NCBI GenBank assembly: GCA_026985075.1
Contig: JALSQX010000056.1
Location: 1 to 40,357, forward strand
Direction: 5' to 3'
Origin: Blastocatellia bacterium
Lineage (GTDB): Bacteria > Acidobacteriota > Blastocatellia > HR10 > J050
DNA length: 40,357 nucleotides
Every line of letters begins with the position of its first letter. Within the stretch, counting starts at the first letter, position 1. The notes beneath the pieces were generated by a model. The model ran no database searches, was not told the DNA's origin, and saw only the letters and a program-made list of their open reading frames with translations. Positions 1 through 40,357 of the stretch are shown one piece after another. The position numbers and the translations under genes are program-made.

Positions 1-423
1 CTCCGACAACCCGGCCGTGCTTCTGGTTGGCGTGGGAGTTGTCCTCACATCTACAGCCGCTCCGCATACATCGCAGAACCGCGCTTGCCGACGCAGCGTG
101 GTCTGACAGTGAGGGCATTGGCGAGAGGCGGGTGTGGATTCGGGAAACGCCATCGCCGGGGGACGGTCCGGCGGTGCCACGAGTTCTACTCCCTCGCGGG
201 CCCGCTCGGATTTTTCGCTCTGACCGGACTCAACGGTGACTTCTTCGAATTCGCCGCCACAGTATCGGCAGAATCTCCAGGTCGCTTTGGTGGGCGCTCC
301 GCACTGCGGACAATAGAGCATCCTTTCTCGTCCCCCAGACACGGCCGACAACGCACTTCCACAATTGCGACAGAAGTTGAATGAATCAGGAAAATCAAGT
401 TGACACGCCGGACAACGCTTCAC
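1..423 (-). CDS. Triple zinc-ribbon protein, C-terminus cut by window edge
   Basis: An open frame of 141 codons starts at a GTG at 421-423 and runs off the left edge. The visible part has three zinc-ribbon units, each with two C-x2-C knuckles: C4/C7 with C18/C21, C38/C41 with C52/C55, and C103/C106 with C117/C120. Units 1 and 2 are adjacent, and a charged, Pro-rich linker (about residues 56-100) separates unit 3. The GTG is chosen because the first knuckle follows it by two residues; an ATG at unit 2 would lose the first ribbon. No Shine-Dalgarno is visible, and a TACAAT box lies only 9 bases upstream, so translation may be leaderless. Zinc ribbons of this kind usually bind zinc structurally at the end of membrane or regulatory proteins. 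The missing C-terminus prevents a functional call. Confidence 0.72.
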   Translation of the reverse strand, partial: MKRCPACQLDFPDSFNFCRNCGSALSAVSGGRERMLYCPQCGAPTKATWRFCRYCGGEFEEVTVESGQSEKSERAREGVELVAPPDRPPAMAFPESTPASRQCPHCQTTLRRQARFCDVCGAAVDVRTTPTPTRSTAGLSE

Positions 424-432
424 GGCGGAAAT

Positions 433-460
433 ATTGTATCACTTCCAAGTCTCTGGAAGT
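433..460 (-). promoter_or_regulatory. -10 box and inverted repeat upstream of the zinc-ribbon gene
   Basis: On the minus strand TACAAT (438-433) lies 9 bases before the GTG. Just upstream is a perfect 7-bp inverted repeat, ACTTCCA-N6-TGGAAGT (441-460), where a -35 would fall; no good -35 hexamer is present. It could be an operator, or a weak hairpin ending the methyltransferase transcript, which stops at 495. Placement is seen; function is inferred. Confidence 0.35.
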
Positions 461-494
461 AAGGCGTCAAGTGGTGGTATCGAAGACCTTCCCC

Positions 495-1094
495 TCAAGG
501 CTTTCGCGCCGCTCCGGCGAGCCACCACTCGCGCCATTGTCGCTGCGTCCCTTTTATGACGAAGCCCGCCTCGTGGAGTGCAGCGGTGAACTCCTCGGCG
601 GTAAACCAACCCGATCGCGGATGGGCTAGAAGAGCTCGGCTCGCCGGATGAGCGACGAATCCTCGCAAGAACTCTTCATAAAAGAACCACCCGCCTGGTT
701 CGAGTACGCGCGCGATTTCTCCGAGGGCCCTTCGCCAATCCGAGAGATGATGTAAGACGGCCAATTCGATAATGACATCGAATTGATCAGAAGCAAACGG
801 CAACCACTCGGCATCTCCGACAAACAGCACGACGCGGCCTCCAAACGCGGGCTGCAGGCGACGGCGCGCTGACGCGACGTGCGCCGGATCATAATCGAAG
901 GCGATGACTTGATGCGCGCCGTAGCGATCGAGCAACAATTCTGTTCCCGTCCCGCGGCCACAGCCGATTTCCAGTACCCGGCGATCCCGCAACGAGATGG
1001 GTCCCTGGAGAAACCAGCGATCGGCCACGCGCCGTTGCATCCACGTCCGTATCGGACTGTTGATGAGCGCTTTCTCCACCCAGTTCAACTTCAT
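495..1094 (-). CDS. Class I SAM-dependent methyltransferase
   Basis: 199 residues with a Rossmann-type methyltransferase core. Motif I is E-I-G-C-G-R-G-T-G (about 42-50), the acidic motif II region is A-F-D-Y-D (about 64-68), G-D-A-E-W-L-P-F lies at about 93-100, and D-V-I-I-E-L-A-V-L-H-H-L at about 105-116. The post-motif region V-L-E-P-G-G-W-F-F is typical of the Methyltransf_11/UbiE-like group. The substrate cannot be read from sequence. The ATG at 1094 is preceded by GAAAGGA with 10 bases spacing. It is the first gene of a minus-strand pair with the zinc-ribbon gene and is divergent from the metal-efflux operon. A small-molecule methyltransferase is likely, but no partner gene identifies the pathway. 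Confidence 0.85.
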   Translation of the reverse strand: MKLNWVEKALINSPIRTWMQRRVADRWFLQGPISLRDRRVLEIGCGRGTGTELLLDRYGAHQVIAFDYDPAHVASARRRLQPAFGGRVVLFVGDAEWLPFASDQFDVIIELAVLHHLSDWRRALGEIARVLEPGGWFFYEEFLRGFVAHPASRALLAHPRSGWFTAEEFTAALHEAGFVIKGTQRQWREWWLAGAARKP

Positions 1095-1177
1095 GAGGAT
1101 CGCGTCCTTTCACTGACGGCCGCTCTTACTGACAATCCCGGCTGCCTGTTTTCGACTCCCTTGGACATCGCCCCGAG

Positions 1178-1205
1178 CATATAGCAAGGATCGATTGTCG
1201 ATCAA
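1178..1205 (-). promoter_or_regulatory. Extended -10 promoter with internal inverted repeat, for the methyltransferase
   Basis: On the minus strand TTGATC (1205-1200) and TATATG (1183-1178) are 16 bases apart. The -10 is preceded by TGC, an extended -10 arrangement. A perfect inverted repeat GATCGA-TTG-TCGATC (1189-1203) covers the -35 and spacer and could be an operator. The expected start near 1171 gives a leader of about 77 bases. Confidence 0.45.
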
Positions 1206-1316
1206 TGAGGAACTCACATCAATCCGGAATGGCGGCCAACGCTGGTGAGATTACGGCATGAAAGCGTTCCGGATCTTCTGCCATGAAGAACGCACTTGGT
1301 GAGAGCCCGTGTCCCT

Positions 1317-1345
1317 TTGACATTCCCACCGATGAACGCTATACT
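1317..1345 (+). promoter_or_regulatory. Near-consensus sigma-70 promoter of the efflux operon
   Basis: TTGACA (1317-1322), a 17-base spacer, then TATACT (1340-1345): 11 of 12 consensus positions at ideal spacing. Transcription would begin near 1352, just before the ATG at 1364. This excludes the in-frame upstream ATG at 1283. The 17-base spacer argues against a MerR-type promoter, which uses 19-20. It is probably the main promoter for the downstream metal-efflux genes. Confidence 0.7.
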
Positions 1346-1363
1346 CGCTCCCCTATTGATATC

Positions 1364-1717
1364 ATGATGCGGCGGTTCGTAACTCTGATCTTGCTCGCCA
1401 TACCAGCCATTGATCTGGTGACGCCCGGAATCTGCCCGGAAGACCTTCAAGGATTGATGCTCTCTCCTGGATTTCAGCAACAGATGACGTCCTCACCAGA
1501 GGCCTCACTGATCGGGCAAGTTCCCTCATCGGATCAACCTGGGAGACCCGTTGCTCCCATTGACGAAGACTGTTTCTGCTGCTGCCAGCATATCACGCCG
1601 CAGCCCATCTTCATATGGCCGTCGCCGGCACCTCGACCGGACCTCACCAGAAGAGAGTTGCCACCGTTTCTCGCTCCATCAATCGATCCACTCGATCATC
1701 CTCCCCGACGTTCCTGA
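1364..1717 (+). CDS. Small secreted protein with C-F-C-C-C cluster, first gene of efflux operon
   Basis: 117 residues. The start at 1364 was chosen because the promoter lies at 1317-1345, inside any longer frame. Residues 1-24 are an export signal (M-M-R-R then a hydrophobic stretch ending near I-C-P), possibly cleaved. The mature part is Pro-rich and low in regular structure. Its one striking motif is D-E-D-C-F-C-C-C-Q-H at about 67-76, with four Cys and a His within seven residues, a plausible thiol metal site in the periplasm. There is no recognisable Shine-Dalgarno and the leader is about 12 bases. The gene leads an operon for an outer-membrane channel, an adaptor, an HME-RND pump and a PII-like protein. 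I do not recognise a named family. A metal sensor or chaperone role is inference from the motif and position. Confidence 0.6.
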   Translation: MMRRFVTLILLAIPAIDLVTPGICPEDLQGLMLSPGFQQQMTSSPEASLIGQVPSSDQPGRPVAPIDEDCFCCCQHITPQPIFIWPSPAPRPDLTRRELPPFLAPSIDPLDHPPRRS

Positions 1718-1837
1718 GTCCATTCACTCTCTTATCCCTCGATACGGCCTCTCGTCTCCTGAGCGAGAGGCGTGAGGAATGAGCATATCAATGAAACTCA
1801 TCTCGTTCCCGAGAGGAGTGATGAGGAGGACGAGTCT

Positions 1838-3127
1838 ATGAAGTGGAAGATCATGGTGCTCTTGAGCATCCTGGGAGGATGGACGCCGTCCATCTTTGGA
1901 CAGGCATCTGCCGTCCCAACCGAGCTGAGCCTGGAGGAGGCCATTCGAATGGCCGTGGAACGGAATCCGGAATTGAAAGCGGCGCGAAAGAATATTGACA
2001 TTGCTCGGGCCAATCTCATCGAGGCCTCCAAGCGGCTCAATCCCGTGCTGACCATCGGTGGGGAGAACTATCCCTTGTTTGAATCTCGTCGGGGAAGTTT
2101 CTTCAACGGCCAGGAACTGACGGCCCGCGTCGACTATGAGATCGAAACATTTGGCAAGCGACGCCTGCGCACCCAGGTGGCACGACAACAGATCGACATT
2201 GAGCGCTTGCGGTATCAGAATATCGAGCGCCAGCTCATATTGCGCGTCAGGCGAGCTTATTTCGAGGTCGTCGTGGCTCAGGCGAACCTCGAACTGGCCG
2301 AACAGATCCTGAAGGACATCGATCAGGTGATCCAACTCGATCGCGTGCGATTCCGCGAAGGCGAAATCTCCGGCGGCGAATTGAAGCGGATCGAAGTCGA
2401 GCGATTGAGATTTCTCGACGACGTGTTCGCCGCCCGGCTCGCCCTGCGCAACGCCAAGAGCACGCTCCTTGCGCTCATGGGGCTGGACGATCTCGACATC
2501 GATTTTCGGGCCGTCGAACCCCTGCCGCTGGATGAACGCCAACCGCGTCAACGGATGGGGATTCCTCCACCGCTTCCCTTGAAGGAGCTAGAACGGTTGG
2601 CCTTGAGTCAACGTCCCGACATGGCTGCCGTCCTTCATACCCGACGGCGAGCCGACACTGAGTTACTCCGCCAGCGCGCGCTGCGTACCTCGAATATCAT
2701 CGTCGGCGGTGGCTATCGGCGCGATTTCGGCATCAATAGCGTCGTCTTCGGAGTAACCATTCCGCTGAAAATTTTTAACCGGAATCAGGGAGGCATTGCT
2801 CGCGCGCTGGCCGAACGCGAACGGGCTGAACATCAAGCCGAGGCCATCGAGCGCCTCATTCGACTGGAGGTGAGAAAGGCTTACAACGCCGTGGAGATCA
2901 ATCGGCAACGGGTGGAATACATTCGACGCGAGTATCTCCAGAAGTCAGAACAATCGCGCAACATCACACTGGCATCCTATCGCTTCGGCGAAGCCAATTT
3001 GATCGACCTGCTGGACGCCGAGCGAGCTTACGCTGCCACCCGGCAAGTGTATAACCAGGCGCTATTCGATTATCGAATGAGTCTCTACGAACTGGGAGCG
3101 GCCATCGGTCTCCCGGTCACAGAGTGA
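1838..3127 (+). CDS. TolC-family outer membrane efflux protein (CzcC-like)
   Basis: 429 residues, the usual length for CzcC/CusC-type channels. A signal peptide spans about 1-25, ending in F-G-Q-A-S-A. Two outer-membrane efflux repeats follow, each opening like L-S-L-E-E-A-I-R-M-A-V-E-R-N-P-E-L. Long helices carry the typical R-A-Y-F-E-V-V-V-A-Q-A-N-L and A-S-Y-R-F-G-E-A-N-L-I-D-L-L-D-A-E-R-A patterns. Trimers should form the outer-membrane channel and periplasmic tunnel of the tripartite pump. The ATG at 1838 is preceded by GAGGAGGA with a 7-base gap, so the longer frame from 1772 is rejected. It lies 120 bases after the Cys-cluster gene and just before the adaptor gene, in the standard C-B-A order. 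Confidence 0.9.
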   Translation: MKWKIMVLLSILGGWTPSIFGQASAVPTELSLEEAIRMAVERNPELKAARKNIDIARANLIEASKRLNPVLTIGGENYPLFESRRGSFFNGQELTARVDYEIETFGKRRLRTQVARQQIDIERLRYQNIERQLILRVRRAYFEVVVAQANLELAEQILKDIDQVIQLDRVRFREGEISGGELKRIEVERLRFLDDVFAARLALRNAKSTLLALMGLDDLDIDFRAVEPLPLDERQPRQRMGIPPPLPLKELERLALSQRPDMAAVLHTRRRADTELLRQRALRTSNIIVGGGYRRDFGINSVVFGVTIPLKIFNRNQGGIARALAERERAEHQAEAIERLIRLEVRKAYNAVEINRQRVEYIRREYLQKSEQSRNITLASYRFGEANLIDLLDAERAYAATRQVYNQALFDYRMSLYELGAAIGLPVTE

Positions 3128-3201
3128 AGGCGAGAAGATGCGAGGGACCTCAGGCATCGAGTCGCCGAGCGGGTCCCCTCTCGACCCAAGGAGAAATGAC
3201 C

Positions 3202-4491
3202 ATGCGTACAGATCGATCATCATCGAGGAGATGGATAGGAGATCGCCGGAAATGGCTCTCCGGAATCGTCGCGCTGATCAGCGCGATCATTCTCGCCATC
3301 GCTGGTCTCTGGTGGGCCAATCGATCGGCTCAGCCACCACTGGCCGAGTCAGCCGAGCACGATGAACCACATGAGGCTGGCGTGATCATCCTCAATCCTC
3401 AAGCTCAGGCCAATATTGGCTTGAAACTCGCCGAAAGCGAGCGGCGGACGGTGACCACGTATATTGAGACGACGGGCACGGTCGCTCCCAACGAGACGCG
3501 GGTGGCGCATATCCGCCCACTGGCGCGGGGGCTGATTGAGAAGGTTCACGTCAAGCTCGGTGACGTTGTGCGCGCCGGCCAGCCGCTCGTCTCTTACGAT
3601 AACATCGAGTTGGGCGAATTGATCGGCGACTACCTGAGCGAACGCGCCCGGCTCGAAGAAGCCCGAGCGCAATTGGAGGTGGCCAGGACATTCCTCGAAC
3701 GAGCAGAACGTTTGATCGAGGTGGAGGCCATCGCCCGCAAGGATTACGAGCTTCGTCAGGCTCAGTACCGAACGGCGCTGGCCACCGTCCGGCGACAGGA
3801 AGCCGACATCGCCAAGATCGAGGAGAAATTGCATCGGTTCGGTCTCACCGATGCGGATATCGAAAGATTACAAACGGGGAGAGAACATCAATTCCACCGG
3901 ACGGCCTCACACAATGTCCTCCGAGCCCCGTTTGACGGCGTGATCATCGCCTATGATGTCGCCGAGGGAGAAGTCGTTGGACCTGATCGCGAGCTGTTCA
4001 CGCTCGTGGATACATCGACGGTGTGGGTCCTCGCCGATGTGTACGAGAAAGATCTCGCCGCCGTGCGAGTCGGTCAGCCGGTAGAGATCCGCGTTCCCGC
4101 CTATCCCCGAGAGACGTTCACCGGTACGATCACCTATATCAGCGATATGATCGAGCCGGAGACGCGAACGGCGCGAGTTCGTTGCGTCGTATCCAATCCG
4201 GATCGGAAACTGAAGCTGGAGATGTTCGCCACTATTCGCATTCCTCGACCAGAGGGACGCCAGGCTATTCTCATTCCCAGCCAGGCCATTCAGGAAATCG
4301 ATGGTCGTCCGATCGCGTTCGTGAAAGTGGGTGCCGATCGATTCGAGAGGCGCGAATTGACGCTCGGCGAACAGACCGATCAATGGGTCGAGGTCCGCTC
4401 GGGCATTCAACCCGGTGAGCTGGTGGTCACGGAGGGGAGTTTCTATCTGAAGTCGATTCTCAAACGGGAGGAGATCGGCGGCGAGCATTGA
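3202..4491 (+). CDS. HME-RND periplasmic adaptor (CzcB-like membrane fusion protein)
   Basis: 429 residues. There is an N-terminal membrane anchor (hydrophobic I-V-A-L-I-S-A-I-I-L-A-I-A-G-L-W-W, about 22-38), then a short acidic/His stretch (E-H-D-E-P-H-E-A). The lipoyl half-motifs are seen at G-L-I-E-K-V-H-V-K-L-G-D-V-V-R-A-G-Q-P-L and A-P-F-D-G-V-I-I-A-Y-D-V-A-E-G-E-V-V, split by a coiled-coil hairpin (L-S-E-R-A-R-L-E-E-A-R). The beta-barrel and membrane-proximal domains follow. It links the inner-membrane pump to the TolC channel. The start at 3202 has AAGGAG 8 bases upstream; the ATG at 3196 lies too close to it, and a GTG-initiated extension overlaps the channel gene. The His-containing segment may take part in metal handling. 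Confidence 0.9.
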   Translation: MRTDRSSSRRWIGDRRKWLSGIVALISAIILAIAGLWWANRSAQPPLAESAEHDEPHEAGVIILNPQAQANIGLKLAESERRTVTTYIETTGTVAPNETRVAHIRPLARGLIEKVHVKLGDVVRAGQPLVSYDNIELGELIGDYLSERARLEEARAQLEVARTFLERAERLIEVEAIARKDYELRQAQYRTALATVRRQEADIAKIEEKLHRFGLTDADIERLQTGREHQFHRTASHNVLRAPFDGVIIAYDVAEGEVVGPDRELFTLVDTSTVWVLADVYEKDLAAVRVGQPVEIRVPAYPRETFTGTITYISDMIEPETRTARVRCVVSNPDRKLKLEMFATIRIPRPEGRQAILIPSQAIQEIDGRPIAFVKVGADRFERRELTLGEQTDQWVEVRSGIQPGELVVTEGSFYLKSILKREEIGGEH

Positions 4492-4930
4492 CGAGAGAGT
4501 CCACCTGCGCGAGGAGCATGGTGACTTTGTCCAGGACGTCCACGACTTTGAGATGAGCGAGGACGATGATTACGGCGGCGGTGACAACATACCATCTCGT
4601 TGTGGTGATCTGCTTCCCGAGCATATGGCCAACGGGCGTGTCCAGGGCTATCACTTCTTGGCTGAGAGCGGCTATGTCCACCCTCAGCTCTTCGCGCAAC
4701 GCCGCTACGCCCACTTTGAGCTCCTCGCGGAATGTCATCAGGTCCTGGCGCAGGAAGGCGTTTTCATCCTTCAGTTCGTCTCCGGCGAGCGGCGCGTCTT
4801 CTCTGGTGGCGACTTTGGCCCAGCCGACTTCTGTGACGCACTCGCCAGTTCCTCTTCGAGGTGGTCCCTTGAGACGCCGATGGCGTCCAGGTTCGGCATA
4901 TTTTGTTGAGAGCCATGTTATCTGGCGCAT
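4460..4930 (-). CDS. Antisense coiled-coil/single-TM small protein, possibly degraded
   Basis: Frame of 156 codons on the strand opposite to the efflux operon, in the unusual 468-base gap between adaptor and pump; it overlaps the adaptor's last 32 bases. The C-terminal two thirds look like a real protein: an amphipathic heptad region (L-R-Q-D-L-M-T-F-R-E-E-L-K...L-R-E-E-L-R-V-D-I-A-A-L, about 60-100), then a hydrophobic segment (W-Y-V-V-T-A-A-V-I-I-V-L-A-H-L, about 112-126). This layout resembles the loose DUF1640-like coiled-coil/TM group. The N-terminal third is Arg/Pro-rich and unconvincing, while another minus frame starting at M-P-N-L-D-A-I-G reads more like a normal start and stops early. 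That suggests a frameshift or an inactivated copy. No good Shine-Dalgarno is seen. It could also be spurious. Confidence 0.45.
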   Translation of the reverse strand: MRQITWLSTKYAEPGRHRRLKGPPRRGTGECVTEVGWAKVATREDAPLAGDELKDENAFLRQDLMTFREELKVGVAALREELRVDIAALSQEVIALDTPVGHMLGKQITTTRWYVVTAAVIIVLAHLKVVDVLDKVTMLLAQVDSLVNARRRSPPV

Positions 4931-4959
4931 GATGTGAGAGCCAGTAGAAAGGAGTGCGT

Positions 4960-7900
4960 ATGCATCGAATCATTGAATTTTCGCTCAAATATCGTTTCTT
5001 GATCATCGTTTTGACGGTGCTCCTCATTGTGACGGGCCTCTATTACCTCCAGCAATTACCGATCGATGCCGTGCCCGATGTCACGCCCAATCAGGTCCAG
5101 GTTTTGACGCGTGCGCCGGGATTGGGCCCGGTGGAAGTAGAAAAGTTCATCACCTTCCCGGTGGAGACGGCCATGAGCGGGTTGCCGGGCGTTGAGAAGA
5201 TCCGCTCCGTATCCCGATTCGGACTCTCAGCCGTCTACATCTACTTCCGGGAAGATATGGACATCTACTTCTGCCGACGTCTGGTCATGGAGCGGCTGCC
5301 ACAGGCCCGGGCGGCTATTCCTCCCGGTTTCGGCGTCCCCGAGATGGGCCCCATTTCGACGGGCCTGGGAGAGATCTATCAGTTCGAGGTGCGCGGCGAG
5401 GGCTACGATCTGATGGAACTGCGTAGCATTCTGGACTGGGATATCGCCTTCAAGCTCCGGTCGGTCCCCGGCGTTGTGGAGGTCAATTCTTACGGCGGCC
5501 AATTGAAGACCTACGAGGTTCAATTAGATGCCGATAAGCTGGTCAGTTACAACCTCTCTCTGGATCAGGTGTTCCGAGCGCTGGAACAGAACAATTCCAA
5601 TTCCGGCGGCGCCTATATCGAGCGACGACAGGAGCAAGTCGTGATTCGTGGTGAAGGGCTCGTCGACACCATAGAAGACATCGAGAACATCGTGGTTGCC
5701 GCCGGAAAAGATGGCACACCTATTTACATCAAAAATCTGGGGCGCGTCGTGATGGCTCCTCGCGTGCGCCAGGGAGCGGTCACCCGCGATGGGCGCGGGG
5801 AGGTGGTGACCGGCGTGGTCATGATGCTCATCGGAGAGAATTCGCGAGTCGTCGTCGATCGCGTCAAGCGCAGAATCGAAGAGATCAAAAAAACGCTTCC
5901 CCCGGGGGTAGAGATCGACACGTACTATGATCGAACTGAACTGGTGCGAAAAACCATTCGCACCGTGATCAAGAACCTGACCGAAGGAGGATTGCTCGTC
6001 ATCGCCATCCTGCTGCTGTTACTGGGGAACCTGCGTGGTGGATTGATGGTGGCGTCGGCCATTCCTTTGTCCATGTTGTTCGCCTTCACCGGCATGGTTT
6101 ATGCCGGGCTATCTGGAAATCTCATGAGCCTGGGAGCCATTGATTTCGGCCTCATCGTCGATGGCTCGGTGGTGATGATCGAAAACATCGTTCGCAAACT
6201 CTCGGAGAAAAAAACGACCCACCCGGGTCGTCTGGCCGTCATTCTCGACGCCGCACGAGAAGTGGCCCGCCCCGTTTTCTTCGCCGTGCTCATCATTATC
6301 ATCGTGTATCTGCCCGTCCTCACGCTCGAGGGCGTCGAAGGAAAGATGTTTCGACCGATGGCGCTGACCGTCATTTTCGCCCTCTGTGGATCGTTGATTC
6401 TGGCGTTGACTCTCATGCCCACGCTGGCTTCGCTGTTTTTCCGCAAACCGCCCGGAGAGAGCGAAACCTGGATCATTCGCCAGATCAAGCCGCGGTACAC
6501 CCGGCTCCTGGAGAGAGCCATCGCTCATCCTGTACTGACGGTGCTCATTGCGGCCACCATATTCGCCGGCAGCGTGGCGCTGACGCCATTGATGGGAGCC
6601 GAATTCATTCCCAAGCTGGATGAAGGAACCATCGCTCTCCAAGCATGGCGACTGCCATCGACGTCGCTCACCGAATCGATTCGCAGTACCACGCTCATTG
6701 AGAAGATCCTGAAGCCGTTCCCCGAAGTCATCACCGTCGTCTCTCGCACCGGCCAGGCAGAGATTCCCACCGATCCCATGGGCATCGAGACGAGTGATAT
6801 TTATGTCATTCTCAAACCCCGTGACGAGTGGGTGACGGCCAAAACCAAAGAGGAGCTCATCGCCAAAATGGATGCCGCCCTCAAGGAGAATGTGCCGGGG
6901 AATATCTTCAGTTACTCGCAGCCCATCGAACTCCGCGTGCAGGAACTCATCGCCGGCGTCCGTTCAGACGTGGCCATCACCATTTATGGTGATGATCTGG
7001 ATGAATTGAGGCGCGTGGGAGAGGAGGTGGCGCGCGTTGTCTCGCGCGTCCCGGGGGCGGCCGATACCAAACTGGAACAAACGGCGGGACTCCCCTACTT
7101 GCGAGTGCGTATTAATCGGGAGCAGATTGCTCGATATGGAATCAACGCCTCGCAGATCCTGTCGGTCGTCGAAGCCATGGGTGGCCGGGTGGTGGGTCAA
7201 GTTCTGGAAGGGCAGAAGCGGTTCTTGCTGCAAGTTCGCTTTCAGCGGCAGGATCGCGCCGACGTGGAGAAAATCAAAAACCTGAAGGTCGCCGATCCGC
7301 GTGGCCGGCTCATTCCGCTCAGTCAACTGGCCGACATCTGGATCGAGGAAGGCCCCGCCCAGATCAGTCGGGAGAATATTCATCGTCGGATCACCGTAGA
7401 GACCAACGTGCGCGGACGCGATCTGGCCAGTTTCGTGGCCGAAGCCCGGCGGGCCGTCGACCAGCAAGTGGATTTGCCCGTGGGATACTGGATCGAATGG
7501 GGTGGTCAGTTTGAGAATCTCCAGCGCGCCAGCCGACGGCTGGCCATCGTCGTTCCGCTGGCGTTGTTTCTCATTTTCGTCCTGCTCTATACGACCTTCA
7601 ATTCGGTCAAGCCGGCGCTGCTCATCTATTTGAACGTGCCCATGGCGGCCACGGGCGGAATTTTGGCGCTGTTTGTCCGTGGCATGCCGTTCAGCATCTC
7701 GGCCGGGGTGGGATTCATTGCGTTGTTCGGTGTGGCCGTGCTCAACGGCGTCGTCCTCATCAGTTACATCAACCAACTCCGACGCGAAGGCGTTCCCGTC
7801 CAGGAGGCGGCACGGAGAGGAGCACTGGTGCGACTGCGACCGGTACTCATGACCGCGTTGGTGGCCAGCCTGGGATTCCTGCCCATGGCGACATCGACCA

Positions 7901-8094
7901 GCGCTGGCGCCGAGGTACAACGACCATTGGCCACGGTGGTCATTGGGGGATTGATCACGTCCACACTATTGACGCTGGTTGTTCTCCCGGCCATCTATCG
8001 GTGGTTTCATCGGGATGAACCCATCACGGCGAATGCCCCGTCGCCGCAAGCGCCTCAGAACAACAACGATGTCACCGATGAATCGGCGGATTGA
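4960..8094 (+). CDS. HME-RND heavy-metal efflux pump (CzcA-type)
   Basis: 1044 residues, normal for HME-RND pumps. An N-terminal TM helix (about 10-30) precedes the first periplasmic domain, which carries the conserved D-A-V-P-D-V-T-P-N-Q-V-Q-V. TM4 contains D395-F-G-x-x-x-D401-G, the proton-relay signature of the divalent-cation (CzcA/CnrA-like) subgroups. The Cu/Ag subgroup (CusA) instead has an I-G-A-M-V-D-A-type TM4. A second large periplasmic loop and a second TM bundle complete the duplicated RND architecture. Export of divalent cations such as Zn, Co, Cd or Ni is therefore the better guess, although the neighbours include Met- and Cys-rich proteins. The ATG at 4960 has AAAGGAG 5 bases upstream. 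The C-terminal tail is polar and cytoplasmic; the PII-like gene follows. Confidence 0.93.
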   Translation: MHRIIEFSLKYRFLIIVLTVLLIVTGLYYLQQLPIDAVPDVTPNQVQVLTRAPGLGPVEVEKFITFPVETAMSGLPGVEKIRSVSRFGLSAVYIYFREDMDIYFCRRLVMERLPQARAAIPPGFGVPEMGPISTGLGEIYQFEVRGEGYDLMELRSILDWDIAFKLRSVPGVVEVNSYGGQLKTYEVQLDADKLVSYNLSLDQVFRALEQNNSNSGGAYIERRQEQVVIRGEGLVDTIEDIENIVVAAGKDGTPIYIKNLGRVVMAPRVRQGAVTRDGRGEVVTGVVMMLIGENSRVVVDRVKRRIEEIKKTLPPGVEIDTYYDRTELVRKTIRTVIKNLTEGGLLVIAILLLLLGNLRGGLMVASAIPLSMLFAFTGMVYAGLSGNLMSLGAIDFGLIVDGSVVMIENIVRKLSEKKTTHPGRLAVILDAAREVARPVFFAVLIIIIVYLPVLTLEGVEGKMFRPMALTVIFALCGSLILALTLMPTLASLFFRKPPGESETWIIRQIKPRYTRLLERAIAHPVLTVLIAATIFAGSVALTPLMGAEFIPKLDEGTIALQAWRLPSTSLTESIRSTTLIEKILKPFPEVITVVSRTGQAEIPTDPMGIETSDIYVILKPRDEWVTAKTKEELIAKMDAALKENVPGNIFSYSQPIELRVQELIAGVRSDVAITIYGDDLDELRRVGEEVARVVSRVPGAADTKLEQTAGLPYLRVRINREQIARYGINASQILSVVEAMGGRVVGQVLEGQKRFLLQVRFQRQDRADVEKIKNLKVADPRGRLIPLSQLADIWIEEGPAQISRENIHRRITVETNVRGRDLASFVAEARRAVDQQVDLPVGYWIEWGGQFENLQRASRRLAIVVPLALFLIFVLLYTTFNSVKPALLIYLNVPMAATGGILALFVRGMPFSISAGVGFIALFGVAVLNGVVLISYINQLRREGVPVQEAARRGALVRLRPVLMTALVASLGFLPMATSTSAGAEVQRPLATVVIGGLITSTLLTLVVLPAIYRWFHRDEPITANAPSPQAPQNNNDVTDESAD

Positions 8095-8150
8095 TGGAGA
8101 CGGATTCATCAGCGAACCAGTCGATCCCCATCGGTGTGGAAGGAGGACTC

Positions 8151-8492
8151 ATGAAGAAGATCGAAGCGATCATTCAACCGTTCATGCTGGTCAAGGTGAC
8201 TCGAGCCCTGCAGGACCATGAGCGCGTCAGTGGCATGACAGCCACCGACGCGCGTGGGTTCGGCCGGCAGCGCGCGGCCAACGCCAAAGACGTGATCAGC
8301 GAAGGCATGATCCAGTTGGCGAGAAAGATCAAAATCGAAGTGGTAGTTTCCGATGATCTCGTGGATGAAGTGGTCGAGATCATCAAAACGCACGCGCACA
8401 CTGGCAACGTGGGTGACGGCAAGATCTTCGTCACCGATGTTGAGCGGGCCATCCGGATCAGAGACTTTGCTGAAGGGGAGATCGCCGTATGA
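8151..8492 (+). CDS. PII-like signalling protein of the metal-efflux group (PII-NG type)
   Basis: 113 residues with the ferredoxin-like PII fold: M-K-K-I-E-A-I-I-Q-P-F-M-L at the N-terminus, G-F-G-R-Q at the base of the T-loop, and T-G-N-V-G-D-G-K-I-F-V, the nucleotide-binding PII signature. The T-loop has canonical length, but aligning G-F-G-R-Q and K-I-K-I-E puts Asp where uridylylated PII proteins have Tyr51, so UTase control is unlikely. PII relatives located next to CusABC/CzcCBA pumps are a known group (PII-NG). Binding of a nucleotide or metal to tune the pump is the usual proposal. The ATG at 8151 is preceded by AAGGAGG 4 bases away. The gene starts 56 bases after the pump gene and ends the operon. 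Confidence 0.85.
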   Translation: MKKIEAIIQPFMLVKVTRALQDHERVSGMTATDARGFGRQRAANAKDVISEGMIQLARKIKIEVVVSDDLVDEVVEIIKTHAHTGNVGDGKIFVTDVERAIRIRDFAEGEIAV

Positions 8493-8494
8493 GA

Positions 8495-8514
8495 GATGCC
8501 TGCTCCCAGGCGTC
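8495..8514. terminator. Hairpin between convergent efflux operon and DUF302 gene
   Basis: GATGCCTG-CTCC-CAGGCGTC forms an 8-bp stem (one T-G pair) with a 4-base loop, starting 3 bases after the PII-like stop codon and lying before the end of the convergent DUF302 gene. There is no T-run, so intrinsic termination is only a guess. Confidence 0.35.
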
Positions 8515-8549
8515 CCGGGAATCCTCTCGCCTGCCGAACGGCGGGAGCG

Positions 8550-8948
8550 TTACCGGAGCGTTTCGAGGACGTGGCGAAGGCGCGCCTCGGCCTCCCGCGC
8601 TCCCAGATGAAGCTCCTCGTCATGCCTGGTCGCCAACAGTTCCTCGGACCGCAGAATGCCGACTTCTACACCGGATTCGGTTTCGCTGATCACCACACTG
8701 CGAGGACGCATCATCCCAGACGTTCCCTCGGTGCTCAACGCCCGGTGGGCGAGTTGCGGATGACAGACGCCGAGAACGACATAAGCACGAGAGCCAAGGC
8801 CAGAAGCGACTTCCGGGGAAGTTTCTCCTCCAAACTTCATGAACACACCAAACCCTTCCGCCTCGAGCGCACCGGTCACTCGCTCAATAGCTTCCTGAAA
8901 GCCGACGTCGGGGAGTTCCCGACGGTATTCATAATTTGCATCATCCAT
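8550..8948 (-). CDS. DUF302 domain protein
   Basis: 132 residues, essentially one DUF302 domain. The opening Y-E-Y-R-R-E-L-P-D-V-G-F-Q-E-A-I-E-R-V-T-G-A-L-E-A-E-G-F-type helix leads into a strand, then the hallmark V-L-G-V-C-H-P-Q-L-A-H-R-A-L (family form: G-A-C-N-P-x-L-A-x-x-A-L) and the P-R-S-V-V-I-S-E segment. The Cys and His residues of that motif are retained. No signal peptide is visible, so it is probably cytoplasmic. The biochemical role of DUF302 is unsettled; members commonly sit near metal or sulfur/redox genes, as here. The ATG at 8948 is chosen over the adjacent in-frame GTG at 8951; neither has a clear Shine-Dalgarno. It converges on the efflux operon and follows the Met-rich gene after 285 bases with no visible gene. 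Confidence 0.75.
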   Translation of the reverse strand: MDDANYEYRRELPDVGFQEAIERVTGALEAEGFGVFMKFGGETSPEVASGLGSRAYVVLGVCHPQLAHRALSTEGTSGMMRPRSVVISETESGVEVGILRSEELLATRHDEELHLGAREAEARLRHVLETLR

Positions 8949-9233
8949 CACTCAACACTCGATATCATTCGGCGCCGGTCACCAACAGGGCGGCGCGGCC
9001 ATATCCCCGGTGGCAGAAGGCCGGTCAAGCCAACACGACCATCGGTTCCTCTACGAGTTCTCATACTCGCCGAATTGAATGCTAGACCGAATATGGGCGG
9101 GAGGCAAGGGAGAATCGTCACAGAGGAAGCATCACGCTGATGGGCTGCCGTGGCGGATGTGACCAACGGACTGAGCCTCTATTCACTGCCGCCCGTTGCC
9201 CATCACATCCCGCCACCAGGCGCCACCGCGAGT

Positions 9234-9710
9234 TCACTTGTTGTCATTCTGGCGGTCGCTCTTCTCTTTCCCCTTCATCATCTGCATCATCTCCTTCATC
9301 ATCGGGCACATGGATGGGGAGGCGGCTCCCTTCTCCATCCTCAAGTGGTCCATCATGTGACGCATCATGTCCATCTGCATCATCATCATCTGCTGGCGCA
9401 TCTTCCGTCGCTGCGTCACCAACTCATTGATGACGTCGGCTATGGCATCGACTTTCTTCTTGCCCCGCGCAGCATTCATGACGGCCACTTTCTCATCCAG
9501 GCGACTGTCCATGGCTTTCATCCGGGACATCATCTCCCGCTGCTTATTCATCATCATCCGGCATTGCTCCATCATGGGCTGATGCTTCATCCCGGGTTGT
9601 TGCTCATTGACCTGCTCCTGCCGCAGCGATGAAGGGGTATGCGGCTGAGCGAATAACCCCGCCGGAATGACGAATGCGATCAAGATCGTCCAAAGCGATT
9701 TCATCTTCAT
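9234..9710 (-). CDS. Met-rich periplasmic protein, probable metal binder
   Basis: 158 residues. A signal peptide (M-K-M-K-S-L-W-T-I-L-I-A-F-V-I-P-A-G-L-F-A-Q, about 1-22) precedes a mature helical protein with 29 Met in roughly 136 residues. Clusters include M-M-E-Q-C-R-M-M-M, Q-Q-M-M-M-M-Q-M-D-M-M-R-H-M-M and C-P-M-M-K-E-M-M-Q-M-M, with two Cys. The Met and Q/K/R/E pattern suggests long amphipathic helices, like Met-rich Cu(I)/Ag(I)-binding periplasmic proteins. I do not assign it to a named family. GGAGGAGGTG lies directly upstream, so ATG 9710 (spacing 5) or the in-frame ATG 9704 (spacing 8) may start it. It is 114 bases downstream of the PQQ-propeller gene on the same strand and could be read from that gene's sigma-54 promoter. 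Confidence 0.75.
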   Translation of the reverse strand: MKMKSLWTILIAFVIPAGLFAQPHTPSSLRQEQVNEQQPGMKHQPMMEQCRMMMNKQREMMSRMKAMDSRLDEKVAVMNAARGKKKVDAIADVINELVTQRRKMRQQMMMMQMDMMRHMMDHLRMEKGAASPSMCPMMKEMMQMMKGKEKSDRQNDNK

Positions 9711-9824
9711 CACCTCCTCCGTATTTTGTTGAGTGAGAATGAGACTGGACAGGATCGGCTCGGCCAGCCTCAATGAACATCGACCGATCGATGGTCGCGC
9801 GCTCTCTGAGGGAGTGGAACTCGT

Positions 9825-10595
9825 TCAGTAGATCTGACGGAAGTGACCGTCAGGATAGATCTCATAGAGCTCCACCTCCCGCATCCCATGCTCTCGATGA
9901 CCATGACCATGCTCCATGAGCGTCACGCTCGCGTAGATCACCCAGGGATACCCAGGTGCGTTGAGGCGAACGATGGGTTCAGAAATCACCGAGGCGTCGA
10001 ATATCACCGTCCAGGCTAGAAGCGGCTGCGTTTGGGCGTCGCGAAGGGCAAACAGCGTCGCGCCCATGGGTTGGTCGGGCCCCGGGCCCATATCTCCAGA
10101 TTCGCCAACGAATCCGGCGGTGAAATAGATGGTTCCATCCGGAGCGAGCACCGGTGCCGAAGCCATCGTGCCGTGAAATGCGAACGTCCACTTCAACTGT
10201 CCATTCTTCACGGCGAACAGCACTCCCCGGTCCATCTCATCGTCGCCGGGACCGGACCCCGGATCATGATCATCGACACCGAACGCCGTCGCCGTCAAAT
10301 AGACCGTACCATCACCTGCCACACTCGGCGCCGAAACCGCCCCGAAGCCTTCGATGTCGAAACGCCAACGTACTCCTCCTGCAGGGTCGATGGCCAGAAG
10401 CCTCGACGCGTCGACGCCATCGTGTCCAGGTCCCGGTCCCATCATCCCGCTATGAACGATCACGTAGACGAGCCCATCGGGACCAATAGCGAGGTTGCGC
10501 TGATCTCCTCCTCTCATCCCGTGGCCGTATGTCAATCCGATGAACCCAAAGATGATAGCGGAAGTAGCGATAAAACTCAGCCCGTATCTTTTCAT
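9825..10595 (-). CDS. Secreted PQQ-like beta-propeller protein, His/Met-rich
   Basis: 256 residues. A signal peptide spans about 1-24 (F-I-A-T-S-A-I-I-F-G-F-I-G-L-T-Y-G). Four to five propeller blades of the PQQ/YncE type follow, marked by repeats such as D-G-L-V-Y-V, D-G-T-V-Y-L-T-A and D-G-T-I-Y-F-T-A, each after A-P-S/A-P-V-L-A turns. Acidic Gly-rich loops (G-P-G-P-G-H-D, D-P-G-S-G-P-G-D-D) are inserted, and the last blade carries H-G-H-G-H-R-E-H-G-M, a possible metal site. No enzymatic residues are recognisable, and fewer blades than a quinoprotein dehydrogenase argue against a dehydrogenase. The ATG has AGGAGG upstream with 8-base spacing. A full-consensus sigma-54 promoter lies 44-60 bases upstream. 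Together with the Met-rich and DUF302 genes it forms a probable metal-responsive module beside the efflux operon. Confidence 0.75.
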   Translation of the reverse strand: MKRYGLSFIATSAIIFGFIGLTYGHGMRGGDQRNLAIGPDGLVYVIVHSGMMGPGPGHDGVDASRLLAIDPAGGVRWRFDIEGFGAVSAPSVAGDGTVYLTATAFGVDDHDPGSGPGDDEMDRGVLFAVKNGQLKWTFAFHGTMASAPVLAPDGTIYFTAGFVGESGDMGPGPDQPMGATLFALRDAQTQPLLAWTVIFDASVISEPIVRLNAPGYPWVIYASVTLMEHGHGHREHGMREVELYEIYPDGHFRQIY

Positions 10596-10638
10596 CGTTT
10601 CTCATCCTCCTCATCCATGATTCATACGGGATGAGAAA

Positions 10639-10655
10639 TGCAACTCTCGTGCCAA
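10639..10655 (-). promoter_or_regulatory. Full-consensus sigma-54 promoter of the PQQ-propeller gene
   Basis: The minus strand reads TTGGCACGAGAGTTGCA, fitting YTGGCACGRNNNTTGCW at every defined position, with the required GG-N10-GC spacing (GG at 10653-10652, GC at 10641-10640). The expected start near 10628 gives a leader of about 33 bases that includes the Shine-Dalgarno. Transcription from such a promoter requires RpoN and an AAA+ activator. Confidence 0.8.
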
Positions 10656-10753
10656 GATGACGACATCGAGAGAATGGGCTCATCTTCACAGAATTCAAGC
10701 TATTACGAGACGTGAGTGAAGTTTGGCACGAGCATCCCGTGGATCAACCAACG

Positions 10754-10787
10754 TGTCATTTCGCCCACCCGTGTGGGATTTGCGACA
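10754..10787. promoter_or_regulatory. Candidate upstream activator site for the sigma-54 promoter
   Basis: Imperfect inverted repeat with TGTC/GACA ends (10754-10757, 10784-10787) and CCCAC/GTGGG inner arms (10764-10777), about 100-130 bp upstream of the -24 element, a typical enhancer distance. On the minus strand it contains TGTCGCAAA (10787-10779), a nonamer that recurs upstream of the cpaF sigma-54-like promoter at nearly the same distance. The inner arms may alternatively act as a weak hairpin after the glycosyltransferase gene. Confidence 0.35.
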
Positions 10788-10832
10788 GCTCGGAGATCAA
10801 TCGCGTCCAAGCGAAAGTGCAGTCACTCCACC

Positions 10833-11999
10833 TCAACGGTCTTCCAGAACCCGCTCATAGACGCGCACAACCTCCCGGGCTGCTCGCTCCCAGGAGAATT
10901 GTCGGGCGCGCTGGCGCCCGCGCTCGATGAGTCTCCGACGGGTGGAGTCATCGGTGATGACGTGGTGGATGGCGCGAGCGATGCTCCCCGGATCATAGGG
11001 ATCAACGAGCACGGCGGCATCACCAGCAACTTCGGGCATGGCTGAGCAGTTCGAGGTGATCACCGGACAGCCGCACGCCATGGCCTCCAGGATGGGGAGC
11101 CCGAAGCCCTCATGAAATGAGGGGAATACCAACACATCGGCCGCAGAGTAGATCTGGATCAACTCTTCAGTCGAGACCACTCCTTTGAACTCCACGTGGG
11201 ACTCCAACCCCAACTCCCTCATCCGACGTTGCACGGCCTCATATCCCCAGCCACGCGGGCCCACGTGCACCAAGCGATGTGGCAGGCCCTGGGCTTTGAC
11301 CCCGGCGAAGGCTTCCAGAACGCCGATGAGATTCTTCTTGGGGATGATGGCGCACACGGAGAGGATGAATGGTCGCTCGCTCCTCGGCCGCTCCCTGAAC
11401 TCCCAAGCCCGTCGCCGAAAAGGCTCAGCGAGACCATTATGAACGACGGCGATTTTCTCCGGCGGAATCCGATAGGCCTTGATGATCTCACGCCGAGATG
11501 ATGTTGAGACGGTGACGACCGCATCCACGCGATGGAGAAGGCGACGGTATTTCCAGATCGCGCGGCGCGGCAACGGCTCATGCCACTCCGGCGGCAACGT
11601 CGCCCAGGCGCAACCGTGAATGGTCACCACGGTCCGGGCGCGGCCGGGACACCACCAGTACAGCTCCCATTCGGTCATGAAGTGGAGGAGCGAAAAGCCA
11701 TATCGTCGGAGATAGCCGGGAGCGCGGAACCGGCCTGTACTTCCCCTGACGAGGCGAGAGGGCAACGTGATCTTCTGACCAGGAGAGGGGACATCAGACG
11801 ATCGAGCGCAGATGACGTGCAGATCTTCAAGGCGAGGAGCGAGCGCTTCGATGAGATTCCGCGTATAGACGCCCACGCCGGTCAAGTCCTGAAGCGCTCG
11901 GGTGGCGACGAGTCCGATCCTCCGTCCGCGGAGAGAGAACGGTGACCGTTCGCCCTCCCCACCTGACAGTCCCGCGTCGCTGTCTCGATGCTCGCTCAT
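10833..11999 (-). CDS. GT4-family glycosyltransferase
   Basis: 388 residues with a GT-B fold. The N-terminal domain includes the acceptor-side loop D-L-T-G-V-G-V-Y-T-R-N-L (about 38-49) and T-I-H-G-C-A-W (126-132). The C-terminal nucleotide-sugar domain includes S-V-C-A-I-I-P-K-K-N-L (214-224) and the retaining E-x7-E motif E297-G-F-G-L-P-I-L-E305, followed by A-M-A-C-G-C-P-V-I. It should transfer a sugar from a nucleotide donor to a glycan or lipid acceptor in the cytoplasm; donor and acceptor are unknown. The first 25 residues are polar and probably disordered. Its ATG overlaps the stop of the upstream phosphatase-superfamily gene (ATGA), so translation is probably coupled. It is the last gene of a four-gene minus-strand run that begins with a sulfotransferase. 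Confidence 0.9.
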   Translation of the reverse strand: MSEHRDSDAGLSGGEGERSPFSLRGRRIGLVATRALQDLTGVGVYTRNLIEALAPRLEDLHVICARSSDVPSPGQKITLPSRLVRGSTGRFRAPGYLRRYGFSLLHFMTEWELYWWCPGRARTVVTIHGCAWATLPPEWHEPLPRRAIWKYRRLLHRVDAVVTVSTSSRREIIKAYRIPPEKIAVVHNGLAEPFRRRAWEFRERPRSERPFILSVCAIIPKKNLIGVLEAFAGVKAQGLPHRLVHVGPRGWGYEAVQRRMRELGLESHVEFKGVVSTEELIQIYSAADVLVFPSFHEGFGLPILEAMACGCPVITSNCSAMPEVAGDAAVLVDPYDPGSIARAIHHVITDDSTRRRLIERGRQRARQFSWERAAREVVRVYERVLEDR

Positions 12000-13624
12000 T
12001 CGATGTAACCGAGATGTCTGAGTCGGGATAACAGTTCGGCTTCCTCGGCGTCGTACCCGCCCGGCATCGTCGGTCCCGAAGGTAACGGCTCGCTCCGCTT
12101 GATCACCGGATGAGCCCTGACAAACTCCGGCCGGAAGGCGTCAAGGAGAACCTCGCCATCCATGTAATCGGGCACGGGCAAGCCCATCACGTAGAGCATG
12201 GTCGGCGCCACATCTTCGATGCGCGCCGATTCCAATTGATGGGCGCGCCGGACGCCCGGACCAGCCAGTATGAAGAGACCATCGACGCGATGTGTTCCCG
12301 ACCAGGCCCATCTCTCCTCCCGACGAGAAATCACCCGTTCGCTCCGACCGCCGGTCAGATAGACGCCCGGCGCGGCGCTGACGATGAGGTCATCCGCACC
12401 TTCGACCTGAGGGCCATGATAAAGCTCTTCGCGACGATAGACCCGCTGAATCAGCGGTCGATGCGTGACGGGATCTTTGAGGGCCATGAGTCCATCGATG
12501 ATGCGCTGGCGAAGGGATTCGTATTCCCGTCCCGGTTGGACGATACCCTGCGGCTCGCGCCCCCGGAGATTGAGGCGAATGGACTGATTCGGCATGGAGG
12601 CGAAAAAGGCTCTCGTCCGAGACCAATCAATATGCGCATACGGCGTCAACGGGGTTTGTGGGAGGGCGCGCTTCAACGAGGCCGGTAACCATCGCTTCAG
12701 CATCGTTCCCACTCCCAACTTGTAAGCGAGCGCTTCCATCCATTCTCTGTGCGAGCGCGACTCCGGTGCTTCACGCCACGTCAATAATCCCCACTCCACG
12801 AGGAGTTCTTCTATGTGAATGCGCCGATCGAGCGATCCGAATCCATGATCCGAATACACGAGGACATACCCGTCTGACGCCACGCGCGATATCAAGGCAT
12901 CCAGGCTCCGATCCAGTTGTCGATAGTATCGAAAGATGGCCTGCGCGTCGGTGACCGAGGCGCCCGCTTCATCGAGGAAGCGCCAGAAGTAGTGCTGCAG
13001 ACGGTCCAATCCGTCATAAACGATCTGCAGCACATCGACATCGAACGTCCGCGCCAATCGCATGGCGAGCTCCGTCTGTCGCTCCGTCGTCCGCGCCAGA
13101 TCGCGCAAGAAAGCGCGCCGACGCCCGTGATGGAGATTCTTTTCGTCGAGTCGAAGCCCGGCACCAGACAGGGAAGATCCCACGGCCCCGGCGCGTTCTG
13201 GCGGATGGAAGAAATCAGTGGCATAGCTCGGCGTGAGCATGCCCGAGAGCAAGAACCCGTTGACTGGAAACGGTGGATAAGTGAGGGGGAAATTCACCAC
13301 ACCGACTTTGAATCCCTCTCGACCGAGCCGCAGCCAGATCGGTTCCACCCGCCAATCCCCCGAGCGCACGGGCTGGACGCGATAGCGCTCCCGGCCTTTG
13401 GTGAAATCAAAGACGCCGTGTTTCCCCGGATTGACGCCGGTCACCGAGGAGACCCACGCCGGGGGCGTCAGTGGTGGAATCGTGCTTCGTAAGACGGCCC
13501 GGACTCCTCTCCCGATGAGCGCGCGAAACGCAGGTAGCGCCCCTTCATTCATCCACGGCCGGAGGAGCTCAAATGTCGCCCCATCCAGGCCGATGACCAG
13601 GAGACGTCTTCGCTGTTCAGTCAC
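11996..13624 (-). CDS. Alkaline-phosphatase-superfamily phosphodiesterase/phosphatase
   Basis: 542 residues of the type I phosphodiesterase/nucleotide pyrophosphatase group. The metal and nucleophile motif is I-G-L-D14-G-A-T17-F, with Thr17 as the likely nucleophile. Further metal-site elements are D204-G-L-D207-R-L-Q-H211, S-D259-H260-G and a late G-T-H. No signal peptide or TM is seen, so the enzyme appears cytoplasmic, unlike most family members. The C-terminus ends in a short charged tail (L-R-H-L-G-Y-I-E) that occurs in other bacterial members. The start is GTG at 13624 with GGAGG 3-4 bases upstream. It lies between a related paralogue (82 bases upstream) and the GT4 gene (4-base overlap). 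Hydrolysis of a phosphodiester or sulfate/phosphate ester linked to glycan assembly is inference. Confidence 0.85.
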   Translation of the reverse strand: MTEQRRRLLVIGLDGATFELLRPWMNEGALPAFRALIGRGVRAVLRSTIPPLTPPAWVSSVTGVNPGKHGVFDFTKGRERYRVQPVRSGDWRVEPIWLRLGREGFKVGVVNFPLTYPPFPVNGFLLSGMLTPSYATDFFHPPERAGAVGSSLSGAGLRLDEKNLHHGRRRAFLRDLARTTERQTELAMRLARTFDVDVLQIVYDGLDRLQHYFWRFLDEAGASVTDAQAIFRYYRQLDRSLDALISRVASDGYVLVYSDHGFGSLDRRIHIEELLVEWGLLTWREAPESRSHREWMEALAYKLGVGTMLKRWLPASLKRALPQTPLTPYAHIDWSRTRAFFASMPNQSIRLNLRGREPQGIVQPGREYESLRQRIIDGLMALKDPVTHRPLIQRVYRREELYHGPQVEGADDLIVSAAPGVYLTGGRSERVISRREERWAWSGTHRVDGLFILAGPGVRRAHQLESARIEDVAPTMLYVMGLPVPDYMDGEVLLDAFRPEFVRAHPVIKRSEPLPSGPTMPGGYDAEEAELLSRLRHLGYIE

Positions 13625-13706
13625 TCGCCTCCAGAACTCTCCTCGATGTCCCCGAGCCCAATCCCCGCACGGGAGATCAACGAGGTCTCCGGGATGTGAT
13701 CATGGA

Positions 13707-15089
13707 CTATGGGATGACCTTACCCTCCATATCCGGTGGGACGGGCACGCCCAAGCGATGCAAGATGGTCGGCGCGCAGTCCATCAGATGTATCCCGGCG
13801 AGATGAGTACCCGGTCGTTCCGCAGTGGGACTCATGATGAAGATGCCGTGCTGTGCATGATTAGCCTCATTGGGTCCCGCCTCATCTTCACATGCCCAAA
13901 CCGTCGCATGACCGACGCTCCCCACGGCCCGCCAGTGCAGGTCACCGAAATACACGATCACATCGGGCGATATGCCCCGGCACTGCTTATAAATCGTCTC
14001 GGGTTTGAATACCCGAGTGTTGATGGTCCGACCGTGAGGATCTTCGAGGGCGCGAAGTTTCTCGGCCAGCTCATCGCGAACCCGTTCATAATCGGATGGA
14101 TCGACGATGCCCCGCGGCTCGCGCCCTCTCACATTCAGGAACAGGCGCCCGTCATATCCGCCCTCGCCCCAGACCATCGTCTTCTCCCAATCGACCTCCA
14201 CGTTGTCGAACGCCGTCACCTGATGCGGCCGTTGCTTGAGCGTCAAATATCCTTCCCGAATGAGCCATTCGTTGATACAGATGCTGCCATCGAGTCTCTG
14301 AGCACCATGATCGGAGACGACGAGCACGGTCGTATGATCATCGATCAACGCCAGCGTCTCGCCAATCTGCGCATCGATGAAGACGTAATAGTCCTTCACC
14401 GCATGGACGAACGATGACCCCGGTCGATACCGGGGATGCTCAGGATCGAAGTCACTCCAGAATCCATGATGAAGTCGATCAACGCCGATCTCGACCATCA
14501 TGCAAAAATCCCACGCTCGCGTGCACATCAAATGCCGGAGCAGCGTGAAGCGCCTCTCGGCCATGTCATAGAGCTGCTGAAGAATGTGCTCTTTTCGCCG
14601 GGAGCGAAAGCCCTCCACATCGAACAGGTATCGCCCGACGACCCGCTCGACTTCTTGCTTCAACTCGGGCGGATAGGTATACGGGCAATCCGCATTGGGC
14701 GTCATGAAACAGGCCACCAGATCGCCATGGACCGGTCTGGGTGGATAACTCGGTGGCACGCCGATGAGAATCACTCGACGGCCCCAGCGTGAGAGAATAT
14801 CCCACACTGCTGGCTCGCGGAATGCACGCGAAGTGACCAGTCGCCGATGGCGATAAGAATAATCGGCCCGATCGCGGAAGCCATAGACGCCGAGCTGGCC
14901 GGGATCTTTGCTCGTCATCATCGACATCCAGGCCGGGCAGGTGATCGGTGGAATTGTGCTCTCCAATTCTCCATAGACGCCCGTCGCCATCAACTGGCGG
15001 AGATGGGGCAACTCTTCTGGCCACTCTCCAAACACCAGTTGTGGCGCGGCTCCATCCAGACCGATCACCAGGACGCGCTTTCTCTTCAT
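13707..15089 (-). CDS. Alkaline-phosphatase-superfamily protein, second paralogue, Ala at nucleophile position
   Basis: 460 residues, homologous along its length to the neighbouring 542-residue protein. Both share the opening V-L-V-I-G-L-D-G-A, T-I-P-P-x-T-x-P-A-W, the D-R-L-x-H block (here V-D205-R-L-H-H), V-S-D-H-G, the late L-N-V-R-G-R-E-P-x-G-I-V and P-T-I/M-L. Metal-binding Asp/His residues are present. The residue after the first metal motif, Thr17 in the neighbour, is Ala15 here (G-L-D-G-A-A-P), so the usual nucleophile is missing at that position. This may define a subfamily with another mechanism or a binding role. The ATG at 15089 follows an in-frame GTG at 15092; the Shine-Dalgarno is weak. 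It starts 25 bases after the sulfotransferase stop. Confidence 0.83.
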   Translation of the reverse strand: MKRKRVLVIGLDGAAPQLVFGEWPEELPHLRQLMATGVYGELESTIPPITCPAWMSMMTSKDPGQLGVYGFRDRADYSYRHRRLVTSRAFREPAVWDILSRWGRRVILIGVPPSYPPRPVHGDLVACFMTPNADCPYTYPPELKQEVERVVGRYLFDVEGFRSRRKEHILQQLYDMAERRFTLLRHLMCTRAWDFCMMVEIGVDRLHHGFWSDFDPEHPRYRPGSSFVHAVKDYYVFIDAQIGETLALIDDHTTVLVVSDHGAQRLDGSICINEWLIREGYLTLKQRPHQVTAFDNVEVDWEKTMVWGEGGYDGRLFLNVRGREPRGIVDPSDYERVRDELAEKLRALEDPHGRTINTRVFKPETIYKQCRGISPDVIVYFGDLHWRAVGSVGHATVWACEDEAGPNEANHAQHGIFIMSPTAERPGTHLAGIHLMDCAPTILHRLGVPVPPDMEGKVIP

Positions 15090-15114
15090 CACTCTCGCTC
15101 ACCGGGCGCCCCGG

Positions 15115-15687
15115 TCACCGCCGCTGGCGGTACAGGGCGGGATCGACCACGCTCAACATGTTTTCCACATCGAGAGCATGGCCCAGGAATTCGTTGACGC
15201 GCTTTACGTGCGGGAGAGGATCTCTCAACACTTCGTTATAGTCGACGTAAATGACGTCCATATTGGGGCGCTCATCGAGCCAGGCCTCAACCCGCCGAAG
15301 ATGCTGCCGAAACAACTCGGCCATTCGCTCATCGCTCACCGTATCGGTGGGCTTCCCTCTCCGGATGAGCATCTGCCGCTGTGAAGCCAGGATCTCCTCC
15401 ATCTTCCGACGCATGAAGATCACCTTGTAGTGATACGTGGGCGGCAGATAGAAAAGGAGCTGCGAAATGATCTTGACGACTTTGCCCCGAGCCTCTCCCA
15501 ACCAGGTGTTGTCTTCCTTCAATTTCTTCACGCGTTCGTATTCGTAATAGCCCTGAGGATTATCCTCATCGGGCGTCCGAATGTGATCGGTTAAAATGCT
15601 CATCCCTCCCGCTTCCAGCATCTTCATCATCATGGACGTGCCGGAACGGGGCAATCCCGAAACCACCGTGATCACTTCTCGATCCAT
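15115..15687 (-). CDS. Sulfotransferase-family protein
   Basis: 190 residues. The PAPS 5'-phosphosulfate loop is V-S-G-L-P-R-S-G-T-S-M-M-M-K-M-L (about 8-23), in the P-R-S-G-T-S form common in bacterial carbohydrate/lipid sulfotransferases. Later parts include an F-M-R-R segment (about 91-94) and V-I-Y-V-D-Y-N-E-V-L-R-D-P near 145-157. It should transfer sulfate from PAPS to a hydroxyl group; the substrate is unknown. At 190 residues it is at the short end for the family. GGGAGG precedes two tandem ATGs; 15687 (spacing 6) is preferred to 15690 (spacing 3). The long frame extending to 16170 runs into the protease gene and is rejected. First gene of the run with two phosphatase-superfamily genes and a glycosyltransferase. 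Confidence 0.83.
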   Translation of the reverse strand: MDREVITVVSGLPRSGTSMMMKMLEAGGMSILTDHIRTPDEDNPQGYYEYERVKKLKEDNTWLGEARGKVVKIISQLLFYLPPTYHYKVIFMRRKMEEILASQRQMLIRRGKPTDTVSDERMAELFRQHLRRVEAWLDERPNMDVIYVDYNEVLRDPLPHVKRVNEFLGHALDVENMLSVVDPALYRQRR

Positions 15688-15895
15688 CATCTCCCTCCCA
15701 ATGCGGTCTGCAACATGAAGTGGAATGCAGAGCGCGACCCAACAGCTCTCGCTGCCTGCACCGCGCGCACAATCATATCGATCCGTTTCCTTGAGTCCTC
15801 CCGCCTCGAACACTTCCCCATTGGCATCGTCATCCCTTATGTCACGTTGCGCCTCGCGCGCCGTTTGACGCTCCCGTTGCACGCCGCGCACGCCA

Positions 15896-17026
15896 TTACC
15901 TCTCTCGGTCACCGAGCACTGCTTCGAGTTCCAGACGCTCAATAACCGCTCGGATATCCACATGGACGAGCCCGCCAGAGAACACCACCGTGCGCCGACC
16001 GGCCTCTTTCTTGGGGTAAACGTTCTGGACGATGCCCACGACCCGACCCTCTTCATCCAAGGTCGGCGCGCCGCTGCACCCACTGAGCCCATCCGCCGTG
16101 GAGGTGAAATTTGTCTCATTGAGTTGCTGCCAAATCTTCCCTCGACTGATGCGCAGACTCCCGTCGGCATCCAGATAGCCGATGTGCGTCCGTCGCTGTC
16201 GATCGCGGTGAGTACGAATGGGAAAGCCTATCACCCAAATGGGCTCATCGGCTTGTATGCCTCCCAGGTGTATATCCAGATAGGCTGGACTCTCGATGTC
16301 CGCTTTGAGCAAGGCCGCATCCAATCCCGCTTTTGACTCGCGCGCCGAGACATGACGCACGAGTTGGACATTCTCCAGAGGTCGATAGCCGACGATCGTT
16401 CCCCGCTCAATGACGGGAATCTCGAATGAGACATAGCGACAAGTGATAGGCTGGCGACTCCCCCCCGTGCGCCCAGCCGCCTCGATCTCTTCCCGCATGA
16501 CGTGATACGTGGTGAGAAAATACCCGTCGGCCGAGATGAAAAATCCCGCCGCCGCTCCTTGAAGGGGAACGTACCGCTGTTGCGGGAAGACCGTCACGCC
16601 CTTGAAAGCCGTGGCAATCTCGTAAAACATGGGGAGAAGCCGAAGCCCTGGATCCATCTGCAACCGCTCGAGGAATCCTCTGTCCACGACCACCGGCCAA
16701 ATGGTAATCCCCTCGGGCAGGAAAACCTTGTGCGCGATGGCGCGCGCCGCCTCCGCCTGACGAGCAGTGTCATAGACGCTAATGGCGAAGTAGACGTGCG
16801 ACTTAATACGAATCATTGCCTTGAGCGCACGCTCCTTATCGAAGGGCAGCGAGATGTGTTCGGGAGTGAAGAGGCCCTCCTCCATGGACGCGACGGAGGG
16901 CACTGGCAGTATAGCTTCGATCACCAGCACCAGCGTGATCGCTAGCCTCAGCCAGCCTCTGAACCGGGAGTCGGGAGATGTCCATCTGCGCCACCCGACT
17001 TTGATACCTGCGCCCTTCTTCACCAT
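15896..17026 (-). CDS. Exported trypsin-like serine protease (S1/HtrA-type core, no PDZ)
   Basis: 376 residues. An N-terminal TM or signal (R-L-A-I-T-L-V-L-V-I-E-A-I-L-P, about 27-41) is followed by a roughly 110-residue unassigned region with E/K-rich and hydrophobic patches. The chymotrypsin-fold core then has the catalytic triad: H175 in L-T-T-Y-H-V, D236 in G-L-D-A-A-L-L, S318 in G-C-S-G-A-P. No PDZ domain follows, and the protein ends about 58 residues after the Ser. The ATG at 17026 is preferred over the TTG at 17086, because a good promoter (17074-17102) covers the latter. It is divergent from the purine permease. A periplasmic or membrane-anchored protease is likely; activity is supported by the triad but untested. 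Confidence 0.83.
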   Translation of the reverse strand: MVKKGAGIKVGWRRWTSPDSRFRGWLRLAITLVLVIEAILPVPSVASMEEGLFTPEHISLPFDKERALKAMIRIKSHVYFAISVYDTARQAEAARAIAHKVFLPEGITIWPVVVDRGFLERLQMDPGLRLLPMFYEIATAFKGVTVFPQQRYVPLQGAAAGFFISADGYFLTTYHVMREEIEAAGRTGGSRQPITCRYVSFEIPVIERGTIVGYRPLENVQLVRHVSARESKAGLDAALLKADIESPAYLDIHLGGIQADEPIWVIGFPIRTHRDRQRRTHIGYLDADGSLRISRGKIWQQLNETNFTSTADGLSGCSGAPTLDEEGRVVGIVQNVYPKKEAGRRTVVFSGGLVHVDIRAVIERLELEAVLGDRER

Positions 17027-17073
17027 CAATGGACTCAACACATCGGTTACCAACTCATGACTCAAACTCAGTG

Positions 17074-17102
17074 ATTGTATCTTCAACGGTCCCCAGTGAC
17101 AA
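17074..17102 (-). promoter_or_regulatory. Sigma-70 promoter for the serine protease
   Basis: On the minus strand TTGTCA (17102-17097) and TACAAT (17079-17074) are 17 bases apart, each one mismatch from consensus. The predicted start near 17067 supports the ATG at 17026 as the protease start. Confidence 0.6.
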
Positions 17103-17326
17103 GGAACTCCTCGGGACGCACCGTTCGCAACGCGCCCCGGTAGATCACGATGAGGAGTATGCCGTCATCACCTTCCGCCGCTACCCTCGATTCGAGTTCC
17201 GGCGACGGCGAAGAAAACCGAGCAGCTTGGGGGAGAGATTCTCCGGGATGGCCGATAAACGTCGGGAGAGACTCACCAACGCCAATGAATGTGTCGCTGG
17301 TTCAGGGCCCCGGCTCTCCCACGGGG

Positions 17327-17408
17327 CTCCTTCGAAGCTCTCAACGCTCTGCTTTGATGAGGGGAGAACCGCGGGGAAGATCGTGCGTCTCCTTCGAGGC
17401 TCTCGACG
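17327..17408. repeat. Pair of 20-base direct repeats in the protease/permease intergenic region
   Basis: CTCCTTCGAAGCTCTCAACG (17327-17346) recurs as CTCCTTCGAGGCTCTCGACG (17389-17408): 18 of 20 identical, 62 bases apart, ending 33 bases upstream of the permease promoter. An adjacent hairpin GCCCCG-N9-CGGGGC spans 17307-17327. The 533-base region 17087-17619 contains no convincing gene. These may be regulator sites or relics. Confidence 0.5.
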
Positions 17409-17441
17409 TTCCATTGTGTGTGCCGGAGATCCGCCCGTGTG

Positions 17442-17470
17442 TTGATCGGATAGAGAGTCATCGATATACT
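17442..17470 (+). promoter_or_regulatory. Sigma-70 promoter for the purine permease
   Basis: TTGATC (17442-17447), a 17-base spacer and TATACT (17465-17470). The predicted start near 17477 leaves a 143-base leader before the ATG at 17620. It is too close to an upstream in-frame GTG at 17479 for normal initiation there. Confidence 0.55.
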
Positions 17471-17476
17471 TCGCCG

Positions 17477-17619
17477 GGGTGCGAAAAAACATGGGCGATG
17501 AGAAAGCGTTCGTCGCCACAAAGGACTCGCCGTGGGAGTCGTTCATAGACAGTGGGATCACTACAACGCCGATCGCGCGAGCGAGCCGCTTGCGCCACAC
17601 GCTCCACAGGAGTCGCACG
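17477..17619 (+). promoter_or_regulatory. Structured 5' leader of the purine permease, candidate cis-regulator
   Basis: The leader holds several stems: GGCGA/TCGCC around 17494-17518, GACTC-N7-GAGTC (17524-17540), a 9-bp stem GCGCGAGCG-AGC-CGCTTGCGC (17575-17595, one G-U), and CTCC-ACA-GGAG (17602-17612), which sequesters the Shine-Dalgarno AGGAG. GACTC at 17524 could alternatively pair with GAGTC at 17610, overlapping the Shine-Dalgarno. It does not match the purine riboswitch core I know. A switch is a hypothesis. Confidence 0.35.
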
Positions 17620-18987
17620 ATGTCCAATTCGCGCACAGACGCTATGGAACCTAACCGGATGAGCTGGTTCGAGCGAAGATTCCATCTCGAAGAGCAAGGA
17701 ACCACTTGGAGAACGGAAGTGCTCGCGGGCGTGACGACGTTTCTGACCATGGCCTATATCATTTTCGTTCAGCCAGCCGTTCTCAGCGCTTGTGGCATGG
17801 ATTTCGGCGCTGTGTTAGTGGCGACCTGCCTGGCCAGCGCCTTGGCCACCTTGCTCATGGCCTTTCTCGCCAATTATCCCATCGCCGTCGCCCCGGCGAT
17901 GGGTCACAATTTCTTTTTCGCCTATACGGTGGTCATCGGTATGGGCGTGCCGTGGTCGGTGGCGCTCGGAGCCGTGGCCCTGGCGGGCATCATTTTCATT
18001 CTCACGGCGGGTTTCGGCCTGCGCGAGCGCCTCATCGCGGCCATTCCCGATTCGCTGAAGCATGCCATTGCCGTGGGCATCGGACTGCTGATCGCCATGA
18101 TCGGATTGCAATGGGCTGGTGTGATCGTCGCCGCGCCGGGCACGCTGGTCGCTTTGGGAGATCTCCGCTCGCCCCCGGTGCTCCTGGCGCTCGGAGGACT
18201 GATGGTCATGGCCGCCCTGTTCGCTCTGAACGTCCGGGGAGCGTTGCTCTGGGGCATCCTGTTGACGACGGTGGGAGGACTCATGTCGGGACTCGTCCGT
18301 TATCAGGGACTCGTCAGTCGCCCACCTTCGCTCACCCCTACCTTCCTTCAGCTCGACATCCTCGGCGCGTTCCAGCCCGACATGGTGGCCGTGATTTTCG
18401 TCTTCTTTTTCCTGGCCTTATTCGACACCGTGGGGACGCTGGTCGGGGTCGCCGAGCAGGCGGGACTCATGCGCAATGGAACGCTCCCACGAGCGAGACA
18501 GGCCTTATTGACCGATGCCATCGGTACGGTAACTGGAGCGACTCTCGGCACGTCGACGGTGACGGCCTATATCGAGAGTGCCACCGGCGTCGCCGTCGGA
18601 GGGAGAACGGGGCTGGCGAACCTGGTCACGGCGTCACTGTTCCTCCTCTCGCTGTTCTTCTATCCCCTGGTCAAGATGATCGGCGGAGGGTATCAGATGA
18701 CTGGACAGACTACCCTTTATCCGGTCATCGCTCCGGCGCTCATCATCGTGGGCACGATGATGATGAAGGGCGTCCGGCTCATTCCCTGGGATGATATGAC
18801 AGAAGCCATTCCCGCTTTTCTGACGATGATCATGATGCCGCTGGCGGTGAGCATCACTGAAGGGATCGCCTTCGGATTCATCGCCTACGCCCTGTTGAAG
18901 CTCGTCGCCGGTCGAGGTCGCCAGGTTCACTGGTTCATTTATCTCTTCGCCGCGTTGTTTCTGGTGAGGTATATCGCTCTCCAATGA
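17620..18987 (+). CDS. AzgA-like NCS2 purine (adenine/guanine/hypoxanthine) permease
   Basis: 455 residues, very hydrophobic, with about 12-14 TM segments. Diagnostic stretches are R-T-E-V-L-A-G-V-T-T-F-L-T-M-A-Y-I-I-F-V-Q-P near residue 30-50, A-P-A-M-G-H-N-F-F-F-A-Y-T-V, a F-V-F-F-F-L-A-L-F-D-T-V-G-T-L-V-G-V segment, and L-G-T-S-T-V-T-A-Y-I-E-S-A-T-G-V. AzgA-type members normally read A-P-G-M-G-x-N-A-F-F-A-Y; here A-M-G-H-N-F-F-F, a small change at the substrate-side helix that could alter specificity. It should import purine bases by proton symport in the inner membrane. The ATG at 17620 has AGGAG with 7-base spacing; a 47-residue extension from the GTG at 17479 lacks family features and is rejected. 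A DDAH gene follows after a likely terminator. Confidence 0.9.
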   Translation: MSNSRTDAMEPNRMSWFERRFHLEEQGTTWRTEVLAGVTTFLTMAYIIFVQPAVLSACGMDFGAVLVATCLASALATLLMAFLANYPIAVAPAMGHNFFFAYTVVIGMGVPWSVALGAVALAGIIFILTAGFGLRERLIAAIPDSLKHAIAVGIGLLIAMIGLQWAGVIVAAPGTLVALGDLRSPPVLLALGGLMVMAALFALNVRGALLWGILLTTVGGLMSGLVRYQGLVSRPPSLTPTFLQLDILGAFQPDMVAVIFVFFFLALFDTVGTLVGVAEQAGLMRNGTLPRARQALLTDAIGTVTGATLGTSTVTAYIESATGVAVGGRTGLANLVTASLFLLSLFFYPLVKMIGGGYQMTGQTTLYPVIAPALIIVGTMMMKGVRLIPWDDMTEAIPAFLTMIMMPLAVSITEGIAFGFIAYALLKLVAGRGRQVHWFIYLFAALFLVRYIALQ

Positions 18988-19008
18988 GCGTTGAACGTCC
19001 AGATGCGT

Positions 19009-19036
19009 GCGGACAGGCATTCTCGTCCGCTCTTTG
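19009..19036 (+). terminator. Probable intrinsic terminator after the permease
   Basis: Perfect 6-bp stem GCGGAC/GTCCGC (19009-19014, 19025-19030) with a 10-base loop, followed by TCTTTG, 21 bases after the permease stop. The short T tract makes it a moderate candidate. DDAH, which starts at 19047, may need its own promoter or read-through. Confidence 0.45.
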
Positions 19037-19046
19037 ACCGAAGACG

Positions 19047-19859
19047 ATGGAACTCATCGCACTCACGCGCGCCGTCAGTCCCAGCATAGGGAGGTGCCAA
19101 CTGACCTATCTCCCTCGACAGCCCATAGACGTGGAAAGGGCTCTCGAGCAACATCGAGCGTATGAGCACTGCCTGGGGCAACACGGTGTACGCATCATCC
19201 AGTTACCGAGTGAACCGGAATGTCCCGATGCCGTGTTCGTCGAAGATACGGCCGTCGTGGTGGATGAGATCGCCATCATGGCGCGCATGGGGATCGCCCA
19301 GAGGCAACCGGAGGTCCGCAGCGTCGCCGATGTCCTCCGTCGCTACCGCCCGGTCACGTTCCTGCGCGCGCCGGCACGGCTCGACGGGGGTGATGTGCTT
19401 CGCATTGGTCGAACGATTTATGTTGGCGCGTCCAGGCGGACCAACCGAGCGGGCATCGAGGCGTTGCGCGAACTCCTCGATCCGTATGGATATCGACTCA
19501 TTCCGATAGCGGTCACCGGATGCCTTCATTTGAAGACGGCCTGTTCGTTCATCGGTCGTCAAACGTTTCTCGTCAACAGGGCCTGGATCGAGATATCGGC
19601 CCTGCGCGATGTTGACCTCATCGATGTTCATCCCCAGGAACCCTGGGCGGCCAATGCGTTGCTCATCGGGGATGTCGTTCTGTTCCCCGCCGCTTTCTGG
19701 CGAACGCGCCGCCGCCTGGAAGCCCGCGGATTTCACGTCCGTCCGGTGGATATCTCGGAATTCCAGAAAGCCGAAGGCGGATTGACCTGTCTGAGCATCA
19801 TTCTGGAGAGCACGCGGAATCCCCGCAGTTCGCGCCCGTCTCCACCACTCATCCCCTGA
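19047..19859 (+). CDS. Dimethylarginine dimethylaminohydrolase (DDAH) family amidinohydrolase
   Basis: 270 residues of the arginine-modifying pentein fold. Motifs in order: C-P-D61-A-V-F-V-E66-D67 (substrate amidine contacts), A-R-L-D113-G-G-D-V-L, V-G-x-S-x-R-T-N (127-133), G-C-L-H161-L-K-T (general His), and E-G-G-L-T-C248-L-S (catalytic Cys). The C248/H161 spacing is that of known bacterial DDAHs. It should hydrolyse N-omega-methylated arginines to citrulline and methylamines; an agmatine/arginine deiminase-like substrate cannot be excluded. The C-terminal 20 residues are Pro/Ser/Arg-rich and probably disordered. The ATG at 19047 has only a weak Shine-Dalgarno. It converges with the SDR gene, with 8 bases between stop codons. 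Confidence 0.87.
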   Translation: MELIALTRAVSPSIGRCQLTYLPRQPIDVERALEQHRAYEHCLGQHGVRIIQLPSEPECPDAVFVEDTAVVVDEIAIMARMGIAQRQPEVRSVADVLRRYRPVTFLRAPARLDGGDVLRIGRTIYVGASRRTNRAGIEALRELLDPYGYRLIPIAVTGCLHLKTACSFIGRQTFLVNRAWIEISALRDVDLIDVHPQEPWAANALLIGDVVLFPAAFWRTRRRLEARGFHVRPVDISEFQKAEGGLTCLSIILESTRNPRSSRPSPPLIP

Positions 19860-19867
19860 TCCGCCGA

Positions 19868-20572
19868 TCACCATGGGAATGCCTTCCGATCCTGGAAGAA
19901 TCCCCCACTCGGTCCGTCATCGGGGAGCAATGCGAGCCATACGGGCGTATCGGCTCCCTCCTCGATCGACCTTTCCGCACGAGGTCCTCCCATCTCCGTC
20001 TTCACCCACCCCGGACATGCCGAATTGATGAGAATATTGCTTCCTTTCACCTCCTCGGCGAGAACGCGCGTCACGGCGTTCAATGCCGCTTTAGACATCC
20101 GATAAGCGAGATACAAGCCCTCCATCTCGCTCAACGATCCAATGCTGCTCGACATGTTCACGATTCTCCCATAGTTGTGCCGTCTCATGAGCGGAATGAA
20201 CGTCTGACAGAGGACCAGCGGTCCATAGACGTTCGTCTCCATGGTCTTCCTCACCGTCTCCAGATCGACGTCCAGCCCAGCCACTCCCTTATCCATGAAG
20301 ATGCCCGCGTTGTTGACCAGAATGTCCAGTCTCCCGAATTCCCTCTCGACATAGTCGGCCACCCGCTCAATGCTGATCGGATCGGTGACGTCGAGCTGAT
20401 GAAAGACGACGTCCAACCCCTCCCGGTTCAGCTCCTCACAGGCGGCTCTTCCTTTATGCTCATCGCGAGCCGTCAAGATGACTTTCACGCCTCGCCGAGC
20501 CAACTGTCGACAGATCTCCAAACCGATGCCTCGATTGGCGCCCGTGACGAGGGCGATTTTTCTCTCCACCAT
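19868..20572 (-). CDS. Short-chain dehydrogenase/reductase (carbonyl-reductase-like)
   Basis: 234 residues, classical SDR. The cofactor motif T-G-A-N-R-G-I-G (about 10-17) lies in A-L-V-T-G-A-N-R-G-I-G-L-E-I; L-D-V-T-D lies near residue 60-65, N-N-A-G near 88-91, the catalytic Ser in M-S-S-S-I-G-S-L, and the Y-x-x-x-K pair in Y-R-M-S-K. C-P-G-W-V-K-T-E-M follows. The T-A-R-D segment after beta-2 suggests an NADPH preference. The overall pattern is closest to carbonyl reductase (CBR1-type) SDRs, which reduce small carbonyls; the substrate is unknown. GGAGG lies 10 bases before the ATG at 20572, so the longer frame to 20749 (which overlaps the divergent gene) is rejected. It is divergent from the class-V aminotransferase gene. 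Confidence 0.88.
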   Translation of the reverse strand: MVERKIALVTGANRGIGLEICRQLARRGVKVILTARDEHKGRAACEELNREGLDVVFHQLDVTDPISIERVADYVEREFGRLDILVNNAGIFMDKGVAGLDVDLETVRKTMETNVYGPLVLCQTFIPLMRRHNYGRIVNMSSSIGSLSEMEGLYLAYRMSKAALNAVTRVLAEEVKGSNILINSACPGWVKTEMGGPRAERSIEEGADTPVWLALLPDDGPSGGFFQDRKAFPW

Positions 20573-20680
20573 CGCTTTCCGTCCTCCCATTGAGATGTCA
20601 TTCTTCTCCAACCAGCGACTTTCCGGGTGCGTCGGAAGAGACTCCTCGCTCACCGGCCGTGAACCGAATACGGAGCATGC

Positions 20681-20688
20681 ATTATAAT
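20681..20688. promoter_or_regulatory. Symmetric -10 element shared by divergent genes
   Basis: ATTATAAT is a perfect palindrome, so TATAAT can be read on the plus strand (20683-20688) and on the minus strand (20686-20681). It lies in the 158-base gap between the divergent SDR and aminotransferase-fold genes. The -35 matches are weak on both sides. Two-way transcription from one element is plausible. Confidence 0.5.
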
Positions 20689-20730
20689 GAGTGGTCGGAG
20701 AGAATGGCCAGACCACAGGGAGACGAGACC

Positions 20731-21906
20731 ATGGTGATCGACCTCGCACGGGCTCGGCGGGAGACTCCCGGTTGTGAGCAGGTCATACACTTCAATAACG
20801 CTGGCGCGGCGCTCATGCCCCGACCGGTGCTCGATGCCGTGATCGGACATCTTCAATTGGAAGCCCGCATCGGCGGCTACGAAGCAGCTGAACGGGCGCG
20901 CCCAGCCATCGAACATGTCTATGACGCAGTGGCCGAGCTCATCGGATGTCATCGCGATGAGGTCGCTCTCGTCGAAAATGCCACTCGCGCCTGGGACATG
21001 GCGTTCTACGCGATTCCCTTTGCTGAAGGCGATCGCATCCTCACCGGGGTGGCCGAATATGCCAGCAACTACATCGCCTTTTTGCAGGTCACTCGACGGA
21101 CCGGCGCCCGAATCGACGTCATCCCCAACGACGAACATGGTCGGATCTCTGTGACGGCGCTTCGCCAAGCCATCGATGAGCGCGTCAAACTCATCGCCAT
21201 CACTCACGTCCCCACCAATGGCGGTCTGGTGAATCCGGCGGAAGCTGTGGGACGGGTGGCGCGCGAAGCGGGCGTTCTCTACCTGCTCGATGCCTGCCAA
21301 TCGATCGGGCAGATGCCCATCGACGTCAACGCCATTGGCTGCGACATGCTCTCGGCCACCGGGCGCAAATTCCTCCGCGGCCCGCGCGGGACGGGGTTCC
21401 TCTACGTGCGGCGAGACGTTCTCCACCGCCTCGAACCGCCCTTTCTCGATCTCCACGCGGCCGAATGGACGGCCAGAGATCGCTATGAGATCCGTTCCGA
21501 TGCGCGCCGGTTCGAAAGCTGGGAGGCCAACTACGCCGGCCACATTGGTCTCGGCGTGGCCATCGATTATGCCCTCGGATGGGGCTTGGAGGCCATCTGG
21601 GCGCGCGTCGCTGACCTGGCCGCCAAGCTCCGCCGTCAACTCGATGACATTCCGGGCATCACCGTTCGGGATCTGGGAACCACGCGATGCGGCATCGTCT
21701 CGTTCACCGTCGACGGTCGAGACGCTGAGACGATCCGCGAGCAATTAGCCCAACGTCGGATGAACGTCTCCGTCTCACGACAAAGTGCCACCCGTCTGGA
21801 CATGGAGGCTCGGGGACTGTCCGATCTTGTTCGCGCCTCGGTACATTACTACAACAGCGAAGAGGAGATCGAGCGATTTTGCGCCGCGCTCCGATCGATT
21901 GTATGA
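20731..21906 (+). CDS. Class-V aminotransferase-fold PLP enzyme
   Basis: 391 residues, fold-type I PLP enzyme of the NifS/isopenicillin-N-epimerase-like group. Family features: F-N-N-A-G-A-A-L-M-P (21-30), the ring-stacking region E-N-A-T-R-A-W-D (82-89), T-H-V-P-T-N-G-G-L-V-N-P (158-169), PLP-binding D188 in L-L-D-A-C-Q, and Schiff-base K213 in S-A-T-G-R-K-F-L-R-G-P-R-G-T-G. I do not see the Cys-containing active-site loop of cysteine desulfurases near the C-terminus, so desulfurase activity is doubtful; an aminotransferase, lyase or epimerase role is equally possible. The ATG at 20731 has AGGGAG with 8-base spacing; an upstream ATG at 20704 has a crowded Shine-Dalgarno. It is divergent from the SDR gene. 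Confidence 0.85.
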   Translation: MVIDLARARRETPGCEQVIHFNNAGAALMPRPVLDAVIGHLQLEARIGGYEAAERARPAIEHVYDAVAELIGCHRDEVALVENATRAWDMAFYAIPFAEGDRILTGVAEYASNYIAFLQVTRRTGARIDVIPNDEHGRISVTALRQAIDERVKLIAITHVPTNGGLVNPAEAVGRVAREAGVLYLLDACQSIGQMPIDVNAIGCDMLSATGRKFLRGPRGTGFLYVRRDVLHRLEPPFLDLHAAEWTARDRYEIRSDARRFESWEANYAGHIGLGVAIDYALGWGLEAIWARVADLAAKLRRQLDDIPGITVRDLGTTRCGIVSFTVDGRDAETIREQLAQRRMNVSVSRQSATRLDMEARGLSDLVRASVHYYNSEEEIERFCAALRSIV

Positions 21907-22044
21907 TGAAATGAGAGGGAGCATAGAGCACTGTCGAGGAGGAGATGATCCGACGAGTGAGAGATTGCAGTTTTTGAGAACCTGGAGCGCGCCGCCATCG
22001 TATGGGACGGTGAAATTCAACGCAAGCTAACCGGACGAGTTCAT

Positions 22045-23244
22045 ATGAAGACCAAGCGGCGATCGAGATTGTTCATCGTGCTGGGCGTGATCGGAGGTCT
22101 CGCCCTGGGGAGCGTCCTCCTCTTCGGCGCATTCTTCAAACGACCGGAACCCATTCCACCAGAGAAGATCGTGACCGTCGAGCGGGGCGATATCGCTCGA
22201 TCGGTCGTGGCGACGGGCAAGATCGAACCGCGCTCCAAGGTGGAGATCAAATCCAAGGCCAATGGGATCATCAAAGCGCTTCTGGTGGATGTGGGCGATC
22301 GCGTGAGAGCCGGCCAGATTCTGGCCCAATTGGATAAGGAGACGTTGGAAGCCCAGGTCCGCCAGGCTCAAGCGGCTCTGGACGCCGAAGAGGCGAATCT
22401 CCGAGCCGCCATCGCCGCTCTCAGGCAGGCCCGTATCGATGCGGCCAATCCCGACCTGGAATTCGCTCGTCGCGAGTACGAGCGGAAGCTGGCGTTGGTG
22501 GAGAAGGGATTGGTGACGCAACAGGAATTCGACGACGCGCGCAAGGTCTACGAAATCGCTAAAAACCGGCACAAACTTTTGGAAGCGGCCGTGCGCAGTG
22601 CCGCGGCCCAGGTCGAGCAGGCGCGTGCGCGCGTGGCCGCGGCCCGAGCAGCGCTCGATCAGGCGAAAGAGAACCTCAACTATGCCACGATCCGCTCGCC
22701 GATCGATGGGGTGGTCCTGACGCGCGATACCGAAGTGGGCGACGCCGTCTCCTCGATCCTGAACCTGGGCAGCGCGGCCACGCTCATCATGACGCTCGGC
22801 GATACGAGCACCGTCTACATCAAAGGGGAGGTCGACGAAGCCGATGTGGGCAAGATTCGCGTCGGACTCCCGGCGCGCATCACCGTGGAATCATTCCCCG
22901 ATGAGGTGTTCCACGGCACCGTCACCAAGATCGCCCCCATGGGCGTGGAGGAGAACAATGTCACCACATTCGAAGTGCGCGTCTCCATCTCCAATCCCAG
23001 CGGGAAGCTCCGCGCGAACATGACGGCTAATGCCGAGATCATTCTGGAAGAACACCGGGACGTCCTCCTCATCCCCGAATCGGTCATCCTCTACGATAAA
23101 GACGGAAAGGCTTCAGTTCAACTCCTCGACCCATCGTCGCCCCAAGGATTCCGCCAAGTGCCCATCAAGGTCGGCATCTCCAACGGCTTGAAGACGGAGG
23201 TCCTCGAGGGGTTGAAAGAGGGCGACCAGCTCGTACGGCCATGA
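22045..23244 (+). CDS. MacA-like periplasmic adaptor (HlyD/RND-MFP family)
   Basis: 399 residues. An N-terminal membrane anchor (L-F-I-V-L-G-V-I-G-G-L-A-L-G-S-V-L-L-F, about 9-27) is followed by the lipoyl half-motifs V-D-V-G-D-R-V-R-A-G-Q-I-L-A-Q-L-D and I-R-S-P-I-D-G-V-V-L-T-R-D-T-E-V-G, separated by an unusually long Ala/Gln/Arg-rich coiled coil (about 98-213). The T-L-I-M-T-L-G-D-T-S-T-V-Y-I-K-type barrel and membrane-proximal domains follow. It is the adaptor of a MacAB-type ABC export system. Its stop overlaps the next permease start (ATGATG/TGA), so the three genes are co-translated. The Shine-Dalgarno is weak. Neither an outer-membrane channel nor an ATPase is encoded with it. Confidence 0.9.
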   Translation: MKTKRRSRLFIVLGVIGGLALGSVLLFGAFFKRPEPIPPEKIVTVERGDIARSVVATGKIEPRSKVEIKSKANGIIKALLVDVGDRVRAGQILAQLDKETLEAQVRQAQAALDAEEANLRAAIAALRQARIDAANPDLEFARREYERKLALVEKGLVTQQEFDDARKVYEIAKNRHKLLEAAVRSAAAQVEQARARVAAARAALDQAKENLNYATIRSPIDGVVLTRDTEVGDAVSSILNLGSAATLIMTLGDTSTVYIKGEVDEADVGKIRVGLPARITVESFPDEVFHGTVTKIAPMGVEENNVTTFEVRVSISNPSGKLRANMTANAEIILEEHRDVLLIPESVILYDKDGKASVQLLDPSSPQGFRQVPIKVGISNGLKTEVLEGLKEGDQLVRP

Positions 23245-24493
23245 TGTTCATCAAGGAGATCCTCGCCCAGACGATCCGCAACATTCTGGCGCACAGGTTG
23301 CGCAGCCTGTTGACCATGTTCGGCATCGCCTGGGGCATCGCCGCGGTCATCCTCATGATCGCCATCGGGGACGGATTCAAGCTCGGCTATTACGAGCAGT
23401 TGAAAGTGCTGGGTAAAGATATCGCCATCATCTGGGGAGGACGAACGACGCGTCAAGTGGGAGGACAACGCGCGGGTCGGGATATTCGCCTCACTTATGA
23501 CGATGTCCTGGCCATCGAGCGAGAGTGTCCTCTCGTCAAGCATGTGACTCCGGAACTGAGTCGCTCCCTCCACGCCAGGAGCCCCTATAATTCGGGCGTG
23601 TTCGCCGTGCACGGCGTCGCTCCCATCTATCAGGAGATTCGCTCGATGAGGCTGGCCGGCGGACGGTTCATGAACCGGGCCGACTTTCAGGAGGCGCGAA
23701 CCGTCTGTGTGATCGGTGACGATGTGAGAAAGCAATTGTTCGCTGACCGCCGAGCGGTCGGATCGGAAATTCGCATCGAGGGGATTCCCTTTCTCGTCAT
23801 CGGCCAACTTCAGCACAAGGAGCAAAACAACTCCTACGGTGGACTCGATGACGAGAAGATTTTCATCCCCTACACGACGATGATCAAACACTTTCCCGAT
23901 CCGCGCCCATCCGTTCCTCCGCGATATGTGAGCAACATCGTACTGGTCCCCATTTCCGCCGATCGACACGAAGCCGCCATCCGGCAGATGAAGACCGTAT
24001 TGGGCCGACTTCACGGCTTCGATCCCGACGATGAAGGGGCGTTGTGGATATGGGATACGGTGGAGAGCGCCCAGATGGTCGCCAGCATTTTCGATTCCAT
24101 GCAATTGTTCCTGGGCTTCATCGCCGTGGTCACGCTGAGTTTGGGCGGCGTCGGCGTGATGAACATCATGCTCGTCTCGGTGGCCGAGCGCACGCGAGAG
24201 ATCGGCTTGAAGAAAGCCATTGGCGCCACCCGGCGAAGGATTCTCTGGGATTTCTTCATCGAATCGCTGACGTTGACGTTCCTGAGCGGAACGGTTGGCG
24301 TGCTCTTCGCCTGGGGAGCCAGCGCGCTGGTCAATCGCCTGCCCCTGCCCGCCTATTTCGCTGGATTGCCAATCACCCGCACCACCGCCGTGACCGCCTT
24401 TCTGATCCTGACGGCAGTGGGCATTCTCTCTGGCCTCTATCCAGCCCGTCGGGCGGCTCACCTGACGCCCGTAGAAGCTCTGAGGACCGAGTG

Positions 24494-24494
<1 letters not shown>
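23241..24494 (+). CDS. MacB/FtsX-type ABC permease, first copy
   Basis: 417 residues. TM1 (M-F-G-I-A-W-G-I-A-A-V-I-L-M-I-A, about 26-41) is followed by a periplasmic MacB core domain of about 230 residues, then three TM helices with the FtsX signature G-G-V-G-V-M-N-I-M-L-V-S-V-A-E-R-T-R-E-I-G-L-K-K-A-I-G-A-type coupling loop near residue 305-335. The end P-A-R-R-A-A-x-L-T-P-V-E-A-L-R is the family hallmark. Unlike MacB it lacks a nucleotide-binding domain, so it needs a separate ATPase of the LolD/MacB type. It overlaps the adaptor gene by 4 bases and the second permease by 1 base. Export of a lipid, peptide or lipoprotein substrate is family knowledge; the actual cargo is unknown. Confidence 0.9.
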
Positions 24495-25744
<1,250 letters not shown>

Positions 25745-25751
25745 CGGCGCG

Positions 25752-26633
25752 TCACCCCGAGACACGTCGTCCCACCCGCATGCGCTCGACGAGGCCGGCC
25801 AGTTCTCGTCGCATCACCTCGACCGGTCGCCTCGCCCATTGGCCATGACCGGGCAAAACCCATTCGAACTGAATCTCGCGCAACCTGGCCATCGACGCCG
25901 TTTGCTCGGACCAGGAGTACCAGCAGACATCCGGCGACGCGCTCAGGTGCTGATGGGTGCGGCTCCACCAAAGATGGTCCCCGGAGAAGAGAAAGCGGTC
26001 CCTGTAGAGCAGGACAGCGTGCCCGCGCGTATGGCCAGGAGTGGGAATGATCACGAACTCGGACGTCAGCACCACTGGATGGCGTCCCTCGATGATGATC
26101 TCGGCATCGGGCTGAGCGCATCGGTCCTCTCGATGGATGAGGCGCTGGCTGTGAAACCGTCGCGCGTAGAGATGGGCGTCGGCCACATCATCGCGATGCG
26201 TCAAGAAGATGGTGCGAATCCCTCCCCACGCCTCGAATCGCTTCACCAGATGGGGGTGATACTTGGGGGAATCGATCAACCAGTTGCCCTCAGGATGGCG
26301 GATGAAATAGCTATGGCCTCCATAGGATTTCGGCGAATTGAAACCGCAGTAGTAGACGCGCTCGTCCAGATGCAAGGGAAAGTCTCGCATGACGGCCCGA
26401 GCCTGGTTCCTGCCGATAACCCCAATGGACCCCGTCGGACAGCAGAGCAGCGCCCGCCAGGCCTGACGGCGCTGTTCCGCGGTCCGTGGTTGAGCATAGA
26501 CGTAGGAAAACTCACCTCGCTGGTCGAACGTCTGAGGCGCCAATTGACGGCAGGCATCGCAGTCGATGCACGTCCGATCGACGAAGAACTCGCCGGGCAC
26601 GTTGAATGGCAATCGCTTGTTCGGGTCCGCCAT
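25752..26633 (-). CDS. Ferredoxin-metallo-beta-lactamase fold fusion protein
   Basis: 293 residues. The N-terminal [4Fe-4S] ferredoxin-like domain has C22-x2-C25-x2-C28 and a Cys-Pro at C65 (L-C-C-P-T-G). A metallo-beta-lactamase domain follows: the metal motif appears as L-T-H-R-D-D-V-A-D-A-H rather than the usual H-x-H-x-D-H, then T-P-G-H-T-R-G-H, F-S-G-D-H and P-G-H-G. I know ferredoxin-MBL proteins with this H-R-D-D variant as a recurrent but biochemically poorly defined group. Probably cytoplasmic. The start at 26633 has GGAGG with 7-base spacing; an upstream extension is rejected. It follows the thioesterase gene by 34 bases and is probably co-transcribed. A redox-linked hydrolase is the most that can be said. 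Confidence 0.85.
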   Translation of the reverse strand: MADPNKRLPFNVPGEFFVDRTCIDCDACRQLAPQTFDQRGEFSYVYAQPRTAEQRRQAWRALLCCPTGSIGVIGRNQARAVMRDFPLHLDERVYYCGFNSPKSYGGHSYFIRHPEGNWLIDSPKYHPHLVKRFEAWGGIRTIFLTHRDDVADAHLYARRFHSQRLIHREDRCAQPDAEIIIEGRHPVVLTSEFVIIPTPGHTRGHAVLLYRDRFLFSGDHLWWSRTHQHLSASPDVCWYSWSEQTASMARLREIQFEWVLPGHGQWARRPVEVMRRELAGLVERMRVGRRVSG

Positions 26634-26667
26634 AACTCGACCTCCAGAGCGCGACCATTCCTGAGCC

Positions 26668-27054
26668 TCAATCCCGAACGGGGATCGGCCTCCACTGCTC
26701 ATCGACGGCGACATAGGTGATCTCCGCCTCGGTGACCAGTTCCTGTTGCGCGGGATCGGTCCGCCGCTGTACCTCGACCTCTACCTTCACCGTCACCGAG
26801 GTCCGGCCAATGCCCAGCGTGCGCGTATACAGACTGACGATATCGCCGACGTACACCGGACGTTTGAACACCACCTCCTTCATGGCTACGGTGACGAAGC
26901 GCTTATTGGCATGTTTGCGCGCTTCGACGCCACCGGCCATGTCGATCAAACTGAGAATGACGCCACCAAAGATCGTTCCCGCCTCATTGGTATCGCGCGG
27001 CAACAAGGTGACGCGCAGGGCGGGATCGCGTTGGAGCGGTGTGCTCTCGGCCAT
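26668..27054 (-). CDS. Hotdog-fold acyl-CoA thioesterase (YciA/BACH-like)
   Basis: 128 residues, a single hotdog domain of the cytosolic acyl-CoA hydrolase type. The N-terminal [25 protein letters not shown] block includes the catalytic N and the acidic D of the long helix. [20 protein letters not shown] follows, then [12 protein letters not shown]. It should hydrolyse acyl-CoA thioesters; chain-length preference is not predictable. Ends close to typical YciA length. First gene of a probable two-gene unit with the ferredoxin-MBL gene. Confidence 0.9.
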
Positions 27055-27295
27055 CGAGTGTCAGATGCTACCAAGCCTCACCGCCTCCAGGCAACCCGAC
27101 GCCAGCGACCAACATAGGGGCAGTGGCGACACGCCAATCGATCATTCCGGCCGCCAGACAGATTTAAGTAAAAATTCTCGCCCCAATGCGTAATTGTACT
27201 CATTCCCTTTTGCCGCTCGTGATGCCATAATAGAGCTCTCAGCGCGGGGATGTATGGATGAGCGTATTTTTTCAGGATGCACTGGTCAAATTTTG
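27055..27295. other. Gene-free divergent intergenic region, AT-rich in its second half
   Basis: Separates the divergent thioesterase and beta-helix genes. AT-rich tracts occur around 27160-27210 and 27264-27272. TACAAT on the minus strand (around 27199) could be a -10 for the thioesterase, but no acceptable -35 is present. No gene or strong hairpin was seen. Confidence 0.4.
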
Positions 27296-27304
27296 TGATA
27301 TAAT
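27296..27304 (+). promoter_or_regulatory. Extended -10 promoter upstream of the beta-helix gene
   Basis: TGATATAAT: a perfect TATAAT (27299-27304) with the TGn extension (27296-27298). The -35 region is poor, as is common with extended -10 promoters. Start near 27311 gives a leader of about 90 bases. Confidence 0.55.
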
Positions 27305-27401
27305 GCGGTGGTCTAAGGACGCGGCTCCGGTGCCAAGAGTCAAATAAGGAACGAAGAAGAAAAAAGGCTGGCCCGGGCCGAAAGAGATAAGGAGGAGAGA
27401 G

Positions 27402-30400
27402 GTGAACATATCCGGGTTCGCCCGCCTGGCGTCAGTTGTCGGGTTGTGGTTGATTCTCTGTGGCGGTCAAGGTTTCACGGTTCACAGCCACAAGCTCATC
27501 GCTCCCTCCCATCTCGCGCGGGAACAGATACCCTCCTCCCCTGAATGTCATCCCATCCATCTCCGAGACGGAGGACGTCTGCCCACCGTGTATACCGGTT
27601 CGCCGACGGCGATTGCGGCCTGGCAGCATCGCCGAGCCATCCCGCTGAGCTTGGCTTCCGGTGATCTTGACGAAGATGGGCGTGCCGATCTCATCGTTGG
27701 ATATGGTGGGGCACAAGGAGGGTTCCTCGTCGTTTACCAAGCTCATCCCCATGTTCTCGCCGCTTCTGGCGCCGGTCTCTCACCAGGAGGAGTCGGGTTC
27801 CATCTGGAGTCGACTGGACGCGACGTTCTACCGTTTCGAACCTCGGCTCGCCTGATAGAACTGCCCGAAGCCCCCCAGTGGCTCACGGTCGGAGACATCG
27901 ATGCTGATGGACATCTGGACGCGATCATCGCTGCCACGGGCGACGATCATCTCTACTGGCTGTCGGGCGACGGAACCGGACGATTGGCATCGCCGCGACC
28001 ATGGACGCTGCCGGGGACGGTGACGGCGCTCGTCGCTGGCGACATGAATCGGCGCGACGGGATATCCGACCTGGCGATTGGCATTATGGGTCCCGATGGA
28101 CCGGAAGTGCTGATTTTCGAATCACCACAGGGAGTGCCCTACAATCCGCCGGAGACTGTGCGCTTGCCGGGTCCGAGCGTCGCCATGGCCATTGCACGGT
28201 TAGACGGCGATGAGTTCGGCGATCTGGCCATCGTCGGTCGCGATGAGGATTCGGACGAATCCTATCTCGTCATCGTCCACGGACGACATTGGCGGTGGTC
28301 GTCGGGAGGAGGCACTGAGCGAGCATCGACGATCATGATCGATCGCCTCTCATTCCCTTCTACCTTGAGATCGATGGTGACCGGTCACTTCCTCGATGAT
28401 GAAAGTGATTCATCCCAACTCGCCCTCCTCGCCGATGAGGGGAGCATCCTCATCGTCGATTGGGATGAGAACAGCCCTGAGGAATGGCGAACGGGCATTT
28501 TGGCTGGAGACGTTCCATCCAGGGCAGCGCACCTGCTCGCGGCGTCAATTTCTGGTCTTCCAACCGATGATCTCGTCCTCATGGACGAGCGTCATCGACA
28601 GTTGCACCTCCTTATAGGGAGCACGGTGGCGTGGGAAGGGGGTGACGTCTCGCGCGTCTCATCGTTCCCGCGCGGCCGTGCTCCCGCTTTTTTTTTCCTC
28701 GCTGCTCCTCCAGTCACCGCACTGCCCATGCGTCTGAATGCTGATGCTCTGAGCGATCTGGTGGTCCTTACCAATGACGCCACAGCTCCAACCATCGTGT
28801 TGACGCAACCGATGGCGACGTTCATCGTCGATTCGATGGGCGATGGAAGCGATGAGAATCTGAGCGATGGTCTGTGTGATGATGGAACGGGGCACTGCAC
28901 CCTCCGTGCGGCGATTGAACAAGCCAACGCCCATCCCGGACCAGATCTCATCGCGTTTGATCTTCCTGAAGCCGACATCCCCACCATTAAACCCCGCCGC
29001 GCGCTCCCCCCTATTACCGATCCGGTCACTATCGATGGCACGACCCAGCCGGCCGGCCGAGTGGAACTGGACGGCAGCGCGGCCGGGGCGGCGGTCGATG
29101 GGTTCCGCATTGTGGCCGGTCGCAGCGTCATTCGCGGACTGGTCATTCATCGCTTCGATGATGATGGCATCGAAATCGTCTCTCGAGGTGGTAATATCAT
29201 CGAAGGGAATATCATCGGCGTCGACGCGACGGGGACGAAAGCGCTGGGCAACTCTTTCACCGGCATTCACGTCATCGATTCGGCGAACAATATGATTGGA
29301 GGTACGGCTCCTGGTGCGGGCAACATCATCTCAGGGAATCGATTCCACGGTATCGAATTAACGGGGCCGAACGCCCGCGATAACCGCATCCAAGGCAACC
29401 TCATCGGCACCGATGCCACCGGGACGAGCGTGGTAGGGAATCTCTTTGCCGGCGTGTTCATCAACGATGCTCCGGGCAACATCATTGGAGGAACAACGGC
29501 GGGAGCCCGTAACATCATTTCGGGCAATTGGGATGGCATTCGCATCACTGGTGCTCGGGCCACAGGCAATGTGATTCAAGGAAACTTCATTGGCACGGAG
29601 ATTGGTGGCCGCCGGGTGCTCGGCAACGCCGGCGATGGCGTCTGTATCGCGGATGCTCCTGGCAACACGATTGGTGGCCCGTCGCCTCGAGCGCGGAATA
29701 TCATCGCCGGCAACAATGCCCGCGGCGTGTTCATCACCGGGCATCGGGCCCAGGGCAATGTGATTCACGGCAACTTCATCGGCACCGATCACACGGGAAC
29801 CAGGACGCTGCCCAATGCCACGGGCATCCTCATCAACGAGGCTTCCCAGAACGTGGTGGGAGGAACACGGTCGGGAGCGCGCAATGTCGTCTCGGGCAAT
29901 GGAGATGGGATCTGCATCATCGGTTCAGGGGCCACCTCGAATTTGATCGGAGGCAATTTCATCGGCACCGATGCCACCGGCCGGAGCATCCTGGGAAATT
30001 CCCAAGATGGCATCATCATCGACCGAGCCCCTGGAAACACCATCCGCCAAAACGTCATTTCCGGAAACAACGCGCGAGGCATCTTTCTCTTCGGACGGGA
30101 GGCCGCCGACAACCTCATCGAGGAGAATTTCATTGGCACCGATGTCACCGGCACGATGGGCCTCAGTAACCTCTTCCACGGCATATTCATCAACAATGCC
30201 CCCCGGAATGCGATTCGGCGGAACGTCATTTCCAGCAATAACCTCATCGGCGTCCTCATCTACGGTCCTCAAGCGAAGAGGAATCAACTCGGCGAGAACC
30301 TCATCGGCATCGATGCGACCCGGTCTGAGGCCATGGGAAATGCCGTCGGCATTTTCGTCGCCGAATCGGCCAGCCATAACATAATCGGGGCAGCGAATGT

Positions 30401-30893
30401 CATCGCCTTCAATGGTGGCGACGGCGTATTCATCGAATCGGGGACGGGGAATACCGTCACGTCCAACTCCATTTTCTCTAACGCGGGTCTGGGAATTAAT
30501 CTGGGCGCGGATCGGGTGACGCCCAACGATGATATGGCTGGCCGCGAAGATGCTGATGCCGGTGCGAATAATCTACAGAACTTCCCCGTCCTTCATGAGA
30601 TCACTGCCGAGGACACTCTCCTTCACATCACCTACTCGATCACCTCCACGCCCGGGAATTCGCACTATCCCATCAGGGTAGAGTTCTTCAAAGCCGATGC
30701 CAGCGGCCAAGGACAACAGTATCTGGGAGCCGATGTCTACACATCGGCCGACCGCATTGACGGCGGCATCAAGCGGGTATCGTTCAAAGTGGAGAGCGCG
30801 CTGAGGGCCGGCGACTGGATTGTCGCCACGGCGACGGATCAGGATGGGAACACGTCGGAATTCTGCCCGCCGGTGAAGGTCCAATCTCAGTGA
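27402..30893 (+). CDS. Secreted FG-GAP/CSLREA/parallel beta-helix protein
   Basis: 1163 residues, starting at GTG 27402 with AAGGAGGAG upstream. A signal peptide spans about 1-29. Residues about 84-420 hold FG-GAP/VCBS-like repeats with acidic Ca-type loops (S-G-D-L-D-E-D-G-R-A-D-L, V-G-D-I-D-A-D-G-H-L-D-A, A-R-L-D-G-D-E-F-G-D-L). About 472-505 is a CSLREA-type domain (F-I-V-D-S...C-T-L-R-A-A-I-E-Q-A-N-A). About 598-1016 are seven degenerate modules of 55-65 residues (N-x-I-x-G-N-x-I-G-T-D-x-T-G-T...N-I-I-S-G-N) forming a right-handed beta-helix. A beta-sandwich-like tail ends it, with no sorting signal or TM visible. Likely a large exported surface or matrix protein that binds or cleaves polysaccharide; no catalytic residues were recognised. 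It stands alone in its transcript. Confidence 0.85.
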   Translation: MNISGFARLASVVGLWLILCGGQGFTVHSHKLIAPSHLAREQIPSSPECHPIHLRDGGRLPTVYTGSPTAIAAWQHRRAIPLSLASGDLDEDGRADLIVGYGGAQGGFLVVYQAHPHVLAASGAGLSPGGVGFHLESTGRDVLPFRTSARLIELPEAPQWLTVGDIDADGHLDAIIAATGDDHLYWLSGDGTGRLASPRPWTLPGTVTALVAGDMNRRDGISDLAIGIMGPDGPEVLIFESPQGVPYNPPETVRLPGPSVAMAIARLDGDEFGDLAIVGRDEDSDESYLVIVHGRHWRWSSGGGTERASTIMIDRLSFPSTLRSMVTGHFLDDESDSSQLALLADEGSILIVDWDENSPEEWRTGILAGDVPSRAAHLLAASISGLPTDDLVLMDERHRQLHLLIGSTVAWEGGDVSRVSSFPRGRAPAFFFLAAPPVTALPMRLNADALSDLVVLTNDATAPTIVLTQPMATFIVDSMGDGSDENLSDGLCDDGTGHCTLRAAIEQANAHPGPDLIAFDLPEADIPTIKPRRALPPITDPVTIDGTTQPAGRVELDGSAAGAAVDGFRIVAGRSVIRGLVIHRFDDDGIEIVSRGGNIIEGNIIGVDATGTKALGNSFTGIHVIDSANNMIGGTAPGAGNIISGNRFHGIELTGPNARDNRIQGNLIGTDATGTSVVGNLFAGVFINDAPGNIIGGTTAGARNIISGNWDGIRITGARATGNVIQGNFIGTEIGGRRVLGNAGDGVCIADAPGNTIGGPSPRARNIIAGNNARGVFITGHRAQGNVIHGNFIGTDHTGTRTLPNATGILINEASQNVVGGTRSGARNVVSGNGDGICIIGSGATSNLIGGNFIGTDATGRSILGNSQDGIIIDRAPGNTIRQNVISGNNARGIFLFGREAADNLIEENFIGTDVTGTMGLSNLFHGIFINNAPRNAIRRNVISSNNLIGVLIYGPQAKRNQLGENLIGIDATRSEAMGNAVGIFVAESASHNIIGAANVIAFNGGDGVFIESGTGNTVTSNSIFSNAGLGINLGADRVTPNDDMAGREDADAGANNLQNFPVLHEITAEDTLLHITYSITSTPGNSHYPIRVEFFKADASGQGQQYLGADVYTSADRIDGGIKRVSFKVESALRAGDWIVATATDQDGNTSEFCPPVKVQSQ
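29193..30449 (+). repeat. Seven degenerate coding repeats (beta-helix modules)
   Basis: Tandem modules of roughly 170-190 bases encode N-x-I-x-G-N-F-I-G-T-D-x-T-G-type units. DNA similarity is highest in the segments for F-I-G-T-D and N-I-I-S-G-N. The last three modules are shorter or lose the I-G-G-T segment. Such arrays are prone to unequal crossing-over and may vary in copy number between strains. Confidence 0.6.
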
Positions 30894-30897
30894 ATAC

Positions 30898-30931
30898 GGC
30901 GAGCGGTCAGGAGACGCGGATCCTGCTCGCC
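30898..30931. terminator. Hairpin between convergent beta-helix and NHLRC2-like genes
   Basis: GGCGAGC (30898-30904) pairs with GCTCGCC (30925-30931), with an inner AGGA/TCCT stem, starting 5 bases after the beta-helix stop. No T tract. It may end or protect either convergent transcript. The remaining 145 bases to 31076 show no gene. Confidence 0.4.
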
Positions 30932-31076
30932 ATCGCCCTGGAAGCTGTTGTCATCGGCGCATTCTCTGACTCGTTTCCTATTCTCACGACACCTCGTTTC
31001 CGCCACTGTGATCCAGAGGAACCCGCTGGAATCAATCTCATCACTGAGAGAAACGGATGACCGGCGTCGGTGTCAT

Positions 31077-33119
31077 TCACCGATCGGCATTCGGCGGGGT
31101 TATCCGAAGCATATATGTTGCCTTGATTTGAGAGGTTGAAGCGCTCGGGCGCGCCTGGATGGGGATGTGGATCTCCACTTCCTTGAAGTAACAGAGGGCC
31201 TCTCTCTTGACCTCGCAATAGTAGAGCACCAGCGTGATGGTGAGATTCGCTTCCCCCTCCCCGAGCTGGACGGGGATGGTGAGAGGGAACCGGGGGCTCT
31301 CAATCGTTCTCTCCGTTTGACCATCTTCAAAGCGCAGAGCCGTTCCCTCTACCGAGAGAATCGCCCGAGACGGAGCTTGCTCATTGAGCTTGTACCCATC
31401 GGGGAGCGTCAATGAGAGGATGAGCGCGCCAGGTCCTGGTTTCACCGCGTGCGGCGCGAGCGTGATTTTCTCCCCGGGAAACTTCTCTCGGGGCATTCGC
31501 CGACTCCACCGCTCGAGGCCCACCAGCATGAGCGTCGAAACCCGCTTCGTCGCCAAATCGGCGACGCGGATGACATGGTTATTGGTATCGGCAATATAGA
31601 GCTTGCCGCCCGCCACGCTCACCCCGCCCGGTTCATCAAACAGCGGGACAGGACCATCGCGCAGGCCCGCCTCGCCGGTTCCCCACACGGTCACCGCGCG
31701 CCGCGTTCGGGGATCGACGCTCTTGATCTTGTTGTTATAGGTATCGGCGACGTACAGGATGCCGTCGTGATACACGATGCCTAGTGGATGTTGCAGGCGA
31801 ACCTGTGAGCCCCTCCCATCGCGATCGCCGAACTCGAACAGGTCGAGGCCAACGATGGTCTCTACCCGCCCGCGAGGGTCGAGATCGGCCGAACGAATGG
31901 CGCTCGCCTCGCTATCGGCAAAATAGAGTTTGTCACCGTCGGTGGTGATCCCGCTCGGCTGAGCCAGCGCTGCTTGTCGAAGCGGCCCGTCGATGCGAGC
32001 CTCGCGGCCACTTCCGGCATAGGGTTCGATCCTGAGCGTTTTCAGGTCCATCTTCCACAATTGATGCCACCCGGCCATGGCGATATAGAGGGCCCCGTCA
32101 TGGACGAGGAGATCCCAGGGCGAGTTCAACGGCGTCAACGAACCCACCCCCGCGGCGCGAAAACCGCGGGCCTGCTCGCCTGTACCGGCCAGGGTGATGA
32201 CCCGTCGACGCTTCACGTCGGCGCGCCGGATAGCGTGATTGTCCGTATCGGCAATGTAGAGGATATCTCCATCCAGCGCCAGGCCTTGAGGATGATTGAA
32301 CATGGCCTCTTCAAAGCTTCCATCTTTGAATCCCATCTCGCCGCGACCGATGACGTCGATGACTCGGCCGGCGAGCGTGGCGACAACGATGCGATGGTGA
32401 TTGGAATCAGCGATGAACAATCGATCGGAGGCCTCATCGGCCAGCACCTTGCCCGGGAATGAGAGCAGCGATGCCGGAGTGCGATCGCGCTCCAGGTGGA
32501 ATGAAATCGGCCGGCGATCAATCAGCCCCCGCTCATCGAACGCCTTGATGACCTGACCGATGAACTCATCGAGTGCCTCATAATCGACTTCTCCGGCGGT
32601 CGATCCGATGATCTTCCCTCGGGGATCGATCAAGAAGAACGTGGGCCAAGCGCGGACCATGTACCGTCGCCAGATGACCATGTCACGGTCATTCACCACC
32701 GGATGTTCGATCTCGTAGCGCAAGATGGCCTGGCGGATATTCTCGGTTTCCTTCTCGGTGGTGAACTTGGCCGAGTGAACGCCGATGACGACGAGCTCAT
32801 CGCGATATTTATGCTCGAGCTTCTTCAGGGTGGGGAGAATATGCATGCAGTTGATGCAACAATACGTCCAAAAATCGAGCAACACGACCTTCCCCCGGAG
32901 TTCTTTGAGCGTGAGGGGACGACTCGTATTCAACCACTCCATTCCCGAGGGAAACTCTGGCGCATTCACCGTTCCTTCAACTCGCGGCATAGACGCGGCC
33001 TCCTTTCGCTGAAACGACCGTGAATCCGCTTCTGGAATGAAAGCGACTATTGCGCCCCATGACACTACGACCGCCCAGAAGAGCAACCACGTGATCCGAC
33101 CCATCGCACGATGCATCAT
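31077..33119 (-). CDS. NHLRC2-like thioredoxin/NHL-repeat protein
   Basis: 680 residues from the ATG at 33119. An N-terminal TM or signal (I-T-W-L-L-F-W-A-V-V-V-S-W-G-A-I-V, about 9-25) is followed by a thioredoxin-like domain (about 50-190) with L-D-F-W-T-Y-C-C-I-N-C-M, i.e. a C88-I-N-C91 motif preceded by an extra Cys, as in NHLRC2. Six NHL blades (about 210-540) follow with repeated L-Y-I-A-D-T-x-N-H-x-I-R. The C-terminal beta domain contains C-Y-F-K-E-V-E-I-H-I-P. The order Trx-NHL-beta matches NHLRC2. The mature protein is probably periplasmic, giving a role in thiol chemistry or scaffolding. No convincing Shine-Dalgarno precedes any start; ATGs at 33116 and 33104 or 33176 are alternatives. 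Confidence 0.85.
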   Translation of the reverse strand: MMHRAMGRITWLLFWAVVVSWGAIVAFIPEADSRSFQRKEAASMPRVEGTVNAPEFPSGMEWLNTSRPLTLKELRGKVVLLDFWTYCCINCMHILPTLKKLEHKYRDELVVIGVHSAKFTTEKETENIRQAILRYEIEHPVVNDRDMVIWRRYMVRAWPTFFLIDPRGKIIGSTAGEVDYEALDEFIGQVIKAFDERGLIDRRPISFHLERDRTPASLLSFPGKVLADEASDRLFIADSNHHRIVVATLAGRVIDVIGRGEMGFKDGSFEEAMFNHPQGLALDGDILYIADTDNHAIRRADVKRRRVITLAGTGEQARGFRAAGVGSLTPLNSPWDLLVHDGALYIAMAGWHQLWKMDLKTLRIEPYAGSGREARIDGPLRQAALAQPSGITTDGDKLYFADSEASAIRSADLDPRGRVETIVGLDLFEFGDRDGRGSQVRLQHPLGIVYHDGILYVADTYNNKIKSVDPRTRRAVTVWGTGEAGLRDGPVPLFDEPGGVSVAGGKLYIADTNNHVIRVADLATKRVSTLMLVGLERWSRRMPREKFPGEKITLAPHAVKPGPGALILSLTLPDGYKLNEQAPSRAILSVEGTALRFEDGQTERTIESPRFPLTIPVQLGEGEANLTITLVLYYCEVKREALCYFKEVEIHIPIQARPSASTSQIKATYMLRITPPNADR

Positions 33120-33256
33120 GGAACATGGTACCAGGGGATGGGAAGACGAGCAATCCCGGTAGGAGAACCCTCTCATCGTCCGCTGGCCGACGATGTCCCT
33201 CCGGCTGCGCGCGAATACGAGAACCGAGGCGCGACCGGTGGGCTACGATGCCCGAT

Positions 33257-34036
33257 TCATGACTGGTGCGCCGTGCCCTCTTCCCCCAGCGCTTCCAAAA
33301 TAGAGATGACCAGCATGTCGGCCAGGGCTCGATAGATGGCGGCTCCTTCCTCGGCGGTGGCCGCCGCCGGATCGCCGAAATAGGCGCGTTCACCGCCAGC
33401 CTCCTTGAATGTGCGCACGCCCTCACGAATCTTCTTGGCCAGATCGATCTCTAGCGGCGGCAGCTCTCGTCGCACCGCCTGGCGCACCAGTTGGGGTTCG
33501 ACGGCCAATACGAGCGAGGTTTCATAACGACCGGCATGACAGGCGCCGCGCCGGAATTCCTCGGTGAGCGTCATCGCCCAGCGCCGCCGACGCTTATCGG
33601 GAACCAGAGGTCGTATGCCCGTCTCGCGCGCGACGTCATCGGCCGCCTCGTTGAGGGCGTCGATGTGGTCCGGCTCCAAGTGACTATTGGCCAGACAAAT
33701 GGTGCGGAATCCCTGGTGTACGAGCGCCAGACAGATGTCCCGCACGAGCGCCACTGCCGTCGATTTTCTGATCGAGATCGTGCCGGGGAAATCGCGACTG
33801 AAGTCGGTGACGCTGTAAGCGAGAGGAGGCAGCACGAGCGCCGTGATACCGCGCCGGTTCAATTGATCGGCGGCGCGGCGAGCCATCTCCACGGAGATGA
33901 TCACATCTGTGCTGAGGGGGAGGTGAGGACCATGCGCTTCGGTCGAGCCGACGGGAAGGATGACGACGGCCCCCTCTTTCATCGCCTCCTCGATCTCGCA
34001 CCACGTTTTGTCCTGGAAGTGCACGTTGTCGTTCAT
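33257..34036 (-). CDS. Creatininase-family metal-dependent amidohydrolase
   Basis: 259 residues. Metal and active-site residues match creatininase spacing: E33-A-H35 and D44 in G-S-T-E-A-H-G-P-H-L-P-L-S-T-D, and H119-L-E121 in A-N-S-H-L-E-P-D-H (creatininase: H-x-E after N-G). The later H-A-G-R-Y-E-T-S-L-V-L segment is also conserved (usual form H-A-G-E-x-E-T-S). Many family members act on other cyclic or lactam amides, so creatinine is only one candidate. The C-terminal part has an acidic/Ala-rich F-G-D-P-A-A-A-T-A-E-E-G segment typical of the family. GGAGG with 6-base spacing precedes the ATG. It sits 75 bases downstream of the acyl-CoA-ligase gene, which suggests a shared aromatic or amide degradation role only weakly. 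Confidence 0.85.
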   Translation of the reverse strand: MNDNVHFQDKTWCEIEEAMKEGAVVILPVGSTEAHGPHLPLSTDVIISVEMARRAADQLNRRGITALVLPPLAYSVTDFSRDFPGTISIRKSTAVALVRDICLALVHQGFRTICLANSHLEPDHIDALNEAADDVARETGIRPLVPDKRRRRWAMTLTEEFRRGACHAGRYETSLVLAVEPQLVRQAVRRELPPLEIDLAKKIREGVRTFKEAGGERAYFGDPAAATAEEGAAIYRALADMLVISILEALGEEGTAHQS

Positions 34037-34091
34037 GGGTTCCCTCCCGACGATGAAATATGATTCGGGGATCGGAGACGGCGAATGTGAA

Positions 34092-34108
34092 GGAGGGCCA
34101 GCCCCTCC
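34092..34108 (-). terminator. Hairpin just after the acyl-CoA ligase gene
   Basis: On the minus strand GGAGGG-GCTGG-CCCTCC forms a 6-bp GC stem 3 bases after the ligase stop, followed by TTCACATTCG. It could attenuate read-through into the creatininase gene. The U tract is poor. Confidence 0.35.
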
Positions 34109-34111
34109 TCC

Positions 34112-35659
34112 TCAGACCATCTCCTTCAACTTCTTGCGATCGACCTTTCCCCGCTCGTTTTTGGGCAAATGGTCGATGAACTCGATTCGGCGCGGATATT
34201 TATACGGCGCGATGGTGGCCTTGACGAATTCCTTCAACTCCTGCTCCAGCTCGCTGGACGCGGCGACCGTCTCTCTGAGGACGACGAACGCTTTCGGTTT
34301 CACCAATCCCTGCTCATCGCGATAGCCCACGACAGCGCATTCCTTCACCGCCTCATGCCGAAGCAAACAGTTCTCGATCTCCACCGGGGAGACCCAGATT
34401 CCGCCCACCTTGAGCATATCATCGGCGCGCCCGCAATAGTAGAAGTAGCCCTGCTCATCTTGACGAAACTGATCCCCGGTATTCACCCAATCGCCGTGAA
34501 AGACCTGTTTCGATTTCTCGTGTGCCTGCCAGTAGCCGACGGCCGCGCTATCGCCTTTAATCCACAACGTGCCGATGTGGCCCGGCGGAACTTCCCGACC
34601 TTCCGGATCCACGATCTTCGCCTGGTATCCGGGAACGACCTTTCCCAGACTTCCCGGCTTGACGTCATCGAGTCGATTGGAAATGTAAATGTGGAATGTT
34701 TCAGCCGATCCAATGCCATCGAGGATTTCGACGCCGAACATCTCTTTCCAGCGATGGTATAACTCGACGGAGAGCGCCTCGCCCGCCGAGATGCACACGC
34801 GCAACGAGCTCACATCGCGCCGCGAAGCATCCGGCGCCTGGACCATGGCATTGATCATCGTGGGCACCGAAGTGAGAATCGTCGGTCGATACTTCTCAAT
34901 CATGTCGAACAAGCGTTCGGGCGTGGAACGCTCCGGGAAGATGGCCGTCGCCCCTCCCACGGCGAAGGGGAAGAGGAGATTGGTCCCCGTGGCATATCCA
35001 AAAAACAGCTTGGGCACGGCCACCGTGAGGTCGTTCTCCTGAACGCGCAATACCTGCTTGGCATAGCACTCGGTGTTGTAAGGGAGATCGTGATGCAAAT
35101 GAACCGCCGCTTTGGGAAAGCCGGTGCTCCCGGACGTGAACAGCCAGATGGCGACATCATCCCGCGACGTTTCGGCCAGTTCCAACTCGTCCGACATCTG
35201 GTCGATGAGGCGATCATACGAAGGATACGAGCTCGGCCCTCGACCCACGACGAGGATCTCTTTCAAATATTTACTCCGGTCGGCCACGGCGTGAACGCGC
35301 TCAATGGCTGATTCGTGGACGATGGCCACCTTGGCCCGCGTGTAATTGAGATAGTACTCATAATCGCTCGGCGGCAGGATGGTGTTGACCATGGTGATGA
35401 CAGCGCCGATCTTGGCGATGCCGAACCAACTGGCCACAAACTCGGGACAATCGGGGAGCACCATGAGCACGCGATCTTCCATCTCCACCCCTAGCGCGCG
35501 CAGGGCGTTACCCACTCGATTCGAGGCGCGGACGATATCCCGGTAGGTGAACGTTTCGTCCCGGTAATAGAGACAAATCTTATCGGCGCGACCAGCGGCG
35601 ATATTGTGGTCGAGAAAATAGGTGGCCATATTGAAGGTTTCCGGAAAAGTGATCGCCAT
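34112..35659 (-). CDS. Benzoate-CoA ligase family protein (acyl-adenylate/CoA ligase)
   Basis: 515 residues, the usual length for this ANL group. The opening F-N-M-A-T-Y-F-L-D-H-N-I-A-A-G-R-A-D-K matches benzoate-CoA ligases. The P-loop T-S-G-S-T-G-F-P-K-A lies at 175-184; the adenylation motif around G-I-G-S-A-E-T-F and the hinge region G-R-A-D-D-M-L-K-V-G-G-I-W-V-S-P are intact; the catalytic Lys is K505 in N-E-R-G-K-V-D-R-K-K. It should activate a carboxylic acid, probably benzoate or a related aromatic acid, to its CoA thioester using ATP. No aromatic-ring-degrading genes are nearby, so the substrate is open. The ATG at 35659 has GGAGG 5 bases upstream; the longer frame to 35833 spans the promoter and is rejected. 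Confidence 0.88.
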   Translation of the reverse strand: MAITFPETFNMATYFLDHNIAAGRADKICLYYRDETFTYRDIVRASNRVGNALRALGVEMEDRVLMVLPDCPEFVASWFGIAKIGAVITMVNTILPPSDYEYYLNYTRAKVAIVHESAIERVHAVADRSKYLKEILVVGRGPSSYPSYDRLIDQMSDELELAETSRDDVAIWLFTSGSTGFPKAAVHLHHDLPYNTECYAKQVLRVQENDLTVAVPKLFFGYATGTNLLFPFAVGGATAIFPERSTPERLFDMIEKYRPTILTSVPTMINAMVQAPDASRRDVSSLRVCISAGEALSVELYHRWKEMFGVEILDGIGSAETFHIYISNRLDDVKPGSLGKVVPGYQAKIVDPEGREVPPGHIGTLWIKGDSAAVGYWQAHEKSKQVFHGDWVNTGDQFRQDEQGYFYYCGRADDMLKVGGIWVSPVEIENCLLRHEAVKECAVVGYRDEQGLVKPKAFVVLRETVAASSELEQELKEFVKATIAPYKYPRRIEFIDHLPKNERGKVDRKKLKEMV

Positions 35660-35693
35660 AACTCCTCCCCGCTCTGATGATCTGCCGCCATTT

Positions 35694-35722
35694 TTAATGA
35701 CATACCAGGCGCCGCCTGTCAA
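35694..35722 (-). promoter_or_regulatory. Putative sigma-70 promoter of the acyl-CoA ligase
   Basis: On the minus strand a perfect TTGACA (35722-35717), a 17-base spacer with GC-rich dyad GGCGGCGCC, and CATTAA (35699-35694) preceded by TGT. The -10 matches only 3 of 6 bases but has a TGn extension. Confidence 0.4.
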
Positions 35723-36059
35723 GGTGACGAACGAAGGGAACGGTGCACCAACCGAATATTGACCGTCATCGAGGAATGTCATGAACGCCTCAGGGAGACC
35801 CCCCATTACGGCGAACTCCGAAAGGCGTCGCATCTATGGGAACCGGGGCGTCTCTCTGGTGTGGTGATCGCTGCACCGAAAAGGAGATACTGCGCTCATC
35901 AGTGACCCGACGAGGAAGTCGCTTATGGGTCCGCCCGCTCGCGCCACATTGTCGAAGGGGTGATCTTCTCATCAACCATCGCATCGCGACGGAAGCGATG
36001 GAAGGTCTCCCGCCTGCGACCATCCTCTGATCGCGGATGCCGTCAGATCACCCCTGATG
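35723..36059. other. Gene-free stretch
   Basis: About 340 bases between the ligase promoter and the end of the unrecognised gene. Only short frames occur, with no Shine-Dalgarno or protein-like composition. I see no repeat or RNA signature. Confidence 0.4.
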
Positions 36060-36075
36060 CGGCCGAGCGCGGCCG
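36060..36075 (-). terminator. GC hairpin downstream of the unrecognised gene
   Basis: CGGCCG-AGCG-CGGCCG, a 6-bp stem, lies 39 bases beyond the stop codon at 36115. No T-run follows on the minus strand (GCATCAGGGG). Weak terminator candidate. Confidence 0.25.
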
Positions 36076-36114
36076 GCACACCGTCTGGGTATGCCTCTCT
36101 CCCAGATGAGGTAC

Positions 36115-36633
36115 TCACATGCGGGGCAAAGGATCATTCCCTCCCCGGCCGGTCCTGCCGAGTCGGCGATCGATGGCTTCCTTCAATGACATGGCTTTCT
36201 CCCACAGCTCAGCCAGTTGTTCCTCTGGAACATCCCCTCGCGGTCGTAATTCCCACGCCCCTCTCAGTGCGTCGGTCAGATTCTCCAGGTGACGCACGAG
36301 GATCAATCGCAACAAATCACGGGTGAGATTAATCCGAACCAGCTTCACCCGCGGTCCCCGAAAGAATCCCAACTCCTCCATGATTCGCTCTTCAGCAGCG
36401 ATTTGCGCAGGGGTATGTCCCTCGTAGAGCTTCTCTCGATGCTCGTCTTGTCCCTCGAGCACGAACTCAAACCGTTTATCGGCGCGCAAGAGTCTCACGA
36501 ACTCCTCAAATGGAGGAACCGGCAATGAACTCTCTCGTTGAAGCCTCAGCCAGAGTTTCCTCACGGGGACGATGACGTCTTCATCGGCGGCGAGCAAGCG
36601 CTCCGCCAGATCCAAAACCTGATAGATCATCAT
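36115..36633 (-). CDS. Unrecognised 172-residue protein, possible winged-helix N-terminus
   Basis: I do not recognise the family. The protein is acidic/basic mixed, soluble and mostly helical, without signal or TM. Residues about 1-60 (L-A-E-R-L-L...V-I-V-P-V-R-K-L-W-L-R-L, then F-E-E-F-V-R-L-L-R-A-D-K-R-F-E-F-V) have the helix-helix-strand rhythm of a winged helix, but similarity is too weak to call. The middle carries E-G-Q-D-E-H-R-E-K-L-Y-E-G and an E-L-G-F-F-R-G-P-R-V-K-L-V-R-I segment; the C-terminus has two amphipathic helices. Tandem ATGs at 36633 and 36630 follow GGAGGAGG with 4-7 bases, so expression looks real. A strong promoter and the 36909-36986 stem-loop lie about 275-390 bases upstream on the same strand and may form its leader. 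Confidence 0.6.
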   Translation of the reverse strand: MMIYQVLDLAERLLAADEDVIVPVRKLWLRLQRESSLPVPPFEEFVRLLRADKRFEFVLEGQDEHREKLYEGHTPAQIAAEERIMEELGFFRGPRVKLVRINLTRDLLRLILVRHLENLTDALRGAWELRPRGDVPEEQLAELWEKAMSLKEAIDRRLGRTGRGGNDPLPRM

Positions 36634-36908
36634 ACGACCTCCTCCCAGAGAGCCCGGGCACTGACCACTGGCCAGCATGCCCTTCATGGTTGCCGACCTT
36701 CATCCGACAAGGTGTTCTGCAGGAATCGCCTCCACGATGTATGTCAGGTGGCGACATCGGAGGGATCGAAGGATTCGCCCAGCGAACACGCTTCCTGAAC
36801 GAGCGCGGTCCCTGCCCCGAGACCAACAGGCACGGCTTCACTCGTCCTTCTCCCTCCCTCACGGGCCCCTCATGCTATGTTAGAGAAAAAGAACCTCAGC
36901 AAAATCGT

Positions 36909-36986
36909 GAGAGCAACCGTCCCGATTACTGTGTAACTCCGTGGCGAGAGTCATGTTAACAATAGTAATCTGGAACGGTCGCTCTC
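36909..36986 (-). ncRNA. Candidate structured RNA: 78-base stem-loop with 22-bp stem
   Basis: On the minus strand GAGAGCGACCGUUCC (36986-36972) pairs with GGGACGGUUGCUCUC (36923-36909): 13 Watson-Crick and 2 G-U pairs. After a single bulged A, GAUUACU (36970-36964) pairs perfectly with AGUAAUC (36930-36924). A 33-base apical region holds a further UGACUC/GAGUUA stem. On the plus strand the two G-U pairs become A-C mismatches, which favours the minus strand as the functional RNA. The promoter at 36996-37024 would start transcription 1-4 bases before the stem. A U-rich tract follows about 18 bases after the stem (GTTCTTTTTCTCT). It could be a small RNA, or the 5' leader of the gene at 36633. 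No known RNA family is recognised. Confidence 0.5.
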
Positions 36987-36995
36987 CGGGGCTAT

Positions 36996-37024
36996 ACAAT
37001 AAGCCATTCAGACACCTTTGTCAA
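36996..37024 (-). promoter_or_regulatory. Sigma-70 promoter directly upstream of the stem-loop RNA
   Basis: On the minus strand a perfect TTGACA (37024-37019), 17-base spacer, TATTGT (37001-36996). The predicted start is near 36988. The plus strand has an overlapping TACAAT (36995-37000) that could help transcribe the VOC gene, though its -35 is weak. Confidence 0.55.
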
Positions 37025-37185
37025 CCATTTTCTGTCCCCCGCTCGCTCCCGGGCAGAGAGGTGAACCCTCCCTCACATCCGGATATCCTGGATCGATCAT
37101 TTTTGCCTCCGCACCGGTCGGCGCGTATTGTGCGTGATCCATCGGTGGCCAAAACGCGCATCTCGTGCTACGATGAACATTGACG

Positions 37186-38013
37186 ATGGTTCGATTCAAG
37201 AGCATTCGCGTGGCTCTGCCGGTGAAAGATGTGAGACAGGCGGCCGCTTTCTTTGCCGAATTTCTCGGCTTCCATGTCGTCGAGGAGGGCGTTCAACGCC
37301 TGATACTGGGACATGGAGATCTTCGCCTGATGCTCATGAAAGTGGAGCCGGGAATGTCGCCTCCTCCCTCACCACTCTATGTGCAACTCACCGTCGACTC
37401 GCCATGGCAGGTGGATGAGCTGGCTGAACGGGCTCAACGGCTTCATATCCCTCTGCTCCAGGAACGAGTGACCGAATCCACGGGAAGGTGTTCCCTGGTC
37501 TGTCTGGGACCGGATGACCTCATGCTGGAGGTCGTCTATGAACCGGAGCGGCCCACGAGCTTCGCGCCCGAATCGGGCATGGCCCATCGAGCCGAAGCGC
37601 CCCTCCCTTCTCAGCCGTCGATTCCACTCAGCCCTCCATCTCCAGCCATACCCACGCAGGGCCGGGACTACCTCCTCCTGGCGAAAGAGCGATTGGCCAA
37701 GATCAAAGAGGAGCTGGCGCGCCTCTCGGTAGGGTTCTCACATGAGGACATTGCGACGATTCTCGATGAAATGCGAGAGAAAGTGACCAAGCGCTCTCGA
37801 GAGGCGGCAGAAAAGGTCGCCGCGAGCGCAGAACAAGAGTCGTCGCGCCATCCCCCTTCGCGGTCGGTAGAAGAGACGTTGGCTCAATACAAGCAACAGG
37901 TGCAACGGCAGTTCGAGCCGGAGACGCCGGGTGAGGAGGAAAGGCTCAAGCCAGTGCAAAAAACGCTCGCCCCCGCTCCCGATCGATCATCGTCCAACCG
38001 GCGAGACGAATAA
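37186..38013 (+). CDS. VOC (glyoxalase-like) domain protein with long helical C-terminal tail
   Basis: 275 residues. Residues about 3-120 form one vicinal-oxygen-chelate domain: S-I-R-V-A-L-P-V-K-D-V-R-Q-A-A-A-F-F-A-E-F-L-G-F, then V-Q-L-T-V-D-S-P and L-V-C-L-G-P-D-D-L-M-L-E-V-V-Y-E. The usual metal ligands (His/Glu on strands) are mostly absent: Val replaces the first His, though the late E in L-E-V is present, so a dioxygenase or glyoxalase activity is doubtful. A Pro/Ser-rich linker (125-160) leads to a charged helix (L-L-L-A-K-E-R-L-A-K-I-K-E-E-L-A-R-L, 163-180) and Glu/Gln/Ala-rich segments to the end. The ATG at 37186 is preferred to a TTG at 37180; the Shine-Dalgarno is weak. It looks like a binding or scaffold protein with unknown partners. 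Confidence 0.72.
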   Translation: MVRFKSIRVALPVKDVRQAAAFFAEFLGFHVVEEGVQRLILGHGDLRLMLMKVEPGMSPPPSPLYVQLTVDSPWQVDELAERAQRLHIPLLQERVTESTGRCSLVCLGPDDLMLEVVYEPERPTSFAPESGMAHRAEAPLPSQPSIPLSPPSPAIPTQGRDYLLLAKERLAKIKEELARLSVGFSHEDIATILDEMREKVTKRSREAAEKVAASAEQESSRHPPSRSVEETLAQYKQQVQRQFEPETPGEEERLKPVQKTLAPAPDRSSSNRRDE

Positions 38014-38362
38014 GAAGCACTGGGACGGTCGATTCTCCCATCGTCGAGCGTTGACACCACATGGACGTTCCTTCCGGGAGACTCAAGTCATCGAGCCGTT
38101 CGTTCGACCTCCCGAGCCCATCCCGCCTCGTCGAGAGGGCGCGCGACCTGGTTGATCGCCCCCTTCGCATGGGGCAAAGGATGGGGTGAAGGTGATGCCA
38201 TACCGCGCCCATCACTGTGACACTCTCATCTCCGCCACTCAGTTCGATCGAACGGACTCCGATGGGAATGGGAGAACGATTGAGCGGTTCATCGCCCGGA
38301 GGGGAGAATGTAAGGAGCGCCGATTCAGAACTCGCGTGGAATGATGAGAAGGAGAGGACCAG
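38014..38362. other. Gene-free region between VOC and cpaF genes, with a 12-bp palindrome
   Basis: About 350 bases without a convincing gene. It holds a perfect palindrome GTTCGATCGAAC (38242-38253) and a small GCCCC/GGGGC hairpin (38158-38175), possibly ending the VOC transcript. No tadB/tadC-like gene follows cpaF here. Confidence 0.4.
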
Positions 38363-38386
38363 GCCTCCCCCCTTCTGGGAGGAGGC
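38363..38386 (-). terminator. Strong hairpin after cpaF
   Basis: GCCTCCCCCC-TTCT-GGGAGGAGGC forms a 6-bp plus 3-bp stem with one mismatch and a 4-base loop, 9 bases beyond the cpaF stop on the minus strand, followed by C/T-rich sequence. A likely transcript end, which makes cpaF monocistronic. Confidence 0.5.
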
Positions 38387-38395
38387 GAAAGCGGC

Positions 38396-39745
38396 TCAGA
38401 TGTCGTTGAACAATGAGCTGGGAAGCTCGTATCCGTAGCGACGCAAGCGGTCCGCAAAGCGCGGTCGAATGCCCGTCGCTCGATGGCGCCCGAGGACGCG
38501 ACCTTCGCTGTCGACGCCCACGCGCTCGAACTTGAAGATATCCTGCATGGCGATGACATCGCCTTCGATGCCGGTGATCTCGGTGATACTGGTGACCTTC
38601 CGCGATCCATCTTCGAGGCGCGTGGCCTGAATGAGAAGATGGACGGCGGAAGCGATCTGCTGGCGCATCGCCTTATCGGTGAGGTTCAATCCGGCCATCG
38701 AGATCATCGTTTCCAGGCGAGAGAGCGCATCTCGAGGTGAGTTGGCATGGATGGTGGTCAGCGATCCATCGTGCCCGGTATTCATGGCCTGCAACATGTC
38801 GATGGCTTCCTCGCCGCGCACCTCCCCGATGACGATGCGATCCGGTCGCATGCGCAAAGCGTTGCGAACCAGGTCGCGCTGCGTCACTTCCCCCTTCCCT
38901 TCGATGTTGGGAGGACGGGTCTCCAGTCGAACGACGTGGGGTTGTTGAAGTTGGAGTTCTGCCGAATCCTCGATAGTGATGATGCGTTCATCCGGTGGGA
39001 TGAAAGAAGAGAGGACATTGAGGAGCGTCGTCTTCCCGGCGCCGGTTCCACCGGAAATGATAATGTTCAGTCGCGCCTTGACGCATCCTTCCAGGACGTA
39101 AGCCATATCTTCGGTGAGCGTTCCTCTCCTGATGAGCTCGTGCATATCGATCTTGATCGTGCCAAATCGTCGGATGGAGAGAGCCGGACCATCAATGGCC
39201 AGGGGCGGAATGATGGCATTGACGCGCGAGCCGTCCGGTAACCGGGCATCAACCATGGGCGACGACTCATCAATGCGGCGCCCCACGCGCGATACAATGC
39301 GATCGATGATTTGGAGCAAATGTTCGTCATTTTGGAAGCGAACATCCACCCGCTCGAGCTTTCCATGCCGCTCGACGTAGACTTGATTGTATCCATTGAC
39401 CAGAATATCAGAGATGGTGGGGTCGTGCAGAAGGGGCTCCAGCGGTCCCAACCCAAACAGTTCGTCTCGCACTTCCCGCACCACGCGCTCCCGCTCGGCT
39501 ATGCTCAGCGGGATATTCTGGGAAATGATCATTTCTTCGGCGATGCGCGTGATCTGCTTTTCCAACAAAGCGGGCTCGATGTTACTCAACTGGGCCAGAT
39601 CGAGCTTACCCACCAGGTTGCGGTGTAATTGCGCCTTGATCTCCTGCAATCGCTGGTGACCGTTACTATTCTGCTCTTTGAGCTGATCGGAGATGGGCAA
39701 TCGATTCCACTCGGAGCGCAATCTTTCCCTCAGTCCTGTGCTCAT
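38396..39745 (-). CDS. cpaF: CpaF/TadA-type secretion ATPase
   Basis: 449 residues. A variable helical N-terminus (1-85) is followed by the N-terminal domain of type II/IV secretion ATPases ([16 protein letters not shown], about 111-126). The ATPase core has Walker [10 protein letters not shown] (232-240), Asp box I-T-I-E-D-S-A-E-L (256-264), Walker [13 protein letters not shown] (303-314) and His box T-T-I-H-A-N-S (330-336). It should power assembly of a Tad-type (Flp) pilus at the inner membrane. The remaining tad genes are not in the window, and a hairpin follows directly, so the gene is separated from partners. The ATG at 39745 has GGAGG 9 bases upstream; a TTG three bases earlier is an alternative. 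A sigma-54-like promoter lies 65-81 bases upstream. Confidence 0.9.
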
Positions 39746-39809
39746 CAATCATATCCTCCTCGTGTGTACTGTCACGGCATCGAATTCACATTCACTCCAT
39801 GTGGAGTAA

Positions 39810-39826
39810 TGCAATTCTCATGCCGA
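39810..39826 (-). promoter_or_regulatory. Sigma-54-like promoter of cpaF
   Basis: The minus strand reads TCGGCATGAGAATTGCA, two mismatches from TTGGCACGRNNNTTGCW with correct GG-N10-GC spacing (GG 39824-39823, GC 39812-39811). The start near 39799 gives a leader of about 54 bases. The flank resembles the promoter at 10639-10655: both read GGCA(C/T)GAGA(G/A)TTGCATT(T/A)CTC. Confidence 0.65.
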
Positions 39827-39953
39827 AGTCGCCATTTCCCCGGATGGGGCCCAAACTCATTGACAGAGAAAAGGTTCATCGGTGAATGAGGAACGTCTCC
39901 CAGAGGAAAGTCCACCTGCCGGATCTCAACGGTGAAACAGTCAGTGAGCGAGG

Positions 39954-39972
39954 TGTCGCAAAAGTGAAACGA
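39954..39972. promoter_or_regulatory. Candidate upstream activator site for cpaF
   Basis: TGTCGCAAA (39954-39962) followed by GTGAAACGA; GTGAAACAG also occurs at 39932-39940. The nonamer lies 128-136 bp beyond the -24 element, close to the 124-132 bp at the PQQ-propeller promoter. It lies in the gap between cpaF and the sigma-54 activator gene. Confidence 0.3.
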
Positions 39973-39989
39973 TGCGGCCGGAATCCGAC

Positions 39990-40357
39990 TCAGCCATACC
40001 GCACCGTGTAGGTACCCCGAATGCCGTATTTCTTCATCCGTCGCCAGAGAGTGACCCGACTGATCCCCAACTCCTTGGCCGCCCGCTCCAGATTGCCATC
40101 GTTTCGCTCGATGGCCTCCAGGATGAGCTCGCGTTCGCGGTCATCGAGGGCTTTCAACCGCCCCCGGCCGCTCCCGGCGCTGGCCGCGCTCGCTTCGGTC
40201 GGCAGTTCTGACGTCGCCGTCCGGGTTTCCGCCTCGCGGAGTTGAGGGGGGAGAAGATCCAGGGTGATCAACGGTCCCTCGGCCATGGTCACCGCCTGCT
40301 CGATGATGTGCTTCAACTCCCGCACATTCCCCGGATACTCATAGGCCAACAACGCCC
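39990..40357 (-). CDS. NtrC-family sigma-54-dependent activator, C-terminal part
   Basis: The last 122 or so codons of a gene whose 5' part lies beyond the right edge. The fragment begins in the AAA+ C-subdomain (Y-E-Y-P-G-N-V-R-E-L-K-H-I-I-E-Q-A-V, the W-P-G-N-V-R-E-L region). A variable Ser/Ala/Gly linker follows, then a Fis-type helix-turn-helix (about 25-30 residues from the end: A-A-K-E-L-G-I-S-R-V-T-L-W-R-R-M-K-K-Y-G). It activates RNA polymerase-sigma-54 from upstream DNA sites. The N-terminal receiver or sensor domain is not visible, so signal input is unknown. It is followed on the same strand by cpaF, whose promoter looks sigma-54 dependent; control of cpaF and perhaps of the PQQ-propeller gene is inference. 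Confidence 0.9.
   Translation of the reverse strand, partial: ALLAYEYPGNVRELKHIIEQAVTMAEGPLITLDLLPPQLREAETRTATSELPTEASAASAGSGRGRLKALDDRERELILEAIERNDGNLERAAKELGISRVTLWRRMKKYGIRGTYTVRYG

Follow-up and report, generated by a model that had tools for sequence, protein, structure and literature searches.

A small cysteine-bearing ORF ahead of an efflux operon

The window, a stretch of 40,357 nucleotides from a Blastocatellia bacterium, carries a short open reading frame (ORF) followed on the same strand by the genes of a tripartite efflux system. The features that bear on this ORF are the following.

1317..1345 (+), sigma70-like promoter TTGACA-N17-TATACT, 11 of 12 consensus matches
1364..1717 (+), leader ORF, 117 aa, putatively exported, with a Cys cluster and a C-terminal Pro-Pro
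1433..1435 (+), Cys24, conserved, directly past the hydrophobic N-terminus (Cys in 33 of 37 alignment rows)
1571..1591 (+), C70-F-C-C-C-Q-H76, a CxxxC-containing candidate metal sensor
1697..1717 (+), H-P-P-R-R-S-stop at the C-terminus, proposed site of ribosome arrest
1718..1837 (+), 120-nt intergenic region from leader to tolC, with the tolC Shine-Dalgarno sequence partly paired in the predicted fold
1838..3127 (+), TolC/CzcC-type outer membrane efflux protein (OEP)
3202..4491 (+), CzcB/CusB-type periplasmic adaptor (HlyD_D23)
4960..8094 (+), CusA/CzcA-family RND permease (TIGR00914; ACR_tran), without the CusA Met triad
8151..8492 (+), P-II family protein, last gene of the operon

An earlier note on this DNA had described a near-consensus promoter, four Cys and a His within seven residues, and a full C-B-A efflux set behind the ORF, and all three hold. 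The promoter at 1317-1345 is one observed site where 0.3 are expected in shuffled sequence, C70-F-C-C-C-Q-H76 does pack four Cys and one His into seven residues, and OEP, HlyD_D23 and ACR_tran genes follow. The ORF most likely begins with the ATG at 1364 (or 1367) and ends with the stop codon at 1715-1717. A longer mechanical ORF from 1283 begins upstream of the promoter; position 1364 is preferred because it fits both the promoter and the homologues. The -10 box and this ATG are 18 nt apart, and no Shine-Dalgarno sequence is evident by eye in that interval.

The N-terminus of the leader protein is a hydrophobic stretch, a putative export signal, with no lipobox before C24, and its tail is Pro-rich, with the Pro pair at P113-P114. 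The ORF matches no Pfam or NCBIfam family. A structure model based on a shallow alignment of seven sequences predicts no fold (pLDDT 54, pTM 0.16), a profile search of the PDB returned matches confined to the signal segment, and a search of plasmids returned no credible match.

Several further observations concern the operon itself. The adaptor and RND genes are separated by 468 nt (4492-4959), a gap that holds a 156-aa minus-strand ORF (4460-4930) with no significant Pfam match; in most relatives the two genes are nearly adjacent. Adjoining the operon on the minus strand (9234-9773) is a Met-rich, exported-looking ORF of 179 aa with two Cys and no Pfam family, which is possibly another metal-binding protein. 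Among the 55 other loci of the family described below, 13 have a P-II match 3′ of the RND gene; the P-II protein may therefore partner the pump as a sensor of metal or nucleotide.

Conservation and genomic context of the leader family

Homologues were sought with tblastn in 396 genomes of the phylum and by a scan of GTDB contigs, and the named ones are from Acidobacteria or Pyrinomonadaceae MAGs. Weak tblastn matches past the first dozen were mostly due to chance (L012, L014 and L016 were inspected) and were dropped before the family was assembled. A 16-sequence profile identifies members in 34 of the 162 genomes searched in the class, and a 28-sequence profile identifies them in 31 of the 396 genomes of the phylum. 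In an alignment of 37 rows, which leaves out L081 (interrupted by stops) and L095 (at a contig end), every row has the first core Cys and the two C-terminal Pro, followed in frequency by the His (36 rows), the last core Cys and the early Cys (33 each), an Asp past the hydrophobic stretch (32) and the Phe (29), and roughly half of the protein is unconserved linker. This conservation is partly built in, because members were picked by similarity. The earlier note had allowed for a Cys cluster that is not conserved in homologues; the profile search found the cluster conserved. Because the homologues keep both the cluster and the position before a pump, its occurrence in the window is not due to chance.

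The earlier note had also treated the Cys cluster as the only structured feature of the protein. The most conserved feature of the family is instead the Pro-Pro, three residues from the stop. Measured without alignment, exactly three residues follow the pair in 33 of 36 members, the exceptions being L092 (5), L093 (26) and L103 (2), and the pair lies 36-37 residues beyond the last position of the Cys/His motif in 27 of the 36 (full range 36-42). Among 50 members tallied, the residue before the pair is mostly H, R or Q and that after it is always R, K or Q. All four Pro codons are in use there (CCT 46, CCA 25, CCG 23, CCC 6), and dN/dS is 0.20-0.39 in those pairs, 8 of 11, whose dS is unsaturated; therefore, selection acts on the peptide.

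This C-terminal end outlasts the sensor, as it is kept where the Cys cluster is eroded. The leader of G383 has CPCH as its cluster and FRPPVLA as its end, and the leaders of three genomes of genus g12 (G096, G123 and G165) have one Cys left in the cluster region and end in FHPPRLT or FHPPRHS. The profile search missed the leaders of G383, G123 and G165, and its match to that of G096 is marginal (E 4e-4).

Gene order was examined at 56 loci, 52 of which have enough downstream sequence. The four left out are L068, L095 and two borderline members, L170 and L168, the latter without the Pro-Pro. At 51 of the 52 loci, the leader directly precedes a gene for a tripartite pump (50 confirmed, and L076 by eye). 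The next gene encodes TolC/OEP in 47 cases, among them L076, which has no Pfam match, and L091, in which the gene is truncated. It encodes the adaptor (MFP) in four cases and DsbB in one, and TolC is not the first gene of the operon in L082, L090, L099 and L171. The proposed link to efflux genes stands at these 51 loci, although not as an invariable one. In L087 (G420:C281, 2283-2745 in the oriented locus), a leader with CFCCCPH...RPPRIA is followed by a DsbB gene and then by a thioredoxin/DsbA-type gene, with no pump.

A check that begins with the operon is free of the bias introduced by selection for similarity. RND genes resembling that of the window were listed in 29 genomes of the class. 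At an identity of at least 55% there are 16 operons, one of which lies at a contig start and cannot be judged; a leader ending in Pro-Pro is present in 13 of the 15 assessable operons, and the other two have no detectable leader. At 43-51% identity, none of the 13 operons examined (18 listed) has one.

The pumps were also compared with known metal transporters. The Met triad of E. coli CusA (573/623/672) corresponds to Q/T/E in the RND protein of the window, and no RND protein of the family has all three Met. Most carry FG(L/I)-VDG-x-V-EN in TM4, a pattern that suggests, by analogy with CzcA, a divalent-cation pump; the window has Asp before the Phe, and five operons deviate from the pattern (L090, L094, L102, L161 and L164). 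The pumps of the family therefore appear to be mostly of the divalent-metal type, as these sequences suggest.

The gap between the leader and the next gene spans 78-299 nt at 28 loci (median about 140, with start codons assigned by heuristic). Of the 39 loci in the first set, 28 offered a plausible start codon for the next gene, and the RNA of these was folded. The tolC Shine-Dalgarno sequence of the window has a mean unpaired probability of 0.38, and values across the 28 loci are mixed (0.11-0.66), with folding energies only slightly below those of shuffled sequences; a stem-loop hiding the Shine-Dalgarno sequence was accordingly set aside as a consistent feature of the family. No Rfam family was found in 1100-5000, and no intrinsic terminator in 1200-1900. 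At 26 of 28 loci, the last 80 codons of the leader have more C than G, to a degree that ranks in the top 5% of downstream windows, and random synonymous recoding yields the same excess (mean z 0.33, with 4 of 28 above 1.64). Because recoding reproduces the excess, which follows amino-acid composition, it is not independent evidence for Rho, and a Rho signal on this basis was rejected. A sigma70 site scoring at least 9 of 12 precedes 7 of 36 leaders compared to 3 of 170 control windows; this frequency is above background, yet most members are without such a site, and a conserved sigma70 promoter was likewise set aside.

A proposed cis-acting metal-responsive leader and its alternatives

We consider it probable that 1364-1717 encodes a cis-acting, metal-responsive leader peptide, a nascent-chain sensor of the CutF/CruR kind that would control the efflux operon behind it. 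Arrest, the identity of the metal, the direction of control and the downstream step are components of this proposal that we infer. In our analysis, the putative export signal, Cys sensor and C-terminal Pro-Pro, the last two some 40 residues apart, constitute the CutF/CruR architecture. A Pro-Pro at a fixed distance from the stop, the absence of a predicted fold and a next gene that can be TolC, MFP or dsbB together point to a leader peptide that acts in cis. Points against this reading are that the motif is not RAPP or RGPP, that structure in the intergenic RNA is inconsistent across the family, and that two of the 15 operons with close RND genes have no detectable leader. Metal sensing, one of the functions suggested in the earlier note, is a likely role given the conserved Cys cluster and the association with efflux operons.

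The leader, located at the 5′ end of the mRNA, would be translated first, and its hydrophobic N-terminus would take the nascent chain to the export machinery. The ribosome tunnel is 30-40 residues long, and thus CFCCCxH, 37-43 residues back, would just be leaving it when the ribosome stands at the [H/R/Q]-P-P-[R/K/Q] codons and the Pro-Pro reaches the peptidyl transferase centre. Metal bound at the cluster (most likely Zn/Cd-like, or Cu(I)) might alter the pulling or folding of the chain and in this way how long the ribosome dwells at Pro-Pro. A ribosome paused there could then promote expression of tolC-mfp-rnd, either because it opens the folded intergenic mRNA or because it denies Rho access. 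Metal would presumably turn expression on, because this is the useful sign for an efflux operon, and the same direction has been published for CutF (PMC9973294). Once released, the peptide would probably be disposable. Pro-Pro with R, K or Q behind it may by itself stall ribosomes only weakly.

The C-terminal Pro-Pro could alternatively be a protein-docking motif. An export signal, a Cys/His cluster and the obligate company of metal efflux genes would also befit a periplasmic metal-binding accessory protein, a CusF- or CzcI-like chaperone or scavenger that acts in trans in its mature form and docks on the pump through this motif; CzcI itself precedes czcC in Cupriavidus and is a suggested sensor (PMC9973294). 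We regard such a role as unlikely, since no fold is predicted, the Pro-Pro is tied to the stop codon and is retained when the Cys cluster is lost, the next gene alternates between TolC and MFP, and the L087 leader heads dsbB-dsbA and not a pump. The history of CutF provides a parallel, in that a chaperone was proposed first (PMC8456105) and this idea gave way to a nascent-chain role (PMC9973294).

It is also conceivable, but quite improbable, that the leader senses export or thiol/redox state instead of metal, with Cys oxidation or translocation force setting the arrest. Monitors of the SecM/VemP type are built on the same plan, the L087 leader precedes dsbB and a thioredoxin gene, and RAPP-type leaders have been described before disulfide-bond genes (Fujiwara 2025, PMC12992588). 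However, a metal-type pump follows the leader at the remaining 51 of the 52 loci, and the Cys residues have a conserved His as neighbour, which suits metal. A further alternative is a cap, a factor for assembly or gating of the tripartite pump whose C-terminus binds TolC, adaptor or RND. Such a cap would explain the operon position and the tight link to one RND clade, but is very improbable because the association persists where TolC is not first and because roughly half of the sequence is linker without conservation. Neither a chaperone nor a cap, both raised in the earlier note, predicts a Pro-Pro fixed three residues before the stop, and the structure model from the shallow alignment offers no fold for either.

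If the leader peptide reading is extended to the whole family, a broader proposal can be made, which we offer tentatively as possible rather than probable. Throughout the phylum, RND pumps for divalent metals would be switched on by a class of leaders that sense metal as nascent chains, through four Cys and a His, and that carry [H/R/Q]PP[R/K/Q]-x-x-stop as a new arrest motif. Some lineages would have kept this arrest end while the sensor was reduced (Chloracidobacterium-like genomes) or re-targeted to dsbB-dsbA, which would illustrate how the input of such leaders can change. Control of HME-RND pumps is usually ascribed to two-component systems or repressors, and here it may reside in an ORF outside the Pfam and NCBIfam families. 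If so, nascent-chain metal sensing would reach another phylum, probably for divalent metals, and small leaders before czc/cus-like operons would acquire a concrete role. The family would also supply a new candidate for an arrest motif, together with naturally occurring variants whose sensor has eroded.

Comparison with known leader systems

A search of the literature outside bioRxiv, covering PMC9973294 in its main text, found no paper on this leader family in Acidobacteria, and the word “Acidobacteria” does not occur in that main text. Small metal-linked leaders described in other bacteria nonetheless provide close points of comparison.

CopL, a metal-binding leader, heads copAB and in this respect differs from our family. 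Compared by model NF033807, whose curated cut-off is 40 bits, 4 of 16 and 6 of 28 members gave CopL-like matches in two scans, the best scoring 21.5 bits (E 2.8e-4), below the cut-off; the window protein gave no match. The best match spans residues 53-135, starting ahead of the Cys motif and reaching the Pro-Pro at the C-terminus. CzcI of Cupriavidus metallidurans, compared by its description, is likewise a small exported protein directly before czcCBA, but is said to be without the C-terminal proline motif (PMC9973294) that our family carries.

CruR of Bordetella pertussis (DUF2946, PF11162) has CxxC and RAPP 45 residues apart, with RAPP three residues from the end. Copper relieves its arrest, upon which Rho stops transcription and an importer is turned off, and the spacer is 162 bp (PMC9426467); the arrest has been demonstrated by toeprinting (PMC12992588). 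The window leader shares with CruR the plan of a small, putatively exported protein with a Cys motif, Pro-Pro three residues from the end, conserved spacing, a long spacer and a position at the head of an operon. The motifs differ, CxxC...RAPP in CruR and CFCCCQH with HPPR in the window protein. The DUF2946 model does not match the window protein and gives weak matches in 8 of 28 family members (best E 0.0021). Homology to DUF2946 was rejected, as hhalign comparison with seven DUF2946 proteins from this phylum gave an alignment confined to the signal segment. Classic DUF2946 proteins with CxxC...R[A/G]PP near the end occur in the same phylum (L105, L106, L107, L108, L109, L111 and L116), and our family is therefore a separate one with the same plan. 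On the evidence of their motifs, two leader families coexist in the phylum.

In layout the window leader also resembles CutF of Rhodobacter capsulatus, a protein of 118 aa in which C69xxxC73 and the C-terminal PEPEGPPPRL are both needed, together with a signal peptide and a stem-loop before cutO (PMC8456105; PMC9973294). The Pro-rich end of CutF alone reportedly causes no strong stalling, and the commonest next neighbour of CutF-like genes is an OEP gene (PMC9973294). Judged by the definition of CutF-like proteins in the same source (PMC9973294), the window leader has 117 aa where fewer than 150 are specified, has P113-P114 within the last 15 residues, and lies on the strand of tolC and 120 nt from it, within the permitted spacer; for the cleaved Sec signal peptide, the hydrophobic N-terminal stretch is a putative counterpart. 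Both proteins are of about 118 aa, with a Sec-type N-terminus and a CxxxC separated by some 40 residues from the PP(P)R near the C-terminus, and both head a metal operon. In contrast to CutF, our family has four Cys and a His in seven residues and ends in [H/R/Q]PP[R/K/Q], and the window leader heads a divalent-type RND operon instead of a cutO operon, with a 120-nt spacer that is without a conserved stem-loop hiding the Shine-Dalgarno sequence. The earlier note had expected such a protein to be new if confirmed, which is true in part. CutF-like proteins, which form 29 clusters in PMC9973294, are already in print as neighbours before OEP genes and before RND operons; what appears new, judged against the main text of that paper, is a separate branch with motifs of its own.

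Follow-up and report, generated by a model that had tools for sequence, protein, structure and literature searches.

The window, a stretch of 40,357 nucleotides from a Blastocatellia bacterium (contig JALSQX010000056.1), carries in one of its intergenic regions a long hairpin placed directly behind a sigma-70-type promoter, and comparison of two species indicates that both the promoter hexamers and the hairpin are under strong purifying selection. We regard the element as a plausible new, genus-restricted structured RNA, and we give an even chance to the view that it is a conserved RNA read from the minus strand, making up the opening ~85 nt of a 5' leader that extends over ~356 nt ahead of a gene encoding a winged-helix-like protein. 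The features considered are the following, in the direction of the minus-strand transcript.

36996..37024, minus strand: predicted sigma-70-type promoter TTGACA-N17-TATTGT, expected transcription start about 36990-36988
36906..36988, minus strand: long hairpin at the predicted RNA 5' end (2 bp, 15-bp stem, bulged A, 7-bp stem, apical 3 bp and 6 bp)
36835..36902, minus strand: partly conserved tail containing the CU-rich GGTTCTTTTTCTCTAACA (36895-36878) and a stretch rich in purines; may form a weak second hairpin
36634..36834, minus strand: remaining, poorly conserved part of the putative leader, as far as the Shine-Dalgarno sequence GGGAGGAGG
36115..36633, minus strand: putative downstream gene, small protein with a predicted winged-helix-like N-terminal domain
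37180..38013, plus strand: divergent glyoxalase-domain gene (Pfam Glyoxalase, 5e-09), with an orthologue in the same place in the second species

Promoter and hairpin

The initial annotation had placed the element in a region of 552 bases with no gene; the region is indeed gene-free and measures about 546 bp, from ATG 36633 to TTG 37180. The promoter had been read correctly in sequence and coordinates, with TTGACA at 37024-37019, a 17-nt spacer and TATTGT at 37001-36996 of the minus strand, and both hexamers are kept (12/12 identical) in G001, the genome of a second species of the same genus, in which the spacer differs at 9 of its 17 positions. A promoter scan on both strands of 36550-37260 returned exactly one promoter-like site, against 0.3 expected, and in the orthologous region of G001 the same promoter is the sole promoter-like site found. 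The first arm of the hairpin, CCGGAGAGCGACCGTTCC, begins 6-7 nt past TATTGT, and transcription is predicted to start right at the hairpin base, as had been proposed. From sequence conservation, the pattern across hexamers and hairpin looks like that of a used promoter and transcript start. About 80 intergenic bases further upstream (37041-37120) are largely missing in the sister species.

The 15-bp stem with two G-U pairs, the 7-bp stem and the single bulged A were all found as described: stem 1 pairs 36986-36972 with 36923-36909, the bulged A lies at 36971, between the two stems, and stem 2 pairs 36970-36964 with 36930-36924. The extent given to the hairpin was right for these 22 bp and overlooked an apical stem, which folding added (36961-36959 with 36934-36932, and 36952-36947 with 36940-36935, GACUCU pairing with GGAGUU in the apical stem-loop), together with two outer pairs (36988-36987 with 36907-36906, with a bulge at 36908). 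The minus-strand RNA folds at -51.8 kcal/mol (z -5.95, with none of 200 shuffles as good), and in a GC-corrected ranking the hairpin is the second-strongest fold locus of the whole window. Any inverted repeat folds well on both strands, and the plus strand of this region also does so (z -6.4), so that fold energy alone cannot pick the strand; the minus strand was chosen because of the wobble pairs and the promoter. Elsewhere in the window, a very stable hairpin on the plus strand (28627-28698, z -5.2), followed by nine T and resembling an intrinsic terminator, sits inside a 1163-aa frame (27402-30893) with FG-GAP and beta-helix domains, between these domains.

Conservation in a second species of the genus

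A search for orthologues in 98 related genomes gave one real match, in G001 (contig C356), with 86% identity over 152 bases; the only relative having the locus thus carries the element too. Gene order is the same in this genome, with the divergent glyoxalase-domain gene, the element, the small protein and an AMP-binding ligase, and the glyoxalase-domain gene, which is not thought to be part of the element, serves as a synteny anchor. The hairpin differs at 5 of 86 positions. As a neutral yardstick we used the fourfold-degenerate sites of three flanking genes, which are 69% identical (299/435), that is, 31% divergent, and at this rate the figure for the hairpin has a P of about 8e-9. The flanks of the conserved block are about 40% different or deleted: on the glyoxalase side 89 positions differ or are missing over 155 bases, and the 195 positions before the small-protein gene (36640-36834) contain 79 differences.

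The G001 hairpin folds alike (z -8.23), and its RNA reaches -47.3 kcal/mol on the equivalent strand versus -35.9 for the complement. Two substitutions fall within the stems; in each case a U-A pair becomes U-G on the minus strand, where the plus strand would have an A-C mismatch. Together with the strand-specific fold energies they agree with the wobble argument by which the initial annotation had favoured a minus-strand RNA. Searching relatives and building a covariance model, as had been suggested, yielded a conserved orthologue and, over the hairpin pairs of these two sequences only, no broken pair, two one-sided changes that keep pairing and no two-sided change. The earlier proposal of a structured RNA read from the minus strand is supported by an orthologue with conserved promoter and hairpin and by wobble-preserving changes, at the level that two genomes allow.

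The same comparison bears on an improbable reading of the element as DNA, according to which a protein regulating the promoter would use as its operator either the inverted repeat or the TTGTTAACA palindrome of the loop, with RNA pairing being incidental. Its position directly downstream of the promoter, a loop as conserved as the arms and the ability of the plus strand to form a hairpin would all suit an operator; however, 22-bp arms with G-U pairs and a bulged A do not form a perfect DNA symmetry, and the substitutions keep RNA pairing, not DNA pairing.

Distribution and copy number

A covariance-model search of 162 genomes of the class and 396 of the phylum (overlapping sets), run under stricter filtering, by which weak matches can be overlooked, gave no convincing match beyond the genus, and the element seems confined to one genus. 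There was likewise no match in the phages, plasmids and viral contigs searched, and the surroundings of the related gene in another member of the family lack a comparable intergenic region. Other relatives gave weak BLAST matches of 20-32 bases; of these, L004, L005, L007, L008, L009 and L019 were folded, and the long hairpin was present in none. The hairpin region has no Rfam 15 match at the gathering score, only sub-threshold chance matches, so the statement that no known family fits was right as far as Rfam 15 goes. Acido-1 (RF01686) and Acido-Lenti-1 (RF01687) are structured non-coding RNA candidates of Acidobacteria (PMC2864571), the phylum of the element, which matches neither at the gathering threshold or at E up to 10.

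The element is single copy in both genomes according to the covariance model, and also by BLAST in its own genome; dispersed copies, the mark of REP/REPIN sequences or MITEs, were found in neither. This weighs against the suggestion that the hairpin is a miniature mobile element, or what is left of a REP/REPIN-like hairpin, that entered the locus before the two species diverged. REP/REPIN palindromes go with RAYT transposases (PMC3733652), and the element resembles them in being a hairpin-forming intergenic sequence in a genome with one Y1-transposase gene; related genomes of the class, moreover, contain many dispersed hairpin repeats with partly similar arms. The element differs from REP/REPIN sequences in its single copy, its conservation in the same syntenic place, far above neutral, and its attached promoter. 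It has, besides, no match to the REP-like repeats beside its own genome's transposase gene, and a class-wide repeat query had no match in the window genome or in G001. We consider a mobile origin very improbable.

The Y1-transposase gene mentioned above (contig C95, about 24100-24852 and flanks) is RAYT-like, has two Y1_Tnp matches and is the only one detected in the genome; on its flanks the 36-nt REP-like repeat GGAGGTAACGAACCCCGGAGGCGAGCCCCGGAGCCT occurs in seven copies, partly within 219-nt units. The dispersed hairpin repeats GACTGGAGCGC...GCGCTCCAGTC occur in 46 of the 162 genomes, in other families of the class (L041, L042, L045, L046 and L057-L086), often as REPIN-like inverted pairs about 110 bp apart. 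In a different family of the class, dispersed hairpins have arms that partly resemble those of the element; homology was rejected, as the E-values (0.005 in G111 and 0.65 in G161) are at chance level over 162 genomes.

The putative leader and the downstream gene

Beyond the hairpin, the tail (36835-36902) differs from G001 at 16 of 68 positions, with identity denser in the first 25 nt, and the CU-rich GGTTCTTTTTCTCTAACA keeps 17 of its 18 positions. The tail may form a second hairpin: consensus pairing is predicted in both species with wobble changes only, at a stability no better than that of shuffles (z 0.2 and -0.8). The U-rich tract that had been reported after the stem does exist as a pyrimidine tract; it is the CU-rich stretch, ~13 nt beyond the stem, and not a terminator tail. 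A scan of the minus strand before the gene found no terminator in either species, nor is there a U-tract directly 3' of the stem, and the hairpin was accordingly rejected as an intrinsic terminator. A leader peptide was also discarded, since the hairpin contains a single ATG frame, of 24 aa, which lacks the start codon in G001, where two indels also shift it; with its frames broken by these indels and no shared start codon, the hairpin is not a conserved peptide.

The predicted start lies 356 nt from ATG 36633, compared with 366 nt in G001, and since no further promoter or terminator was found over this distance, a leader of the small-protein gene is the simplest reading; the nearly constant length between species also counts for it. 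RNA polymerase would start at 36990-36988, so that the hairpin base would form the very beginning of the transcript, and the closed 5' end might confer resistance to 5'-end-dependent decay. The conserved arms and loop could then be bound by a regulator that sets the stability or the translation of the message; this regulator might be the winged-helix-like protein that the gene encodes.

Stem-loops at the 5' end that protect the mRNA are known from the ompA-type leader hairpin, and the present element is like them in that a long putative leader opens with a stable hairpin just downstream of a sigma-70 promoter; it differs in an unrelated sequence and in the conservation of arms and loop beyond what stability needs, and a role in decay would be argued here by analogy. 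The last difference counts against the leader, as a 5' hairpin for stability alone needs no conserved loop and arm sequence. Also against it, conservation is absent from the ~200 nt that separate the conserved block from the start codon, which is unusual for a riboswitch-like leader, and in another family the gene's homologues lack a hairpin of this kind upstream.

These observations bring in the main rival of the leader, a small regulatory RNA that stands on its own, about 90-155 nt long and made from the same promoter and hairpin; its CU-rich stretch would act as an anti-Shine-Dalgarno seed on other mRNAs, and the gene would be read from a separate promoter that escaped recognition. Conservation ends near 36835, well before the gene is reached, leaving room for a separate RNA, and both the conservation of GGTTCTTTTTCTCTAACA and the gene homologues without hairpin would fit. 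The minus strand, however, lacks an intrinsic terminator in both species (Rho-dependent ends or processing are possible), no second promoter was found, and the CU-rich stretch may be paired in the second hairpin. We judge a small RNA unlikely, though a serious candidate, and favour the leader because neither a terminator nor a second promoter was found. The initial annotation had left small RNA, leader and mobile element side by side; a conserved minus-strand RNA is retained, with the leader preferred, and the mobile element is set aside.

The protein encoded downstream of the putative leader is 90% identical in G001, and its identity is about 45% in four genomes from a different family of the order. 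The protein has no NCBIfam match, only a sub-threshold Pfam match to DUF2016, and no significant match in a PDB sequence search. In its AlphaFold model the N-terminal domain has a pLDDT of about 80-90; Foldseek gave no hit at E <= 0.001 with the model, and the best VIA-align match to this domain is 2od5 (Z 10.9, 85 residues, 3.3 A), RNA-bound Egalitarian being matched as well (Z 9.2-9.6). On the strength of these VIA-align scores we tentatively describe the N-terminus as winged-helix-like. The small-protein family (window 36115-36633 and L034-L037) bears no Pfam or NCBIfam name, and in the other family of the order (L034-L037) the gene adjoins, as read from ORFs, a glucosamine-fructose-6-phosphate aminotransferase-like gene and an ABC transporter.

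A predicted fold of a nucleic-acid-binding type would count for the leader reading, and it makes binding of the protein to its own leader thinkable, without being evidence of it. Protein-binding autoregulatory mRNA leaders exist as a general kind, and the element is like them in that a conserved hairpin precedes a gene whose product may bind nucleic acids; it differs in lying 270 nt from the start codon, and binding is a candidate only. The link between hairpin and encoded protein is guesswork, and the winged-helix-like family is not known to us to bind RNA. A genus-specific class of leaders, in which the winged-helix-like product of the downstream gene binds the long 5' hairpin and so regulates itself at the RNA level, seems to us a long shot.

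Significance

The wider reach of the finding is limited because the element seems confined to one genus. Within this poorly studied acidobacterial genus, it represents a selected hairpin just behind a conserved promoter that belongs to no described RNA family. As a small RNA it would join the few candidates in this phylum; if the leader reading is true, it would offer a first handle on a conserved downstream protein that has no assigned function.
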